Source of the DNA: Ruficoccus amylovorans
Lineage (GTDB): Bacteria; Verrucomicrobiota; Verrucomicrobiia; Opitutales; Cerasicoccaceae
Direction of reading: 5' to 3'
DNA length: 64,000 nt
Assembly (NCBI RefSeq): GCF_014230085.1
Contig: NZ_JACHVB010000014.1
Coordinates: 248,001-312,000 of the forward strand
The position numbers and the translations under genes are program-made. Under the pieces are notes generated by a model. That model did not search any database. It saw only the letters and a program-made list of their open reading frames with translations, and had not been told where the DNA came from. Shown here one piece after another: positions 1-64,000 of the stretch (position 1 is its first letter; the number at the start of each line of letters is the position of its first letter).

Positions 1-129
1 GTCGGCCCGACGCTGATCGGCATGCAGGCAGTCAAGGAGCTGTGCTGGCGGATGGAAAATCTGGCCGGAGACAGTCGCTTGCGTGTCAGTGTCGCCCCGC
101 GCCTCGTACCCGGAGAAAAGCTGTCCTGA
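1..129 (+). CDS. LacI-family-type transcriptional regulator, C-terminal fragment
   Basis: The open frame runs in from the left window edge and ends at a TGA at 127-129, leaving 42 residues. The tail has a helix followed by a strand ending in PRLVPGEKLS, which resembles the last strand of LacI/GalR sugar-binding regulators (a basic-Leu-Val pattern near the C-terminus). It converges on the ribokinase gene only 8 bases away. A regulator of this kind beside ribokinase and nucleoside hydrolase would fit control of ribose or nucleoside use. The family call rests on a short tail and on context, so it is tentative. Confidence 0.45.
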   Translation, partial: VGPTLIGMQAVKELCWRMENLAGDSRLRVSVAPRLVPGEKLS

Positions 130-137
130 GGGACGGA

Positions 138-1103
138 TCAGCGGGTGGACGCTGACATCTTTTCCAAAACTTCCACCCGATATGGGATGGAGGGTTGGGC
201 ACCGCGGCGGGTGCACGCGAGCGCCCCACCGACAACCGCGTAGCGGATCGCCTCCGGCATGGAGTGCCCGGAGGCCAGAGCGACGGACAGCGCGCCCGCG
301 AAGGTGTCACCGGCGGCGGTTGTGTCTACGGCCTTGACCGGGATGGATGGCACGTGCAGGGAGGTTTCGGCGTTGAGCCAGAGCGCGCCTTTTGCCCCGA
401 GTGTGACGACGATTTCACGCACGTCATAGTTTTGCACAAGGCTGCGGGCAGCCTGGACGATTTGTTCGAAACTGTCCGTGGGTTGGCCGCTGAGGGTGGC
501 CAGTTCGGTTTCGTTGGGAAGGAGGTAATCGACCGCCGAGAGCAACTCGCGTGGGAGCTCTGGCAAGGCCGGAGCGGGGTCCAGCATGACGGGCACACCT
601 TGCGAACGGGCATGGCGGGCGGCGTCCAGAGCGGCTTCGACTGGCGTTTCCAGTTGCAGCATGAGCATCCCGGCTCCCGCGTACCACGCGGGGTCTGCAG
701 GAGCGGTCGCCTCGGCGTTGGCGCCGGGGCCGACCATGATGGAGTTTTGTCCGCTGGCCTGGTTGAGCAGGATGACGGCGGTGCCGCTGGATTTTGTCGA
801 ATCGCGGAGGGCCCGGGTGTCGATGCCCTCACGTTCGAGGTTGGCGCGCAGTTGCAGGCCGAAGCTGTCCGTCCCCACGCTTCCGGCGAAGCGGACCTTG
901 CCCCCGAGCCGCGCGGCGGCGACCGCGGCGTTGGCTCCCTTACCGCCGGGGGCGAGCATGATGTCGCCGGCGTGAATGGTTTCTCCGGGCCGTGGCAGTC
1001 GCTGGAGCGGCGTGACCACGTCCATGTTTATGCTGCCAAAGACGAGGATGGAAGGGGGCGGGGGCATCTTGCTACTGCGGACGAGGGATTTTTTTTGAGG
1101 CAT
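138..1103 (-). CDS. rbsK: Ribokinase (PfkB family)
   Basis: Phosphorylates D-ribose to ribose 5-phosphate in the cytoplasm. The 321-residue protein has the N-terminal PfkB region with GGKGAN at about residues 53-58 and the C-terminal signature DTTAAGDTF at 260-268, with D266 as the expected catalytic base. Length is normal for the family (about 300), so the true start may be the internal Met13 (position 1067), which would remove a basic leader. It lies downstream of a nucleoside hydrolase on the same strand (138-base gap). Together they would release ribose from nucleosides and activate it. Confidence 0.9.
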   Translation of the reverse strand: MPQKKSLVRSSKMPPPPSILVFGSINMDVVTPLQRLPRPGETIHAGDIMLAPGGKGANAAVAAARLGGKVRFAGSVGTDSFGLQLRANLEREGIDTRALRDSTKSSGTAVILLNQASGQNSIMVGPGANAEATAPADPAWYAGAGMLMLQLETPVEAALDAARHARSQGVPVMLDPAPALPELPRELLSAVDYLLPNETELATLSGQPTDSFEQIVQAARSLVQNYDVREIVVTLGAKGALWLNAETSLHVPSIPVKAVDTTAAGDTFAGALSVALASGHSMPEAIRYAVVGGALACTRRGAQPSIPYRVEVLEKMSASTR

Positions 1104-1241
1104 CGGGCGGCATGTCGTTGGCGGTGGTTGCGTTTGATTAAACCATCGCCACAGAAAAAGCGGAAGGCCTGTCCGGCAGGCGATTTCGCTGTGAATAAAG
1201 GTCGTTTCGACGAGGTCGTTATCTAACGAGGGTATGGACCA

Positions 1242-2282
1242 TCAAAGCGAAGGGCAAGCGCTTCCGGTAGCGGAAGTGGAGTTCTCGGCGATACCTTTGC
1301 CTACGGTCTGGCGATCCGTATAAACGGGCTGCGCGCACAGTTCCACGATCTCGTTGACGGATTGTTTCAGCTGCTCGGGCACGATTTTAAGATAACGGTG
1401 AAGACCGGCGGAGTCTTCGTGAAAGCGCATGATGCCCTGCTCGTCCACCGCGACCCATCCGGGGGGCGAACAGGTAAAGGCTTCGCAGCCGGGGCGCACG
1501 GCTTCGAGCGCGGCGGCGGGGTCCCACATCGGGCGGTCGTAGGGCATGGGTTTGTAGAGCCGGTAGCCTTCGGCCAGAGGATGGTAGCGGGTCCACTCGT
1601 AGTCTTCCAGAATGCTCCGGCACGGGTAGAGCATGGCGAGTCCGATCTCGTACCCGCAGAGGGTGAGCGGTACCGGGCAGTCGTTGAAAAAACGCATCGA
1701 GGCGGAGATGTCGCAGTGCACGTTGTACTCACGGTTATCAAGGGTGGGGTGTCGCTGCACCTCCTCGCTGAAGTCGCCCGCCATGACCACAACACGCCCG
1801 ACCTTGCGGGCGAGCAGTTCGCGTCCGTCAAGGGGGCTGTGTTCGTCGGCTCCGGTGTCAAAAAGTTGGGCGATATTCGTGCTGAAGCCGATCATGAGCA
1901 GCGTGACGGAGCCATCGGCCTCGCGGCTGAGCAGGCGGCGGAGCAGGGCGACGGACGGCTCGTATCCATTTTCCGGATACGAGCGTGGGAAGCGGTCGGG
2001 GGCGCGACAGATGGGACCGAGGTATGTCCGCTCGTTCGGGGTGACTCCCTCGTGCACGGCCCCGACAGGGATGGTGCCGCGCCCGTAAAAGGTATTCATC
2101 AGGTCGATGAAGACGGGTGAAAGCTCATGGGCCTTGCTGCTGATGACGCCTAGCAACTCGCACTCGCCCCGGCTCTGCATGGCGTGGAGCATGGCGAGCG
2201 CGAGGGCATCGTCGATGTCGTTACCCATGTCGGTGTCGAGGATGAGCCTGACGGGTTCTTTGCTGAAATTGTGGCAATTCAT
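1242..2282 (-). CDS. Inosine/uridine-preferring nucleoside hydrolase family protein
   Basis: Predicted to hydrolyse the N-glycosidic bond of ribonucleosides to give a free base and ribose. The N-terminal calcium-binding Asp cluster is seen as LDTDMGNDIDDALA at residues 15-28, the hallmark of the IUNH fold. Length (346) is within the family range. The gene precedes rbsK on the same strand, so ribose released here could be phosphorylated next. Exact substrate cannot be read from sequence. The start ATG at 2282 is followed directly by the conserved strand, so it looks right. Confidence 0.85.
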   Translation of the reverse strand: MNCHNFSKEPVRLILDTDMGNDIDDALALAMLHAMQSRGECELLGVISSKAHELSPVFIDLMNTFYGRGTIPVGAVHEGVTPNERTYLGPICRAPDRFPRSYPENGYEPSVALLRRLLSREADGSVTLLMIGFSTNIAQLFDTGADEHSPLDGRELLARKVGRVVVMAGDFSEEVQRHPTLDNREYNVHCDISASMRFFNDCPVPLTLCGYEIGLAMLYPCRSILEDYEWTRYHPLAEGYRLYKPMPYDRPMWDPAAALEAVRPGCEAFTCSPPGWVAVDEQGIMRFHEDSAGLHRYLKIVPEQLKQSVNEIVELCAQPVYTDRQTVGKGIAENSTSATGSACPSL

Positions 2283-2647
2283 AGTATGGGTGGTGCGTCT
2301 CTCAGTGTCGGGGCGTGCCGGTTGGCTTGGGGGATGGCGGGAAGCCTTATGCCGAAAACCCGGGATGGCACGGGAGCGTTCACAGGACGCTCACTATGAA
2401 TACTTATCGCCTGTTTTTTTGGAAAAATGCAAGTTTAAATTACATATTTCTAGAATATTCGTTGGGTTTGATTCTTGGAATATATTCTATGTGCGAAATA
2501 TCCGATGTGCCGTCGTGTCATCGAAGGTGGATTCGGGAGCCTGAGACGCCCCGGGGGCTTGATCACCTGGCACTATGCATCGCTGACATAGAAATGATTC
2601 TGCGCGATGGAGGGCCTCCGGCTCTCAGGCCTGTCTGTCTGGCCGTC
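2283..2647. promoter_or_regulatory. 365-base intergenic region with AT-rich promoter zone and two short palindromes
   Basis: No convincing gene is seen. The stretch 2400-2510 is much more AT-rich than its surroundings and lies upstream of the nucleoside hydrolase gene. It contains two perfect palindromes, GAATATTC at 2453-2460 and GAATATATTC at 2478-2487, spaced 25 bases start to start. These could be operators for a dimeric regulator, possibly the LacI-type protein whose tail starts the window. That link is inference. Confidence 0.35.
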
Positions 2648-4645
2648 TTAGCGTGAGCCGAGCAGCTCCAGGGCGTGCCTGAGTACCATGTCCGGATGGA
2701 CTTGGCTGATGGACATGCCGCCGGTCGGGGGGCAGCCTGCGGGCTGGACCAGCCGGGTCGGCGCGGTAAATATCGGGCCGGTACGGACAGGGTTGGTCGG
2801 GCCGAAGACGACCAGCACAGGCACGCCGAGGGCGTTGGCCAGGTGCATGCCTCCGGTGTCGTTGCAGATGAGCAGATCGAGTCGGGAAAGCTCGTCAGCG
2901 AACTCCACCAGGGCGGTTTTACCGGCGCGGTCGATGACGCTCTGCGGGCGAAAGTCCTTCGTCACCTCGCGGGTGATGGCGGCGTCGCGCTCCGTGCCGA
3001 AGGTGAAAACCTGCGCGTCGGGCCGGGCGTCCTGAAGCGCCGCAACGAGGGTGCGCCAGTGGTCAACCGGCCAGCGCTTTTCGGGGGAATTCTCCGTGCC
3101 CGGAATGAGCCCGATGCGCGGCGCGTTGGCGGTGGTGGCGGTGGTGTCTTCGCTGTGGGCAAAGCTCACGCCGGGGGCGTCCGGCTTGCTGCCTGCGGCG
3201 GGGGCGGAGGCCGAGGCTTCCCAGGCGAAGGGGGAGAGGTCGAGCTCCTGCTGGAGCCCGAAGTGCTGGAAAAATTTTTCCCAGAGACGAGTCTGGTGAA
3301 TCGTTGCTTCGTCCAGCCCGGTGGGCAGCGGCCAGGTGAGGTTCAGGCAGCGGCGGGGCTTGCCGGGGCGGGCGATGCCGAAGCGCTGTGGAGCGCCGAT
3401 GAGGCGGGCTTCGAGGTCGCCCCGGGTGGAATTGGTGAAAAGGATGTGGCAGTCCGGGTACTCCTCGCGCCAGCGCCGGAATTGCCTGTAATAGCCCCGG
3501 CCCTTGGCGGGGAGCGGCAGGAGACGGTCGCCGACGCCGAAGCGCTCCAGCAGCGGCAGGAAGTGCGGACGGGCCAGCAGGGTCAGCTCAGCGTCGGGAC
3601 GAGCCAGACGCAGGGCGCGCAGCAGGGGAAGGGCCATAATGACGTCGCCCAGCCAGTTGGGCAGGCGAACCCAGAAGCGGGTTTTGCGCGGGAGCGCGTC
3701 CCAGCCGTGGTACTCCAGCGTCTCCTCGATGGCGTCGCGTCGGGCGCGCAGGCGGAAGCGCTTGTCGGGGTCCTCCTGGGTGCCCCAGCGCGAGTGCAGC
3801 CAGAGCCAGTCTGCGCAGAGGTCGTCACCGCCGGTTTTGAGCTTGTCCTCCAGCCATTGGTTGGCGGCGAGCATGATGTCGATGGCGCGGGGCGGGCAGG
3901 TGAGGATCTCCGCGCGGATGCGGCCCTGCCAGAAGCCCGTGCGCTCGGTGTAGAGGATGCCGACGCGGGTCTTGCGCCGCTGCGCGAGCAGGCCGGGCAG
4001 GTCCGTGGTCGAGGCCACGCGCCCGAAGAAAGTGGTCAGCACGCCTTTGTGCCCGGCGTTCTGGTCGAAGAGCACGGCAACGATGCCGTTGTTTTCGATC
4101 AACTGCATGGCCGGGCCGAATCCCTCCTTGCGCGAAAGCAGCTTTAGGCCGAAGCGTTCACGGGTGCGTTTGACCCAGTGGTCGAGGCCGGGCTGGTTGA
4201 GCGGGCGGAAGATCACGCCGACGTTGAGCGGGGGCTGGCCGTTGGCCTCGTGGAGGCCGGGCAGGGCGGTCAGCGATTCCATGAGCGAGAAATGCGGCAC
4301 CATGACGACTCCGCCCTCGCGGTTGCGGAGAGCCTGGTCGAGTTCGTGGCTGAGATCCTCGTCCAGCGTGAAGTGCCGCTTCAGCCGTTTGAGGGAAAAG
4401 GCCGGGCTGGCCAGCACGTACAGGCCCATCTCGACCGTGCGCCGACAACTCTCGCGCCCGATGCGCCGGTGCCATTGCCGGGGCTTGTCCGGGAAGGCGT
4501 GGTGCAGGTTCGAGAGCAGCGCGTGGCGGCGTCCGGGCAGGCCAAAGTAAATGAGATCCCCGACCAGCTTGCAGAAGCATTCGGAGACTTTGGAGGGCAG
4601 GGCGGCGAGCACGCGCCCCAGACTGTCGAGCAGAAAGCCGATCAC
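2648..4645 (-). CDS. Fused lipid A acyltransferase (LpxL/HtrB type) and family 9 heptosyltransferase
   Basis: A 665-residue two-domain protein. Residues 1-300 resemble the LpxL/HtrB lysophospholipid acyltransferases that add a secondary acyl chain to lipid A at the inner membrane. The catalytic HX4(D/E) motif is present as HFSLME (H118, E123) and the N-terminus is hydrophobic. Residues 325-660 form a glycosyltransferase family 9 domain like WaaF, starting with RLPNWLGDVIMALPLL and ending with the NDTGGMHLANALGVP acceptor-site motif. In most Gram-negatives these are separate genes. The fusion would couple lipid A acylation to inner-core heptose transfer. It is divergent from another family 9 gene, with 86 bases between. 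Confidence 0.85.
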   Translation of the reverse strand: MIGFLLDSLGRVLAALPSKVSECFCKLVGDLIYFGLPGRRHALLSNLHHAFPDKPRQWHRRIGRESCRRTVEMGLYVLASPAFSLKRLKRHFTLDEDLSHELDQALRNREGGVVMVPHFSLMESLTALPGLHEANGQPPLNVGVIFRPLNQPGLDHWVKRTRERFGLKLLSRKEGFGPAMQLIENNGIVAVLFDQNAGHKGVLTTFFGRVASTTDLPGLLAQRRKTRVGILYTERTGFWQGRIRAEILTCPPRAIDIMLAANQWLEDKLKTGGDDLCADWLWLHSRWGTQEDPDKRFRLRARRDAIEETLEYHGWDALPRKTRFWVRLPNWLGDVIMALPLLRALRLARPDAELTLLARPHFLPLLERFGVGDRLLPLPAKGRGYYRQFRRWREEYPDCHILFTNSTRGDLEARLIGAPQRFGIARPGKPRRCLNLTWPLPTGLDEATIHQTRLWEKFFQHFGLQQELDLSPFAWEASASAPAAGSKPDAPGVSFAHSEDTTATTANAPRIGLIPGTENSPEKRWPVDHWRTLVAALQDARPDAQVFTFGTERDAAITREVTKDFRPQSVIDRAGKTALVEFADELSRLDLLICNDTGGMHLANALGVPVLVVFGPTNPVRTGPIFTAPTRLVQPAGCPPTGGMSISQVHPDMVLRHALELLGSR

Positions 4646-4731
4646 CCCGACAGCAGAGCCGGATTCTGCCCCCGGCCCAAGTCAAAAATGCGGCTGGACT
4701 GAATACGCCCCACGGGATTTAAAATAGCGGC

Positions 4732-6234
4732 TTGGAAATCCTCATCATCAAGCCCTCCTCCCTGGGCGACATCATCCACGGCCTGCAAGTGGCCCAGTCG
4801 CTCAAAACACAGCGGCCGGGTGTGCGCATCACCTGGGTGGCACGGGAGATTTTCGCGCCGCTGGCGGAGGCCTGCGCGTGCGTGGACGAGGTGATCGTCT
4901 TTCACCGCAAGGCTGGTTGGGCCGGGCTGCGACAGTGCATCCGCGAGATTCGCAATCGCCGCTACGACTGGGTGCTGGACATGCAGGGACTGGCCCGCAG
5001 CGGCCTGATGACCTGGCGGGCGCGGGCAGATAACAAGGCCGGTCGCCGCGACTCCCGCGAAGGCGCGCGCCTGGCCTACCAGTTCATGCCGGAGCTTCCC
5101 CCTGCCGGGCGCACGGCCCACGCACTGGACATTTTACTGGAATTTCTGCCGCTGCTTGGGCTGGAGGCCCGCGCCGATGGTCCTTTGCGTTTCCGCGAGG
5201 TTAAGGCAAGCAACCTCCCGCCCAAAACCGCCGGGGCGGTGGTGCTTTTTCCCGGCAGCCGCCGGGCGGAAAAGGAGTGGCCGGGCTTTGCCGCGCTGAC
5301 CGAGAAGTTGCTCGCTGCCGAGCCGGGGCGGACGATTGTCTGGGCTGGCGATCAGCCGGTGACGGCCCCGCTGGAGTGGCCGCGCGAGCGTTTCTTTAAC
5401 CTGACCGGAAAAACGGCCCTGCCCGAACTGCTGCCGCTCATCGCCGGGGCGCGACTGTGCGTGTGCAACGACAGCGGTCCGATGCACCTGGCTGCCGCGC
5501 TGGGAACGGAACTGGTGGCGATTTTCGGGCCGACCCCGCCGGAGCGTTTCGGCCCCTGGCCGCTCGACAACCCGCGCCACTACGTCGTGCAAGCGCCCGC
5601 TAGCGGGTTGGCCGGGCTGGAGGTCGGGGAGGTCTTCGCGCTCGTCGAGGCCGCGCTTGCCGCCGACCGGGAGGAAGCCCCGGCGGAGGCCCCAGCAGAA
5701 ACGACGGCGAGTATCCAGTCGGTGGCCAAAGGGAAGTCCTCGGCTGCTGATGCCAGGGAGGCACCGATTGAGATCAAGCTCTTTGAACCGCGGCACGCGG
5801 AGCCTTTCCGGCGGCTGAACCTGGACTGGATCGAGCGGTTTTTCGAGGTGGAGGAGCAGGACCGGCGCATGCTGGGCGACCCGCAGCAGGCCATCATCGC
5901 GCACGGTGGCGAGATTGTGGCGGCGGAGGCCGGAGGCGAGGTCGTTGGCGTTGGGGCCTTGCAGTTTATCGAGCCCGGTTACTACGAAATCGCGAAGATG
6001 GCGGTTGACCCGGCCTGGCAGGGGCGGGGGATCGGCCGCAAGATCATGGCCCGGCTGATCGAGCGCGCCCGGGAACTCGATGCCGTGCGCCTCCTCATCC
6101 TGACCAATACCCGGCTCGGCCCCGCCCTGCACCTGTACCGCGAATTCGGTTTTCAGGAGATTCCCACTCCGAAAGATTCGCACTACCAACGGGTGGACAT
6201 CAGCTTTGAGCTTCAGTTGACCCCTGAGTCCTGA
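4732..6234 (+). CDS. Fused family 9 heptosyltransferase and GNAT acetyltransferase
   Basis: Residues 1-310 are a family 9 glycosyltransferase (WaaC/WaaF-like) with the usual start (ILIIKPSSLGDIIHGL), a middle PGSRRAEKEWP motif and NDSGPMHLAAALG. An Ala/Glu-rich linker at about 310-345 leads to a GNAT domain at 345-497, with the acetyl-CoA loop in the QGRGIGRKI region. The start is a TTG at 4732: it is the first in-frame start and the family's conserved first strand begins at residue 2. No strong Shine-Dalgarno is seen. What the GNAT domain acetylates (the sugar, a protein or a small molecule) cannot be told. The divergent neighbour carries the other heptosyltransferase. Confidence 0.82.
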   Translation: MEILIIKPSSLGDIIHGLQVAQSLKTQRPGVRITWVAREIFAPLAEACACVDEVIVFHRKAGWAGLRQCIREIRNRRYDWVLDMQGLARSGLMTWRARADNKAGRRDSREGARLAYQFMPELPPAGRTAHALDILLEFLPLLGLEARADGPLRFREVKASNLPPKTAGAVVLFPGSRRAEKEWPGFAALTEKLLAAEPGRTIVWAGDQPVTAPLEWPRERFFNLTGKTALPELLPLIAGARLCVCNDSGPMHLAAALGTELVAIFGPTPPERFGPWPLDNPRHYVVQAPASGLAGLEVGEVFALVEAALAADREEAPAEAPAETTASIQSVAKGKSSAADAREAPIEIKLFEPRHAEPFRRLNLDWIERFFEVEEQDRRMLGDPQQAIIAHGGEIVAAEAGGEVVGVGALQFIEPGYYEIAKMAVDPAWQGRGIGRKIMARLIERARELDAVRLLILTNTRLGPALHLYREFGFQEIPTPKDSHYQRVDISFELQLTPES

Positions 6235-6303
6235 AGCGCCGCGTCCTTTTTATATATACCCGCAGGCTCATTCCTCTTTCACCGCAAGGCATAAGGTGGC
6301 CGC

Positions 6304-6837
6304 TTAATTCTGGTCGCGGCTCTGGCGCTTGAGAGAAAAATAGGCCTGGAGCAGTTCGCGGCATTCGCGCTCAAGGATGCCGCTGTGGGGGGTGACGCGG
6401 TGGTTGAGGCCGGGGACTTCGTGCAGGGGGGTGGCACCGCCGAGGCAGCCCATTTTCGGGTCGGGGACGGCGAAGACCACATCGGTCAGCCGCGCCATGA
6501 TGCTGGCCCCGGCGCACATCGGGCAGGGCTCCTTGGTCACGTAAAGGGTGGCACCGTTAAGCCGCCAGTCGCCGATGGCGTTGGCCGCCTGGGTGATGGC
6601 GAGCATCTCGGCGTGCGCGGTCGGGTCGAGCGTGCTCTGGGTGGCGTTGTGGGCGGCGGCGATGACTTCGCCCTCGTATACGATGACCGCGCCGATGGGC
6701 ACTTCGTCCTGACGCCACGCGTCGATGGCGAGGTTGTAGGCCAGCTTCATGTAAAACTCCCCGTCGCGCTGGAGTTGCGAGGGGAACATTTTTTCAAACG
6801 GGCAGGGCAGGGGCTGGCGGTCGCTCTGGTCGTGCAT
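6304..6837 (-). CDS. tadA: tRNA-specific adenosine deaminase
   Basis: Converts A34 to inosine in the anticodon wobble position. The zinc-binding catalytic motifs are HAE at residues 75-77 and PCPMC at 104-108. The chosen start (Met at 6837) gives 177 residues, close to family length. The longer open frame to 6996 translates through a repeat element and is not credible as protein. Upstream lies a CACGAAG-type inverted repeat (6859-7032), so the promoter must lie in or beyond it. Confidence 0.9.
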   Translation of the reverse strand: MHDQSDRQPLPCPFEKMFPSQLQRDGEFYMKLAYNLAIDAWRQDEVPIGAVIVYEGEVIAAAHNATQSTLDPTAHAEMLAITQAANAIGDWRLNGATLYVTKEPCPMCAGASIMARLTDVVFAVPDPKMGCLGGATPLHEVPGLNHRVTPHSGILERECRELLQAYFSLKRQSRDQN

Positions 6838-6858
6838 GATGGTGGGAAATTGAATGCA

Positions 6859-7032
6859 GGTCACAAAGAACACGAAGAAGACACGAAGGGCACGAAGAAA
6901 AATAGAGCATGTTCGCTCTAGTAACCGCAGAGGTGCAAAGACGCTGAGAAGAGAAACGCGGAGAGGATGTAATCCGACGCGCTCGCTATTTCTCAATAAA
7001 CCTTCGTGCCCTTCGTGTCTGCTTCGTGACCT
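6859..7032. repeat. Long imperfect inverted repeat, CACGAAG family
   Basis: The left arm (about 6859-6897) has repeated CACGAAG units and the right arm (about 7002-7032) has the complementary CTTCGTG units. A middle segment reads like an ACCGCAGAGG-type unit. The same style of element recurs at 11499-11700, as half-copies at 12664-12688 and 16836-16860, and in part near 24663. It is noncoding and sits between ilvA and tadA. Confidence 0.75.
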
Positions 7033-7055
7033 TTTACTTATTCCATCTTAAATCA

Positions 7056-8576
7056 TCAACCAAACAGCCGGTTCATTTCCTGCTCGTCGAGGGTGCGGCA
7101 GAGGCGGTAGCCCTTACCGCTGGGCGGCAGCGAGACGGCGAACTGTGCCCGGTCCTCGGCGGTTTCAAACTCCAGCCCGATGAGGGCGCGACCCACGCGT
7201 TCGCCAGAGTAGCGGTAGTTGAAGTAGCAGAAGTTTCCGCGTCCGCGCACGGTGCCATCGAGAAAGGCGTGCATCGCGCCGGGGCGTTCGTAGAACTCCA
7301 GTTCCAGGAACAGCGGGTGCGTGAGCAGACGGGCCTCGCAGGCGATGGCGCGGTAGCGGACCTCGACCGAGTTGTCCACCTCGGTGAAGCGGTAACCGCT
7401 CGCGCGCAGACGCTCAACCAGCGCGGCGTGCTCAGGCTCCGAACACGAAAGCCCGAAGACGGGCCAGGCAAGCTCCCTGTCGCGCTTGCCGTACTGGAAG
7501 TCGATAATGTTGAGCGCGCCCAGCCCGGTTTCCAGGAGGGCGAGCATGGCTCCGGGACGTTCGGGGATCTCAATACGCAGGTGCCGCCGGTGTCCACCGC
7601 CGATCCCGGCGGCGTCGGCGATGCGGGCGAGCTGCCCGAAGTCGAGATTCGCGCCGGTGGCCACGACCAGTGCCCGCCCGAAGGGGTGCGCGGCACGGTC
7701 CTTGAGCAGCCCGGCCAGCCCCATCGCCCCGGAGGGCTCTTGCAGGCAGCGGAGGTTTTCCCAGTAAAGGCGGATCGCGTCGGAGACTTCCTCGTTGGTC
7801 ACGGTGATGACCTCGTCGAGGACTTCGCGACAGACTGCAAAGGTCGTGCTCCCGGCCTTGCGGACAGCGGTGCCGTCGCAGAAAATATCCAGCGTGTCCA
7901 GCCCGACCGGCTGGCCCGCTTCCAGCGCGGCCTTCATGGAAGCCTGCCCCACGCCTTCGACGCCAACGACGCGGATGCCGGGGTAATAGGTTTTGAGCCA
8001 GTTGGCCACGCCAGCGGCCATGCCACCGCCGCCGATCTGGAGGTAGGCCACATCGAACGGCCCCTCTCCGGACATGACGACCTCGTCGGCGAGCGTGGCC
8101 TGTCCGGCCATCACCTGGAGGTCGTCGTAAGCGTGGATATAAACGCCGCCCGTATCCTTGGCCCGCTGGAGCGCGGCGGCGTAGGCGTCGTCGTAGCCAT
8201 CGCCGTGCAGGACGATTTCAACCGCGTCGCCCCCGTGGCGCAGGACGGCGTTGCGCTTGACGGCGGGCGTCGTCACCGGCATGAAGACCTGCGCCTTCAG
8301 CCCGAGCAGCCGTGCGGCCAGGGCAACCCCCTGCGCGTGATTGCCCGCCGAGGCGGCCAGAACGGGCTTGTCCGCCTCCTGCGGGCTGAGCAGCGCCATG
8401 CGGTTGAACGCGCCCCGCCACTTGTAGGCCTTGATCGCACAGAGGTCCTCGCGTTTGACGAAAATCCGGCCCTCTCCATCAAGTTCGATCTGCTCCAGTG
8501 GCGTGGGCTGACCGGCACGGTACACGCGCTGGCGGGCGAAGAGCGTTTCCTGTCGCAGTTGTCTCAGTAAATCCAT
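7056..8576 (-). CDS. ilvA: Threonine ammonia-lyase, biosynthetic, with two ACT-like regulatory domains
   Basis: A PLP enzyme that deaminates threonine to 2-oxobutanoate, the first step of isoleucine synthesis. The 506-residue length matches the biosynthetic form. The PLP lysine is K52 in AYKWRGA, followed by the ASAGNHAQG substrate loop and the GGGG phosphate-binding loop in [10 protein letters not shown]. Residues from about 330 form two tandem ACT-like domains, the usual site of isoleucine inhibition and valine activation. ilvH and ilvC are found at 33-35 kb, not next to it. It is transcribed toward tadA, with a repeat element between. Confidence 0.93.
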
Positions 8577-8894
8577 AGTTGGTCAAGTTGGCGGGGAGGT
8601 GTAAACGATGACTCGACGCATTCCGTTTGGCAAGGTCCGGCTGGCTTTGGCCAAAGAAAGACTTTTTAACAGGAAGGCCGGGAAGAACATGAAGAAGCAG
8701 GACAGAGTCCTGCACCTGTGATGCTCCCGCATCACTGATGCCGCCGCCAACGCGACGGCATGGGGCAACGGTGATCGACGCCGACTCAAACGAACTTCGC
8801 AAGCACCACCTGCGTGATGTGCGAGACTTGTAGGTAAATTACCATTGACTGCAAGAAGCGCGCAGGGCCGCCCATCCGCCGTGCTACCCCGAAG
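8577..8894. other. Noncoding stretch between fba and ilvA with short dyads
   Basis: No gene is seen. It holds the palindrome CTTTGGCCAAAG near 8645-8656, a unit reading TTTAACAGGAAGGCCGG (8666-8682) and a hairpin with GCAGGAC/GTCCTGC arms around 8697-8715. The TTTAACAGGAAG unit recurs in opposite orientation at about 16755-16777 and 18698-18718, so it is a second dispersed repeat type. The ilvA promoter must lie here. Confidence 0.45.
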
Positions 8895-8930
8895 AAACAA
8901 AAAGCCGGTCCCACTGTGGAACCGGCTCGA
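8895..8930 (-). terminator. Rho-independent terminator of the class I aldolase gene
   Basis: A GC-rich hairpin (8904-8926, arms GCCGGTCCC and GGAACCGGC with one mismatch) is followed on the minus strand by a T-run (A-run at 8898-8903 on the plus strand). It lies about 140 bases past the stop of the class I aldolase. Confidence 0.75.
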
Positions 8931-8992
8931 AAAACGAGGAATTGATATTGGATTCCGCCTGAATGCCCAGTGCCACTGCGTCTCCAGGGGCA

Positions 8993-9064
8993 GCGGCCTT
9001 TCTGGCCGCGATGGGGCGGAGCCCCATCACGGTGCGCAGCACCGAGGGTGCAGGGCATGCCCTG

Positions 9065-9065
<1 letters not shown>
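8993..9065. repeat. Array of four tandem short hairpins
   Basis: Four adjacent stem-loops: GCGGCC/GGCCGC (8993-9009), GATGGGGC/GCCCCATC (9010-9028), CGGTGC/GCACCG (9030-9044) and the perfect palindrome GCAGGGCATGCCCTGC (9050-9065). The last one touches the stop codon of the class I aldolase. Similar chains with different stem sequences occur at 17570-17660 and 24724-24752. They may act as mRNA 3' stabilisers. Confidence 0.7.
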
Positions 9066-10132
<1,067 letters not shown>

Positions 10133-10401
10133 GGGAGCGGATGGTTGGCGTTTTCAGTTAGAGGTTGGTACACACCGATGAAATACCCCGCGTCGGGGCC
10201 GGGCAATCCATAAATGCCGCAGACAGGGCTTAGGGGGCGGTGTTCCGGTGGATAAGGCAGTGGGGCGGGGCTCGCTTGGAGCTGGATTGAGCGCCGGGGC
10301 CGAGAAAACTCGGGCCGGGGATTAATTGATGTTGATTTGAGCCCGATGCAGTATAAGCTGCCCTGCTTCAACACGCACAATACCTATTAACAAAAGCACA
10401 C
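10133..10401. promoter_or_regulatory. Divergent promoter region between the two aldolase genes
   Basis: A 269-base noncoding region that must carry both promoters. A hairpin with GGCCGAG/CTCGG arms lies near 10293-10316. A possible -10 (TATAAG near 10351) lies about 50 bases before the class II gene. No known riboswitch fold is recognised. Confidence 0.4.
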
Positions 10402-11433
<1,032 letters not shown>

Positions 11434-11460
11434 GGTTTAGCTCTTCAAAAACATTTCAAA

Positions 11461-11494
11461 GCCGGACTCCTGCGCGGGGTCCGGCTTTTTTTTT
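11461..11494 (+). terminator. Rho-independent terminator of class II fba
   Basis: Hairpin 11461-11485 with arms GCCGGACTCC and GGGGTCCGGC (one mismatch), followed by nine T residues at 11486-11494. It starts 27 bases after the stop codon. Confidence 0.9.
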
Positions 11495-11498
11495 AAAA

Positions 11499-11700
11499 CC
11501 ACAGAGGACACAGAGAGCACAGAGGAAGAAGGTGGGGCCATGCTTTTTGCCTAACAAGAGTACTTTAAAAAGGGAAAAGAGACTGCCCGCGAAGCCACGC
11601 GAAGAGGCGCGAAGAAATATTGTTAAAAAAACTTCGCGTTCCTTCGCGTGGCTTCGCGGGAAATATTCCCCCTCTCTGCGCTCTCTGTGTCCTCTGTGGT
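11499..11700. repeat. Nested inverted repeat of about 200 bases
   Basis: Outer arms lie at 11499-11527 and 11671-11700 (ACAGAGGACACAGAG type), inner arms at 11586-11614 and 11632-11660 (CGCGAAG type). Both pairs are nearly perfect complements, so the transcript would fold into one long two-part hairpin. It is the best-preserved copy of the family also seen at 6859-7032. It carries no gene. Confidence 0.85.
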
Positions 11701-11783
11701 TATATATCCCTCTTTCCCCCGAAGCGGCTCTCCGGTTTTTGGATTGCTCTGCGCGCCCGGCTGGGGCTTAGCTAGGGGTTCGC

Positions 11784-12650
11784 ATGTTCAAGTACGTTCA
11801 CCCGACGATTTTCTCCTTCGACGTGGAGTGGATTCCCGACCCGAAGGCCGCGCAAATGCTTTACGGTGTGGCCTACGATCCGCCGCACAACACCCACGAC
11901 GCTTTCAGGAAAATCTGGGCCGAGTCCGGGGCCACCCCCGAGAACCCGCGCCCCTGGGTCAAGACCGCTCTGTGCCGCATCGTTTCCATCTGCGGGATTT
12001 TTCGCGAAGCCGGGGCCGCTGGCGGGGTTTCCCTCAAACTGGTCTCGATGCCCGCCGACACCTCCGACCCGGCCAAGTGTGCCGAGCCGCGTATTTTAGA
12101 GATGTTCCTCAAGGCTGTGGGCGGGAGCAAGCCGCAGCTCGTCGGGTTCAACTCGGTCAACGCCGACGTGCCGATCATCGTGCAGCGGGCCATCATTCAC
12201 GGACTCGACAGCCACGGCTTCGCCAAGCGCCCGGAAAAGCCCTGGGAGGGGATCGACTACTTTTCCAACGCGGGGGACTTTCACGTGGACCTCGCTCACG
12301 GGCTGGCGCGAGGCGTCAACACGCCACGCCTGCACGAGATCGCCACGCTCAGCGGTATCCCCGGAAAAATCGACGCGGCGGGCGACCAGGTTTGGGATCT
12401 CTACCTGCGTGGCCATGTGGACCAGATCGTGGATTACAACGAGTGCGACGCCTTCACCACGCACCTGCTGTGGGCGCGGATGGCGCACTTCGCCGGGCTG
12501 CTGGACAAGAAGGCTTACGAGACCGAACAGCGGGCCGTCCGTGAACTGCTGGAGGAATGCGCCTCCCAGGGCAAGGACCACCTGCGCACCTACCTGCACA
12601 AGTGGGACGAACTGCAGGAAATGATGCGCGGACAGTACCCCAATTCTTGA
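11784..12650 (+). CDS. Predicted 3'-5' exonuclease, PolB-like domain family
   Basis: A DEDD-superfamily exonuclease of the stand-alone PolB-like type (the Pfam DNA_pol_B_exo2 group). Visible motifs are Exo I FDVEW at residues 11-15, Exo II GFNSVNADVP, an intermediate Asp (DLAHGLA) and Exo III YNECDAFTTHLL. The length (288) is typical. It stands alone between the aldolase terminator/repeat and gpmA. Its role in repair or RNA/DNA trimming is not known. Confidence 0.82.
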   Translation: MFKYVHPTIFSFDVEWIPDPKAAQMLYGVAYDPPHNTHDAFRKIWAESGATPENPRPWVKTALCRIVSICGIFREAGAAGGVSLKLVSMPADTSDPAKCAEPRILEMFLKAVGGSKPQLVGFNSVNADVPIIVQRAIIHGLDSHGFAKRPEKPWEGIDYFSNAGDFHVDLAHGLARGVNTPRLHEIATLSGIPGKIDAAGDQVWDLYLRGHVDQIVDYNECDAFTTHLLWARMAHFAGLLDKKAYETEQRAVRELLEECASQGKDHLRTYLHKWDELQEMMRGQYPNS

Positions 12651-12663
12651 GGGGGGGAAGAGA

Positions 12664-12688
12664 CTCACACGGAGGCACAGAGGCACGG
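12664..12688. repeat. Half-copy of dispersed repeat, inverted mate at 16836
   Basis: A 25-base unit of the CACGGAGG type. Its reverse complement recurs at 16836-16860 with a single mismatch. The two copies bracket gpmA, the HAD gene and the P-type ATPase. Confidence 0.7.
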
Positions 12689-12881
12689 AGGTAAGATTTT
12701 GGTTAAATACGGGCCTGCCTCCTGCCCGTGAGGTTTGTGGACGCTTTGCCGGATTTTTTTTAAAAAAAAGCGGTCACGCCGAGGCGCGTTAGTCTCGTCC
12801 GGGCGAGGGGGAGGTTTTTAGTTTTGACTGCGGGGCGAAAATGGATGCCCTCTATAAGCTTTCATTTAGATAACACACGCT

Positions 12882-13628
12882 ATGTATAAGATTGTACTTC
12901 TGCGCCACGGCGAAAGCCAATGGAACCTTGAAAACCGCTTCACCGGCTGGACCGACGTGGACCTGACCGAAAAGGGCGAAGCCCAGGCCCGCGAGGCCGG
13001 TCACGTGCTGGCCAAGGAAGGCTTCCGTTTCGACATCGCTTTCACCTCCCTGCAAACCCGCGCCAACCGCACGCTCAACCTCTGCCTGGAGTCGATGAAC
13101 CTGAGCTTCATCCCCGTGCTCAAGAGCTGGCGGCTGAACGAGCGCCACTACGGCGCGCTGCAAGGGCTCGACAAGAGCGAAACCGCCGCCAAGTACGGCG
13201 ACGAGCAGGTGCTGGTGTGGCGTCGCAGCTACGACATCCCGCCCCCCGCGCTGGAACTGACCGACGAGCGCTTCCCCGGCAACGACCCGCGCTACGCCGA
13301 CCTGCCCAAGGACGACCTGCCCCAGACCGAGTGCCTGAAGGACTGCGTGGCCCGCTTCCTGCCGTACTGGGACATGGAAATCAAGCCCCGCGTGGCTGAA
13401 GGCAAGTCCGTCATCATCGCCGCCCACGGCAACTCCCTGCGCTCCCTTTACAAGCACCTGGCCAAGGTTTCCGACGAGGACATCATCGGCGTCAACATCC
13501 CCACCGGCATGCCGCTCGTGTTTGAATTGAACGAAAAGTTCGAGACCGAGAAGTTCTACTACCTGGGCGACCCGGAGGCCGTAAAAAAGGCCATGGAAGC
13601 TGTTGCCAACCAGGGCAAGGCCAAGTAG
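12882..13628 (+). CDS. gpmA: 2,3-bisphosphoglycerate-dependent phosphoglycerate mutase
   Basis: Interconverts 3- and 2-phosphoglycerate in glycolysis. The 248-residue protein starts with the phosphohistidine motif LLRHGES (H9). It then shows [15 protein letters not shown], the [11 protein letters not shown] loop and a second catalytic His in [10 protein letters not shown], all diagnostic of the dimeric/tetrameric dPGM type. Strong codon bias matches high expression. A hairpin at 13634-13653 follows directly. Confidence 0.95.
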
Positions 13629-13633
13629 CGTGG

Positions 13634-13653
13634 TTCCGTTTTTATAAACGGAA
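13634..13653 (+). promoter_or_regulatory. Perfect hairpin ending at the start codon of the next gene
   Basis: Eight-base arms TTCCGTTT (13634-13641) and AAACGGAA (13646-13653) with loop TTAT. The last base is the A of the downstream ATG and no separate Shine-Dalgarno is seen. It may terminate or pause gpmA transcription or limit translation of the next gene. Confidence 0.5.
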
Positions 13654-14210
13654 TGCCACCCCTTAACGACAAACCCGAGTCAGAACCCGTCGAGTCCCCG
13701 GCCGCGTCCGAATCCTCCCCGCCCAGCGAGGAGCAGGAGGAGCGGCTGGAGAATTTCTCCGAGGAGTTCGGACGCTTTTTCGCTCACGGCCACCCCGATC
13801 CGAGCAGTTGGATCGGGGTCGGTCTGGACGGAACGCTTGCCCACTGTGAGGGTGAGATTGACCCGGCCCATATCGGGCCGCCCGTGGCGGACATGGTGGC
13901 CCGCGTGCGGGATTGGACTGATCGCGGACATACGGTGAAGGTTTTCACCCCTCGCGCCGCTTCGGAGGAGGGGCGCGGCCAGGTCGAACAGTGGCTGCGC
14001 GAACACGAGCTGCCGGAGCTGGAAGTCACCTGCGAGAAAGACCTGCACATGTTGGAAGTCTGGGACAGCCGGACGGTGCAGGTCATTGCCAACAGTGGCC
14101 AGCCGGTCGGGCAGAGCCGCGTCGAGCAGCCTCGGCAAGTCCTTGCGGATGAGACTCTTTTGCAGGAAGAGGGGGATTCTCCCAAAGAATCCGATACCAC
14201 CGCACAATAG
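13653..14210 (+). CDS. HAD-like protein lacking the usual catalytic nucleophile
   Basis: The 185-residue protein has a Ser/Glu/Pro-rich N-terminus (1-50), a compact HAD-like core and a disordered acidic tail. Motif I reads VGLDGTLAH at 56-64. The usual DxDGT has its first Asp, the phosphoryl-accepting nucleophile, replaced by G57, while D59 and T61 remain. Motif II is seen as KVFTPRA. It begins 25 bases after gpmA. With the nucleophile gone, ordinary phosphatase chemistry is unlikely, so a binding or regulatory role is possible. No closer family is recognised. Confidence 0.6.
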   Translation: MPPLNDKPESEPVESPAASESSPPSEEQEERLENFSEEFGRFFAHGHPDPSSWIGVGLDGTLAHCEGEIDPAHIGPPVADMVARVRDWTDRGHTVKVFTPRAASEEGRGQVEQWLREHELPELEVTCEKDLHMLEVWDSRTVQVIANSGQPVGQSRVEQPRQVLADETLLQEEGDSPKESDTTAQ

Positions 14211-14251
14211 GCTTTTCACCCGTGGCTGAGGAGGCCTAGTGTGGGCCTGTC

Positions 14252-16669
14252 ATGGCCGAAAAGGAAGATTGCCCGTGCCCGGATTCCCGGGCGTCGTGTC
14301 CGGCTGGCGTGGGCCAGACGGTGCGCCAGTCGCCGGGGGTGGAGGGCGTGGACATCGACCACGAGTCTGGCCGCATTGACATCCTTTACGACCCGCAGCG
14401 AGCCACCCCGGCGGATGTCGAGCAGGCCGCCCGGCGCTTGAGCGGGCAGATCGGGGCCATCCCCGGCAAGTGCGTTTTCCGTCTGCACGGGCGCGGCTGC
14501 GAGGAGTGCGCCCGCCGCATCGGCATTGACCTGGAGCACCGTCCGGGCATCCGGCGGGCCAGCGCGTCATTTCTGGGCGGCGTGCTCAGTGTGAGTTTCG
14601 ATCAGGGCGGGCACGACGAGGGCACGATTCTGGAGACGGCCCGCTCGGCGGGGGCGCAGGTCGAGCCGCTGGAGGAGGCGCTCCACAAGGAGGAGGCGGA
14701 AAAAGCCGAGTCGCGCAAATCCGTGGGCGCGTTCATCCGCTACTGGCTCAGTGGCAGCCGCCTGGAAATCGTTTTTACCGCGCTCACTCTGGCCGGCATG
14801 TGCGCCGGACTGGTCACCGAAAAGCTGGGGGCGTCCGGGGCGGTTTACAACACGCTGTATGTGCTGGCCTATGTTTTTGGCGGGTACTACGGGACGCTGG
14901 CCGGGCTGGAGTCGATCCGCCGCCGGGTGGTCGATGTGGACCTGCTCATGATCCTGGCCGCGCTCGGGGCGGCCTATGTGGGGGCGCCCTTCGAGGGGGC
15001 CATGCTGCTCTTTTTGTTTTCCTTTTCCGAGGTTCTGCAAAATTTCGCCATCGGCCGCACCCGCAACGCCATCAAGGCGCTGGCGCAGATGCGTCCGCAG
15101 TCGGCCCACGTGTTGCGCGGCGACCGCATTGTGGAAACGCCCATCGCCGAGATCGAGCTGGGGGCGCGACTGCTGATCCGCCCCGGAGACCGCATCCCGC
15201 TGGACGGACAGGTCGTGGCGGGCGAGAGCACGCTCGATCAGAGTTCCGTCACCGGCGAGTCGATGCCGGTGGCCAAGGCCGTGGGCGACGGCGTTTTTGC
15301 CGGAACCATGAACCAGAACGGCAGCCTCACGGTGCAGGTCACCAAGCTGGCCAAGGACTCGACCATTTCCAAGCTGATCAAAATGGTCGAGGAGGCGCAG
15401 TCCGAGAAGGCGAAGACCCAGCGCTTTCTCGAAAGCGCGGAGCAGTATTACGCGCTCGGGGTGATTGTGTTTACCGTGCTGCTGGGGGTGCTCCTGCCCA
15501 CGGTTTTCAAGGTGCCGCTCGACGAGGCCCTGTATCGGGCGATCACTGTCATGGTGGTGGCCTCGCCCTGCGCGCTGGTCATCAGCACGCCCGCCTCCAT
15601 CCTCTCCGCCATCGGCAACGGTGCCCGCCGGGGGATTCTGTTCAAGGGGGGGGCGCACCTGGAGCAGGCCGCCACGCTGCGCGTGATCACTTTTGACAAA
15701 ACCGGCACGCTGACCGAGGGCAAGCCCCGTGTGAACGAGCTGATCGCCTTCGCGGAGACCCCGGAGGGCGACCTGCTGCGGCTGGCCGGGGCGGTCGAGG
15801 CCAAGTCCGAGCACCCGCTGGCGCAGGCCATTGTCGAGATGGCGCAAGGGCAGGGTGTTAGCTTTCCCGAGTGCCGGGGCTTCCGCGCTGTCACCGGCAA
15901 GGGCGCGCTGGCCGAAGTCGAGGGCCGGACGATTCTCGTGGGCAGCCCGAAGTGGATGCGCGAGTACCACTTTGAAAACGCGGACGAGATCGAGGCGCGG
16001 GTGGCGCAGATTCAGGACTCGGGCCGTACGAACGTCCTGGTGGGCGAACTGCACGAGCAGAGCAAGACGGTCAAGGTGCTGGGGTCGTTCGCCATCGCCG
16101 ACCACCTGCGGGCGGAAGTCCCCGCCGTGGTCAAGCGCCTGCGCGAGCAGGGCATCCGCCGCGTGGTCATGCTGACCGGGGATGCCCGGCGGGTCGCCCG
16201 CGCCGTCTCCGCCGAGGCCGGGCTGGATGAGTATTATGCCGATCTTTTACCGGAGGAAAAAGTCCGCCTGATGAAGGAGCTTTCGCGCGGTGAACACGTC
16301 GGCATGGTCGGCGACGGCACCAACGACGCGCCCGCGCTGGCCTCGGCCACGGTGGGGATCGCAATGGGCGCGGCGGGCAGCGACGTGGCGCTGGAGAGCG
16401 CGGACATCGTGCTCATGGCCAACGACCTCAAACGCATCCCGTACCTGATCGCGCTCAGCCACGCGGCCCGCCGCGTCATGCTCCAGAACCTGATCTTCGC
16501 CGCCGGGGTGATCGTGGTCATGGTTCTGGCCACGCTTTTCCTGCCGCTGGTCGGGGTGGATGTACCGCTGCCGCTGGGCGTCTTCGCGCACGAGGGCGGC
16601 ACCGTGCTGGTCTGCCTGAACGGCCTGCGCCTGCTCGCCTTCAACGACAAAAGCCTGGAGACGGATTGA
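14252..16669 (+). CDS. P1B-type heavy-metal ATPase, SPC (P1B-4-like, Co/Zn/Fe) subtype
   Basis: An inner-membrane metal-exporting ATPase of 805 residues. The N-terminal 120 residues hold two weak HMA-like metal domains with Cys-rich starts. The membrane metal site is SPC (438-440) instead of CPC. The phosphorylated Asp is D482 in DKTGTLTEG, the TGES motif is at about residues 334-337 and the hinge is GDGTNDAPA. The penultimate helix carries HEGGTVLVCLNGLRLL, which matches the P1B-4 signature. That group moves Co(II), Zn(II), Cd(II) or Fe(II). A cobalamin adenosyltransferase gene follows 330 bases later, so cobalt is a reasonable guess. Confidence 0.88.
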   Translation: MAEKEDCPCPDSRASCPAGVGQTVRQSPGVEGVDIDHESGRIDILYDPQRATPADVEQAARRLSGQIGAIPGKCVFRLHGRGCEECARRIGIDLEHRPGIRRASASFLGGVLSVSFDQGGHDEGTILETARSAGAQVEPLEEALHKEEAEKAESRKSVGAFIRYWLSGSRLEIVFTALTLAGMCAGLVTEKLGASGAVYNTLYVLAYVFGGYYGTLAGLESIRRRVVDVDLLMILAALGAAYVGAPFEGAMLLFLFSFSEVLQNFAIGRTRNAIKALAQMRPQSAHVLRGDRIVETPIAEIELGARLLIRPGDRIPLDGQVVAGESTLDQSSVTGESMPVAKAVGDGVFAGTMNQNGSLTVQVTKLAKDSTISKLIKMVEEAQSEKAKTQRFLESAEQYYALGVIVFTVLLGVLLPTVFKVPLDEALYRAITVMVVASPCALVISTPASILSAIGNGARRGILFKGGAHLEQAATLRVITFDKTGTLTEGKPRVNELIAFAETPEGDLLRLAGAVEAKSEHPLAQAIVEMAQGQGVSFPECRGFRAVTGKGALAEVEGRTILVGSPKWMREYHFENADEIEARVAQIQDSGRTNVLVGELHEQSKTVKVLGSFAIADHLRAEVPAVVKRLREQGIRRVVMLTGDARRVARAVSAEAGLDEYYADLLPEEKVRLMKELSRGEHVGMVGDGTNDAPALASATVGIAMGAAGSDVALESADIVLMANDLKRIPYLIALSHAARRVMLQNLIFAAGVIVVMVLATLFLPLVGVDVPLPLGVFAHEGGTVLVCLNGLRLLAFNDKSLETD

Positions 16670-17000
16670 TCGGTTTTTCGGCCACCTTGGCTACGAAGTT
16701 TTTACCGGAAGCTCGGAAAGCGAGAAAGTTTAGGTCTCCGAACTGACTTTGCGCTCTTTCCGCTCTTCCTGTTAAATCCCTGTTAGAGCTAATCCCACTG
16801 CGATGTACTGAAAAGCTCTCGTTTTCGTTCCCACTCCGTGCCTTTGTGCCTCCGTGTGAGCCCTTTCTTTTCGGCCCGGCGTCGGCTTTCAGGGGAAAGA
16901 GTTGCGAAGCGGCCGGGACCCTGTATCTTGCGGAGAATTACCCGCAATTTCACCTCTACCGCGGGTCAACACCCATTCCCAACCCAAGCCTTTTTCCGAT
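16670..17000. other. 331-base intergenic region with two dispersed repeat units
   Basis: No gene is seen. It contains a TTCCTGTTAAA-type unit (about 16755-16777), shared with 8664-8687 and 18698-18718. It also contains the CACGGAGG-type unit (16836-16860), inverted relative to 12664-12688. An open frame from 16902 continues into the next gene but lacks conserved sequence before 17001. Confidence 0.55.
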
Positions 17001-17567
17001 ATGTCCCTGCCGAATATAGCCACCCGCCGCGGCGACAGCGGCACGACCGCCCTGTGGTCGGGCGAACGGGTTTCCAAGACCGATGCGCGCATCCGCACCA
17101 CCGGCGAGATCGACCTCGTGCTGGCCATGCTGGGGCGCGGGCACCGCTACCTGCGGGCCGGGGACGCCTTTGCGCAGCAGCTCAGCACGGACTTCCTGCA
17201 CCTGCAGCGGCGCTTCACCTACCTGATGGGCGAAGTCTCCACCGGCGAGGAGGGCAAGCAGAAGTACACCGAGCGCAAGGAGGCGATCACCCAGGCCGAT
17301 GTCGAGTTCATCGAGGGCATTTACGAGCGCCTGCGCACCCACCTCGACGAGAGCGGTTACCAGTTTGACTTCAGTAGCTGGAAGGTCTCCGGTGAGACTG
17401 GCGAAGCCTCGGCGGAGTTCCACGTCATCCGGGCGGCCTTCCGCCGGGTCGAGTTGATGCTGTGGGCCTTGCACGAGCAGGGCTTCACTATCCGCGAGCC
17501 CCTGCTCAAGTGCTTTAACCGCTTTTCCGACGTGCTCTTTTACACCGCGGTCCTCTTGGAAGAGTAA
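17001..17567 (+). CDS. Cob(I)alamin adenosyltransferase, PduO type
   Basis: Transfers the 5'-deoxyadenosyl group of ATP to cob(I)alamin to make coenzyme B12. The N-terminal ATP-binding signature is visible as TRRGDSGTTALWSGERVSK, followed by the family's helical bundle and an FNRFSDVLF segment near the C-terminus (family form RLSDxLF). The ATG at 17001 gives 188 residues, right for the family. Its nearness to a putative cobalt-type P1B ATPase suggests linked cobalt and cobalamin handling, though the 331-base gap argues against one operon. Confidence 0.85.
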   Translation: MSLPNIATRRGDSGTTALWSGERVSKTDARIRTTGEIDLVLAMLGRGHRYLRAGDAFAQQLSTDFLHLQRRFTYLMGEVSTGEEGKQKYTERKEAITQADVEFIEGIYERLRTHLDESGYQFDFSSWKVSGETGEASAEFHVIRAAFRRVELMLWALHEQGFTIREPLLKCFNRFSDVLFYTAVLLEE

Positions 17568-17569
17568 GC

Positions 17570-17660
17570 GCAAACGCTCGGCGTTCGATCCGCAAACGCT
17601 CGGCGTTTGATCCGAATGAGGGGCTCCGCCCCTTCGGAGCCAGAAAGGCTCCTGCCCCGG
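17570..17660. repeat. 22-base tandem repeat plus further short hairpins
   Basis: Two adjacent 22-base units (17570-17591 and 17592-17613) differ by one base. Each can fold on itself (AAACGC/GCGTTT in the second). They are followed by AGGGGC/GCCCCT and GGAGCC/GGCTCC stems, so four hairpins lie in a row just after the adenosyltransferase stop codon. The same style of array is found at 8993-9065 and 24724-24752. Confidence 0.7.
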
Positions 17661-17818
17661 TTGCCCGCGGGTTCGGTCGCTGCCTCCTTTTCGATGGAGG
17701 TACAGGCAGCGACGATACGCTTTCGGGTGAGCATGTTATTTGTGCAGGTTAAACGTCCGGCGTGCGGAAGTGGAAACAAAACTTGCCTTCGTTTCAGGCG
17801 CTGGCAGATAGTTGGGCG

Positions 17819-18661
17819 ATGGGAAAAATCTGGTTTGCGCTGGCCCTGGTGCTCTTCTCTCTGTGCGGCTGTTCGGACAACAGCAGCCTGGAAGTCGTCC
17901 CTGAGCGCGACGAAAAGCACTTCAACCGCGGGATGATCAAGCTCAGCGAGCAGCGTTACGACGAGGCGCTGGGGGCCTTTCTGAAGGTGATCGAAAAGCG
18001 CCCCGAGGCCCCCGAGTCCCACCTGGAGGCGGGCCGCCTGTATCAGGACTACCTCGGCGACCCGATCGCGGCGATCTACCACTACCGCAAGTACCTGGAG
18101 TATCGCCCGGACAGCGACCAGTCGCCGCTCGTGCGCCAGATGATCGAGTCGGCGAAAAAGGACTTTGCGCGGCAACTGCCCGGCCAGCCTTACGACGACG
18201 AGATCGAGCGGCTCGACCTGCTGGAAATCATCGAGAGCGTGCGGGCCGAAAACCTCGACCTGAAACGCCAACTGGCCGCCGCCCGCGGGCGGGTCGGTCA
18301 ACTGGAAGGCGCGCCCGTCTCGGCCCCGACTTTTTCCACCGCCGGCACCTCCTCGACGCGCACGCCTCCGGCGAGTACGTCTTCCCGCCCCGTCACGAAC
18401 ACCACGGCGGCAACCTCCACCTCCGCTCCGCGCCCGTCCACGGCGACAGCAAACACCCGCCCGTCAGCCTCGGCGGCCAGCCCGGCCCCCAGCGGGATGC
18501 GCCTGTACACGGTGGAGGCCGGGGACACGCTGTCGCGTATCAGCACGAAATTCTACGGCTCCTCGGCGCGCTGGCAGGACATTTTCAACGCCAACCGCGA
18601 CACCCTGGCCAGCCCGCACTCGCTACGCCAGGGACAGCAGATCAAGATCCCGCCGGAGTAG
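17819..18661 (+). CDS. LysM-domain lipoprotein with TPR-like region
   Basis: An envelope lipoprotein of 280 residues. The start at 17819 gives a clean signal peptide ending in the lipobox LCGC, with C18 as the lipidated residue. The upstream in-frame start at 17762 would spoil the signal. Residues about 35-110 look like TPR repeats (RGMIKLSEQRYDEALGAF). A short coiled coil at about 140-165 and a long Thr/Ser/Ala/Pro linker lead to a C-terminal LysM domain (YTVEAGDTLSRISTKFYG) that binds peptidoglycan. A structural or septal role is likely. Confidence 0.82.
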   Translation: MGKIWFALALVLFSLCGCSDNSSLEVVPERDEKHFNRGMIKLSEQRYDEALGAFLKVIEKRPEAPESHLEAGRLYQDYLGDPIAAIYHYRKYLEYRPDSDQSPLVRQMIESAKKDFARQLPGQPYDDEIERLDLLEIIESVRAENLDLKRQLAAARGRVGQLEGAPVSAPTFSTAGTSSTRTPPASTSSRPVTNTTAATSTSAPRPSTATANTRPSASAASPAPSGMRLYTVEAGDTLSRISTKFYGSSARWQDIFNANRDTLASPHSLRQGQQIKIPPE

Positions 18662-18793
18662 GAGCGCTTACAATTGTTACCGGTGTGCCTTTTTGCCCTT
18701 TCCGGTCTTCCTGTTAAATTCCATATTCAAACAAGACTAGGATGACCTTTCCTGTAATTATTGTTGATACGGAATAGTTTTTATGCTGTCGTG

Positions 18794-19981
18794 ATGAAAG
18801 AAAAAAAGGTCAGGGCAGTGGAAATTCAGGGCGAATACGGGGCGGTGACCGTGTCAGAGCGGGTGCTGCAAAAAATCTGGCAGCGCGGCGATTTCAGGCA
18901 GGAACGGCTGCGGACACTGGAGGGGCAGCGACTGGCCATTCGCCGGCGGGGGCGCTGGAACCACTACGAGGGGCCGGACTTTCGCGAGGCCGAGTTGATG
19001 CTCGACGGCGAAAAGCTGGAGGGCGATGTCGAGGTGCATTTTTACCCGCAGGACTGGTTCCTGCACGGGCATGACCGCGACCCCGGTTTCGACCGGGTGG
19101 CACTGCATGTGTGCCTGTTTCCTCCCTTGAACTCAAAACGTCCGGCAGTCACGAGCGGCGGGCACTGGCCGCCCACGCTTGTCCTGCTGGACCGCCTGGA
19201 GCAGGACCTGGAAAGCTACGCCTCGGAGGAGGCACTGCTGGCGCTGGAAAAGACCGAGCAACTGGCCGCATTGGAGGTCATGCTGGCGGCCCGGCCCGAA
19301 GACCGCCTGGCCGAACTGCGGGAGCGGGCGGGGCGGCGTTGGCGGCAGAAGGCGGCCTTTGCTCGCCAGCGACTGAGCCGGATGGAGTGGGACCAGGCCT
19401 GTCACCTGACCGCGCTGGAGGTGCTTGGCTACCGCCGTAACCGCGCTCCCATGACGGCGCTGGCAGGGCATTACCCGCCGGAGGAGATGCGGGGGCGCAG
19501 CGCGGAGGAGCTTTTTAGCCGGATGAAGGGCGAGTGGGCGTTGACGGGGCTGCGTCCGCCCAATCACCCGAAGCGCCGGCTGGCGCAATACCTGGAACTG
19601 CTGGACAAGCGCCCGGACTGGCCGCAACGGCTGATCGAGTGGGGGCTGGAAAAGCGCCTGCACTGCCGGGCCGGGGCAGAGACGGGAGTCGAGCGGCGGC
19701 GAGGCCTGAGTGCCGCCCGGCAGGTGTTGGCGGAGGATGTGCTGGCCGGGACGGTCGGCGGCAGCCGCTTTGACACGCTGGCGGTGGATGCCTTTCTGCC
19801 GTTGCTGGCGGTGAAAACCGGGGCGGAGCTGTTCGCGGCGTGGTTTCACTGGTGGGTGGGAGACATGCCCGACACGTTAAAGGACTTTCTCCGGCAGGCT
19901 GAGATCACCGGTCCCGGACGGCCCGCCGCCAACGGCTGGGCGCAGGGCGGCTGGCAACTGCTTTTGGAAAGCGGCTTGTAA
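18794..19981 (+). CDS. DUF2851 family protein
   Basis: Matches the DUF2851 group by its N-terminal pattern: an ILQKIW-like helix, the GRWNHYEGPDFREAELMLDG stretch, and GDVEVHFYPQDWFLHGHD. The family's role is unknown. The conserved GPDF, E and H residues suggest a nuclease-like or metal-binding fold, but that is inference. The ATG at 18794 is preferred over the TTG at 18761, because the residues between are poor and a GTG/ATG pair lies there. Length is 395. It stands alone, 133 bases after the LysM lipoprotein. Confidence 0.75.
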   Translation: MKEKKVRAVEIQGEYGAVTVSERVLQKIWQRGDFRQERLRTLEGQRLAIRRRGRWNHYEGPDFREAELMLDGEKLEGDVEVHFYPQDWFLHGHDRDPGFDRVALHVCLFPPLNSKRPAVTSGGHWPPTLVLLDRLEQDLESYASEEALLALEKTEQLAALEVMLAARPEDRLAELRERAGRRWRQKAAFARQRLSRMEWDQACHLTALEVLGYRRNRAPMTALAGHYPPEEMRGRSAEELFSRMKGEWALTGLRPPNHPKRRLAQYLELLDKRPDWPQRLIEWGLEKRLHCRAGAETGVERRRGLSAARQVLAEDVLAGTVGGSRFDTLAVDAFLPLLAVKTGAELFAAWFHWWVGDMPDTLKDFLRQAEITGPGRPAANGWAQGGWQLLLESGL

Positions 19982-20079
19982 TCACGGCGTTTTCGGGAAA
20001 TATTAGGGCGTACGGGCCGTGTCACTTGATTGCACGGATAATTTTGCTGCACAACCTTTCCTGAAAACCGTTATTGCCC

Positions 20080-23000
20080 ATGAAACTGTTAAAATGGATC
20101 CTCATTCTTGTCGTCGTCTGCGTGCTTCTGGCCGTGGCTGGCATCCTCTTTGTCCTCAACAGCGCCGGTTTCCAGAAGTCCCTCGTGCAGGGGGTGTTGG
20201 ACAAGCAGGTCTCGGTGCGCGAGTTTGAGTATTTCAAGGCCGGGTTCAGCCAGGTGACGATCCGCTCGCTGGCGGTGGAAAAAGACGGCACCCTCATCGG
20301 TCTGGAGGATCTGACCCTGAACTACTCGCTCTGGGATTACCTCTTTGGCAAGGAGGTTCGGGTCGATTCGCTGGCGGTGAAGGGTCTCGTGGTCAACATG
20401 CGCGGGCCATCCATCCCGATGGGGCCGGGGCCGGTCATCCCGCAGTTGAGCAGTCCGAGCGAAGTCTCACCCGGCACGGTGGCCGAGAAGACCGGTTCTA
20501 AAACCTCGTCCGGGAAAACCGAACTGCCCGAGGCACCCGATCTGGAGCCGTTCAAGGGGCTCTTTGCGCACGGGGTGTTGCCGTTCAAACTTTATGTGGG
20601 CGAGGTGGCGGTCAAGGCCCAGGTGCTGCTCCCCGGAGAGCGTGAGGTCAACGCCACGCTCAGCGGTGGCGGGATCGAGCCGGGGGCCGACGGCAAGGTT
20701 GAGTTCAAGGTGATTTTCGACGACGCCGCTCCCGAGGCGCAACTGCGCCAGGCCACGGTGGACGGACGGCTCACCCTGACCCAGAACGACGAGGCCGCCA
20801 TCACCGCGATCGTGCTGGAGGTGGACGTGGCGGGTGAAAGCTCGGCGGTGGAAAACGCCCCCAAGCTCGCTTTTGTCGCCGACCTGGCGCAACAGCCGGA
20901 CAAGACCGAGTCGTACCGGGTCACGATGGCCGAGACCTCGAACCCCGAGGCCAAGCTGGTTAGCCTCGACGCGACCTTCGACCCCTCGGGCAACAACCTC
21001 AAGGGCACGCTCAACCTGAACGCCGCCGACCCGCAGGTGGCGGCGCTGGTCCCGGCGGACATGCTTCCGGCCTTCGAGCTGGACGGCGAGCTCGACTTTG
21101 ACGTGGTGACGACCAACGGCGACGGCCGGGTGCAGGGCAAGTTCCGGCTCGTGCTTGACCAGTTGGCCCGCCTCCGCGAGGAACTGGCCTCGCTGGGCCA
21201 GGTCACCCTGACCGCCAACCTCCAGGCCGAATGCGCCGATCGCCTGGTCACGCTGAAGACTCTGGATGCCGGGCTGGCCAGTGCCAATCAGGGGCAACTG
21301 CTGGTGCTGGAGACGCTGCGCGCCTTTTCCTTCAAGTGCGGCGAGGGCGCGGAAATGCCCGAGCTCACGGGCGACCTCGTGCGCCTGACCCTGAACGCGC
21401 TTCCCCTCCCGCTCATCGATCCGTGGCTGAAGGGCATCCAACTCAGCGGGCAGCCGGTTTCGGCGCAGGTGTTGGTCAGCGCGGAGGACGATGACACGTA
21501 CCGGATCACCCTGCCGCAGGGGCTGACGCTGACGGACCTTTCCGTAGTCAAGGACGGCCAGCCCATGCTCGACGCGCTCACCCTTGCCGCGCAGCCCACG
21601 GTGGTCTATTCGCCAGACAAGGCCACGGTGGATGTGACCGCGCTCAAGCTCACCCAGCGCGGTGTGCCGCTGGCGAGCGGGACGGTGCAGATCGAGGCCG
21701 ACCCCTCCGCCGACGAGCCCGAGATGGAGCTTAAGGCCCAACTCTCCGGCGACCTGGCGCAGTTGCTCAAGCAGCCCGCGCTAAGCGCGTACAATAACGT
21801 GGCGACGGGCACCTTCGAGGCGACGGCGACGCTGGACTACGAGGACGGCAAGGCCGACTTTGATGTGGCAGCGACCGTGGCCAACCTCCTCGTTCGCCAG
21901 CCGATGAAGCCGGTCGGGCAGATGATGGTTTCGGCCAAGGGCAGCTTTGAAAACTCCGGCAAGCTGGAGGTGAGCGCGCCCTTCGTCCTCCGGACTGCCG
22001 AGGGCAACACCGATCTCAAGCTCAAGGCCGAACTGGAGAAAAAGGCCGGGGTCCAGCATTTCGACGTGGACCTGACCGGGGACGAACTCGGCCTCGATGG
22101 CCTGCAACTGCTCGCCTCCGCCTTCAAGAATCCCGCCGCGCAGACGGCGGCCTCAACGGCGACTGCCGCGACCCCGGCAGCCCCGACGGGCACGACCGCC
22201 CAGCCCGCGACTGCGGCCTCGCAGTCCACCGCGACGGCTTCGGCCCAGCGCACATCCGGCAGCGCCGCGCAGGCGGACACGGTGCCGTTCTGGGACGGCT
22301 TTGCCGGGCAGGCCACGGCCAGGATCGACAAGATTTACGTCAAGCAGTACCAACTGACCGCCGCCACGCTCAAGCTCGTGCTGACCGCTGACCGGCTCAC
22401 CGTCGATCCGCTTTCGGCCACCTTCGCGGGCGCGCCGCTCAAGTCCGATACGGTTATCGCCTTTACGCCGGGCGCGAGCCCCTACGACCTCAAGAGTAAC
22501 CTGACCTTTTCGCAGTTCGATGTGGGCAAGTTTCTCGTGCAGGCGCAGCCGGGGGCGACACCGCCGCTGACGGGCATGTTCTCGGTCACGGGGACAGCCA
22601 CCGGCACCGGCCCGACCATGAACGTCTTGACGCAAAACATTCAGGGTAAGTTCAACCTGGAGGGCAAGGACGGCACCCTGCGCATGCTCGCCGCCGCCGG
22701 CCAGGAGCAGACGGGCAACCTGCTCGGCTTCGGGTTGGGCGTGGCCTCGCTTTTCCAGAAAAATCAGCGCACGGGCGTGCAGACCGCGCAGCGGCTGATC
22801 CAGATACTCCAGCAGATTGATTACGAGCGCTTCTCCATCGTGGCCGAGCGCGGCGCGAACCTCGACATCGACCTGAGCGAGCTCGCCCTTGACGGCCCCG
22901 AGATCCGCCTCAACGGCACGGCCAAGGTCAAAAACCAGTCCGGCGTGCCCATCCCGCAACAGACGCTCAGCGGCGAGGTCAAGCTCTCCGCCGCCGGTGA

Positions 23001-23313
23001 CGCGGCCCGCCTGTTCTCCGACCTGCGCATGCTCTCTTCCAGCCAGCCGGACGCGGACGGGTTTTACGACGCCTTTTCCTTCCCGCTCAAGGGCACACTG
23101 GCCAAGCCGGACTTCTCCGAACTGAACCAGAAGCTCCTCAGCGCCGCAGCCGCCACCGCCATGGGCAGCGACGAGGGCCGGATGAACGAAAACACCGGCA
23201 CTCAACCCGACGGGACCACGACGGGCGAGGACTCCTCGCAACAGCAACAGAAACAGAAACAGGCGACGCCCGAGGACGCCGTCCGGGGACTGCTCCAGAA
23301 CCTGCTCAAGTAA
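20080..23313 (+). CDS. AsmA-like envelope protein
   Basis: A 1,077-residue protein with one N-terminal transmembrane segment (about residues 5-27, LILVVVCVLLAVAGILFVL) and a long extracytoplasmic beta-rich region. It fits the AsmA/TamB-like superfamily, thought to carry lipids between membranes. A low-complexity Ala/Thr/Ser/Pro linker lies at about 690-735. The C-terminal part holds the AsmA-like region (FNLEGKDGTLRM, then FPLKGTLAKPDF) and ends with a Gln-rich tail. The ATG at 20080 is used, not the TTG two codons earlier. It is followed 21 bases later by the sulfatase maturase. Confidence 0.7.
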   Translation: MKLLKWILILVVVCVLLAVAGILFVLNSAGFQKSLVQGVLDKQVSVREFEYFKAGFSQVTIRSLAVEKDGTLIGLEDLTLNYSLWDYLFGKEVRVDSLAVKGLVVNMRGPSIPMGPGPVIPQLSSPSEVSPGTVAEKTGSKTSSGKTELPEAPDLEPFKGLFAHGVLPFKLYVGEVAVKAQVLLPGEREVNATLSGGGIEPGADGKVEFKVIFDDAAPEAQLRQATVDGRLTLTQNDEAAITAIVLEVDVAGESSAVENAPKLAFVADLAQQPDKTESYRVTMAETSNPEAKLVSLDATFDPSGNNLKGTLNLNAADPQVAALVPADMLPAFELDGELDFDVVTTNGDGRVQGKFRLVLDQLARLREELASLGQVTLTANLQAECADRLVTLKTLDAGLASANQGQLLVLETLRAFSFKCGEGAEMPELTGDLVRLTLNALPLPLIDPWLKGIQLSGQPVSAQVLVSAEDDDTYRITLPQGLTLTDLSVVKDGQPMLDALTLAAQPTVVYSPDKATVDVTALKLTQRGVPLASGTVQIEADPSADEPEMELKAQLSGDLAQLLKQPALSAYNNVATGTFEATATLDYEDGKADFDVAATVANLLVRQPMKPVGQMMVSAKGSFENSGKLEVSAPFVLRTAEGNTDLKLKAELEKKAGVQHFDVDLTGDELGLDGLQLLASAFKNPAAQTAASTATAATPAAPTGTTAQPATAASQSTATASAQRTSGSAAQADTVPFWDGFAGQATARIDKIYVKQYQLTAATLKLVLTADRLTVDPLSATFAGAPLKSDTVIAFTPGASPYDLKSNLTFSQFDVGKFLVQAQPGATPPLTGMFSVTGTATGTGPTMNVLTQNIQGKFNLEGKDGTLRMLAAAGQEQTGNLLGFGLGVASLFQKNQRTGVQTAQRLIQILQQIDYERFSIVAERGANLDIDLSELALDGPEIRLNGTAKVKNQSGVPIPQQTLSGEVKLSAAGDAARLFSDLRMLSSSQPDADGFYDAFSFPLKGTLAKPDFSELNQKLLSAAAATAMGSDEGRMNENTGTQPDGTTTGEDSSQQQQKQKQATPEDAVRGLLQNLLK

Positions 23314-23334
23314 AACCGGAGGAATTCTGCGATC

Positions 23335-24636
23335 ATGAGCAACAGCGCACCCGGGCAAGTGGAAACGTCGGCCCCCGTTTCCCGGGCCTCCTCGCCCTTC
23401 CACATCATGACCAAGCCGATGGGGCCGCTGTGCAACCTCGATTGCCAGTACTGCTTTTATCTGGAAAAGGAGGGACTGTTTCCGAGTAACGAGCGGTTCA
23501 AGATGAACCCGGAACTGCTCGAAACCTATATCCGCGACTACATCGCGGCCCAGCCCGGCCAGAGCGTGTCCTTCGCCTGGCAGGGGGGGGAGCCGACGCT
23601 GGCCGGGGTGGATTTTTTCCGCAAGGTGGTCGAACTCCAGCGCAAGTACGCCGCCGGGCGGCAGATCGAGAACGCCCTCCAGACCAATGGCACTCTGCTC
23701 AACGACGAGTGGTGCCGCTTCCTGGCCGGGGAGGGCTTTCTGGTCGGGATCAGTATCGACGGCCCCGAGCGGCTGCACGACGCCGGGCGCGTCGATAAGC
23801 GCGGCCAGTCCAGCTATCGCCAGGTGATCCGGGGGATCGAGCTGGCGCGTAAGCACAAGGTCGAGTTCAACACCCTGACCGTGGTCAGCAGCTCCAACGT
23901 GGGCGAACCGCTGGAGGTGTACAAATTCCTGCGCAACATCGGCTCGAACTACCTCCAGTTCATCCCGCTGGTGGAGCGCGCCGCCGACGAGGCTTCGGCC
24001 AAGCTCGGGCTTAGCCTGGGGCTGCCGCCGGACTTCGACAACCCGCCCGCCCCGCACCAGCCCATTGTGACGAAGTGGACCGTCGATTCGCGGGCCTGGG
24101 GGCAGTTTTTGTGCAAGATATTCGACCGCTGGGTCACGCGCGATGTCGGGCGCACCTTCGTGCAGCAGTTCGATGTGGCGCTGGGCAAGTGGCTCGGCAT
24201 GCCGGGCGGAACCTGCGTTTTTTCCGAAACCTGCGGCAAGGCTTTCGCCCTCGAACACAACGGCGACCTCTACGCCTGCGACCACTACGTGTACCCCCGT
24301 TACAAGCTGGGCAACATCCTCAACCAGTCCATCGCCGAGCTGGCCGACAGTGCGGCGGCGCGCAAGTTCGGCAACGACAAGCGCGACAAGCTTACGCGCT
24401 ACTGCCGGGAGTGCGAGGTGCGCTTCGCCTGCAACGGTGACTGCCCCAAGCACCGCTTCACCTTCACGCCGGAGGGGGAGTTCGGGCTTAGCCACCTGTG
24501 CGCGGGCTACAAGCTGTTTTTCCACCACATCGACCCGGCCATGAAACTGATGGCCGACCTCTACCGCAACCGTCGCCCGTCCTCGGACATCATGGCCATC
24601 CTCAAGCGTCAGCCCGGCCTCTTGAAAAAAGCCTGA
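23335..24636 (+). CDS. Anaerobic sulfatase-maturating enzyme (radical SAM/SPASM)
   Basis: Oxidises a Cys or Ser of sulfatases to formylglycine. The radical SAM cluster motif CNLDCQYC is at 33-40, the GGEPT SAM-binding segment reads AWQGGEPTLAG, and the C-terminal SPASM region has Cys clusters (CVFSETCGKAF, CDHYV, CRECEVRFACNGDCPKH) for two auxiliary clusters. The length of 433 is typical. A GGAGG-like Shine-Dalgarno lies upstream. No sulfatase is in this window, so its substrates are elsewhere, as expected for a marine polysaccharide degrader. Confidence 0.9.
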   Translation: MSNSAPGQVETSAPVSRASSPFHIMTKPMGPLCNLDCQYCFYLEKEGLFPSNERFKMNPELLETYIRDYIAAQPGQSVSFAWQGGEPTLAGVDFFRKVVELQRKYAAGRQIENALQTNGTLLNDEWCRFLAGEGFLVGISIDGPERLHDAGRVDKRGQSSYRQVIRGIELARKHKVEFNTLTVVSSSNVGEPLEVYKFLRNIGSNYLQFIPLVERAADEASAKLGLSLGLPPDFDNPPAPHQPIVTKWTVDSRAWGQFLCKIFDRWVTRDVGRTFVQQFDVALGKWLGMPGGTCVFSETCGKAFALEHNGDLYACDHYVYPRYKLGNILNQSIAELADSAAARKFGNDKRDKLTRYCRECEVRFACNGDCPKHRFTFTPEGEFGLSHLCAGYKLFFHHIDPAMKLMADLYRNRRPSSDIMAILKRQPGLLKKA

Positions 24637-24662
24637 GACGGGCGAGTGGGGGCGGGGGAAAT

Positions 24663-24703
24663 CTTCGCCCTCGAAGTCACGCGAAGGGGCGCGAAGCTTT
24701 TTT
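24663..24703 (+). terminator. Possible terminator of the sulfatase maturase gene
   Basis: CTTCGCCC (24663-24670) can pair with GGGGCGCGAAG (24686-24696) with one bulge, and a run of six T follows at 24698-24703. The sequence is also a CGCGAAG-type repeat unit. Confidence 0.45.
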
Positions 24704-24723
24704 AATTGTCCAGTGCGGCCACG

Positions 24724-24752
24724 CACCGCGGGTGCGGGCTGCGCAAGCCCGC
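24724..24752. repeat. Two tandem short hairpins
   Basis: CACCGCGGGTG (24724-24734) and GCGGGCTGCGCAAGCCCGC (24734-24752) abut. This matches the style of the arrays at 8993-9065 and 17570-17660. It lies between the convergent maturase and mscS genes. Confidence 0.6.
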
Positions 24753-24777
24753 AATTATTATTCCCTGGGAAAACACG

Positions 24778-24806
24778 AAAAAGGCGCTCCCGAAGCTGGG
24801 AGCGCC
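24778..24806 (-). terminator. Rho-independent terminator of mscS
   Basis: Perfect nine-base arms GGCGCTCCC (24783-24791) and GGGAGCGCC (24798-24806). On the minus strand they are followed by a T-run (A-run at 24778-24782 on the plus strand). It lies about 58 bases beyond the mscS stop codon. Confidence 0.8.
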
Positions 24807-24863
24807 TTGTCGCAAAGAGCGTAAGAACCCGGCGGGTTTTTGACCCGCTGCCGGGGTGTCCCG

Positions 24864-25706
24864 TTAGCTGTTGGCCGGGGTGGTGACGTCGGCGGGCTTG
24901 GGATCGGCCTGATAGACGTGCACGTCGCGCTGCGGGAACGGAATCGAGATGCCTTCCTCGTCGAAGCGGAGCTTGATGGTCATTTGCAGGCGGAAGAAGG
25001 TCGGCCAGTAGTCCGAGCTGTTAACCCAGGGGCGCACGGCGAAGTTCACGCTGCTGTCGGCCATTTCGAGCACACCGACGGTGTAGGAGGGATCCTTGAG
25101 CACGCATTCGTCGTTGTTGAGGATGTCCTCCAGCACGGCTTTGACCTTGCGCAGGTCATCGTCGTAGCCACAGCCGACCACGAGGTCCATGCGGCGGGTG
25201 TCGTGAGAGGAGAAGTTCGTGATCGGCCCGCTGGTGATCTGGCCGTTGGGCACGACGATCTTCTTGTTGTCGGGCGTCTTGAACTGGGTCTCGAAAATGC
25301 TCAGGTCAACCACCGTGCCGCTGATTCCTGCGGCCTGGATGAAGTCACCGATGCGGAAGGGCTTGAAGACCAGAATCATGATCCCGGCGGCGAAGTTGCC
25401 CAGGGAGTCCTTCAGGGCGAAGCCAATGGCCACGGTACAGGCGCCGACAATGGCGACGGCCGAGGTCGTGTTGATGCCGACTTTCTCGAGCGCGGCGATG
25501 ACGACGAGGGCCAGCAGAATGAAATAGAGCACATTTCCACCGAAGGAGACCACGGCGGCCTCGACCTTGCGGGCAGTCAGCACCTTGCGGAATATCTTGG
25601 TGATGAATTTGGCCAGGATGCGACCGACAATCAGGATGATGATGGCGTAGAGGGCCGGGAAGGCGTAGGTCTCCACCAAGTGAATGATAGTGTTGGTTTC
25701 TTCCAT
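24864..25706 (-). CDS. mscS: MscS-family small-conductance mechanosensitive channel
   Basis: An inner-membrane tension-gated channel of 280 residues with three N-terminal transmembrane helices. The pore-lining helix TM3 is rich in Gly and Ala (VAIVGACTVAIGFALKDSLG). The beta domain carries the MscS signature FKPFRIGDFIQ, then VVPNGQI, followed by the C-terminal alpha/beta cage. Length is close to E. coli MscS. It is divergent from the CNMP/CBS gene and ends in a strong terminator. Confidence 0.92.
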   Translation of the reverse strand: MEETNTIIHLVETYAFPALYAIIILIVGRILAKFITKIFRKVLTARKVEAAVVSFGGNVLYFILLALVVIAALEKVGINTTSAVAIVGACTVAIGFALKDSLGNFAAGIMILVFKPFRIGDFIQAAGISGTVVDLSIFETQFKTPDNKKIVVPNGQITSGPITNFSSHDTRRMDLVVGCGYDDDLRKVKAVLEDILNNDECVLKDPSYTVGVLEMADSSVNFAVRPWVNSSDYWPTFFRLQMTIKLRFDEEGISIPFPQRDVHVYQADPKPADVTTPANS

Positions 25707-25792
25707 AGGTAATCTAATAGTCTCGTTAGTAGCTTGAATGTCCAGAGCCGCTTTTTTTGCTCGGACCGGTGTGAAATCGGCGCTTAAATTGA

Positions 25793-27733
25793 ATGCTTTA
25801 TATGAAAACGTCCAGCATCTCCCTGCGCGTCGCCGATTTTCTCAAGCAATACCCTCCGTTTGAATTTCTGAGCCTGCAGGACCTGGTTCATCTGGCCGGA
25901 TCGGGCCGCGTGAAGTTCCACGAGGAAGGCGAGCATGTCTTCGACGAGGGAGAGCCGAGAAACCGCCACTTCTACGTGATCCAGCAGGGGACGGTCAACC
26001 TCTATACCCGCTCGCCCAAGGGCGGCGAGGAACTGGTGGATGTGCGCGTCGAAGGCGACCTGCTGGGGATTTTCTGGCTCATGGGTGAGCAGCCCTACCG
26101 CTACACCGCCATCACCGCCAGCGACACCTTGCTGTACGCGTTACCCTTCGAAGATTTTCTGCCGCTCGTCGCCCGTTACCCTGCTGCCACGCGCTACCTG
26201 GTGGACTATTTTTCTGAACTCCCCGCCGGCAAAGGCGAGGACTCCGGCAACGAGGCCGGGCAGGAGCAGCGTCTATGGCTCCAGAAAAGCGGCGTTCACC
26301 ATACCTTTGAGTCCGATGGTTATCTGACCTGTTCGCCCGGCGAGAAAGTCCGCGAGGTCGCCCTGAAGCTTTCCGCTCATCACCAGCAGGCGGCGATTGT
26401 CACCAGCGCCGAAGCGCTTCCGCTGGGCATCGTGACTGAGGCTGACTTGTGCCGCCGCGTCGCCACGGGCGAGATTTCGCCCGAAGCCCCGGTCGAGACG
26501 CTGATGACTTCGCCCGTGCGCACGGTCGGCCCTGACCTCAACGCCGGGGAACTCCTCCTGCGCATGCTCCGCTACCGGCTGCGTCACTTGTGTGTGACCC
26601 GCGACGGCACACCCGATTCCCCCGTCATGGGGCTGGTTTCCGAGCGCGAACTCCAGCTCAACTACGGTCGCCTGCCCAACGCCCTCGGCCGCCAGATCCT
26701 GGCCGCTTCGGATGTCCGCGCGCTCTCGCGCCTGCGCGACCGCGCGGACGAGCTTTTGTTGGAGTACCTGGAGAATGAGGCCGACATGGGCTTCCTGATC
26801 GACTTTGTGGCCGAGATCGACGGGCTCGTGCTCAACCGCGCCCTGCAAATGGGCGAACAGCACCTGCTCGACCGCGGGCTGGAAAAGCCGGACGTCGGCT
26901 TCTGCTGGCTGGCCATGCACAGCGAGGGCCGCAAGGAGCGGCTGATCCGGTCGGCGCAGCGGACGGCGCTCGTCTATGAAGACCCGCCGGTGGAGATCAG
27001 CCGCTACTGTCGCCGCTGGTTCCTGCACCTGGCCGAGGAGGTGAGCCATATCCTGGTCGGGTGCGGCTTCCCCTTCGATACCAACGGCCGACTCGCCAGC
27101 AATACCGAATGGTGCCAGCCCCTGACCACCTGGAAGGCGTATTTCAGCCGGTGGATTCACGAGCCGATTGAGAGCAACATCGTTTCGCTGACCTCGCTCT
27201 TTGACCTGCGCGCGGTCGGGGGCAAGAAAGAGCTGGCCGACGCCCTCAGCAGCCACATTCGGGCCGAGATCAAGGAGAGCCCGAACTTCATCCCGCTCCT
27301 GGCCAACGACGCTATGGCAAACCTGCCTCCGGTCACGATTTTCCGTGATTCGGTCATGGACAAGGCGGGCATCCTCTGGAGCTGTATCGACACCAAGATG
27401 CACGCGCTCTACCCGCTGGTGGACGTGGGCCGGGTCTTCGCGCTGGAGTACGAGCAGGAGGACTGCACCAGCACGATTGAGCGCTTTACCCGCATGGCGG
27501 ACCTCCTGCCGGACGAGCGCGAGCTGTTCCGCGCCGCCGCCGACGCCGCCCGGGCCAGTCTCGCCTTGCAATCGCTCATCGGACACCGCCGGGGCGACAA
27601 CGGCCAGTTTATCCGCCCGCATGAGTTGACGAAATCCGACCAGGAGCACCTGAAAGGCGTTTTTCGCACGATTGTTCGCCTGTTGGACTTCGCGGCGGCA
27701 CACTTTAAGCTCAACGGAGAGGGAAAACGATGA
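25793..27733 (+). CDS. Cyclic-nucleotide-binding/CBS/DUF294 nucleotidyltransferase-like protein
   Basis: Domains in order over 646 residues: an N-terminal cyclic-nucleotide-binding fold (about 20-145), two CBS motifs (about 165-300), a DUF294 nucleotidyltransferase-like domain (about 340-480) and a DUF294 C-terminal substrate-binding domain (about 500-640). In active relatives the catalytic loop reads GSxGRxE followed by DxD. Here it is HSEGRKERLIRSAQRTALVY, with the first Gly changed and no Asp pair. The transferase is probably inactive and sensory. It overlaps the next gene by four bases (ATGA), the usual partner exonuclease. Confidence 0.8.
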   Translation: MLYMKTSSISLRVADFLKQYPPFEFLSLQDLVHLAGSGRVKFHEEGEHVFDEGEPRNRHFYVIQQGTVNLYTRSPKGGEELVDVRVEGDLLGIFWLMGEQPYRYTAITASDTLLYALPFEDFLPLVARYPAATRYLVDYFSELPAGKGEDSGNEAGQEQRLWLQKSGVHHTFESDGYLTCSPGEKVREVALKLSAHHQQAAIVTSAEALPLGIVTEADLCRRVATGEISPEAPVETLMTSPVRTVGPDLNAGELLLRMLRYRLRHLCVTRDGTPDSPVMGLVSERELQLNYGRLPNALGRQILAASDVRALSRLRDRADELLLEYLENEADMGFLIDFVAEIDGLVLNRALQMGEQHLLDRGLEKPDVGFCWLAMHSEGRKERLIRSAQRTALVYEDPPVEISRYCRRWFLHLAEEVSHILVGCGFPFDTNGRLASNTEWCQPLTTWKAYFSRWIHEPIESNIVSLTSLFDLRAVGGKKELADALSSHIRAEIKESPNFIPLLANDAMANLPPVTIFRDSVMDKAGILWSCIDTKMHALYPLVDVGRVFALEYEQEDCTSTIERFTRMADLLPDERELFRAAADAARASLALQSLIGHRRGDNGQFIRPHELTKSDQEHLKGVFRTIVRLLDFAAAHFKLNGEGKR

Positions 27734-28413
27734 ACTTATTTGGCGACAGCGACGACATCCAGCTCTACCACGAGTCTTTCGAACAGACCTGGAGCGACTC
27801 CGATCCGATGGACCATGTGCGCTTCGTCGTGCTCGACACCGAGACAACCGGCCTCAATGCCCGCAAGGACGGCATTGTGAGTATTGGCGCGGTCGCCGTG
27901 CGTCGGGGGCAGATCATGCTGGAGGACCAGTACGAGGCTATGATCAAGTTTGCCTACAACACCTCGGCGGTGGTCGTGCACGGAGTCACGCGCGAAGTGG
28001 CGCAGGAGGACGGGCTGGAGGAACCGGTTGCGCTGCGGGAGTTTTTGGCTTACCTGCGCGACGGGGTTATCGTCGGGCACCACATCGGCTTTGACGTGGA
28101 AATCCTGGGCGAGCGTTGCTGGCAGCGTTTCGGCCTGAAACTTCAGAACCGCTGGATTGATACCATGGAGCTGACCCTCCGGCTGGAGGACCTGGGGGCG
28201 TTTCCGGAAGAGGAGCACTTGAAGAAAGACTTCAGCCTCGACGGGCTGTGCCGACGCTTCGGGGTCAAGCCGCACGACCGCCACACTGCTCCCGGTGACG
28301 CCTTTATTACGGCGCAGATTTTCCTGAAACTTTTGCGCCTCGCCCGGCGTTATAATATCCAGACGCTGGCCGAACTGAGCGAACGCTGGCAGCCCCCCGA
28401 GGAACGCACCTGA
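27730..28413 (+). CDS. DnaQ-like 3'-5' exonuclease
   Basis: A DEDDh exonuclease of 227 residues with Exo I LDTETTG (D36, E38), Exo II GHHIGFDVEIL and Exo III HTAPGDAFIT, with the catalytic His. It resembles the DNA polymerase III epsilon proofreading domain but has no polymerase partner in the window. The start overlaps the previous stop (ATGA), showing translational coupling to the CNMP/CBS/DUF294 gene. That pairing is conserved in many bacteria, suggesting that the upstream protein senses a signal for this nuclease. Confidence 0.85.
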   Translation: MNLFGDSDDIQLYHESFEQTWSDSDPMDHVRFVVLDTETTGLNARKDGIVSIGAVAVRRGQIMLEDQYEAMIKFAYNTSAVVVHGVTREVAQEDGLEEPVALREFLAYLRDGVIVGHHIGFDVEILGERCWQRFGLKLQNRWIDTMELTLRLEDLGAFPEEEHLKKDFSLDGLCRRFGVKPHDRHTAPGDAFITAQIFLKLLRLARRYNIQTLAELSERWQPPEERT

Positions 28414-28498
28414 GCGTAGCGTATCTGCCGGGAGGGCTAAACCGGAGGCTTCGCGATGGGAAAGCGGCGTGGGTAACTCCCCTCCGATAAGGCTTCCC

Positions 28499-28957
28499 AT
28501 GAATAAACTTCTTTTTCGGCGCGTGCTCAACCTGCTGCTGTGGTTGAGCATCTGTTTCATGGCCGGTAGCGGCCTTCTTCTGAAGTGGAAATTTCCCCAC
28601 GGCCAGGGGCGTGGCTCGGGTCGTCTCTACGAGTTGCTCGGCCTCGACAAACACGAATGGGGTCAAGTGCACACCTGGGTGGGGATCGCCTTCGCGCTGC
28701 TCGTACTGGCTCACCTTTACCTCGCCTGGCCCTGGCTCAAAAGCGCGGCAGCGGGTCGCAAGCGCCTCTGGGCGGTCTTCGCCGGGCTCGCCCTCGGGCT
28801 GGCTATTCCCGTCGGGTTGATGCTCGCGCCCGTTCGGGAAAATACGCTGGCGGCGAAAGACTCCGTGCTGACTGGCTCGCCGGAACAAAGCCCGCCGGAG
28901 CCGGGCTATGGACAAGGGCAGGGACCGGGCAAGGGATACCGCTGGCGGCAGCAGTAG
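28499..28957 (+). CDS. DUF4405-like membrane protein
   Basis: A 152-residue membrane protein with three hydrophobic helices: about 8-26, 55-77 and 90-110. A conserved His in the second (VHTWVGIAFALLVLAHLYLAW) is typical of small cytochrome b561-like DUF4405 domains that hold haem. The tail is soluble and Gly/Pro/Gln-rich (GYGQGQGPGKGY). The start is the ATG at 28499, with a GTG at 28469 as the alternative. Electron-transfer function is inferred from the fold only. Confidence 0.65.
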   Translation: MNKLLFRRVLNLLLWLSICFMAGSGLLLKWKFPHGQGRGSGRLYELLGLDKHEWGQVHTWVGIAFALLVLAHLYLAWPWLKSAAAGRKRLWAVFAGLALGLAIPVGLMLAPVRENTLAAKDSVLTGSPEQSPPEPGYGQGQGPGKGYRWRQQ

Positions 28958-29133
28958 CGCTGCCGCGGGCGTGTTGCGCGTTTCAATGACCGCCGCCCGC
29001 GTACAAAATGTTACAAGAACGATTGCAGCCGTGATGGCTAAATAGGCAAGATAGTTAATTGTTGGCTTCCCGGTTCAACATCCAGACATTAACAATCAGC
29101 CATTTTAACCATTTAGCCATTCATCGTTCCGGT

Positions 29134-30102
29134 ATGAACACGGTTTATTCATGGGGACACGAGCGCCGCTACAACGACGCTTCGAGCGCGTTTCGGCAAC
29201 ACTTCGCCGGGCGGGTGCAGAAGGTCTCGGTGGACGGCGGCTTCACCTGCCCAAACCGGGACGGCAAGCTCGCCCGCACCGGCTGCGCCTACTGCAACAA
29301 CGCCACTTTCAACCCCGACTACTGCCGGGAAGAGGGGAGCATCGCCGCGCAACTGCGGGAGGGGATGGTTGTCTTTTCCCGTAACCGCAAAAGCCTGCCG
29401 TCGGTTTTTCTGGCCTATTTTCAGGCCTACTCCAACACCTACGCGCCGCTCGAAGTCCTGAAGGCGCGCTACGAGGAGGCGCTGAGCGTGCCGGGCATAA
29501 ACGGGCTGGTGCTGGGGACACGACCGGACTGCGTGACGCCGGAGATCCTCGATTACCTGGCCGAACTTTCGCAGCGCTGCTACGTGATGGTCGAGTACGG
29601 GGTTGAGTCGGTCAAGGACGAGACCCTGCGGCGCATCAACCGGGGGCACAGCTTTGCGGAAGCCCGACTCGCCATCGGTGAAACCGCCCAGCGCGGCATC
29701 GCCTGCGGGGCGCATCTGATGCTTGGGCTGCCGGGCGAGGACCGCGCCGACTGGCTCGAACAGGCGCGGGTAATTTCAGAGCTGCCCATCGATCACCTCA
29801 AGTTGCACCAGCTCCAGATCGTGCACGGCACGCAGATGGCGAACGAGTACCGCGAGCACCCGGAGCGTTTTCCGCTGTTTACACCGGAGGAGTACCTGGA
29901 ACTTGTGGTCGATTATCTCGAACGCCTTTCGCCGCAGATCGTGGTGGAGCGTTTTACCAGCGAGTCGCCCCCCGCCTTGCTTATTGCGCCGCAGTGGGGG
30001 GAGCTCCGCAATTACCAGTTTACCCACCGGGTCGAAAAACGCCTGCGTGACCGTGCGACCTGGCAGGGGAGGCTTTTTCAGGAAGTCTCGCCACAGGCCT
30101 GA
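29134..30102 (+). CDS. TIGR01212 family radical SAM protein (YhcC-like)
   Basis: A 322-residue radical SAM protein with the family's cluster motif CPNRDGKLARTGCAYC at about 30-45 and the conserved lead-in VSVDGGFTCPN. Later segments YFQAYSNTYAPLE and TRPDCVTPEILDYL are also diagnostic. The function is unknown in the family, though some members are thought to act on RNA or proteins. The ATG at 29134 is chosen because the 25 residues before it (from 29059) are not conserved-looking. Confidence 0.85.
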   Translation: MNTVYSWGHERRYNDASSAFRQHFAGRVQKVSVDGGFTCPNRDGKLARTGCAYCNNATFNPDYCREEGSIAAQLREGMVVFSRNRKSLPSVFLAYFQAYSNTYAPLEVLKARYEEALSVPGINGLVLGTRPDCVTPEILDYLAELSQRCYVMVEYGVESVKDETLRRINRGHSFAEARLAIGETAQRGIACGAHLMLGLPGEDRADWLEQARVISELPIDHLKLHQLQIVHGTQMANEYREHPERFPLFTPEEYLELVVDYLERLSPQIVVERFTSESPPALLIAPQWGELRNYQFTHRVEKRLRDRATWQGRLFQEVSPQA

Positions 30103-30493
30103 GCACCTCAGACACCGGGAAAGGTGAACGAGGAGGGCCGCGGAGTGCTTGTGGCGGGGGCCTGAGTTTCACACGGGTATCGCAGGTGCCGAAGATAATG
30201 ACGATTATGACGATTTGAAATTGTTTAGGTAAGATAATCTTATATTAATCTTTCATTGAATAAGTAAATTGACCCCGTGATGGGTATTGAAATTGAATCT
30301 CAACATCGAAAGTTGGCGAGGGCAATTTACCGTTCTGGTAGCTGCTATTGCCTGGAATTCGATCCACAGACCTCGACGTGTTGGATGAGAATGAAAGCAT
30401 GAGACATGGACTCAGTTTCGGGCTCAATCACGCAGGCAGGCGAGAGTGAAGACAGATTTCTTCCCAAAAGCTTTAATCCATCGCTGACAGACT
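30103..30493. promoter_or_regulatory. 391-base intergenic region, AT-rich, upstream of the outer-membrane gene
   Basis: No gene is credible here; a 60-codon minus-strand frame at 30245-30427 has no supporting features. From about 30195 the sequence is AT-rich. It holds a near-perfect palindrome TAAGAT-A-ATCTTA (30230-30242) and a short direct repeat ATGACGATT near 30198-30215, a plausible regulator site for the next gene. Confidence 0.4.
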
Positions 30494-31303
30494 ATGAACG
30501 CTATCAATCAGGTGCTTTTTTTATCACTGGCGGTCGCCGCCACCGGGGTCTATGCCCAGACTGAGGTTTTTGAAGGGATCGACCGAGAGGCCGAAACCCA
30601 GGCCCGCGAAGCGGCTGTTGTTGGCAGCGGTGAAACACCCCAGTTGCACGCTTTCGCCAATATCGGCTATGAGTCGATGTATGTCACCTCGGGGATGCAG
30701 GGCGCATACGCCTCGCTCCAGCCGAATATCGAGTTCGAGTACTACGGTTTTTACGCCGGAATATGGGCGAACCTTCCGCTGGATTCCAACCCCGGCGGCA
30801 ATTACGCCACCGACCCTTTTTCGGATGAGTATGATATCTATGCCGGGTACGGGATGGGCTTCCTCGACGACTTGCTGACGGCTTCGCTCGGGGCGACGTA
30901 TTACTACTACCCGGACGATGCCGCCGACCCCGGCCACACCTGGGAGCTGAACTTCGCGGTGGAGGCCGATGTGCTCCTGAGCCCCGGTTTCGAGGTCAAC
31001 TATGACCTCAACCTCAACCAGCTCGAACTGGTCGTCGTCAGCAGCTACGACTACGACCTGAGCACCTATACGGTGGACGGACTGGGCCTGGCCGCAGGCG
31101 CGGCCTTCGGTTATCTTCAGAATCAGACCGACCAGTTTTCGTACTTTTACGTGGAACTGGCCGTGGACCTGACCTACGTGTACAACGATAATTTCTCCCT
31201 CTACGCGGGGCCCCGCTTTTCCACCAATGACGCCGGGGACCACAACATCGGGGAACGCGAAACCAACTTCTGGTGGGGCGTCGGCGCTACCTTCCAGTTC
31301 TAG
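30494..31303 (+). CDS. Outer-membrane beta-barrel protein (TorF/Gcw_chp-like)
   Basis: A 269-residue secreted protein with a signal peptide (LFLSLAVAATGVYA, cleavage after Ala21) and alternating aromatic beta strands ending in a terminal Phe, as barrel proteins do. It is rich in Tyr, Asp and Gly. Its pattern (ANIGYESMYVTSGMQ, then EYYGFYAGIWANLP) resembles the TorF putative porin group. Function is probably a small porin. It converges on a dehydrogenase gene, with a perfect hairpin between. Confidence 0.7.
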   Translation: MNAINQVLFLSLAVAATGVYAQTEVFEGIDREAETQAREAAVVGSGETPQLHAFANIGYESMYVTSGMQGAYASLQPNIEFEYYGFYAGIWANLPLDSNPGGNYATDPFSDEYDIYAGYGMGFLDDLLTASLGATYYYYPDDAADPGHTWELNFAVEADVLLSPGFEVNYDLNLNQLELVVVSSYDYDLSTYTVDGLGLAAGAAFGYLQNQTDQFSYFYVELAVDLTYVYNDNFSLYAGPRFSTNDAGDHNIGERETNFWWGVGATFQF

Positions 31304-31310
31304 GGACTGG

Positions 31311-31339
31311 GCATTGTATTGAGATTATCAATACAATGC
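31311..31339. terminator. Bidirectional hairpin between convergent genes
   Basis: Perfect 11-base arms GCATTGTATTG (31311-31321) and CAATACAATGC (31329-31339) with a seven-base loop, between convergent stop codons. There is no T-run, so it is not a classic terminator, but its position fits a shared transcription end. Confidence 0.55.
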
Positions 31340-31387
31340 CAGCGGTCGGGCGTTGGCTGATCCTGATGTGCCGGGGAGGCGTGCCGC

Positions 31388-32392
31388 TCAGGCCATGCGG
31401 ACGATATTGTCCGGGGTGACCGGGACGAGCGCGGGTTCTCCGGCCAGGTAGCGATGACACTCTTCGCGGGCCATGTCCCCCAGCCGGTGGCATTCGCGAC
31501 CGGCCGAGCCGGCGATATGCGGGGTGAGAAAGACGTTGGGCAGCGTGAGCAGAGGAGTCGTGCAGTAGGCGGTTTCGTCGGTGATGACATCGAGAACAGC
31601 GAAAATATCGGGCCGGTTTTTCAGGACACGGACAAGGGCGTTCTCATCGACAATAGCCCCGCGGGAGGTGTTGATAAAGGTGGCATTGCGGGGCATGAGC
31701 TGGAGCAGCTCGCCGGTAATCATGCCTTCGGTTTCGGGCAGTTTGGGCGCGTGGAGAGAGACGACATCGCACCCGGAAAAAAGCGCTTCGAGCGTCGGCA
31801 CCCGGCGCACGGACAACTCCTGAAAAAGCGATTCGCTGGCAAAGGGATCGTAGGCGACGACATCCAGCTCGAACTGCGATAGCCGCTGGCAGATCAGCCG
31901 TCCGATGGCTCCCAGCGAGATGATGCCGACGCGCGAGCCGGTGTAAACGCCGGAGACTTCCTGGCTGGCGTGATCTATGCGGCCTTGGCGCAGTGCGTAG
32001 TTTTTGGTCCAGGCGCGCTTGAGGGCAAAGACGATGCTGGCCATCGTGTACTCGGCCACCGGGATCGCGTTGGCGGTGTAGGCGCTGGTCAGGCGGATGT
32101 TACGCTCCCAGAAGGCGTCTGTGACGAAGTATCGGACGGTGCCGGCCCCGTAGAAAAAGGCTTTCAATGAGGGTAGGGCGTGGAGCAGTTCGGCGTTCAG
32201 GACCGGGGCATTCCAGCCCGAGAAAATGATTTCTACGTCCTGATAGTATTCGGGATTTTTCAGGATTTCCTCCGCCGTGTGGACCCGCCCGTCGTTTTCG
32301 GTTATGTCGCAGATTTCAGCGATAGCCGATTCGCTGTAGACCACGCTCAGGAACTCTTCCTTAAGCAGAAAAATGGATTTCGGTTTCTTCAT
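31388..32392 (-). CDS. D-isomer-specific 2-hydroxyacid dehydrogenase family protein
   Basis: A 334-residue NAD(P)-dependent 2-hydroxyacid dehydrogenase. The dinucleotide loop is VGIISLGAIGRLICQRL (GxGxxG variant with Ser/Ala). The NTSRGAIVDENALV motif includes the catalytic Arg. The catalytic His is in TPHIAGSAG. The N-terminus is irregular. The C-terminus is shortened in the family way. Substrate is unknown. Inactive D-3-phosphoglycerate-type roles are possible, but it is not close to serA. Confidence 0.8.
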   Translation of the reverse strand: MKKPKSIFLLKEEFLSVVYSESAIAEICDITENDGRVHTAEEILKNPEYYQDVEIIFSGWNAPVLNAELLHALPSLKAFFYGAGTVRYFVTDAFWERNIRLTSAYTANAIPVAEYTMASIVFALKRAWTKNYALRQGRIDHASQEVSGVYTGSRVGIISLGAIGRLICQRLSQFELDVVAYDPFASESLFQELSVRRVPTLEALFSGCDVVSLHAPKLPETEGMITGELLQLMPRNATFINTSRGAIVDENALVRVLKNRPDIFAVLDVITDETAYCTTPLLTLPNVFLTPHIAGSAGRECHRLGDMAREECHRYLAGEPALVPVTPDNIVRMA

Positions 32393-32632
32393 TATTCGTG
32401 TAAAAAGGCCTACTCCCGAGCCTTACTGCTGTAAAGCATCATGGCGTGCATTAATATGTATGACTGAATTATAGGACGCATTGCCTCGGTAATTGGGGCC
32501 ATGACCACGTACAAGCCGGTAGTTTCGCCGTCGCCCATGAGATTTTTTAGTTGTCCATAAGCAAGGCTCCCAGCCTGAGTGGCCGGGCTTTTGCGCTTTC
32601 AACTCGTATGAGAGGCGTTATGGTACGGTTCC

Positions 32633-33094
32633 ATGAAGCTATCCCCATATGTGTGTGCCCTTGTCCTTTCCCTGTGCCCGGCTATGGTTTTCGCCCTGCC
32701 AGCCAGCCAGCGGAACGGTGCGAAGTTCGTTAAGAAAGCCGAGCAGATTGAAGGCTCGTGGGTATCGACGGACCTCTCAGGCGATGCGATCTGGCTGGTA
32801 GTCGATACCGTGGGGGTCGTCTTCAGCGATGACGGAAGATTCAAGGCGACGGCGGTGCTCGAGGGCGGCAGTCGCAAGAGCCTGGCTGGCCCCTACCACC
32901 TGGACCTCGGCAAGGTCCGTCTTGAGCCCAAGGGGTGGGGCACGCAGATCTGCACGTACTCGATCGACGGGGGCGTGCTGACGCTCTACAACGAGGCGCA
33001 CGGCATCACCGCGAAGTTCAAACGTGGCGAGCTTCCGGCCCCGCAGCCCCGGCAATCCGCGCCCACTGGCGGTATGCCTGGAATGGGGTTTTGA
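32633..33094 (+). CDS. Small secreted protein of unknown function
   Basis: A 153-residue protein with a clear signal peptide (SPYVCALVLSLCPAMVFA, cleavage near residue 22). The mature part has a beta-rich pattern with GSWVSTD, FSDDGRFKATAVLEGG and a Gly/Pro tail GGMPGMGF. It resembles lipocalin-like or copper-resistance-like single-domain folds only in strand pattern. It lies upstream of ilvH with a 126-base gap. No family is recognised. Confidence 0.55.
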   Translation: MKLSPYVCALVLSLCPAMVFALPASQRNGAKFVKKAEQIEGSWVSTDLSGDAIWLVVDTVGVVFSDDGRFKATAVLEGGSRKSLAGPYHLDLGKVRLEPKGWGTQICTYSIDGGVLTLYNEAHGITAKFKRGELPAPQPRQSAPTGGMPGMGF

Positions 33095-33220
33095 TCGGTC
33101 TGAGTGGGGGAGAGCCTGTCGGAGCGGTCATTTTTTGGACGCCCGCGGCCTGTGGCCTTGGAAAAGAGCCGATTTTTTGCTTTCGCCCGGGCGCGAACTC
33201 TGCCAATGTCTCCTGTTTTT

Positions 33221-33715
33221 ATGCGCCACACGATCTCAGCATTGGTTGAAAACAAGTTCGGTGTTCTTGCCCGCGTGGCGGGTATGTTCAGCGGACGCGG
33301 GTTCAACATCGACACGCTCAATGTCGGGCCGACCCACGACCCGCTCCTTTCGCGCATAACGATCACGGTAGTAGCCGAGGCGGAAGGGACGCTGGACCAG
33401 GCCATCAAGCAGCTCGACAAGCTGGTCAACGTCATCGAGGTGACACACTTCAGCGAGCGCACCTCGTTCGTGGCCCGCGAGCTGGTCATGCTCAAGATCG
33501 ACGCCGGTCGCGAGACCCGCTCGGAGATCATTGAAATCGTTGATATTTTCCGCGCCAAGGTTGTGGATGTCTCGACCGATTCGATCATCATCGAGTGTAC
33601 CGGCAACGAGAACAAGATCCGCGCCTTCCTGGAGCTGATCACGCCCTTTGGCATCAAGGAAATGGCCCGCACCGGCAATGTCGCTCTTTCACGCGGCTAC
33701 GTGGCCGAGCGCTAA
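33221..33715 (+). CDS. ilvN: Acetolactate synthase small (regulatory) subunit
   Basis: Binds valine and activates the catalytic subunit. The 164 residues carry the ACT domain (HTISALVENKFGVLARVAG, GFNIDTLNVGPT) and the C-terminal dimer domain with SDSIIIE-like strands and ITPFGIKEMARTG. The ATG at 33221 starts two residues before the conserved first strand. An earlier ATG at 33206 is possible. The large subunit is not in the window. It precedes ilvC by 97 bases, a common arrangement. The paralogue name ilvH would be as good. Confidence 0.9.
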   Translation: MRHTISALVENKFGVLARVAGMFSGRGFNIDTLNVGPTHDPLLSRITITVVAEAEGTLDQAIKQLDKLVNVIEVTHFSERTSFVARELVMLKIDAGRETRSEIIEIVDIFRAKVVDVSTDSIIIECTGNENKIRAFLELITPFGIKEMARTGNVALSRGYVAER

Positions 33716-33812
33716 GGGCTTTGCTTTACCGGACGACCCCCGCGTGGGGGCGCACTATTGTCTCTTTCATTGAACCGACACCTTTAACCCAACCAGAAAC
33801 CCAATACACACC

Positions 33813-34847
33813 ATGCCCGCCAAGGTCTATACGGACAAAGACGCGGACCTGAAGGTCCTCAAAGGAAAAACGCTGGCCGTCATCGGATACGGCTCCCAGG
33901 GGCACGCCCATGCCCTCAACCTGAAGGATAGTGGCTGCAAAGTCATTATCGGCCTGTATCCCAAGAGCAAATCCGTCGCCGTCGCCAAGAAGCAGGGCTT
34001 CGAAGTCTTCGACACTGCCGAGGCTGTCAAGCGCGCCGACGTCATCATGCTCTCCATTCCGGATATGGTGCAGCCCGACGTTTACGAGAAGGACGTTCTT
34101 CCGAACCTGGACAAGGGCAAGACCCTCGTGTTCTGCCACGGCCTCTGCGTGCACTTCGGCCTCATCACCCCGCCCAAGGGCGTGGACGTCATCATGGTCG
34201 CCCCGAAGGGCCCCGGCCACGTCGTGCGCTCGCAGTATGTCGAGGGCAAGGGCGTTCCGGCCCTGATCGCCGTCCTCAAGGGCTCCTCCAAGGGTGCCAA
34301 GGACATCGCTCTGGCCTGGGCCAAGGGTGTTGGCGGCACTCGCGCCGGTGTCATCCAGACCACTTTCAAGGAAGAAACCGAGACCGACCTCTTTGGCGAG
34401 CAGGCCGTCCTCTGCGGCGGTGCTTCCGCTCTGGTCATGGCTGGTTTCGAGACCCTGGTCGAGGCTGGTTACCAGCCCGAAATGGCCTACTTCGAGTGCT
34501 TGCACGAACTGAAGCTGATCGTGGACCTGATGGTCGAGTCCGGCATCAGCGGCATGCGCTTCTCCATCTCCGAAACCGCCGAGTACGGCGACGTCACCCG
34601 TGGCCCGCGCGTCATCAATGACAAGTCGAAGAAGGCGATGCAGGCTATCCTGAAGGAAATTCAGGAAGGCAAGTTCACCCGCGAGTGGGTCAAGGAGTAC
34701 AAGGCCGGTTACCCGAAGTTCAACGAACTGCGCAAGCAGGGCGAGCAGCATGGCGTCGAGAAGGTCGGCAAGAAGCTGCGCGCACTCATGCCCTGGGTCC
34801 CGAAGAAGGACATCAAGGGTGCGCAAGCCTCCTACACTTCCAACTAA
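33813..34847 (+). CDS. ilvC: Ketol-acid reductoisomerase, class I
   Basis: NADPH- and Mg-dependent step two of branched-chain amino acid synthesis. The 344 residues show the Rossmann loop [30 protein letters not shown], and the metal-binding [11 protein letters not shown] and later [13 protein letters not shown] motifs of the short class I form. Codon bias suggests strong expression. A hairpin at 34877-34904 follows. Together with ilvN it forms the shared valine/isoleucine module, while ilvA is at 7 kb. Confidence 0.95.
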
Positions 34848-34876
34848 GCCTTAACGGTTTACGAAATGTGTTTTGT

Positions 34877-34904
34877 GCGGGCAGGTTTAATACCTGCCCG
34901 CTTT
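34877..34904 (+). terminator. Hairpin between ilvC and hemC
   Basis: Perfect ten-base arms GCGGGCAGGT and ACCTGCCCGC (34877-34886, 34892-34901) with a five-base loop, followed by only three T residues. It begins 29 bases after the ilvC stop and ends five bases before the hemC start. It probably ends or attenuates ilvC transcription. Confidence 0.6.
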
Positions 34905-34909
34905 GGCTT

Positions 34910-35779
34910 ATGGATACGCAAACTCTCAGGCTCGCCACCCGGGGCAGCCCGCTGGCCTTGCGCCAGACAGAATTGACCCTCGCCTGGCTGCGCGAGCGGC
35001 TGCCGCAGGTGCAGTGCAGCGTGCACGAAATGGTTACCACCGGCGACAAGCAGAAGCAGTGGTCGCTGGAGGAACGCGGCGGCCAGGGACTCTTCGTCAA
35101 GGAGTTGGAGGAGGCCCTGCGCAGCGGTGAGGCCGATGTGGCCGTCCACAGCGCGAAGGATTTGCCCGCCGTCCAGCCGGACGATCTTGAGTTGGCCGGT
35201 TATCTGCCGCGCGCGGAGGTCAACGACGTGCTTGTCGTGCGCGAAGATGTCGCCACCCCGTGCTATATCGCGACGAGCAGCCCGCGCCGCCGGGCGCAGC
35301 TCAAGCGGCTTTTCCCGCAGGCAGTCTGGTCGGAGATCCGTGGCAATGTCGAAACGCGGCTGAAAAAGGTCGCCCACGGTAAGGTCGAGGCGACCGTGCT
35401 GGCCGCCGCCGGGCTGAAGCGACTGGGACTGTTTGAGTGGCCGGGGCTGGTTTTCAAGCCCCTGAGCCCCGCGCAGGTCATCCCCGCCGCCGGGCAGGGG
35501 GCCATCGCCTTGCAGGTCCGCAAGGGCGAGGGCGAAATCCTTCGTACCGTGCTCGATGAGGAGACGCGCTTCGCGGTCGAGACCGAGAAGGCTGTCCTCG
35601 CCGGGATGGGCGGAGGTTGCCACACCTCGATCGGCGTGTATTGTTGCAACGGCGCGGTGTCGGTTTTTTACGAAGAGGTCGGCATGCGCAACTACCCGCT
35701 GCGGGGCGACGATGACGAAGCCCGCCAGCGTGTGGTGAAAGAGATCGTGTCCGATCTCGGTTTGAATGAGGAATCTTGA
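34910..35779 (+). CDS. hemC: Porphobilinogen deaminase (hydroxymethylbilane synthase)
   Basis: Polymerises four porphobilinogens in tetrapyrrole synthesis. In the 289-residue product the catalytic Asp is D84 (HSAKDLP), the substrate-binding Arg cluster is in TSSPRRRAQL, and C237 in GMGGGCHTSIG is the dipyrromethane cofactor Cys. The open frame continues upstream into ilvC, but the conserved start LRLATRGSPLALRQT fixes the ATG at 34910. Its stop lies directly before the next ATG, so the two genes are surely one operon. Confidence 0.93.
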   Translation: MDTQTLRLATRGSPLALRQTELTLAWLRERLPQVQCSVHEMVTTGDKQKQWSLEERGGQGLFVKELEEALRSGEADVAVHSAKDLPAVQPDDLELAGYLPRAEVNDVLVVREDVATPCYIATSSPRRRAQLKRLFPQAVWSEIRGNVETRLKKVAHGKVEATVLAAAGLKRLGLFEWPGLVFKPLSPAQVIPAAGQGAIALQVRKGEGEILRTVLDEETRFAVETEKAVLAGMGGGCHTSIGVYCCNGAVSVFYEEVGMRNYPLRGDDDEARQRVVKEIVSDLGLNEES

Positions 35780-37300
35780 ATGAGTGAGGGAAAAGTCTTT
35801 CTGGTTGGAGCCGGGCCGGGCGATCCGGGCCTGATCACTGTGCGTGCGCGTTCCCTGATCGAGAGCTGCGACGTGCTGGTCTATGACTACCTGGCCAACG
35901 CCGATTTAAAAACCTGGGTCAAGCCCGGCTGCGAGTGCATCTACGTGGGCAAACGGCCGGGACGGCACTCCATCTCGCAGGAGAAGATCGAGGACATCCT
36001 CGTCGAGCACGCCAGCGCCGGTAAGCAGGTGGTCCGCCTCAAAGGGGGCGATCCGTTTATCTTTGGACGCGGCGGCGAAGAAGCCTGTCGCCTGAGCGCG
36101 GCCGGGATCGCTTTCGAGGTCGTGCCTGCCGTGACTGCGGCCTTGGGGGCGGCGGCCTGCGCGGGCATCCCGCTCACGCACCGCGGGCACAGTTCGTCGG
36201 TGTGTTTCCTGACCGGGCACGAGGATATTGAGCGCGGCGACATGCACGTGGACTTCGCTAAATTCGCTCAGATCGGCGGCACACTGTGCATTTACATGGG
36301 CATGGGGCACATCTCCGACATCACGGAAAAGCTGATGGCCGGCGGGCTTTCGCCCAAGACCCCCGTGGCCGTGGTCGAGTGGGCCACCCTGCCACGCCAG
36401 CGAAGCCTGCGGGCGACGTTGGGCACCGTGGCCGAGGCCAAGGACAAGGCTGGCCTCAAGCCACCCGCCATCGTCATTGTGGGCGAAGTGGCCCGCTACT
36501 ACGACGAGCTGAACTGGTTTGAGCACCGTCCGCTCTCCGGTAAGCGCGTGGTCGTGACCCGCGCCCGCGAGCAGGCGGGCGAACTTCGCGCCAAGCTGGA
36601 ATCCCTCGGGGCCGAGGTGCTCTCGCTGCCGCTGATCGACATCATCGAGGCCGAGTCGCACGAGACGGCGGACGTTTACGACGGCATGGCCAACTACGAT
36701 TGGGTTGTCTTTACCAGCCCGAACGGCGCACGGCTGTTCTTTAAGAAATTCTTTGAAAAATTCACTGACCTGCGCTGCATCGGCGGGGTGCGGATCGCCT
36801 GTATCGGCGCAGCCACGGCCCGCGAGGTCGAGCGTTACCACCTCGCAGTGGATCTGATCCCCGAGACGGCGGTGGCCGAAAGCCTGGCCGATGCCCTGTT
36901 GGCGACAGAAACCCTGGATAGCCGCACGGTGCTCGTCGTGACCGGCAACCGCAATCGCGACGTGCTGGTCCGCAAGCTGGAGGATGAGGGCCGGGCGATT
37001 GTTGATATGCTGCCAGTGTATCGCAACGAGCCGACCGACCTGAGCGAGGAACCCGACGCCAAGAGTTTCCGCGAAAAAGGAGCCGACGCCATCCTCTTCA
37101 CCAGCGCGAGCACGGTGGAGAACTTCGTCGCCCAGAGCGGCCAGCTTCAGCTTGCCAAGGGTGCCCGCCGCCCCAAGGCGATCAGCATGGGGCCGATCAC
37201 CAGCGCCGCGATGAAGGAAAAGGGTGTGCCGGTGGACGCCGAGGCCAAGGAGCAGACGCTGGATTCACTCGTGGCCGCTGTGATCAAGAAAATCGGCTGA
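35780..37300 (+). CDS. Fused uroporphyrinogen-III methyltransferase and uroporphyrinogen-III synthase
   Basis: A two-domain tetrapyrrole enzyme. Residues 1-240 are a CobA-type SUMT with VGAGPGDPGL (9-18), GGDPFIFGRGGEE and a GIPLTHR core. It methylates uroporphyrinogen III toward sirohaem or cobalamin. Residues about 250-506 are HemD-like uroporphyrinogen-III synthase, which cyclises the hemC product. The start abuts hemC. The CobA-HemD fusion is known in several phyla. It links haem/sirohaem flow with the B12 adenosyltransferase seen at 17 kb. Confidence 0.92.
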   Translation: MSEGKVFLVGAGPGDPGLITVRARSLIESCDVLVYDYLANADLKTWVKPGCECIYVGKRPGRHSISQEKIEDILVEHASAGKQVVRLKGGDPFIFGRGGEEACRLSAAGIAFEVVPAVTAALGAAACAGIPLTHRGHSSSVCFLTGHEDIERGDMHVDFAKFAQIGGTLCIYMGMGHISDITEKLMAGGLSPKTPVAVVEWATLPRQRSLRATLGTVAEAKDKAGLKPPAIVIVGEVARYYDELNWFEHRPLSGKRVVVTRAREQAGELRAKLESLGAEVLSLPLIDIIEAESHETADVYDGMANYDWVVFTSPNGARLFFKKFFEKFTDLRCIGGVRIACIGAATAREVERYHLAVDLIPETAVAESLADALLATETLDSRTVLVVTGNRNRDVLVRKLEDEGRAIVDMLPVYRNEPTDLSEEPDAKSFREKGADAILFTSASTVENFVAQSGQLQLAKGARRPKAISMGPITSAAMKEKGVPVDAEAKEQTLDSLVAAVIKKIG

Positions 37301-37477
37301 GCAGAAGTAACTGCGGCTTGGCTTATCGCTCGAAGCGGGGGAGCGGAGAATTGGTCAGCCAGCAAGCATCGCTCAAGGGAACGAAGCCACTTTATTGCCC
37401 TGTGAGGTACACCCAGCGGGGCTCGAGAGTGCATAGCCCTGGTACTTGCCTTAAAACTTCGGGCAACGCGAAGTCGC

Positions 37478-38224
37478 TCAGGCTTCGCTCTCCGGGGATG
37501 GCAGGTGCTCGCGGATGTCGGGGAGGGCGATTTCGCGGTGGCCGGAGGGGAGGCGGACCAGGTAGGCGTCGGCCTTGGGGGTGAGATCGATGATCTCGTC
37601 GGGCAGTTCCTCGTCATCGAGTTCGAGCGAGTCGATGGCGTCGAGATCGTCAAAAACGTGGCTCAGTCGACGCGGCTCGGGATGAAGGATTTGCGGCGGG
37701 TTGGCGACCCGGCCTTTTTTGACCATTTCAAAGAGGCAGGGGAAGTGGCGCTTTTTAAAGGACTGCTCGAAATCGCGAATCCACTTGTTGCCGACGTTCT
37801 CGCGGCGGTTGAGCAGCACGCAGTCGGAGAAATGGATCAGCGCCTCGAACCACGGGGCGAGGGCGGCGTGTTGCTCGGCCAGTGCGCAGTCGATGACCGT
37901 GATGACGCGCTGGAGCACGGCGCCGGTGGAGTCGAGCCAGCGCTTGAAGGTCTCAATCTCGTCGCGGAAGTCGGCGCTGCCGTCGGCGAGGTAGAAGACG
38001 ACCGCTCCGGCGTCCGGGGCGGGAGCCAGGCCGCTGTCCTCGCGCTCAATCAGTTCGACTTGGGGGAGCGCGGCCAATCTCTCATCTTCCGGGGACTCGG
38101 CCTCGGTGGAGGAGAGGATGACGTTGACCGGCTGGTCGCTGGGGAGCCCGTCGTCGATCAGGTCGAAGACGATTTCGCGCCGCCCGGAGCCGGGCGTGCC
38201 AAGGATGAGATAGACTTCGGTCAT
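37478..38224 (-). CDS. CobW-like P-loop protein with altered Walker A
   Basis: A 248-residue protein that resembles the CobW/HypB-like GTPases: ILGTPGSGRRE at the N-terminus, VITVIDCALAEQH as the Asp-bearing strand and FSDCVLLNRREN in place of the NKxD region. The P-loop has Arg at 15 and 16 where Lys-Ser/Thr is expected, so nucleotide binding may be weak or lost. It lies between the tetrapyrrole genes and aroC, with a Glu/Asp-rich middle (DDLDAIDSLELDDEELPDE). Function is unknown and the family call moderate. Confidence 0.5.
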   Translation of the reverse strand: MTEVYLILGTPGSGRREIVFDLIDDGLPSDQPVNVILSSTEAESPEDERLAALPQVELIEREDSGLAPAPDAGAVVFYLADGSADFRDEIETFKRWLDSTGAVLQRVITVIDCALAEQHAALAPWFEALIHFSDCVLLNRRENVGNKWIRDFEQSFKKRHFPCLFEMVKKGRVANPPQILHPEPRRLSHVFDDLDAIDSLELDDEELPDEIIDLTPKADAYLVRLPSGHREIALPDIREHLPSPESEA

Positions 38225-38333
38225 GGAGAAGGTGGCTGGCTGATTGCCTGCGGTTGAAGTTGGAAAGACTGGGGGGAGGCGGTCGAAAAGGGCGGGGACG
38301 GGTTTTGCGCGCCTGACCGCCCCGGCGCGAGGG

Positions 38334-39449
38334 TCAGGCGGTTTGCGGACCGCGGGCTTGTTGGGCCATCCACAGATCGGTCAGGACGAGCCAAGTCATC
38401 GCCTCGACGATAGGCACGGCGCGGGGCACGACACAGGGGTCGTGGCGGCCACGCCCGATCAGCTCGGTCTCGGCCCCGGAAAGGTCAACGGTCTGCTGGG
38501 GCTGGAGAATGGTGGCAGTCGGCTTGAAGCCGATGCGGAAGTAAAGCTCCTCGCCGTTGCTGATGCCCCCCTGGCTGCCGCCGGAGCGGTTGGTGCGCGT
38601 GCGGATGCGACCGTCCGCGTTTTCAAAAACATCGTTGTGCTCGGAGCCCTTCATGAAGGTGCCCGCAAAGCCGCTGCCAAATTCAAAGGCCTTGGTCGCC
38701 GGGAGCGAGAGCATGGCCTTGGCCAGTTCGGCCTCCAGCCGGTCAAAGACCGGTTCACCCAGGCCGACGGGCAGCCCGCGCACGCGGCACACGATGATCC
38801 CTCCCACCGAATCACCCTTGGAGCGGACTTCTTTGATGCGGTCGATCATTTGCGCGGCGATATCTGTGTCCGGGCAGCGCACGGGGGTCGCCTCGACCTG
38901 CTCCAGAGTGGGGAAGGGATAAATCGGAGCCTCGCCGCTGCCAAAGTCCTCCAGCCCGAGGGTGTGAATGCGTTCGACATAGGCGCGCACCTCGATCCCG
39001 GCGTGGCGGGACAGGAGTGCCTTTTGCGCGACGGCGCCGGCTGCGACGCGGCCGATGGTCTCGCGGGCGGAGGAGCGGCCGCCGCCCTCGTGGTTGCGGA
39101 CGCCGTACTTGGTCTGGTAGGTGTAGTCCGCGTGCGAAGGGCGAAATTTTTCCTTCATCTCCGTGTAGGCCTCGGGACGGTGGTCGGAGTTGGGGACGGT
39201 GATGGCGATGGGGGTGCCGAGGGTCCGCCCTTCGTACACGCCCGAGACGATAGTGGCGGTGTCGGTTTCCTTGCGCGGCGTGGTGATCTCGCTCTGGCCG
39301 GGACGGCGGCGGTCCAGTGCGGGCTGGATGTCGTCCTGCGCGCTCAGGGGCAGGTTGGGCGGGCATCCGTCGATGACGACGCCGATGCCGCCTCCGTGGC
39401 TTTCACCCCAGGTGCTGATGCGGAAAAAGTTACCGAAGCTGTTACCCAT
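38334..39449 (-). CDS. aroC: Chorismate synthase
   Basis: Last step of the shikimate pathway, using reduced FMN. The 371-residue product has the family start [17 protein letters not shown], the [14 protein letters not shown] segment, the [10 protein letters not shown] flavin/substrate loop and the later [14 protein letters not shown] signature. The ATG at 39449 is fixed by this start. The open frame to 39632 is longer but not conserved. Confidence 0.95.
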
Positions 39450-39492
39450 GCCGCCACAATGACGATGCCCCCCGGCGGGTAAAAGTCTAAAA

Positions 39493-39828
39493 TCACCGCC
39501 GGATGAGGCGGTCGAGTTCGCCCTGAAGTTTTTCCAGCTCGGGGCGCGAGCGGTGGCGAAGCAACCCGGCCACGCGCTGGAGGAAGTCCTCAGGGGCGTA
39601 ATTAGCCGTCTCCAGCAGGAAAAGCAGGACACCGTCGCGGTGTATCTGGTAGGTTTTGCGCCGGACCAGGACGGAACGGGCGTTGGAGGCGTGGCCGAGG
39701 ATGCGCTGGTTGTCGAAGGCGTCCCGGACGTATTGGTCGGATTTGCCGATGATGGCGGCGACTTCTTTGGGGGAGAACCACTCCTGGTTTTCAGGCAGGA
39801 GAAAGGAGAAATGGGCGTTGGCTTTCAT
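39493..39828 (-). CDS. Small HTH-like protein of a two-gene unit
   Basis: A 111-residue protein with a MerR/excisionase-like winged-helix start ([27 protein letters not shown]), which would fit DNA binding, and a charged C-terminal helix. The Met at 39828 is used because residues before it in the frame are a shadow of the upstream gene. It follows a 78-codon gene after 16 bases on the same strand. Together they diverge from an XRE regulator. No named family is recognised. Confidence 0.55.
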
Positions 39829-39844
39829 CGTAGCAAGGGAGGGC

Positions 39845-40081
39845 TCAGCGCAGGCCGGCCGGGCGCCGGGAGGCGGAAAAACGCATGGCCAGTTTGATGG
39901 CATGCGAGCGTTTCTCCACGTCGCGCAACTGGCGCGCCTGCTCCCGCAGTTGGCAAGCCATGGCTTCACTGGGAAGAAACTCGGCCAAATCCTCGTAAAG
40001 ATCTGCCCGGCTGGCGACGGGTTCTGTTTCAAGTTTACTCAGTATATAATCTACGAGTCTGTTCGCGGCTGTGCGGTTCAT
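39845..40081 (-). CDS. Small helical protein of unknown function
   Basis: A 78-residue product, all predicted helix, with a charged DVEKRSHAIKLAMRF segment and an Arg-rich tail. It starts at the ATG at 40081, where the upstream DNA turns AT-rich (40090-40250), and it precedes the HTH-like gene. It may be an adaptor or regulator. No family is recognised. Confidence 0.45.
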   Translation of the reverse strand: MNRTAANRLVDYILSKLETEPVASRADLYEDLAEFLPSEAMACQLREQARQLRDVEKRSHAIKLAMRFSASRRPAGLR

Positions 40082-40250
40082 GACGGACTCAGAGCCACGG
40101 CTCTGGAATTGGGCTTCGAGTTTGTAATATGACGTGTTATGAATACGTTTTTTGTTGTCTTGGAATGATTGAAGACGATACTGAAATGAATTGTGTTGTA
40201 AATGAAAAAAGTGGAAAAATTCTACTTTGTGATAGAAAAAATCCATAGTT

Positions 40251-40778
40251 ATGTCGCGAACATCCTCCACTCCCAGCGTTGACGCGCAACAGTTCAGCCT
40301 GCGCTTTCGGCTCCTCATGAGCTACCATGACCTGACTCTCAAGGACATTGCCAATCATACTGACAGCGCCGTTTCCACGGTAGGGACCTGGAAAAATGGC
40401 CGCGTCCCACCCTCGCCGGAAACCCATGAGAGTCTGGCCGCTCTTTTTGGTGTTAGTGTGGAATATTTATTGTACGGCTCCCCCGATAGTGGAAAAAATA
40501 CATACACAGATCCGGCTGGTAATATCCTGAGTGAAATTGAACTGGTCATGGAAGAAATCGATATTCCTTCCGGGATGAGGGAACCTGAGGAACGCTTCCT
40601 GGGCCCTGTGCGGCCCGAATCCGTCGAAGATAGCGGGGCGCCTTTCCGCCGGTCACGGATCGAGGGGTACCTGCGCCAGTTCCTTGACCGTGCGGAGGCC
40701 GAGCCGGGTGGATTGGCCCATACCTGGTACCACCTGAAACGGGAATTCCCGCTCGATTTATTTTCACGGCTGGGATGA
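40251..40778 (+). CDS. XRE-family helix-turn-helix regulator
   Basis: A 175-residue regulator with an N-terminal Cro/CI-type HTH (about 15-70: LTLKDIANHTDSAVSTVGTW, LAALFGVSVEYLLYG) and a non-HTH C-terminal half that may bind a ligand. It is divergent from the two-gene unit at 39493-40081, across an AT-rich 169-base region that is the likely operator. This layout looks like autoregulation and control of the two small genes. Confidence 0.75.
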   Translation: MSRTSSTPSVDAQQFSLRFRLLMSYHDLTLKDIANHTDSAVSTVGTWKNGRVPPSPETHESLAALFGVSVEYLLYGSPDSGKNTYTDPAGNILSEIELVMEEIDIPSGMREPEERFLGPVRPESVEDSGAPFRRSRIEGYLRQFLDRAEAEPGGLAHTWYHLKREFPLDLFSRLG

Positions 40779-40855
40779 AAGAGCGCTTTATCGGCTGTCA
40801 ACGGTCCGTGACTTCCCGCTTGTTTTTTAGGGAGCGGGTGGCATAGGGTAGATGC

Positions 40856-42706
40856 ATGCCCCGAGAAGGAATGGATACGCCCCTGAGCATGATCCGCCGG
40901 AATATGTCCGGCGGGGCGAAGGGGGCGCTCTATAAGGCGGTTAGACCAGCCTTTGAGAGTTTTTTCAGGCTCGGGGGACTTGATGATGCGTATTTGCGAG
41001 TCGTTGACGACCAGAGTACGCCGAATTTCTTCCAGCGGGCGATGCGTTCGATGGATATTTCCTATGAAATCTCGGACGAGGACCTGGAGCGTATCCCGCG
41101 AGAAGGCCCATTGCTGGTCGTCAGCAACCACCCTTACGGCGGGCTGGATGGCGTGGTCCTGGGGGCGCTGCTGACCTCGGTGCGCGAGGACGCCAAGCTT
41201 CTGGCCAACTACCTGCTGGAGGTAATGAATGAGATCAAACCCTGGCTGATCCCGGTGGATCCCTTTGACCGGCCGGAGTCGGCTCGGTTCAACGTTAAGG
41301 CGATGAAGGAGACCATTCGCTACCTCTGCAACGGCGGCTGCGTGGGGACGTTTCCCTCGGGGACGGTTTCGCATTTCCGCTGGAAGGAGCGGCAGATCAC
41401 GGACCCGGCCTGGTCCCCGAATACCGCCCGCCTGGTCCACAAGGCGAAGGCAACGGTCGTGCCCTGCTACTTCGAGGGGGGAAACGGCATGCTTTTCCAC
41501 TTGGGGGGGCTTGTCCACCCGCGCCTGCGCACGCTTATGTTGCCACGCGAAATGATCCGGATGATCGGCAGCACGCTGCGCCTGCGGGTCGGTAACCCGA
41601 TCCCGTACCGGAAGCTGGCCGAGTTCGGCACGAATGAGGAACTGATCCAGTACCTGCGGCTGAACACCTATATCCTGGCCAAGCGCGCGCAGGATGATGT
41701 ACCCCGGCGGCGATTCCACTTCCCCCGCGTGCCGCGCAAGCCCGGGGTCGAGCGTCCGCTGGCCAAGGCGGTCCCGCCGGAGGTGCTGCAGGAGGAGATT
41801 TCCCGTGTGCCGGAGGACCAACTTCTGCTGGAGCATGGCAGTTTTCAGGTGTACTACGGTTTTGCTTCCCAAATCCCGAACATCCTCGACGAGTTGGGGC
41901 GGCTACGTGAAAAAACCTTTCGCGAAGTGGGAGAGGGGACGGGCGAGCCTTCCGATACCGACCGGTTCGACCTGTACTACCGGCACCTCTTCATGTGGGA
42001 CCGCAAGGAGCAGAAAATCGTCGGCGCCTACCGTGTCGGTCTGACGGACGAGATCTTGCTCACCCACGGCAAAAATGGTCTTTACACCTCGACACTCTTT
42101 AAATTCAAGGCGGGCTTTTTAGAAAAGCTCGATCCGGCGCTGGAACTGGGGCGCTCGTTCATTGTCTCGGAGTACCAGAAAAAGCACGCATCCCTCTCGC
42201 TTATCTGGCGGGGCATCGGCCGCTTCGTTTGCCGCCACCCGCAGTACAAGACGCTTTTCGGCCCGGTCAGCATTAGCCAGGAGTACAATTCCATTTCCAA
42301 GGACTTGATGGTTAAGTTCCTTCGAAAGAACAAGCTGGACACCTCGCTGGCTCAGTTCGTGAAGGCCAAGAACCCCCCGCGTGGCGGTTCGAAAATCCGG
42401 GGTACTGAGAAGCAGGCGCTGTTAGAAGCAGTTAAGGACATCGACGATGTGTCAGCGCTGATTTCCGAGATCGAGACCGACCACAAGGGGGTACCGGTGC
42501 TCCTGCGGCATTACCTGAAAATGAACGGCAACCTGCTGTCGTTCAATGTGGATACAGACTTTGGGCACTGCATGGACGGGCTGATCGTGGTCGATCTTAC
42601 CCAGGCTGATCCCCGCTTGCTGCGCTCTTACATGGGGGAGGAGTCTTACCGCGAGTTTATGGAGTTTCACCAGGGTAAGGTAGGTGCGGGCGGACTGGAA
42701 GAGTAG
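40856..42706 (+). CDS. OlsF-type bifunctional acyltransferase (ornithine lipid-like synthesis)
   Basis: A 616-residue fusion. The N-terminal half (about 50-290) is a PlsC/hemolysin-type O-acyltransferase with NHPYGGLDG as the active-site motif and FPSGTVSHF as the glycerol-acyl motif. The C-terminal half (about 320-600) is an OlsB-like GNAT-fold N-acyltransferase (RSFIVSEYQKKHASLSLIW). This order matches OlsF, which makes ornithine lipids, phosphorus-free membrane lipids, in Serratia and Bacteroidota. The product here is inferred, not shown. Confidence 0.75.
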   Translation: MPREGMDTPLSMIRRNMSGGAKGALYKAVRPAFESFFRLGGLDDAYLRVVDDQSTPNFFQRAMRSMDISYEISDEDLERIPREGPLLVVSNHPYGGLDGVVLGALLTSVREDAKLLANYLLEVMNEIKPWLIPVDPFDRPESARFNVKAMKETIRYLCNGGCVGTFPSGTVSHFRWKERQITDPAWSPNTARLVHKAKATVVPCYFEGGNGMLFHLGGLVHPRLRTLMLPREMIRMIGSTLRLRVGNPIPYRKLAEFGTNEELIQYLRLNTYILAKRAQDDVPRRRFHFPRVPRKPGVERPLAKAVPPEVLQEEISRVPEDQLLLEHGSFQVYYGFASQIPNILDELGRLREKTFREVGEGTGEPSDTDRFDLYYRHLFMWDRKEQKIVGAYRVGLTDEILLTHGKNGLYTSTLFKFKAGFLEKLDPALELGRSFIVSEYQKKHASLSLIWRGIGRFVCRHPQYKTLFGPVSISQEYNSISKDLMVKFLRKNKLDTSLAQFVKAKNPPRGGSKIRGTEKQALLEAVKDIDDVSALISEIETDHKGVPVLLRHYLKMNGNLLSFNVDTDFGHCMDGLIVVDLTQADPRLLRSYMGEESYREFMEFHQGKVGAGGLEE

Positions 42707-42901
42707 GCTGGAGTCGGCATGCTAATGCAGCCTGTTTGGTACTGAAGGATAAAAACGCAATTAAAAGCTCCAACCGCGGTCTGGAAAACAAGGTCGCGAC
42801 TGGTCGGTATTCCTCGTTTGCCGCTTGGTTTCGATCAGTCTTAGCTGTCGAATAAATCGTCCGCAGGCCGTTGGCATGCAGGAGGATGCGCATTATTAAA
42901 A

Positions 42902-42975
42902 TGGCAGGCCCGCAGGGATTCGAACCCCGACAAACAGAACCAGAATCTGTCGTGCTACCGTTACACTACGGGCCT
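42902..42975 (-). tRNA. tRNA-Gln (anticodon CUG)
   Basis: A 74-base tRNA including the encoded CCA. The acceptor stem AGGCCCG pairs with CGGGCCT, the T-arm contains GGTTCGAATCC, and the anticodon stem ACAGA/TCTGT encloses the loop TTCTGGT, giving anticodon CTG (Gln). It lies between the acyltransferase gene and ssrA. Confidence 0.95.
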
Positions 42976-43248
42976 AAGTTGAAGCAAAGACAGCGCATGC
43001 TTGTTCGTCAAGGAGTATAATCCAAAAAAATCAAAGGAGTGAGCTCGGCGCTATGATTGAGGGGAATTGTGGAGTCCTCTGTCTTTTTATTTGAGTGGCT
43101 GGTTGCTAATTCTTGATTTTTCTCGCTTGAAAATACAACCCGAATGGCCGACAATGAGCCTTTGTTCTTTGAGAATGCCCTTAGGCGTGCTCTGCGTGAT
43201 TACTATCGCAGATTTGCCTTTTCCCGCATTTCTCAAATGCTGAATTGT

Positions 43249-43598
43249 GGGGGTGTTCCGGATTCGACCCGGAGCCGTAGGGCCTGGCTGCATGCCGGAG
43301 ATGATGGTTGGCTCCGTTATCAAATCCATCACACATATAAATGGCGAAACTGAATACGCCATGGCTGCCTAATTAACGCAGTCACGCAGAAGGGCTGATA
43401 CCTGTTAGGCCTGGAAGCGATCATCTAGCAGGCATAGTCTGATCCGGGGATCCGGGATCGGGCCGTACTCCAACAGGGTTCTCGCGACTGGAAAGCGCGC
43501 TTCATCGCGTTCCTGCCGTTAAATCAAACATGAGGCTATGTATGTAGACGCCTTGCTTGAAACCTCCGGACACGCGGGTTCGACTCCCGCCACCTCCA
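43249..43598 (+). ncRNA. ssrA: tmRNA (transfer-messenger RNA)
   Basis: The 5' end GGGGGTGTTCCGGATTCGACC and the 3' end CGCGGGTTCGACTCCCGCCACCTCCA are diagnostic. The seven-base acceptor pairs GGGGGTG with CACCTCC. The CCA is not encoded. The tag reading frame ends at TAA 43370-43372 with the deduced peptide tail NGETEYAMAA, and the resume codon just before it is uncertain. The T-arm/acceptor end is a classic integrase target, and foreign genes begin right after it. Confidence 0.93.
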
Positions 43599-43624
43599 CT
43601 TTTTATTTGTCCTAAATGTCTAAC

Positions 43625-43643
43625 ATTACGCAACTTGCGTAAT
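43625..43643. repeat. 19-base palindrome beside the ssrA junction
   Basis: ATTACGCAA-C-TTGCGTAAT, perfect arms around one base, 26 bases past the end of ssrA and within the first bases of the acquired region. It may be an integrase/excisionase or regulator site. A second copy of ssrA's end (attR) is not seen in the window. Confidence 0.45.
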
Positions 43644-43839
43644 TTAAACGCCTTAATTCGCGACAGAAACCCTGTCCGAATACCCCTCAATACGACTCAA
43701 ATCCCCCGTTTTGCCTTAACTGGCTTTAACTGAGGGTTGACCGGGGACAGGTTTTGAACCGGTGTATATTTGTTGACCGGTTTCAGTATTTTACAAAGCT
43801 ACTAGATACTGATTTAAATCATGCAATGAAGGGGGCTTT

Positions 43840-44619
43840 GTGAGCATCTCAAGACCAACCATCAAGCGGCTATTCGCAAAGTCTAATAATCAATGCGCAT
43901 TCCCAAAGTGCGCTGCACCGATAATTGTAAACGGCGTTGTCGTAGGGGAAATATGTCATATCCGTGCTCGCCGAAAAAATGGCCCAAGGTATGATTCGAG
44001 TCTCTCCCTGAAAGATAAGGATGATTACCCAAATCTTTTGCTTCTCTGTAGAACCTGCCATAAGCGGATTGATTCAGATGAGGCTACGTTCACGCCTGAA
44101 CTGCTGGCTGAGATAAAGGCTCTCCACGAAGCAAACGGGATTTGTGAGATAACTCCAGAGGTTGCCCGTGATGCACTTTTGCTAATCGATTCAAAGCAGA
44201 ATTCTCAACGCGTTACTGCAAAATCTAGCGGAAATGGTGTTTCGATCGCAGTGAATGGTGACGTAAATGCACCAATCAGCGTAAAGCCAACTCGCGAGCG
44301 TCGTGCGCCAAAGTCAAAATATCCAAGCAATGCTATCGGGGCAGACGCCAACTTGGCGGGGTATGTGGACTATTTGTTTGGCTTAGCTGTTGATTACTGG
44401 AAAGGCGTAGAATCAATGACCCCGGGGCGCTTGGGCAGGAAAATTAAAACAAAGTTCCGGTTGAAGACGCGAACTCGTCACCATCTACCGGTGGAACGTT
44501 TCAACGAATTGGTTGATTTTATTATTCAGGATATTCTTATTCCATCACCAGTGGGTAAGAAGCATGTTCGTGATGGGACGAAGCTGTGCAGTAGCTTCAA
44601 TGAATGGCGGGGACTCTGA
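43840..44619 (+). CDS. HNH endonuclease with extra C-terminal domain
   Basis: A 259-residue protein. The HNH core (about 20-85) has CAFPKCAAPI, ICHIRARRKNGPRYD and LLCRTCHKRID, so the zinc pairs and catalytic His are kept. A Gly/Asn/Val-rich linker (about 128-150, GNGVSIAVNGDVNAPISV) leads to an alpha-helical C-terminal domain (about 165-250) of no known family. The start is a GTG with a good Shine-Dalgarno (GGGGG). It is the first gene of the AT-rich acquired segment and could be a defence effector. Confidence 0.65.
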   Translation: MSISRPTIKRLFAKSNNQCAFPKCAAPIIVNGVVVGEICHIRARRKNGPRYDSSLSLKDKDDYPNLLLLCRTCHKRIDSDEATFTPELLAEIKALHEANGICEITPEVARDALLLIDSKQNSQRVTAKSSGNGVSIAVNGDVNAPISVKPTRERRAPKSKYPSNAIGADANLAGYVDYLFGLAVDYWKGVESMTPGRLGRKIKTKFRLKTRTRHHLPVERFNELVDFIIQDILIPSPVGKKHVRDGTKLCSSFNEWRGL

Positions 44620-44712
44620 GATGTTTATTCTTAACGATTTAAAAGTCAACGTCTTGCGATTCTTTGACTTAGACCTATGATTGTCCGCTCACTCTGGTAG
44701 AGTTAGAGTGAG

Positions 44713-45891
44713 ATGGAAATACGAACAGCCTACCAATCGTATCGCAAGAAACCCTACGTCGCCCGTTGGTCGGAAAATGGCAAGAGCCGTAACCGCTTCT
44801 TTGCCACAGTGAAAGACCGGGCGCAATTCATCGAGAGCTTCCAGCAGAACGCCACTCGCCAGGATACCTCGATCCCGCTCATCGAACCGCGCAAACTGAT
44901 TCGCTGGCAGGAAGCGGTCAAACTCGATCCTGCCGCCGACCCTGTGGAGGTTTACCGCTTCTGGCTCCAACGCAAACCTGCCCAAGCCCGGCAGATACTG
45001 CTCTCGGATGCCAGCCAAGCCTACCTGCGAATGATGGTGGAAGTCGGTCGGGACGTGAACTACACCGGCCACGCCCGCAAGGCACTTGAAGATTTCCGGG
45101 GCGGGGCAGGGGACAAGCCGATTCACACCTATGATGCCGAAGCGCTCCGGGAACACCTTTACGGTCTGCCCTACGCCGCCGTGACGATTCGCCACCGGCG
45201 TAGCCACCTTCTCTGCGCCTTTGCCTGGTGGGTGGAACAGGGATGGCTTGCGGAGAACCCGGTTGAAAAGGTGAAACGCCCACAGGTCGTCACTGATGAG
45301 CCGGGCATTTTGAGCGTGGACGACATGGCCCGTCTCTTTCGAATCAACCAAAGGGTCGATCCGGAGATATGCGGACTGCTGGCCCTCGGGGCTTTTGCAG
45401 GGATGCGAACCTCAGCCATTGCCAAGGTGGACTACGAGGAAATCGACTTTGCCCAGCGCGGCATCCTAACCCCGGCCAGTAAGACCAAGAAACGCCGCCG
45501 CCAGTGGATCGAGGGACTGCCGGATAATCTCTGGAAATGGCTGAAACGCACGCCTAAAGAGGCTTTTGATATGGACCAACGTCAAATCCTGCATCGCCGG
45601 GCCGAAGCCTACAAGCGGGCGGGCCTACTGGTGGAGTCTGACGACATCGCCTATGAAAATCGTAAACGGCAGGAACAGAGCAAGCCTCTGGTGAACTGGA
45701 AGCCCAAGTTTCCTCCGAAAAACTGCCTGCGCCACAGCTTTGCCACCTACCACGTCGCCCTGCACCGCGACCCCGGCAAAACCGCTCTCATCCTCAGTCA
45801 CCGCAACCAGGAAGTCCTCTACCAGCACTACCTCGGCATCGCCACGCAGGAACAGGCAGAACGCTACTTCTACATTGTACCTAGGCGCTGA
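44713..45891 (+). CDS. Tyrosine recombinase/integrase 1
   Basis: A 392-residue phage-type integrase. The N-terminal part (about 1-130) is a core-binding and arm-binding region. The catalytic residues are R232 (GAFAGMRTSAI), the Lys cluster KTKKRRR, R340 in NCLRHSF, H363 (LSHRN) and the nucleophile Y373 (QHYLG). Box II has Asn at 337 where His usually stands, the same in the second integrase. It lies about 1.1 kb after ssrA, as expected for an ssrA-targeting island. Confidence 0.88.
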   Translation: MEIRTAYQSYRKKPYVARWSENGKSRNRFFATVKDRAQFIESFQQNATRQDTSIPLIEPRKLIRWQEAVKLDPAADPVEVYRFWLQRKPAQARQILLSDASQAYLRMMVEVGRDVNYTGHARKALEDFRGGAGDKPIHTYDAEALREHLYGLPYAAVTIRHRRSHLLCAFAWWVEQGWLAENPVEKVKRPQVVTDEPGILSVDDMARLFRINQRVDPEICGLLALGAFAGMRTSAIAKVDYEEIDFAQRGILTPASKTKKRRRQWIEGLPDNLWKWLKRTPKEAFDMDQRQILHRRAEAYKRAGLLVESDDIAYENRKRQEQSKPLVNWKPKFPPKNCLRHSFATYHVALHRDPGKTALILSHRNQEVLYQHYLGIATQEQAERYFYIVPRR

Positions 45892-45899
45892 TAAGTGTT

Positions 45900-46310
45900 T
45901 TAGAGGGATACGAATCTTTTGATTCGACGAGCAATGGCATCTTCATTCCTCAATTTGCATTCCCACACCGTAAGGACACTGTAGCCGCGCTCTCTGAGCT
46001 GTCTGGCATCGCGTCGATCTTTCTTTTTGTTGTATGCGATTTTCTCGCGCCAAAAACGTTTGTTGGTCTTTGGGGGCTTATAACAGTGGGGACATCCATG
46101 CCAAAAACAACCATGAACAAAGATGCAAACACGTTGCTTGGGGAATGTGAAGTCGGGTTTTCCTGGAAGGCTGTGCAGGTGACGCCTCCAGCCAGAAATG
46201 CCGTTTTTTACCAGAAGCTTCCTCAGCCGTTCCTCCGTTGACAGATTGCCGCGCCCCTTGATCGCTGACATAATTTGAGAGCGCTTTGCTCTGTCATATA
46301 TATCAGCCAT
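45900..46310 (-). CDS. vsr: Very short patch repair endonuclease
   Basis: Cuts at T:G mismatches caused by deamination of 5-methylcytosine. The 136-residue product has the family motifs RSQIMSAIKGRGN, GKPDFTFPKQRVCIFVHGCFWHGC with the metal-binding Asp and Cys/His, and WEC near the end. It lies 69 bases beyond the methyltransferase stop on the same strand. Vsr typically accompanies 5-cytosine methylases, which fits the neighbour. Confidence 0.92.
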   Translation of the reverse strand: MADIYDRAKRSQIMSAIKGRGNLSTEERLRKLLVKNGISGWRRHLHSLPGKPDFTFPKQRVCIFVHGCFWHGCPHCYKPPKTNKRFWREKIAYNKKKDRRDARQLRERGYSVLTVWECKLRNEDAIARRIKRFVSL

Positions 46311-46379
46311 GCTCCAAATTTGGCTCGCTGCTGCCTAATGGGCAACGACAAACAATCCCGGCTTTATGCCTGGATGATT

Positions 46380-47363
46380 TCAGTTCAACGAATTGATTAC
46401 ATCTGTTGCAATGGCCTTCCCCATTTTGTAGGGGACGCAGTTCCCTATCTGCCGTGCACATTGGTAGATCGTTCCGGTGAAGTGGAATCCGTCCGGTACG
46501 CTTTGCAGGCGAGCAGCTTCTCTAATCGAAATCAAGCGGTCATATTCCGGATGCGCGTAGCGTCCTTTTGACAAATGTGGGAAGCTGGCTTTGACAGTTT
46601 TGGAAGGCCCCTCCCAGCTTAGCCGTCCCCAAATGTCGATGATTTTGCTCCTTACTTTCCACCATGACTTAGGAACCAACTCGGGCGCTTTCTCTGCGAT
46701 ATTTCTGATGTCCCCGCCTGGTGGCACATGGGATAAGCGTTCAAGAGCCAGTGGCGTTGGCTGAAACCATACATGCTGCATCTCCGGCTTTTCTCTGGCG
46801 CCTAACCCATCGAAGGCATCCCTCACTGTCTTTCGTTTGAAGCGCCTGGGGCGTGCGAGGTTGGGGATATCGTTCTTCGAGCAAATTGTAATCGACCTGG
46901 CACGGTTCTGGGGCACACCAAAATCAAGTGCGTTAACTAGAAATGCCTCAACGTGATATCCCATTCGTTCAAAGGTGTTACGGTTTTCCTCCCATACGGC
47001 TGACTTTAGGTACGGTGCAACATTCTCAATGACGATAACCTGCGGCTGGAGCTTTTCGGCCCATATGGGAACGATACGGCTTAGTTGGTTGCGCGGATCG
47101 TCAGCCGAACGCTTGCCACTGGTCGAGAATCCCTGGCATGGGGGCCCAGCAATAAGAATGTCGCATCTGCCTTCCGGGTGAGCGGCCTTTACGTCGCCAA
47201 CGACTATGTGATCTCCCAGGTTTCTTCGATAAGTGTTCGCCGCAGCTTCGTCGAGTTCGTAAGCCCGGACCAGCTGCGCCCCTGCATCCTGAAATGCGAG
47301 GCTGAACACGCCTGCCCCCGAGAACAAATCAACCACGGTAGGATTTGATAGAACGCCACTCAT
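46380..47363 (-). CDS. dcm: DNA (cytosine-5-)-methyltransferase
   Basis: A 327-residue C5 methylase. Motif I is LFSGAGVFSLAF, motif IV GPPCQGFSTSG with nucleophile C76, motif VI VIENVAPYL, motif VIII NRARSI and motif X near QIGNCVPYKMG. The target-recognition region is short. Together with vsr, a small XRE protein and the GHKL-nuclease gene it forms a modification/restriction-like cluster. The target sequence cannot be read from sequence. Confidence 0.92.
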   Translation of the reverse strand: MSGVLSNPTVVDLFSGAGVFSLAFQDAGAQLVRAYELDEAAANTYRRNLGDHIVVGDVKAAHPEGRCDILIAGPPCQGFSTSGKRSADDPRNQLSRIVPIWAEKLQPQVIVIENVAPYLKSAVWEENRNTFERMGYHVEAFLVNALDFGVPQNRARSITICSKNDIPNLARPRRFKRKTVRDAFDGLGAREKPEMQHVWFQPTPLALERLSHVPPGGDIRNIAEKAPELVPKSWWKVRSKIIDIWGRLSWEGPSKTVKASFPHLSKGRYAHPEYDRLISIREAARLQSVPDGFHFTGTIYQCARQIGNCVPYKMGKAIATDVINSLN

Positions 47364-47425
47364 AAATTACTAAAATCATAATATTTTTTTGACTTTGCAA
47401 GATAAATTATGTTTTACGTAATTTA

Positions 47426-47695
47426 ATGGCCATGAAAAGCAAAAATCGATTACGTGCGGTCAAGCTGGTCAACGCACTGATCGGTCAGGTACGAGCGTCG
47501 GAAGGTCGCAACATTACAGGCAAAGAAATCGCCGAAAGAATCGGAGTTCAGGCTGCGACAATATCCCGTTGGGTGAACGGGAAAACATCGTTAGATCAAA
47601 TCGAGTATCTGCTAACACTACTCGAAAGTGTCCCTCCTGAGAGGTGGCAGAGCGAACTTAGAAGTGCGCTATCAAGCAAATCTCGTAAAAAGTAA
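47426..47695 (+). CDS. Small XRE-type helix-turn-helix protein
   Basis: An 89-residue Cro/CI-type HTH (GKEIAERIGVQAATISRWVNG) with almost nothing else, the size of a C (controller) protein of restriction-modification systems. It diverges from dcm by 62 bases and converges on the GHKL gene. The intervening AT-rich sequence is a likely operator. Confidence 0.8.
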   Translation: MAMKSKNRLRAVKLVNALIGQVRASEGRNITGKEIAERIGVQAATISRWVNGKTSLDQIEYLLTLLESVPPERWQSELRSALSSKSRKK

Positions 47696-47699
47696 ATCG

Positions 47700-49823
47700 C
47701 TATTCAGAGTCATCGGCACTCTCGGCTTTGCTGTATATGTCGACGAGTTCTCGGTGCGCATTTTCTGATCGTTCCAACACGTCAAAAATATCGTAAACCA
47801 CCCAGTCGGCCCCGTCCGTGCGATCTTCTTCTTCCTGTTGGAGTCGTTGTATCTTAAGTGCTTTGGACTCGGGGTTTCTGCAACCAATTAGCATGCCAGT
47901 TACGTTATAGCTACTTTCTGACTTGTGAGCTTTTAGCCAGGTTCTGCTCATTCTGATATAATCTTTAAGTTGCATCAGATGGTCGTGATTTAAGCTTACA
48001 TTAGGAGCTTTTAACTCAACTATGACTATTCTTTTTAATGAGTCATTATTGAGAAGGAACACTAAATCGGGCCTCCGGTTTTCGCCGCCGTCTTTTACTT
48101 CGTCATCTGAATCCGGATCGTATCCTGCTTCAACGTAATCGCCTATTTTCAGGGACTGAGCCAACTTTTGGTTAACCAAGTCTTGACGTTGGTCGGCTGA
48201 CATAAACTGGAAAAACGTCGGATCAATTAGCCATGGATTATCCTCAAATAATTTTTGAAGCTCTTTTTCTTTCTTTGACTTTTTGAAGTCCTGAGCCTTG
48301 CAGATTTTTTTCAGGGCGACAATCCCATCTATACGCCCCTGTGCAAACGAAAGAAAATCCCCGAATTCTTGTTTTGTCAGCTCAGTGATTTCCTTCACCA
48401 CGGGAGATAGGTCGGGTAATTCGAGTGCCGCCAAACTTGAGATTGTGTCAAGAATGTCCCCCTTTCCGAGGCCTTTAACTACCAATGGCAGGGCCTGCTT
48501 GTAATACTTAGCTTGTGTCCTTTCACCAGTCGCTTTAGCTAATATTACAGCAATCTTGTAGGCTAAAGTTTCTCGATGCTTTGGTAAATTCGCAGAATCT
48601 ATCGTTTCTTTTGTGAACAAATCCTTTCGGACTTCTCTGGCGGCGGATTCGTCACGGCTCTTGGCAAACTCGTTCAATGCATTGAGAATTTGTGTTTGTA
48701 ATACAGAATGGAGGGGCTTTAAAAACTGAGTTTCCCATCGTAATCCTTGCCTGTCGGTTGCTATATAATCAATCGGCTGTTCGTCGATAAAGTCGGCGAT
48801 ACAAACTCCGTCCATGTAGCTTGTGTATTGATACCCATTGGCACTGCTTTTTACTTCAAACAATGACGGAGCGGCAGCTAATCTACCATGGGCATAGATT
48901 CTTATGCCGCGTTCGTTTTCCCGGAGTTGCCCTTTCGGTGGAGTAAAGCGTATCCTGTATTTGATCGTATATTTTTTCTCGTCACCAAGCTCGACTTCCA
49001 AGGAAACCATTTCTTCAAAGTCGTCATTCTCATTATCTCGTTCGGGAAACCCATAGACATAATCCCTCTTTCCTGCTTCGACTAAATCTTCAGAATTTCT
49101 ATCCTTCTTCCATATGGAGAAATCGTTAACATCAACCATCCTGAAATACTCAGCAACAGTATTGATGGCAGCACTCTGAGCGCCAGTAGTCCCGGAAAAT
49201 GTTAAGTTGTTTAAGGTGATGATTGTTCCTGAATCCCCCCCTGCCCATTCTTGATTATCTAGAGTGCGTATCGGAATACGTATGTCACCAGTTGAGTCGG
49301 CTGATAGCATTTGTTCATAGTCAAGGACTATCTCACGCGCGCAATTGTCCTTCTTTGACTTAGATGCGACGGTCATCTTATGAGCAATCCCAAATCCGGC
49401 TAGCTTACCAAGACCCTTCCGTCCCATAATAACACGTTTGCCTGGTGATCTCTGAGCCAAATCATTTCCCCTTCGCCTACGGCCTATTTCTAGAAATTTT
49501 TCCTGTAATTCTTGTCGTGTCATGCCATGGCCATCATCTTCGATCACTATCTTTATGGATTCGTCCAAGCTTGCTCGTTCTAAGGAGTTTCTAACATCCC
49601 CGTTTTTTGACTCCGCGTTTTTGAGTTCCCACTTCTTCCGAGCAACTTTTCGACCTTCCAGGATTTGGTTTGAGTCCATGTAGATCTTTGCATATGTTGC
49701 GTCTGCATCGTGTGAATTAGCTACAAATTCTACGAGGGCTTTGGATAGGCTTGTGTACAGATTTACACCCAAATCTTCAATCAAGTGGGGTTTTACGTTA
49801 AGATTGAGATAGTCTTGATCCAT
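47700..49823 (-). CDS. GHKL ATPase with C-terminal Shedu-like PD-(D/E)XK nuclease
   Basis: A 707-residue protein. The N-terminal Hsp90/MutL/MORC-type ATPase shows the N-box EFVANSHDAD (E32, N36, D39), IVIEDDGHGM and GRKGLGKLAGFGIA. The middle is helical with no clear family. The C-terminus starts with a DNPWLIDP-type lead-in and has D586 (RRPDLVF), E603-x-K605 (VELKAPN) and Q618, a PD-(D/E)XK nuclease of the Shedu/DUF4263 kind. The DNA is clearly AT-rich against the genome. It sits with dcm, vsr and an XRE gene, so a restriction-like role is proposed, not proven. Confidence 0.72.
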   Translation of the reverse strand: MDQDYLNLNVKPHLIEDLGVNLYTSLSKALVEFVANSHDADATYAKIYMDSNQILEGRKVARKKWELKNAESKNGDVRNSLERASLDESIKIVIEDDGHGMTRQELQEKFLEIGRRRRGNDLAQRSPGKRVIMGRKGLGKLAGFGIAHKMTVASKSKKDNCAREIVLDYEQMLSADSTGDIRIPIRTLDNQEWAGGDSGTIITLNNLTFSGTTGAQSAAINTVAEYFRMVDVNDFSIWKKDRNSEDLVEAGKRDYVYGFPERDNENDDFEEMVSLEVELGDEKKYTIKYRIRFTPPKGQLRENERGIRIYAHGRLAAAPSLFEVKSSANGYQYTSYMDGVCIADFIDEQPIDYIATDRQGLRWETQFLKPLHSVLQTQILNALNEFAKSRDESAAREVRKDLFTKETIDSANLPKHRETLAYKIAVILAKATGERTQAKYYKQALPLVVKGLGKGDILDTISSLAALELPDLSPVVKEITELTKQEFGDFLSFAQGRIDGIVALKKICKAQDFKKSKKEKELQKLFEDNPWLIDPTFFQFMSADQRQDLVNQKLAQSLKIGDYVEAGYDPDSDDEVKDGGENRRPDLVFLLNNDSLKRIVIVELKAPNVSLNHDHLMQLKDYIRMSRTWLKAHKSESSYNVTGMLIGCRNPESKALKIQRLQQEEEDRTDGADWVVYDIFDVLERSENAHRELVDIYSKAESADDSE

Positions 49824-49959
49824 GGTATTGATCTGTCGGTTAGACGGCTGAAGGTGAGGTGTATCATTTATTGACCAAATTGTTTCGCAAAGTCAATGCC
49901 CCCAATACAGAAGGAGGTAATCCGATATCGCATCCTGTTTGACATGACCTGTTCTCTGT

Positions 49960-51096
49960 ATGCAGGTCAAAGCACACTACCGAGAGGGGCGTCGGAGCCC
50001 TTGGGAGGCGCGTTGGTGGATCAACGGCAGGATGAAAACGCGTTTTTTCGGCTCGGAGCGGGAGCGGGACCGCTTCATCCGGACGTTTTCCCGGCAATTG
50101 GCTGAGCACGGTACGGATGTGTTCTCGATCGACAAGGCGCGGGTTCGGCGCTGGCAGGAGGCTGACGAGTTGACCGGCTTGGCGGACCCGGTGGAGATGG
50201 CCCAGTTGTGGGTCCGGGTGCAGGGGAGGCCTCGGCAGCGTACCCTCCATGAAGGCGTTGTCGCTTATCTGGAGCACTTGCGGTTGGCCGGACGCACGTC
50301 GGAATACATCGCTCACGCACAAAAGTCCCTCTACCGTTTCGCCGCCCAGTACGGTGGTCACGGACTGGACGCCATCACCGCCGAGCAAATCAGCGGGTAT
50401 TTGGGGCAATTGCCGTTCCAGCCGATCACCCTCCGGCACGAGCGCAGCTATCTGGCGTCAGCCTTTAAGTGGTTTTATCGGCAGGAATGGATTGCCCGCA
50501 GCCCCGGGGATGCGGTGGCGGTGCCTGCTGTTGTCGGCGAGGAGCCGGGTATCTTGACGGTGGAGGAGACCGAACGCCTCCTGCGGGCCAGTGAGGGCGT
50601 TGATCCGGCCATTTGCGGTCTCTTGGCCCTCGGGGCCTTCGCGGGGATGCGTTCCTCGGCCATTGAGCGTGTGCGCTGGGAGGAAATCGACTTTGCCAAC
50701 CGGGGCATCCTGATCCCGGCCGACAAGGCCAAGAAGCGCCGCCGTCATTACATTGAGGGCTTGCCCGACAACCTGTGGACCTGGCTGGAACGCACCCCGA
50801 AGGCGGCTTTTAGGCTGACACCCCGGCAGATCGCCAAAGCGCGTGAACAGGCCTACGAGAGGGCAGGGCTCCTCGTTTCCCGAGCCACCGCCCGCAAACA
50901 GGGCGTCTCGGCGAAGTTCCCTCCGAAAAACTGCCTGCGCCACAGCTTCGTCAGCTACCATGTCGCCCTTTACCAGGACCCGGGTAAGACGGCCTTGCTG
51001 GTCAGCCACCGCAATCAGGACATCCTCTGGCGGCATTACCTGGGGGTGGCCCACCGGCAGGCAGCCGAGCGGTATTTCTCGATTATGCCGGTTTGA
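49960..51096 (+). CDS. Tyrosine recombinase/integrase 2
   Basis: A 378-residue integrase related to integrase 1. They share blocks such as GLLALGAFAGMRSSAI, KKRRRHYIEGLPDNLW, FPPKNCLRHSF and SHRNQDILWRHYLG, and the Asn in place of the box II His. The codon use is GC-rich, unlike the AT-rich segment just upstream. A terminator follows at 51117-51147. It marks the left end of a second integrated element. Confidence 0.88.
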   Translation: MQVKAHYREGRRSPWEARWWINGRMKTRFFGSERERDRFIRTFSRQLAEHGTDVFSIDKARVRRWQEADELTGLADPVEMAQLWVRVQGRPRQRTLHEGVVAYLEHLRLAGRTSEYIAHAQKSLYRFAAQYGGHGLDAITAEQISGYLGQLPFQPITLRHERSYLASAFKWFYRQEWIARSPGDAVAVPAVVGEEPGILTVEETERLLRASEGVDPAICGLLALGAFAGMRSSAIERVRWEEIDFANRGILIPADKAKKRRRHYIEGLPDNLWTWLERTPKAAFRLTPRQIAKAREQAYERAGLLVSRATARKQGVSAKFPPKNCLRHSFVSYHVALYQDPGKTALLVSHRNQDILWRHYLGVAHRQAAERYFSIMPV

Positions 51097-51116
51097 TAGA
51101 GCTGTGACCCCAGAAA

Positions 51117-51147
51117 AGCCCTTCCGCAGGCGCGGAGGGGCTTTTTT
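51117..51147 (+). terminator. Terminator of integrase 2
   Basis: Arms AGCCCTTCCGC (51117-51127) and GCGGAGGGGCT (51132-51142) with one G-T pair, then a run of six T (51142-51147). It ends transcription of the integrase before the next gene group. Confidence 0.85.
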
Positions 51148-51168
51148 GTGCCCCAATCCGGGGCATCC

Positions 51169-51302
51169 GAAGGACAACGGAAGGACAAGGTACCTTGTCC
51201 TTTTTACTTTTTTCAAAGTTTTTTCGGCGGTCCTATCCCTGTGTTGATGCGGGCTGGCGGGCGTTTTGACGAGGGACAATCCGAAGGACAAGGGACATGT
51301 CC
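51169..51302. promoter_or_regulatory. Cluster of GGACAA motifs around a 22-base palindrome
   Basis: GGACAA or its complement occurs at 51172, 51183, 51195, 51274 and 51286, and GGACATGTCC spans 51293-51302, over the next gene's start codon. A perfect 22-base palindrome of AAGGACAAGGT and its complement lies at 51181-51202 and is followed by a T-run. The pattern looks like operators of a dimeric regulator controlling the replication genes. Confidence 0.55.
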
Positions 51303-51626
51303 TCCATAGGGGGCGTGAGCAACGACACACAAACCCGAATCGAGGCCAAGCTCGATCATCTGAGCCGTCAGGTGGCCACCCTGAGCGAGCTTGTCTCTTC
51401 CCAACACACCCCGGCAACCAAATGCACCCTCATGGTGGAGGAACTGGCCGAGCGCTGGAGCCTGTGCCCGGAGGCCGTCCGCCGCCTGGTGCGTGACAAG
51501 CAGTTACGCTCCCTGCGCGATTTTCGGCCCTACCGCTTCACGCTGAAGGAGGTGCTGGATTTCGAGAACAATGACGCGCCCCGGATGCGGGGGCTCGGCT
51601 CAAAACGGAAAGGGGGCCGTAAGTGA
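51297..51626 (+). CDS. Excisionase-like winged HTH protein
   Basis: A 109-residue protein with an N-terminal coiled coil and a MerR/excisionase-type helix pair (VEELAERWSLCPEAVRRLVRD, LRDFRPYRFTLKEV). It could direct excision or regulate the operon. Its start codon lies in the GGACA operator cluster. It overlaps the VRR-NUC gene by four bases. Confidence 0.7.
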   Translation: MSSIGGVSNDTQTRIEAKLDHLSRQVATLSELVSSQHTPATKCTLMVEELAERWSLCPEAVRRLVRDKQLRSLRDFRPYRFTLKEVLDFENNDAPRMRGLGSKRKGGRK

Positions 51627-52033
51627 ACCGCCGCAACGAGGAACACCGGCTCCAGGTGGCTCTGTTCAAGTGGGCGAAGTACGCCAGCGCCCGGCATCCC
51701 GGCCTGAAACTGATGTTCGCCATCCCCAATGGCGGGGCCCGTGACGCCATCACCGGGGCCATGCTGAAGGCCGAAGGCGTCAAGGCGGGCGTCCCGGACA
51801 TTTTCCTGCCGCTGTCGGCGGGCGGCTTTCACGGCCTGTTCATCGAGCTGAAGACGGCTCGGGGCCACCCCACACCCGAACAGCGCGAATGGCTGATGCG
51901 CCTGCGCCATCGCGGTTACGCCACCGTCCTGTGCCGGGGCCTCGATGAGGCACTTGACACCATCACCCGGTATCTGGGCGGCCAGTTGTCGCCCGAGAAC
52001 ACCGGATACGACCGGAACTTTAACAACCAGTAA
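51623..52033 (+). CDS. VRR-NUC domain nuclease
   Basis: A 136-residue single-domain nuclease of the VRR-NUC type: PNGGARDAITGAMLKAEGV followed by GVPDIFLPL and FIELKTARGHPTPEQ (the PD...ExK catalytic set). Phages often carry it next to replication proteins, where it may act as a Holliday-junction or flap nuclease. It overlaps the HTH gene (ATGA) and the ATPase gene starts four bases after it, so it is part of a coupled operon. Confidence 0.85.
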   Translation: MNRRNEEHRLQVALFKWAKYASARHPGLKLMFAIPNGGARDAITGAMLKAEGVKAGVPDIFLPLSAGGFHGLFIELKTARGHPTPEQREWLMRLRHRGYATVLCRGLDEALDTITRYLGGQLSPENTGYDRNFNNQ

Positions 52034-52037
52034 CATT

Positions 52038-53063
52038 ATGCCAAAGAATACTGCAACGGGCCTGCCGCTCATTTCCGGCAAGGTCGAAAAACCTCAGCGG
52101 GTCGTCATCTACGGCCCCGAAGGCATCGGCAAGAGCACGCTCGCCGCTGCCTTCCCTGAACCGGTCTTCCTCGACACCGAAGGCGGCACCATCCACCTGA
52201 ACGTCACCCGGTTTGCCCAGCCCGAGAATTGGGAGGATATCCTGGCCCTCGTCGCCCAACTGGGGCAGAGCGCCCACAGCTTCCACACACTGGTTATCGA
52301 CACGGTGGACTGGCTGGAACGCCTGCTCATCGAGCATATCTGCCGCAAAGCCCACAAGGACGGAATCGAGGACTTCGGGTATGGCAAGGGGTACACTTAC
52401 CTCTCAGAGGAGTTCTCGCGCTTCTTGCAGTCGCTCGAAGGGCTCCGTGGCCAGGGGATGCACCTGGTCATGGTGGCGCACTCCACCATCCGCAAGTTTG
52501 AGCAGCCCGATGCTGGCGGGGCCTACGACCGCTACGAATTAAAGCTCTCCAAGCAATGCGCCCCGCTGCTCAAGGAATGGTGCGACCTGCTTTTGTTCGT
52601 GAACTATTTCACGAAGGTGACGGAAACCGATGGCCGAAAAAAGGCGGTCGGGGGGAAGGAACGCCGGATCTACACCGCTCATTGCGCGGCCTTCGACGCG
52701 AAGAACCGCCACGGCCTCGACGATGTGCTCCCGATGGAGTTCGCGGCCATCGCTCATGTCTTCCCGGCCACGAGTCAGCAACCTGCCACCCAGCCGCCCG
52801 CATCGTTGCCTGCGAAATCTGAGGAACCTGCGAAATCAACGCCCGCTGACACTGGCAAGCCCGCCACCGGCCAGCAGATCAAGAACATCCAGGCCCTTTG
52901 GAAGACACTCGGCTACGGGCAGGAACAGATGGCGAAGCTCTTCCAGTGGCTCGATGCCGAGGTCCTGGCCGGTGCGGAAAGCTGGGACGATCTCACCATG
53001 GAACAGGCCGCCCGGGCCATCGGTTTCCTCAGCAAGAAGGCTTCGGACGGGGGGGCGTCATGA
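52038..53063 (+). CDS. Phage-type AAA ATPase (Sak4-like nucleotide-binding protein)
   Basis: A 341-residue ATPase with Walker A YGPEGIGKS (about 25-33), Walker B-like LVIDTVDWLE and a second domain. A Pro/Ala/Thr-rich linker leads to a C-terminal helix bundle. It resembles the RecA-like Sak4 recombinases or phage nucleotide-binding proteins found beside DUF669 SSBs. The ATG at 52038 is preferred over the frame start at 51945, which would overlap the VRR-NUC gene. Confidence 0.7.
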   Translation: MPKNTATGLPLISGKVEKPQRVVIYGPEGIGKSTLAAAFPEPVFLDTEGGTIHLNVTRFAQPENWEDILALVAQLGQSAHSFHTLVIDTVDWLERLLIEHICRKAHKDGIEDFGYGKGYTYLSEEFSRFLQSLEGLRGQGMHLVMVAHSTIRKFEQPDAGGAYDRYELKLSKQCAPLLKEWCDLLLFVNYFTKVTETDGRKKAVGGKERRIYTAHCAAFDAKNRHGLDDVLPMEFAAIAHVFPATSQQPATQPPASLPAKSEEPAKSTPADTGKPATGQQIKNIQALWKTLGYGQEQMAKLFQWLDAEVLAGAESWDDLTMEQAARAIGFLSKKASDGGAS

Positions 53064-53260
53064 TGGAGGAAGACTTTTACGCCTATGAGCAGCGGGCCGA
53101 GCGCCTCCGTGATTACGACCCTGACCTCAGTGAGTCCAGTGCGCTGATGCAGGCCCGCTTCGAAGCCCACGGCTCCGGTGCATCCCGAATGGGAGCCAAG
53201 GAAAGCGAACCGGCGACCCCGCCTCACGACACCGACAACAACCCTTCTTTAAAATCATGA
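53060..53260 (+). CDS. Small acidic protein of unknown function
   Basis: A 66-residue product (MMEEDFYAYEQRAERL, Ser/Ala/Pro-rich tail). It overlaps both neighbours by four bases (ATGA), a clear sign of a translated gene in the coupled replication operon. No family is recognised. Confidence 0.6.
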   Translation: MMEEDFYAYEQRAERLRDYDPDLSESSALMQARFEAHGSGASRMGAKESEPATPPHDTDNNPSLKS

Positions 53261-53694
53261 AATACACCTCTCAAAACGCAGACAATCTGCCCCGCTTCGT
53301 GCCCAACGGCGATTATCTTGTCACTGTGATCGAGGCTTCTGAGACCCTCTCGAAAGCCGGTGACGACATGATCAAGCTCAAGCTTGAGGTCGAGGGGCAT
53401 GGCGTCCACCTCTACGACTACCTCGTCGCCACCGAAGCGAGCTTTTGGAAGATCGACACCTTCCGCAAAGCCATCGGCGATCGGGTGGTTGAGGGCGAGG
53501 AAGTCGAACTCGCCGCCGCCGCTCTCGAAGGGCGTCAGGGCCATGCCCGGCTCCGCATCGAAGAGTACCAGGGTAAAAAGAGCAACAAGGTGGAACTGTG
53601 GATCACGGACCGTGTGCCGACTGCCACCCTCAAGGCAACCCCGCCCGCTACCGCGCAGGCACAACCGGAGGTTGACGACGATGTCCCGTTTTGA
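53257..53694 (+). CDS. DUF669 protein, SSB-like
   Basis: A 145-residue DUF669 protein, which in phages is taken as a single-strand DNA-binding protein. The core has an OB-fold-like strand pattern (YLVTVIEASETLSKAGDDMIKL) and the C-terminus ends in DDDVPF, the acidic tail that in bacterial SSBs recruits partners. It lies between the ATPase gene and the helicase gene in a coupled operon, overlapping the helicase start by 14 bases. Confidence 0.82.
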   Translation: MKYTSQNADNLPRFVPNGDYLVTVIEASETLSKAGDDMIKLKLEVEGHGVHLYDYLVATEASFWKIDTFRKAIGDRVVEGEEVELAAAALEGRQGHARLRIEEYQGKKSNKVELWITDRVPTATLKATPPATAQAQPEVDDDVPF

Positions 53695-55189
53695 CCTTCG
53701 CCCCTACCAGCAGGAGTTCCTGTCGGCGGTGCGCCGCGATTTCCGGGAGCATGACCACATCCTTGGCGTCGCCGCCACCGGCGCGGGAAAGACCATTCTC
53801 GCCTCGGACCTGATGCGCGACTGGAAGGGCAACTGCCTGTTTCTGGCCGACGCGCAGGAGCTGGTCCGCCAAAACGCCGAGAAGTATTTCGGGTACGCCG
53901 GGGAATTTGCCGGAATCGAAATGGCCGACTCAAAAGCCCTTGTCGGGGATCGGGTGGTGGTCGCTACCACCCAGAGCATCTGCCGCAGGCTGGACAAGTG
54001 GCCACGGGATTACTTCGGCCTGGTTATCGTTGATGAAGCCCATCGCAACACGCTTGGGGCGATGGCGGCGCAGGTGCTTCTGCACTTCGACTCTGCCAAA
54101 GTGCTCGGGGTGACGGCCACCCCGTTCCGCTCCGACCGCCGCCAACTCGGCAGCTTCTACGAAAAGATTTCCGTCGAGATCGGGCTGGCCCGCCTCATCA
54201 AGGAAGGCTGGCTTTCGCGCATCGTCATCAAAAGCGTGCCACTGCCGGTGGACTTGTCGCAGGTGCGCACCACGGCGGGTGATTACAACGAGGGCGACCT
54301 GGGCGATGTGATCCAGCCGCACCTGCGTCAGGCGGCGCGGCTGATTGCCGAACATGCTCATGGGCGTCGCACCGTGGCCTTCCTGCCCCTGATTGCCAGC
54401 AGCAAGGCCTTTGCCGATGCTTGCCGTGAGGAAGGCATCCGCGCCGTCCATGTGGACGGCAACGACCGTGAGGGCCTGCGGGCTTACGAGCGGGGCGAGT
54501 ATGACCTTGTGTCCAATGCCTCTCTTTTAACGACTGGCTGGGACCATCCGCAGACCGATTGCGTCTTCATCCTGCGCCCCACGAAAAGCCTGTCCCTGTT
54601 TCAGCAGATGGTGGGGCGCGGCACACGCATTGCCGAGGGGAAGGAAAACCTGCTCTTGCTGGACCCCTTGTTCCTGACCGACGATCATTCCCTCATCCGT
54701 CCGGCCCGTTTGATTGCCCGTTCGGAAGCGGAGACGACCGAATTGAGCGAACGCCTCTCCGGCGGCGGCGAAGTCGATTTGCTGGAAGCCGAGGAAGATG
54801 TAGAGGAAGTGCGCCAGTCGCATCTGGAGGAACGCCTCGTGAAGGCCGCTAGCCGGAAGGCCCGCACTATCGACGCCATCGAGTTTTGTCTCAGCCTCAA
54901 GGCGGTGGAGTTGGCCGATTACGAGCCGGAACTGCCCTGGGAGGGCAAGCCACCCAGCGACCGTCAGTTGATCACGCTGGCCAAGGCCGGGTTCGACACC
55001 GACTGCGTGAGCTGCCGGGGACACGCCTCGAAGATCCTCGACCTGCTGTTCATGCGCCGGGAGCACGGATTGGCCACCCCCAAGCAACTGAACTGGCTAC
55101 GGAAGTTCAACTACCCCGAGCCGGAACTGGCCACCTTCGAGGAGGCGCAGGTTTTCCTCGACGAACACTTTAACTGGAAGGCGATGTAA
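53681..55189 (+). CDS. SF2 DEAD/DEAH-box helicase
   Basis: A 502-residue helicase with Walker A AATGAGKT (31-38), the DEAH box VIVDEAHRN, motif III TATPFRSD, and helicase C motifs TTGWDHPQTD and QMVGRGTR. The C-terminal 130 residues are a helical region not found in all SF2 enzymes. The ATG at 53681 keeps the first conserved strand (DLRPYQQEF). The TAATG overlap with the primase gene shows coupling. Confidence 0.88.
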   Translation: MSRFDLRPYQQEFLSAVRRDFREHDHILGVAATGAGKTILASDLMRDWKGNCLFLADAQELVRQNAEKYFGYAGEFAGIEMADSKALVGDRVVVATTQSICRRLDKWPRDYFGLVIVDEAHRNTLGAMAAQVLLHFDSAKVLGVTATPFRSDRRQLGSFYEKISVEIGLARLIKEGWLSRIVIKSVPLPVDLSQVRTTAGDYNEGDLGDVIQPHLRQAARLIAEHAHGRRTVAFLPLIASSKAFADACREEGIRAVHVDGNDREGLRAYERGEYDLVSNASLLTTGWDHPQTDCVFILRPTKSLSLFQQMVGRGTRIAEGKENLLLLDPLFLTDDHSLIRPARLIARSEAETTELSERLSGGGEVDLLEAEEDVEEVRQSHLEERLVKAASRKARTIDAIEFCLSLKAVELADYEPELPWEGKPPSDRQLITLAKAGFDTDCVSCRGHASKILDLLFMRREHGLATPKQLNWLRKFNYPEPELATFEEAQVFLDEHFNWKAM

Positions 55190-57381
55190 TGGCTTTTCGC
55201 TACACATCGAAAGGCGTTCTCGAAGTGCCATCCGATTTTCGGCAGGTGGCCGAGGACGTGGTGGGGCCGGTAGACTGGACCGATGAACACTCCGGCTATT
55301 GCCAGTGCCCCGGTGCCCATAAGCACACCACGCCGAGCCGGGAACGTGACTGCCGGGTCTATCTGGACGCCGACAATGGCTACGCCCCGACGATCCACTG
55401 CTTCCACGACAGTTGTAAGGAAGAAATCGCTGCCGCCAATTTCGCCCTGCGCTCGACTATCGGAAAAGTGGCGTTTCGGGCGGGCGAGCATTATGATTTT
55501 TCCCGTCGTCAAAACGGTTTTGACAGCGAAAGGCACCCCTTTGAGTCCTTTCTCAAGGCGTGCTTTAAGGCCGATGACATTCTCTCGCTTGCGCCGGGCA
55601 CGTTGCCCGATGGGGAGACCCGCGCCATCCCCGAGCACGGCGGTATCAACGTCTTTACCCGCGACCAGTGGCTGGAGCGGGCTGCGGTCAAGGGCGGCAT
55701 CGAACGCCTGTTCTCCACCCGGCACGGCCTCTACATTCGCATCAACCCCGTCACGCAAAAATCCAATGGCACGGACAAGGATGTGACGGCGTTCCGGCAC
55801 ACCCTGATCGAGAGCGACCGCATCCCGAAGTCCGAACAAGAGCGCATCCTGCGCGACAGTGGGCTCCCTATCGCCGCCCTGATCGACTCGGGCGGTCACA
55901 GTATTCATGCTTGGGTGCGGGTAGACGCGAAGACCCGCGACGAATACCACGTCCGGCGTGAACGCCTGTGGCAGTCACTCCCCGAGGGCTTTGTCATCGA
56001 CAGCCAGAACCGTAATCCCTCGCGCTTCTCCCGCTGTCCCGGCGGGCGTCGCGGGGATGCCGTCCAGCGCTTGCTCGCCGTCAACCTCGGTCCAGCGTCC
56101 TTCGAGGCATGGGAACGTGAGGGCGACGGCCTGGGCCTGGCCGAACCCCTACGGGTGTCCCAACTCGGGGACTACGATACCGGCAACGACCCTAACAACG
56201 TGCTGGGCAACCGCTGGCTCTGCCGGGGCGGGAGCCTCGTCATTGTCGGCCAGTCTGGTATCGGCAAATCGTCCTTCTCCATGCAACTCGCCGTCATGTG
56301 GGCGCTGGGTCTGCCCGTGTTCAACATCCGGCCCGTGCGCCCGCTCAGGAGCCTCATCATACAGGCCGAGAACGATATTGGAGACCTCGCGGAGATGTAC
56401 CAGGGCGTTCGCATCGGGATGGGCCTGAAAGACGATCATCGCCCGCTGATGGAGGAGAACATCATCTTCTACCGCGATACGATCCACAGCGGCGCGGACT
56501 TCGCCAAGGCCGCTGACGTGCTCATCCAGCGCCACAAACCCGACCTCGTGTGGGGCGACCCCTTGCTCAACTACATCGGAGACGACGCCAGCCAGCAGAA
56601 AGTGATTTCCGAATTCTGCGGGCGGCAACTCAACCCCATCTCCGAGCGCACCGGCATCATCTGGTGCTTCATGCACCATACCGGCAAGCCGCCGTCCGAC
56701 TCGAAGGCCCGCAGTCATTGGACCGGCTCGGACTACGCTTATAGCGGCCTGGGCTCATCGGCGCTGACCAACTGGGCGCGGGAAGTAGCCGTGCTCATGA
56801 GGGCGAAGACGCCCGATGGCCAGCCGCCCACCTTCCGCTTCGAGTTGTGCAAACGCCGTCGCCGGGCCGGGATGACCGACACGCAGGGCAATGCGACCGA
56901 AGCCATCTTCGTTCGTCACGGCCAGACCGGTATCTGCTGGCAGCAGTGCGCAGAGCCACAGCAGGAAGAGTCGTCAGGGAGGTATACCGTCGGTGGCAAA
57001 TCGTCCCTTGGAGGCCGCCCCAAGGCCCTTACGCCCATTGTCGAGTTTGAGCGCATGACCCGACTGACCCGGGAACGGGAAACGGTGCTGGCAGCGAAGT
57101 ACGACATCTCCACTTCCACCGTTCGCCGTCGCTGGCGTGAACATCAAAAGGCTGAAAGTCAGTCTCGCAACCAGGCAAAATCGGGCTGCTGTCAAAACCC
57201 GTCGTCAAAACCCGACTCTATTTCGACACCGCCGCCGTCAAAACCCAATACTCCCCCTAGGGGGGAGAGTATTGGGGGTGATTTTGACGGCAGGCTAACC
57301 CCTAACCCCACCGTGACAGCAGCGGGAGGTTTTGACAGCGGGAAAAAATCGAAAGCGGAGGTGCGCGATGAGCCGTGGTGA
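55189..57381 (+). CDS. Primase-like and RepA-like helicase fusion
   Basis: A 730-residue replication protein. The N-terminal part has Cys/His clusters (CQCPGAHKHTT at 38-48, CFHDSC near 71) for a zinc finger. A primase-like core has LIDSGGHSIHAWV, as in archaeo-eukaryotic primases. The second half is a RecA/RepA-like ATPase with Walker A GQSGIGKS (354-361). The low-complexity C-terminal tail (about 640-730) is encoded by a DNA stretch with iteron-like repeats (57191-57336). It probably starts replication of the element. Confidence 0.78.
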   Translation: MAFRYTSKGVLEVPSDFRQVAEDVVGPVDWTDEHSGYCQCPGAHKHTTPSRERDCRVYLDADNGYAPTIHCFHDSCKEEIAAANFALRSTIGKVAFRAGEHYDFSRRQNGFDSERHPFESFLKACFKADDILSLAPGTLPDGETRAIPEHGGINVFTRDQWLERAAVKGGIERLFSTRHGLYIRINPVTQKSNGTDKDVTAFRHTLIESDRIPKSEQERILRDSGLPIAALIDSGGHSIHAWVRVDAKTRDEYHVRRERLWQSLPEGFVIDSQNRNPSRFSRCPGGRRGDAVQRLLAVNLGPASFEAWEREGDGLGLAEPLRVSQLGDYDTGNDPNNVLGNRWLCRGGSLVIVGQSGIGKSSFSMQLAVMWALGLPVFNIRPVRPLRSLIIQAENDIGDLAEMYQGVRIGMGLKDDHRPLMEENIIFYRDTIHSGADFAKAADVLIQRHKPDLVWGDPLLNYIGDDASQQKVISEFCGRQLNPISERTGIIWCFMHHTGKPPSDSKARSHWTGSDYAYSGLGSSALTNWAREVAVLMRAKTPDGQPPTFRFELCKRRRRAGMTDTQGNATEAIFVRHGQTGICWQQCAEPQQEESSGRYTVGGKSSLGGRPKALTPIVEFERMTRLTRERETVLAAKYDISTSTVRRRWREHQKAESQSRNQAKSGCCQNPSSKPDSISTPPPSKPNTPPRGESIGGDFDGRLTPNPTVTAAGGFDSGKKSKAEVRDEPW
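57191..57336. repeat. Iteron-like repeats around an inverted repeat, possible replication origin
   Basis: The unit GTCAAAACCC occurs at 57191, 57204 and 57237. Its complement type (TTTTGAC) occurs at 57282-57288 and 57330-57336. Between them lies a hairpin with ten-base arms CCCAATACTC (57244-57253) and GAGTATTGGG (57267-57276) around CCCCCTAGGGGG. It lies inside the primase-helicase gene, near its end. This is an iteron-like pattern. Confidence 0.5.
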
Positions 57382-57880
57382 TTACGCCGAGCGTCAGCGC
57401 GACCGTGACCGCGAGTACGCCGAGGCCTGGGCCAAGCTCTCGGCCAAGGAACGCAGGCAGCTTGCCAAGGCTGGGATCGAGGGGCCGGACCTGCCCGTGT
57501 ACCACACCGGTAAGCGCGACAGCGAAGAGTTCATCGAGCACCAGGCCGCCCCGGTGGAGATCCGCGATGAGGCCCCGCCTTCCGATTCCGGGCACAGCCT
57601 GATCGATGTGGCGCGCCGGGTCATTGCCGAGCTCATCTCGCAGGACAACATCCAGCTCACGACCGATTGCCTGGCGGTGGCGACCGGGATCATTTACGAC
57701 GGCAACTCGATGACCGAGATCGCCCGGCGTCACGGCATCAGTCGGGCGGCGGTGAGCAAGCGCTGCGTGGAGATTTCCAACGCGTTGGACCTGCCTCCGA
57801 CGCGTGCCATGCGCCAGTTGACAGCGCGCAGCGTGTATGAACGACGCGCCCGAAACTGCCATTCTCGCAATGCCCACTGA
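57368..57880 (+). CDS. Sigma-70 region-4-like HTH protein
   Basis: A 170-residue protein. The N-terminal half is charged and coiled, and the C-terminal part is a region-4-like HTH (MTEIARRHGISRAAVSKRC). The ATG at 57368 has a GGAGG Shine-Dalgarno within the end of the previous gene and overlaps it by 14 bases. It could regulate late genes of the element. Confidence 0.65.
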   Translation: MSRGDYAERQRDRDREYAEAWAKLSAKERRQLAKAGIEGPDLPVYHTGKRDSEEFIEHQAAPVEIRDEAPPSDSGHSLIDVARRVIAELISQDNIQLTTDCLAVATGIIYDGNSMTEIARRHGISRAAVSKRCVEISNALDLPPTRAMRQLTARSVYERRARNCHSRNAH

Positions 57881-58523
57881 TTCTCCAGCGTTTCGGCTCA
57901 GTCCTGTTGGTATCGAGTTCCTGGGTGACCTCGACCAGCAGGAGTGGACCGAACTGGGGACGAAGCTCGGCGAGGCCGGTCGTTCCATCGGTTTCCTGAT
58001 TGGTGACTGGCTCAACTACGGCAACGGTCGGGGAGAGTGGGGCAACACTTACGAGAACGCGATGACGATCACGGGGCTCGATTACAACACGCTGGCGATG
58101 TACGCCCGAGTCGCGCTGAAAGTCCAATTTAGTATGCGCGTACTAAATTTGAGTTTCGAGCACCACCGCAAGGTCGCGTCCTTGAAAACAGACGAGGAAA
58201 AGAAGAAGTGGCTTAAGGTCGCGCAGAAGGAACGCGACAAGCAAAACGGCAAACCGATGTCCGCTCGTCGTCTGGCCAAGTCCATCCTGCTCGGACGCGT
58301 GGCCAAGCCCGAAGACATGTCGGTGCCGGAGACGGACCGGAAAAAGGAAAACATGACTTTCTTCGTCACGCGCATCGTCGTGCTCTGGGGAAAGTTCAAG
58401 CGCAAGGGCGTGGTCAGCCTCGATGACGTTGACACCATGCGCGATGTTATAGACGAGCTTCAGCCGGTCATCGATATCGTGCAGGAACTGCGCGAGGCCA
58501 TCGCTGAGGCCGAGGGGCGATAA
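57837..58523 (+). CDS. Putative DNA-binding protein, LmbU-like pattern
   Basis: A 228-residue protein starting inside the previous gene (44-base overlap). Residues 40-135 contain a WTELGTKLGEAGRSIGFLIGDWLNYG motif and a FEHHRKVA helix, resembling the LmbU-like regulator fold in spacing. Long helices follow. The family link is weak. It may be a regulator or partitioning protein of the element. Confidence 0.5.
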   Translation: MNDAPETAILAMPTDSPAFRLSPVGIEFLGDLDQQEWTELGTKLGEAGRSIGFLIGDWLNYGNGRGEWGNTYENAMTITGLDYNTLAMYARVALKVQFSMRVLNLSFEHHRKVASLKTDEEKKKWLKVAQKERDKQNGKPMSARRLAKSILLGRVAKPEDMSVPETDRKKENMTFFVTRIVVLWGKFKRKGVVSLDDVDTMRDVIDELQPVIDIVQELREAIAEAEGR

Positions 58524-58832
58524 GGAATCTTTTAGCAGCGGCCACGGAGAGTAGGGTCCCTCAGCAGACCGGTCCGTTTGAGAGACACCTCGATTTTTTC
58601 ATTTCCCACAAATTACAACCCTTCACCGCTCGCCAATCCGCATGGCCATTGAGGGGTGGTTGGAAAACAGATGGGAAATCGCTGTGGGAAATTTCCCACC
58701 TGTTTCCCGCCCGATTTCTGTCCTCTCGGTGGGTAAGTCGTTCCGAGCGAACGACCGAAAGATTACGATTACCCTAGACGTGATTTGTCACCCTGTCAGA
58801 GTGTTTATAGAATCGGAAACCTATGGACTCCA
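58524..58832. promoter_or_regulatory. 309-base noncoding region with GGGAAA/TTTCCC palindromes
   Basis: No credible gene; a 64-codon frame (58642-58836) overlaps the next start and has no support. It contains the perfect 16-base palindrome GTGGGAAATTTCCCAC at 58684-58699. Single ATTTCCCAC at 58601-58609 and TGGGAAAT at 58672-58679 match its half-sites. A GTCGTTC/GAACGAC hairpin lies at 58737-58755. It is the only sizeable gap in the second element, so it is a candidate operator or promoter hub, or a second origin-like site. Confidence 0.5.
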
Positions 58833-59093
58833 ATGAATAACGAAGAATCAAACACGGAAGGGGAAGCCATGCGTCAGCAGATGCAGACGGCGCTGGACGC
58901 CATACACGCCATCGCGGAAACCATTCGCGAGTTGGGCGAAATTCCCTCGGGCGAACTCTATGCCCGTCTGATGGGAAAGATAGAATTACGGGATTACGAC
59001 CTGATTCTCGACACCCTCAAACGGGCCGGTCTGGTGACGGAAACCTCCGGCCATCTTTTGAAATGGAACCACCCTGAACGCCATAAGCTATGA
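58833..59093 (+). CDS. Small winged-helix-like protein
   Basis: An 86-residue product with a coiled N-terminus (MRQQMQTALDAIHAIAETI) and a likely winged helix (GELYARLMGKIELRDYDLI, LKRAGLVTETSGHLL). It overlaps the following short gene by four bases. No family is recognised. Confidence 0.55.
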   Translation: MNNEESNTEGEAMRQQMQTALDAIHAIAETIRELGEIPSGELYARLMGKIELRDYDLILDTLKRAGLVTETSGHLLKWNHPERHKL

Positions 59094-59257
59094 AGATCGA
59101 CCTGTCCCAAGTCCCCGAACCGATCATGGAAACCGTGCGCCTCTTCGCCGAAGTCGAGGGCGTCACGCTCAACACGCCGGAGGACTATGTCCGCTATCTC
59201 CATGAGGACGAGGACGCGCTGGAAATTGTCCTGCCCTACATCGACCACGACTTTTGA
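59090..59257 (+). CDS. 55-residue acidic protein of unknown function
   Basis: Its ATG overlaps the stop of the gene before (ATGA) and it ends at a TGA at 59255-59257. The peptide starts MKIDLSQVPEPIMETVRLF and is strongly acidic. The overlap supports translation, but the role is unknown. Confidence 0.6.
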   Translation: MKIDLSQVPEPIMETVRLFAEVEGVTLNTPEDYVRYLHEDEDALEIVLPYIDHDF

Positions 59258-59293
59258 ACCTCACGACTCATAACCACCAACCCACATCAGACC

Positions 59294-59821
59294 ATGAACA
59301 AACTATACTGGATCGTCTGCGAAGAAAATGACAAGACCCTGTATGAAGGCCGCTTCCTCGGACGCACGCGAGGAGCCGCCCTCAAGCACTTGAAGGAACA
59401 GCTTGGTCGGTCGAACCTGACCGGCCTTGTTTTTGCCATCACCGAGATCCCCGTCACGCTGATCCGCGAGCTCGTCGCCGAGTGCGTGTCCGCACGGGAC
59501 ACTGAGGGGCAGAGCCCCTACGGCACTTCGTGCCTACCCCAGCAACGGGCGAGCGAACCAAAGCCGAAGGCTGACAATATAGTCAGCGGCGACTTCGGCA
59601 GGAACGGCAGTCAGGGCGAACTGGAGATCACGCACGATGACCCGCCGCCGTCCGGGGCGACCACACGCAATCACAGCGACTACGACTGGACCTCGATCAA
59701 AGCCTGCTACATGGAAGGGCGCGGCCCCAAGGATGTCGCGGCGATCATGAACGTGCCGCTGAACACCCTGCGCGGACGCATCACCCGCGAAGGCTGGGCG
59801 CGGGAACGCCGGGAGGCATGA
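59294..59821 (+). CDS. Terminase-small-like HTH protein
   Basis: A 175-residue protein. The N-terminal 60 residues form an alpha/beta domain (LYWIVCEENDKTLYEGRFLG), a linker follows, and the C-terminal 45 residues hold an HTH (SIKACYMEGRGPKDVAAIMNV, NTLRGRITREGW) of the kind used by small terminase subunits or other phage regulators. It may begin the packaging module, continuing beyond the window, but this is inference. Confidence 0.55.
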   Translation: MNKLYWIVCEENDKTLYEGRFLGRTRGAALKHLKEQLGRSNLTGLVFAITEIPVTLIRELVAECVSARDTEGQSPYGTSCLPQQRASEPKPKADNIVSGDFGRNGSQGELEITHDDPPPSGATTRNHSDYDWTSIKACYMEGRGPKDVAAIMNVPLNTLRGRITREGWARERREA

Positions 59822-59896
59822 AAGGACGGGGAACCGTCCCCATGCCCACCCGCCGCCGAGGGCAGTCGGAGCCATTTCCGGCAAGTCCTGCGGCGG

Positions 59897-60691
59897 ATGA
59901 TCGAAACCGCCTCTGACTGGCCGAGAAAACCGGACCGCCAGTTGGAGATCGCGCCCCCCGGTCACGGCTGGCTCCTGCCGATCCTCCTGGAAGTGGAGAG
60001 CCGCTGTTGGGGCCGGTGGGACCACTGGACGCGCACGATGGAAGCCGGACACATCTTGGAGGATCCCATCCCCCGTATCGAATTTGAGCCGATGGCACCG
60101 CTGCCGCGCAAGATGCACGAGAAGTCCCTCGACTGCGTCTCCAGCTACGGCGGATGGCAGGGATGGGACAGTTGGCGACTGTTCGACTACTATCTGAACT
60201 GGCTGCTCTACGGCTTCGGAGACAGCCGCCAGAAAGAGCCGCCGCCTGAACCTGCCCCCGGCGCATTCAGCCGACTCTATCAGGTGTTTTGCCTCGAAGC
60301 CATGGTCGCCTGGCCCTGCGACACTTTCGGGGAATTAATGGCCGAAAACCGCTACGGGCGTGGGGCTGGGTTCTTTCCCACGCCCGAGCATGTGGTGGAA
60401 ATGATGGTCCAGATGACGTTTCCTGAGGGAGACGATTACCGCCTCAAAACCGTCTGCGATCCCTGCGTCGGCACCGGGCGTATGATCCTTCACGCCAGTA
60501 ATCACTCTTACCGGCTCTACGCCCAGGACATCAACCCGACCGTCATCAAAGCCTGCCTAGTGAACGGCTACTGCTTCGCCCCGTGGTTGGTTCGACCGTT
60601 CCCGTTCCTGGGAGATAGCTCCGCACAGGCCGTCAGCGAGCCGGAGACTAAGTTGCAGTCTCCAGAGGCATCCATGCCCCGTCCTGATTGA
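59897..60691 (+). CDS. N6-adenine methylase-like protein lacking motif IV
   Basis: A 264-residue protein. It shows the FFPTPEHVVEMMV lead-in and motif I DPCVGTGRM, which binds SAM, with YAQDINPTVI for the ribose-binding acid. No NPPY/NPPF catalytic motif follows and the protein ends about 55 residues after motif I. It may be a truncated methylase or a SAM-binding partner. It overlaps the ParB-domain frame by a few bases. Confidence 0.6.
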   Translation: MIETASDWPRKPDRQLEIAPPGHGWLLPILLEVESRCWGRWDHWTRTMEAGHILEDPIPRIEFEPMAPLPRKMHEKSLDCVSSYGGWQGWDSWRLFDYYLNWLLYGFGDSRQKEPPPEPAPGAFSRLYQVFCLEAMVAWPCDTFGELMAENRYGRGAGFFPTPEHVVEMMVQMTFPEGDDYRLKTVCDPCVGTGRMILHASNHSYRLYAQDINPTVIKACLVNGYCFAPWLVRPFPFLGDSSAQAVSEPETKLQSPEASMPRPD

Positions 60692-60729
60692 AACGTCCCC
60701 TCACATTGCCTCTCAAGCTATGTTGTTCG

Positions 60730-61407
60730 ATGAGAATTGACACCGTTGCCGCAGGCATGAGCAAAGCGGCAATGCCCAAGGCGAAAGGACTGGCAGACGG
60801 GATCGAAGTGTGGTGCAGCTTCGACAAGCTGGTTTCGGTTGAGGATTTGAAGCCCAATCCGCGTAACCCCAATACGCACCCGGCACGCCAGGTTGAATTG
60901 CTGGCAAAGAACGTTCGTTACTTTGGCTGGCGTCATCCCATCACGGTCTCGAAACGTTCCGGCTTCATCGTGGCCGGGCATGGCCGATTGGAAGCGGCCC
61001 GCGAGCTTGGTGTCCAACTGGTGCCTGTGGATTACCAGGACTTTGCTTCGGACAACGACGAGATGGCCGTGCTGGTGGCAGACAACCGCCTGGCGGAACT
61101 GGCCAGTCTCGATCTGAATTCACTCGAAGGCATTATCGAGGAATTACGTGTGGCCGACTTCGACACCCTCCTGACCGGTTTCGATGAAACCGACCTGGAC
61201 AGCCTCTTGCAGGGTGATGACACCGCGCCGGGCGACGACGATGGCGATGACGAACTGGACAAGGGCGACGTGACGATTGCTCTCGGCCTTTATCGCTTCA
61301 AGCTGACACAGGAAGATTACCTCACGTGGATCGACAGCGTGAAGCAGAACGTCGGCTTCGACAAGGAAGCTGTCGTCAAGGAACTACGCCGGAGACTGGG
61401 AGCATGA
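60730..61407 (+). CDS. ParB N-terminal-domain protein
   Basis: A 225-residue product. A ParB/Srx-type domain is at about 25-110, with the motif GFIVAGHGRLEAARELG and a PNPRNPN lead-in. A long Asp-rich stretch (DDTAPGDDDGDDELDKGD) links to a C-terminal alpha-helical region. The first in-frame start is 60688 (TTG). The ATG at 60730 was chosen, with 60757 also possible. The TGA overlaps the next gene's ATG. Confidence 0.75.
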   Translation: MRIDTVAAGMSKAAMPKAKGLADGIEVWCSFDKLVSVEDLKPNPRNPNTHPARQVELLAKNVRYFGWRHPITVSKRSGFIVAGHGRLEAARELGVQLVPVDYQDFASDNDEMAVLVADNRLAELASLDLNSLEGIIEELRVADFDTLLTGFDETDLDSLLQGDDTAPGDDDGDDELDKGDVTIALGLYRFKLTQEDYLTWIDSVKQNVGFDKEAVVKELRRRLGA

Positions 61408-62921
61408 GCAACGTGACGCTGGAATCCATAGACGCGGTTCAGCCCAGCGCGTACAATCCGCGCAGTGCCGATGCCGAGCGGTTGGACCTGATTGAATTAT
61501 CCCTTCGCAAGCTCGGCTTCCTTGCGCCCATCTTTGCCGACAGTAACGGGGAAATCCTCTCCGGGCACCAGCGCCACCTGGTAGCCTCGCGCATGGGGGC
61601 AACGCAGATCCCGGTTTTCCGCACCAAGTCGATGCCGATTGCCCAGCGCAAGGCGCTCAACATCGTCTTCAACCGGGCCACAAACGATTTTGACTGGCAC
61701 ACCACGCCGGAGAAAGCCACCCGTGAACTGGCCTCGCTCGATGTTCACCAGTTCGCCGAATCCATCCCGGACAAAGCGGTGGACTCGCCGGAATTCATTC
61801 GTTGCCTGCGTCCGAGTCTGGTCAGCGTGAAGGAACTGTGCCGGGCCAACGCCAACTGCTGGCTCCAGTACGCCCGCAACCTTGCCCGCACGCTTCATCG
61901 CCAGGGTATCCTGATGCCGCTGGTTTGTCGCCGCGATGGCACCGTGGTCAACGGCATCGGACGGTTGGAGATGATGGCGGAAAAGAAGTTCGAGACCGCC
62001 CCGGTGGTCTATGTCTCCGACGAGGAAGCCGACTTCGCCCGCGCCATGATGAACCTGCTCTCGATGGATTTTGACGTGCATACCCGTTACGCGGATTTGC
62101 TCCGCTACAATTCCTTCCGGCGTGCCCGCCGCGTGCGGGAGGAGTTGGGCAACGGCTTCATCTTCGCCGTCCACGGTTCGAAGCCCTGCCACAGCTTTGA
62201 CATTTTTAATCCGAAGCAGCGTGCCGCCTGGGTGCGTGAGCACGGCACGAGCATCCTCGACTTCGGGGCCGGCCACTTGACCGAAACAAAGATGCTGCGC
62301 CGGGCAGGGCTGTCCGTGACGCCCTTCGAGCCCTACCACATCACCCGGACGGAAATAGACAAGGCCCGCAGCCTCGAACTGGTGCGGGAATTCTTGCAGG
62401 CCGTAGGGGAGGGGACCGAGTGGACTTCGATCTTTTTGGCCAGCGTGCTCAACTCCGTGCCGTTCCAGTCCGACCGCGAGCACATCGCCGTTCTGTTGAC
62501 CGCCCTGTGCAAACCCCACACCAAGGTGTACGCCTGTGCTTCCAGCGTGGGTGAAACTGGCTGGCGACAGGTCAACGGCAAAGCGTTCCTCAACAAGTCG
62601 AACTCGGGCAATATCGCCTTTCGGCTCGACTACGAACCGGGCGTGCGCATCGGGGATTTTCAGGAAAAACCGAAGGTCCAGAAGTACCACACGCAAAAAG
62701 AATTCCATCAGCTATGGACTCCCTTCTACCGCTCTGTTAGCATCCGGGAGTTGAGCAACAACATCACCGCCAAATGCGAACACGCCCGCCCGGTCGATAT
62801 CGACCGGCTCCTGGAAGCGATTACGTTCGAGTTCGATCTTCCCTATCCCGATGGCTCCCGTATGGGACTGGTGGACTTGGCCCGGGAAGCCTTTTCCAAA
62901 CGACTGGGGGTGGCGATATGA
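61404..62921 (+). CDS. Two ParB-like domains fused to a SAM-methyltransferase-like domain
   Basis: A 505-residue protein. Domain 1 (about 8-95) has SGHQRHLVASRMG, domain 2 (about 140-225) has VVNGIGRLEMMAEKKF, both ParB/Srx nuclease-like. The C-terminal half starts with ILDFGAGHLTETKMLRRAG, a SAM-binding Rossmann start. ATGA overlaps couple it to both neighbours. The combination suggests a DNA-binding or nicking enzyme joined to modification. Whether either activity is kept cannot be told from sequence. Confidence 0.68.
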   Translation: MSNVTLESIDAVQPSAYNPRSADAERLDLIELSLRKLGFLAPIFADSNGEILSGHQRHLVASRMGATQIPVFRTKSMPIAQRKALNIVFNRATNDFDWHTTPEKATRELASLDVHQFAESIPDKAVDSPEFIRCLRPSLVSVKELCRANANCWLQYARNLARTLHRQGILMPLVCRRDGTVVNGIGRLEMMAEKKFETAPVVYVSDEEADFARAMMNLLSMDFDVHTRYADLLRYNSFRRARRVREELGNGFIFAVHGSKPCHSFDIFNPKQRAAWVREHGTSILDFGAGHLTETKMLRRAGLSVTPFEPYHITRTEIDKARSLELVREFLQAVGEGTEWTSIFLASVLNSVPFQSDREHIAVLLTALCKPHTKVYACASSVGETGWRQVNGKAFLNKSNSGNIAFRLDYEPGVRIGDFQEKPKVQKYHTQKEFHQLWTPFYRSVSIRELSNNITAKCEHARPVDIDRLLEAITFEFDLPYPDGSRMGLVDLAREAFSKRLGVAI

Positions 62922-63346
62922 TCTATCTCTTGGACCTCAATTACACGCTGGTGGCGAATTCTCCGCAACGGGGTACGCCGCCCACGCGTCCCTTCATCCG
63001 CCAGATTGAACAGGAGGAATACCGACAATGGCTGGTGGACCTGCTCCGGCCCCATCAGGTCATCCTCATCACGGCCCGCCCGAATCGCTACCGTGAGGTT
63101 ACGCTGGCCCGGATCAAGGAAAAGTGCGGGTGGGAGCCGATGGACGCCTACTTCGCGGAAATCTCCGCCTACCCGAACCTGATCAAAGAGCACCTTTTGA
63201 AGACTCACATCTTCCCCCAATACGGCGCAGAGGGCTCTGGTTACTTCGGTCTGGAAAGCAACCCCCGCACCCGCGCCATGTATGCCCGCTACGGGATCAG
63301 GGCTATCCGCGTCACTGATGCGGAGTTGACGGAGATCCCGGTTTGA
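62918..63346 (+). CDS. HAD-like phosphatase/kinase-type protein
   Basis: A 142-residue HAD-like protein. Motif I is LLDLNYTLVAN with the nucleophile D6 and Asn8 where the second Asp is expected. Motif II is LITARPNR, and the tail has GLESNPRTRAMYARYGI, resembling the acidic motif region. It overlaps the fusion gene by ATGA. Phage HAD proteins of this size include polynucleotide kinase-phosphatase partners, but the substrate is not known. Confidence 0.65.
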   Translation: MIYLLDLNYTLVANSPQRGTPPTRPFIRQIEQEEYRQWLVDLLRPHQVILITARPNRYREVTLARIKEKCGWEPMDAYFAEISAYPNLIKEHLLKTHIFPQYGAEGSGYFGLESNPRTRAMYARYGIRAIRVTDAELTEIPV

Positions 63347-63426
63347 CGCGTGAGGACTTTGTAATTTTCCAGTTCTTCTCGATGGCATCCATTTTCGCCT
63401 TAGCAGCGATCCAAGTCGTCTTTCAC

Positions 63427-63804
63427 TCAAAGCTCCTTCTTCAGTTTCTTGTCGAAGGTTTCCAGTTTTGCGCCGATTGACTCGGAGTGACCGAGTATCA
63501 GGTAGTCATCGAAGTCCGCCTTGCCTTTGCGGTACCTGTCCAACGCTTTCCACAAGCGCCCACTGTCATCAAACGAAAACACCGGGTCTTGCAGCAGGTT
63601 ATCAAGAACATGGCACCAGCCCTCCCGGTCAAAGTCCATACCGCTTTGCAGCACCCAGCAGGTTTCCATCAGGACCAGATCGAGAAGATGGATTTGCTCG
63701 TCCGCGGATTCCGCCGATTCGATCAAAGAATGGACGTGAGCGCACTGCTTGGTGTCGTCGTCGAGGACGTGACGAAGCAGGTGGTTGGTATCGAACGCGA
63801 TCAT
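63427..63804 (-). CDS. PIN-domain toxin (VapC-like)
   Basis: A 125-residue PIN-fold protein: the first Asp is in MIAFDTNHLLRHVL (D5), a conserved Glu is in LLDLVLMETCW, and the C-terminal Asp cluster is in KADFDDYLI. Its ATG overlaps the stop of the upstream gene by ATGA. VapC toxins are ribonucleases that act on tRNA or rRNA and are paired with small DNA-binding antitoxins. Confidence 0.82.
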   Translation of the reverse strand: MIAFDTNHLLRHVLDDDTKQCAHVHSLIESAESADEQIHLLDLVLMETCWVLQSGMDFDREGWCHVLDNLLQDPVFSFDDSGRLWKALDRYRKGKADFDDYLILGHSESIGAKLETFDKKLKKEL

Positions 63805-64000
63805 TCGCTTTTGAGCAGATCAGAATATTTCTTCTTCATGTGGCCCCGGATCGCCTCATCCATCTGCTTACCGGTAAGCGGCTTTTGTCCGGGCTTGATC
63901 AGATGCTTGGCGCAACCGGCTGAAGAGCCTGGCCGCCGTTTCTTCCGGATCGAAATCTTGTTGGAAGGCTCCAGTGAGAACTCAAGCCGGTCTCCAGTCC
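63801..64000 (-). CDS. AbrB/MazE-like antitoxin, partial at window end
   Basis: The reading frame enters from the right edge and ends at the TGA at 63801-63803, overlapping the PIN gene. About 65 residues are visible: TGDRLEFSLEPSNKISIRKK resembles the swapped-hairpin beta motif of AbrB-type antitoxins, followed by a helical, Lys-rich tail. It would neutralise the PIN toxin. The start lies beyond the window. Confidence 0.65.
   Translation of the reverse strand, partial: TGDRLEFSLEPSNKISIRKKRRPGSSAGCAKHLIKPGQKPLTGKQMDEAIRGHMKKKYSDLLKSE

Follow-up and report, generated by a model that had tools for sequence, protein, structure and literature searches.

A GHKL ATPase-Shedu-type nuclease protein linked to a C5 cytosine methyltransferase: a predicted type II-like restriction-modification module in Ruficoccus amylovorans

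Proteins that join a GHKL ATPase to a C-terminal nuclease have been described before. In the available text of Iyer, Abhiman and Aravind (2008, PMC2292703), paraMORC3 consists of GHKL and S5 domains followed by a C-terminal RE-fold nuclease with an E-D-ExK signature, and Dcm and Vsr recur beside paraMORC3-type GHKL families. The BbrUII/HgiDII family is represented by the NCBIfam profile NF050001; the sections available of PMC5867850 give M.HgiDII as a 5mC methyltransferase for GTCGAC and M.BbrUII as a 5mC methyltransferase. No paper on the ATPase in restriction was found for HgiDII-type enzymes in a search that left most subscription papers outside its reach. VcSduA of Vibrio cholerae, classified as Shedu type I-D, comprises an N-terminal GHKL ATPase and a C-terminal DUF4263 PD-(D/E)XK nuclease, and according to the text available its defence is abolished by either the ATPase substitution E27A or the nuclease substitution K557A (PMC12137116). 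The word "methyltransferase" is absent from the main text of that paper.

The window, a stretch of 64,000 nucleotides of Ruficoccus amylovorans DNA, carries four genes at 45900-49823, all with open reading frames in the ORF listing: a Vsr-type mismatch endonuclease (45900..46310, minus strand, 136 aa), a C5 cytosine DNA methyltransferase (MTase; 46380..47363, minus strand, 327 aa, with motifs PCQ, ENV, QNRAR and RQIGN readable), an HTH protein that is a putative controller (47426..47695, plus strand, 89 aa) and a predicted restriction enzyme with GHKL ATPase and Shedu-type nuclease (47700..49823, minus strand, 707 aa). A preliminary description of the window had located these genes exactly, and the families it named were confirmed by profile matches (Vsr, TIGR00632 at 2.4e-34 and 118.2 bits, above the cut-off of 97.85, and Pfam Vsr at 1.1e-23; Pfam DNA_methylase (C5), 1.1e-51; HTH_3, 1.4e-6; HATPase_c_3, 1.3e-19). 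That description did not take into account that the combination is already described, in paraMORC3 (2008), BbrUII/HgiDII and VcSduA (2025); the architecture is not a new kind.

Judged from the architecture description, the 707-aa protein resembles paraMORC3 in its GHKL motifs and S5-like domain, and the D and ExK of the paraMORC3 signature are matched, within an RE fold, by D586 and E603-x-K605. The paraMORC3 paper stresses helicase neighbours in the text available, whereas no helicase fits between the four genes of the window; neither a relation to Shedu nor a controller is among the features described there (PMC2292703). Residues 87-696 match NF050001 at 5.8e-58, aligning in two stretches to profile positions 45-644 of 659. 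Because the protein scores 196.9 bits where the curated cut-off is 550, unlike the members of NF050001, it lies outside that named equivalog family. Weak matches to the ATPase part of the profile are widespread: 256 of the order's 273 genomes gave them, as did 10 of 14 control genomes, and no match exceeded the cut-off. The 45/45 matches in set A5 therefore prove little, and the length and strength of the window match are what count. The cut-off was passed in 0/273 genomes of the order and by two of ten relatives scanned (L068, 754 bits; L080, 657 bits), both of which have a GHKL ATPase and nuclease triad as in the window protein.

Relatives were collected by a genome scan with two short conserved ATPase patterns, from which the best 80 of 131 were taken. 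Seven of 110 loci were dropped, the longest GHKL ORF being shorter than 500 aa (L015, L036, L037, L054, L065, L081 and L098). Residues 9-390 of the window protein form a GHKL ATPase and S5-like domain, followed by a helical linker at about 395-510. The ATP site read in the preliminary description was borne out: E32, N36, D96 and G98 are conserved in 102/103 aligned homologues, the sole exception, L016, having lost its start at a contig end, and these residues are intact in all 26 rows of the subfamily that includes the window. The AlphaFold model of residues 9-390 matched the MORC3 ATPase with a Z of 24.1 (296 aligned, 3.1 A) and the MutL fold with a Z of 18.1. When the PDB was searched with the whole protein, a sequence search returned four matches, to Hsp90-type ATPases, and a profile search returned 135, of which the 60 listed were all Hsp90-type except one MutL. 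The spacing between ATPase motifs I and II is 58-96 residues in 26/26 subfamily rows and at most 42 in 73/76 others. New here is this well-supported subfamily of 26 rows, which in the aligned sequences carries an insert of roughly 35 residues between motifs I and II; the insert and an MTase clade of its own set it apart from BbrUII/HgiDII. The 26-row counts retain three pairs that are identical or nearly so: L003/L035, L040/L041 and L045/L046.

The C-terminal part, residues about 516-707, is predicted to be a Shedu-type PD-(D/E)XK nuclease with D586, E603, K605 and Q618 as its key residues. These residues, read in the preliminary description, are conserved in the subfamily (D586 and E603 in 24/26 rows, K605 and Q618 in 25/26, as is W531). 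The D-E-K triad is complete in 24 rows and missing in L051, through a substitution, and L055, where the gene is split into two ORFs. Sequence searches were insufficient to place the domain, and residues 500-707 had to be folded alone, upon which AlphaFold gave a PD-(D/E)XK fold, the outcome on which the preliminary description had made its proposal depend. With this model, a Foldseek search of the PDB returned the Shedu nuclease 8ti9_C as the best match (2.7e-4), and VIA-align of the Foldseek matches also placed it top (Z 10.8, 153 aligned, 4.4 A), a moderate structural match between a model and a solved structure; E. coli SduA gave a Z of 8.2. By sequence, the Pfam family SduA_C/DUF4263 scored 22.5 bits with the whole protein and 25.3 with the domain alone, below the cut-off of 27. 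A PDB search with the nuclease-domain profile gave no match below an E value of 0.1 (NucS 0.14, Shedu 8ti9 0.61).

The next best fold was EndoMS/NucS (5gkj, Z 9.1, 22% identity), and the NCBIfam NucS profile matches residues 590-646 at 1.6e-4. Together with the MutL fold of the ATPase half and the adjoining Vsr gene, these matches favour a role in DNA repair and not defence, in which a MutL-like ATPase and an EndoMS-like nuclease would act with Vsr where 5-methylcytosine made by the MTase has been deaminated. Such a role is very unlikely: a Vsr gene lies within 4 kb in only 9/22 subfamily loci with enough flank, against 22/22 for the MTase; the sister family carries a restriction-enzyme name; and the distribution is patchy, near-full-length matches to the 707-aa protein occurring in 387 genomes of the phylum only in the window, G169 and G273, with the window gene in an island context. 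Some of the PD-(D/E)XK matches were to modification-dependent enzymes (MspJI, Z 8.1; AspBHI, Z 7.6), as would suit a type IV enzyme directed against foreign modified DNA, but an adjoining cognate MTase would turn self DNA into its target. Decay into an inactive system is at odds with the four open frames and intact catalytic residues, and both of these possibilities taken together are likewise very unlikely.

An MTase gene adjoins the ATPase gene in 26/26 subfamily loci, one of them ending at a contig edge, and lies within 2 kb of it in all 22 loci whose flanks extend 2 kb or more on each side. These 22 include the window and two near-copy pairs; L002, L003, L033 and L035, with less than 2 kb on one side, are outside them. 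In a control within the same loci, an MTase was found within 1 kb of 0/66 points near locus ends, compared with 28/33 ATPase genes. For these two genes, order and strand differ from locus to locus in the subfamily, yet the linkage persists. The subfamily MTases form one side of a tree branch (25 rows, SH-aLRT 100), and MTase distances correlate with ATPase-nuclease distances (r 0.69), a value that 0/5000 permutations reached (22 rows, omitting L035, L041, L046 and L033). On this sequence evidence, the MTase and the 707-aa nuclease protein are linked, co-inherited and co-diverging, as in type II restriction-modification systems.

This linkage bears on an alternative in which the GHKL-nuclease protein alone would sense phage DNA ends or structures, as in a Shedu type I-D-like defence, with the MTase and Vsr as independent neighbours. 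VcSduA, whose architecture is the same as that of the window protein to judge from the description available, acts and defends as a single gene (PMC12137116), the nuclease has Shedu as its best fold match, and no MTase lies within 2 kb in three (L063, L068 and L080) of the 18 relatives from outside the subfamily that bear the triad and have enough flank. These three loci, and the testing of VcSduA as a single gene, indicate that a linked MTase is not indispensable in the wider family. Among the seven dropped loci, an MTase lies beside the gene in five and none was found at L037, where the gene is at a contig end, or in the visible flanks of the fragment L054 (7.9 kb upstream, 1.7 kb downstream). 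The preliminary expectation that homologues keep a methylase neighbour accordingly holds for the subfamily and fails for some distant relatives. Within the subfamily, the 22/22 linkage (L054 aside), its persistence through changes of gene order and strand, and the tracking of nuclease distances by MTase distances make the single-gene alternative improbable for this locus.

A restriction arm gated by ATP and guarded by methylation, as first suggested, remains the best-supported prediction from the sequences and models. It is quite probable that the module is a type II-like restriction-modification system in which the GHKL-Shedu protein would be the restriction enzyme, Vsr would serve as repair partner and the HTH protein would act as controller. 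Its restriction activity, ATP gating, DNA clamp, Vsr substrate and regulation are envisaged as follows. The C5 MTase would mark a short host sequence. The GHKL ATPase of the 707-aa protein would dimerise on ATP and then, if the analogy to MORC, MutL and Hsp90 holds, close as a clamp on DNA, and the closed clamp would position and license the Shedu-type nuclease to cut unmarked DNA. Vsr, which belongs to the same family as the Vsr of very short patch repair but is linked to a restriction-modification-type MTase and a predicted nuclease, would mend T:G mismatches left by deamination of methylated cytosine. Because the module has its own MTase, it offers a clean on/off test in which one DNA is compared in its marked and unmarked forms.

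The small HTH protein would balance expression of MTase and nuclease. Its gene is divergent from the MTase gene, with 62 bp between, and convergent with the ATPase gene, with 4 bp between; an HTH homologue sits at the MTase start in L031, and small genes divergent from the MTase occur in several relatives' loci. The promoter region between the divergent MTase and HTH genes (47364..47425) contains TTGACTTTGCAAGATA at 47389-47404, which resembles TTGACTTTGCGAAACA upstream of the ATPase gene (49881..49896, minus strand). The two match at 13/16 positions, a level that 17/500 single-base shuffles reach, and are a weak candidate for a shared operator, or may be only a -35 box.

More tentatively, and less likely than not, GHKL-Shedu proteins could be one family with two modes, methylation-guarded restriction (the HgiDII type and this subfamily) and the MTase-free Shedu I-D. 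Both modes would share the ATPase clamp as their switch between self and non-self, and in this subfamily the insert would tune the clamp to an unmethylated site. If so, the module would link Shedu immunity with sequence-specific restriction in one kind of protein. For Shedu I-D, as far as it is described in the text available, the question raised is what control an energy-driven GHKL clamp exerts over a host-sparing nuclease. The subfamily further suggests that where a gene annotated only as "ATP-binding protein" adjoins genes for a cytosine methyltransferase and Vsr, as on a Rhizobium daejeonense plasmid, it encodes a restriction enzyme.

Avoidance of GTCGAC in the host was considered as evidence on the target of the module and rejected as such. 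It is the most avoided palindrome in 300 kb of the host (17 observed, 144 expected), but CTCGAG is tied with it (19 observed, 148 expected) and relatives partly avoid GTCGAC too (observed/expected 0.12 in the host, 0.38 in G128, 0.56 in G163 and 0.79 in G442); its rarity therefore says nothing on the target.

The AT-rich setting between two integrases noted in the preliminary description was confirmed, with a G+C content of 0.44-0.51 over 46-50 kb against 0.61 in a 300 kb sample of the same genome, and integrase genes on both sides of the module (44713-45891 and 49960-51096). Both integrases score near the cut-off in Pfam and also match PHROG integrases. One pattern-based scan of viral contigs gave a sole match, to a contig whose sequence and that of the window are 100% identical. 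No copy of the 24-nt tmRNA end was found elsewhere with up to two mismatches allowed; a shorter imperfect copy is present. Also new here is that an ssrA-site integrase has the module behind it as cargo, and that in a congener this integrase is followed by Wadjet.

Four open reading frames make up the module, at exactly the positions claimed in the preliminary description: Vsr (45900-46310, minus strand), a C5 methyltransferase (46380-47363, minus strand), an 89-aa HTH protein (47426-47695, plus strand) and the 707-aa GHKL ATPase-nuclease (47700-49823, minus strand). Pfam, NCBIfam and PADLOC give concordant identities for these parts, confirming the four-gene observation. The HTH gene is divergent from the methyltransferase gene and convergent with the ATPase gene. 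As described, the module DNA is more AT-rich than its surroundings and lies between two integrases (44713-45891 and 49960-51096).

The structure of the 707-aa protein was predicted from 43 sequences (mean pLDDT 84.7), and the models bear out a MORC3-like ATPase joined to a Shedu-like nuclease. Residues 9-390 best matched the MORC3 ATPase (Z 24.1, 296 residues aligned, 3.1 Å), followed by lower-scoring matches to other MORCs, SMCHD1, Hsp90 and MutL (Z 18.1). Residues 500-707, modelled alone (mean pLDDT 86.4), best matched the Bacillus cereus Shedu nuclease (Z 10.8 at 4.4 Å), followed by EndoMS (Z 9.1), NucS of Pyrococcus (8.7), the nicking enzyme N.BspD6I (8.6) and E. coli SduA (8.2); Foldseek returned two Shedu chains for this region (2.7e-4 and 3.7e-4) and nothing else at or below 0.001. 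Pfam SduA_C reaches 37 of the 43 sequences in the domain alignment with E values no higher than 0.1 (best 2.2e-7). Because Shedu is the best fold match but the window protein's own SduA_C score is below the cut-off, the claimed term 'Shedu-type' is right for the predicted nuclease fold but not formally established by sequence.

GHKL ORFs occurred in 110 loci; the 103 whose ORF reached 500 aa were aligned, and the ATPase residues were near universal among them. The nuclease triad (D586, E603 and K605) is kept in 24 of the 26 rows of the subfamily holding the window protein, versus 27 of 77 other rows, many of which are more distant GHKL branches where the alignment is less sure. In an ATPase-domain tree built by a quick method, the window protein falls in an 8-row group (SH-aLRT 99) nested in the 26-row group (100), which spans Verrucomicrobiota, Planctomycetota, Lentisphaerota, Pseudomonadota and Thermodesulfobacteriota. 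From the N of motif I to the D of motif II there are 58-96 residues in the 26-row group, and at most 42 in 73 of 76 other rows (exceptions L014, L026 and L094). The ATPase part of NF050001, the NCBIfam profile for BbrUII/HgiDII family restriction enzymes, matches so widely (weakly in 256 of the order's 273 genomes, and in 10 of 14 control genomes) that only long, strong matches mean much; the cut-off of 550 bits was exceeded in none of these genomes. The window protein matches over residues 87-696 (5.8e-58), but the three subfamily members scanned (window, L031 and L043) score 190-197 bits, whereas loci L068 and L080 score 754 and 657. Sequence comparison thus places the window's group as an apparent sister subfamily, as yet unnamed, of the HgiDII/BbrUII enzymes.

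A C5 methyltransferase gene adjoins the ATPase gene in all 26 subfamily rows; these include three near-copy pairs and L033, where just the truncated end of the methyltransferase gene can be seen. Where at least 2 kb was visible on both sides, the methyltransferase lay within 2 kb in 22 of 22 subfamily loci, 15 of 18 other triad-bearing rows and 20 of 25 triad-less rows. The pairing of methyltransferase and ATPase genes recurs in other genomes, and homologues lacking a methylase neighbour, proposed earlier as evidence against the restriction reading, were found outside the subfamily and not among the subfamily loci with that much flank. As a control, a methyltransferase was within 1 kb of 0 of 66 points near locus ends, versus 28 of 33 ATPase genes there. 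The linkage persists while gene order and strand vary between subfamily loci. A single branch (support 100) separates the subfamily methyltransferases (25 rows) from the rest. Their distances correlate with those of the ATPase-nucleases (r 0.69, 22 rows; 0 of 5000 permutations as high). Vsr is near the ATPase gene in 9 of 22 subfamily loci. Small genes divergent from the methyltransferase are recurrent: in L031 the gene is homologous to the window's HTH, another family is common to nine further loci (weak Pfam HTH matches in two of eight scanned), and, judged by eye, that of L052 is XRE-like and those of L039 and L042 ribbon-helix-helix-like. A Rhizobium daejeonense plasmid carries consecutive genes annotated 'very short patch repair endonuclease', 'ATP-binding protein' and 'DNA cytosine methyltransferase', a labelling that leaves the enzyme unnamed. 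The triad-less proteins of the wider family (L060, L083, L085, L091-L093 and others) are still mostly methyltransferase-linked; L060 has no methyltransferase within 2 kb and ends in a TIGR02391 domain. A Neisseria gonorrhoeae record (L124:3107-6072) holds a relative of the module with methyltransferase, GHKL ATPase and Vsr, the first two each spread over more than one ORF.

The main elements of this finding are already in print, since the available sections of papers on paraMORC3, VcSduA and M.HgiDII cover them. ParaMORC3 combines GHKL, S5 and an RE-fold nuclease; cytosine methylases and Vsr repeatedly occur beside members of these GHKL families, and some paraMORC3 stand alone (Iyer et al. 2008, PMC2292703). 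The window protein likewise couples a GHKL ATPase to a C-terminal nuclease beside a cytosine methylase and Vsr. VcSduA of V. cholerae joins GHKL to DUF4263 and requires both active sites (PMC12137116, where Shedu type I-D is referenced to Gu et al. 2025), resembling the GHKL and Shedu-type fold seen here. M.HgiDII is a 5mC methyltransferase with the site GTCGAC (PMC5867850). Neither the sister subfamily nor its insert between ATPase motifs I and II was met in these sections (PMC2292703, PMC12137116, PMC5867850). The module is a predicted R-M system of the known HgiDII/paraMORC3 kind, representing an unnamed subfamily.

The predicted ATP-gated restriction arm guarded by methylation is supported by gene content, conservation, predicted folds and co-inheritance, and just these are demonstrated here. 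The C5 methyltransferase would shield host sites, while ATP would cause a GHKL-nuclease dimer to close on DNA and cut unmarked sites; the proposed DNA clamp and ATP gate rest on analogy with MORC, MutL and VcSduA. Vsr would keep mutation at the methylated mark low, and the HTH protein may time expression. Many palindromic six-mers are avoided in a 300 kb host sample, more so than in samples of three relatives, and most of all GTCGAC (17 observed versus 144 expected, 0.12 of expectation) and CTCGAG (19 versus 148, 0.13). Relatives also avoid GTCGAC in part. The equal avoidance of CTCGAG and this partial avoidance rule out GTCGAC avoidance as target evidence, so no target is readable from palindrome avoidance.

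The module sits just behind the tmRNA gene, flanked by the two integrases. About 72 kb on in the same contig, the tmRNA end and adjacent DNA recur imperfectly (171 bp, 94%), and the first integrase has a truncated second copy (92% over 611 bp); there a 612-aa restriction-type gene (PADLOC Orf5, 1.3e-85; SspE and type IV profiles also match), which we take to be DUF262-type, replaces the window's HNH gene. In the congener G163, a small ORF and then an integrase (88% identical) come after the tmRNA gene, and next to them a complete Wadjet JetABCD set takes the place of the R-M module. With these three cargoes, the 3' end of ssrA (tmRNA) looks like a hotspot for one integrase family with varied defence genes (window 43249-45891; loci L137 and L138). 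Nine other genomes of the family were searched and none matches the module DNA; their matches stop before 45900. Phage replication genes lie right of the second integrase, and an IMG/VR contig (L111) starts where the ATPase gene ends.

The gene for the 259-aa HNH protein (43840-44619) lies between tmRNA and integrase; the first 99 residues of the protein match both the PADLOC candidate PDC-M68A (4.3e-28) and HNH effectors of CBASS type (1.1e-21). In the congener G128 the island differs: about 14.5 kb (L139:1051-15652) separate the tmRNA from an imperfect copy of its end (58 bp, 91%). Inspection by eye suggests that this island encodes a further integrase-like ORF and a 1401-aa protein whose N-terminus resembles a P-loop; neither matches PADLOC at 1e-5. 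On the phage side, a 531-aa protein (61326-62921) has a ParB-like N-terminus (PHROG 5475, 1.9e-107) and also matches a family named DNA methyltransferase (9.1e-26).
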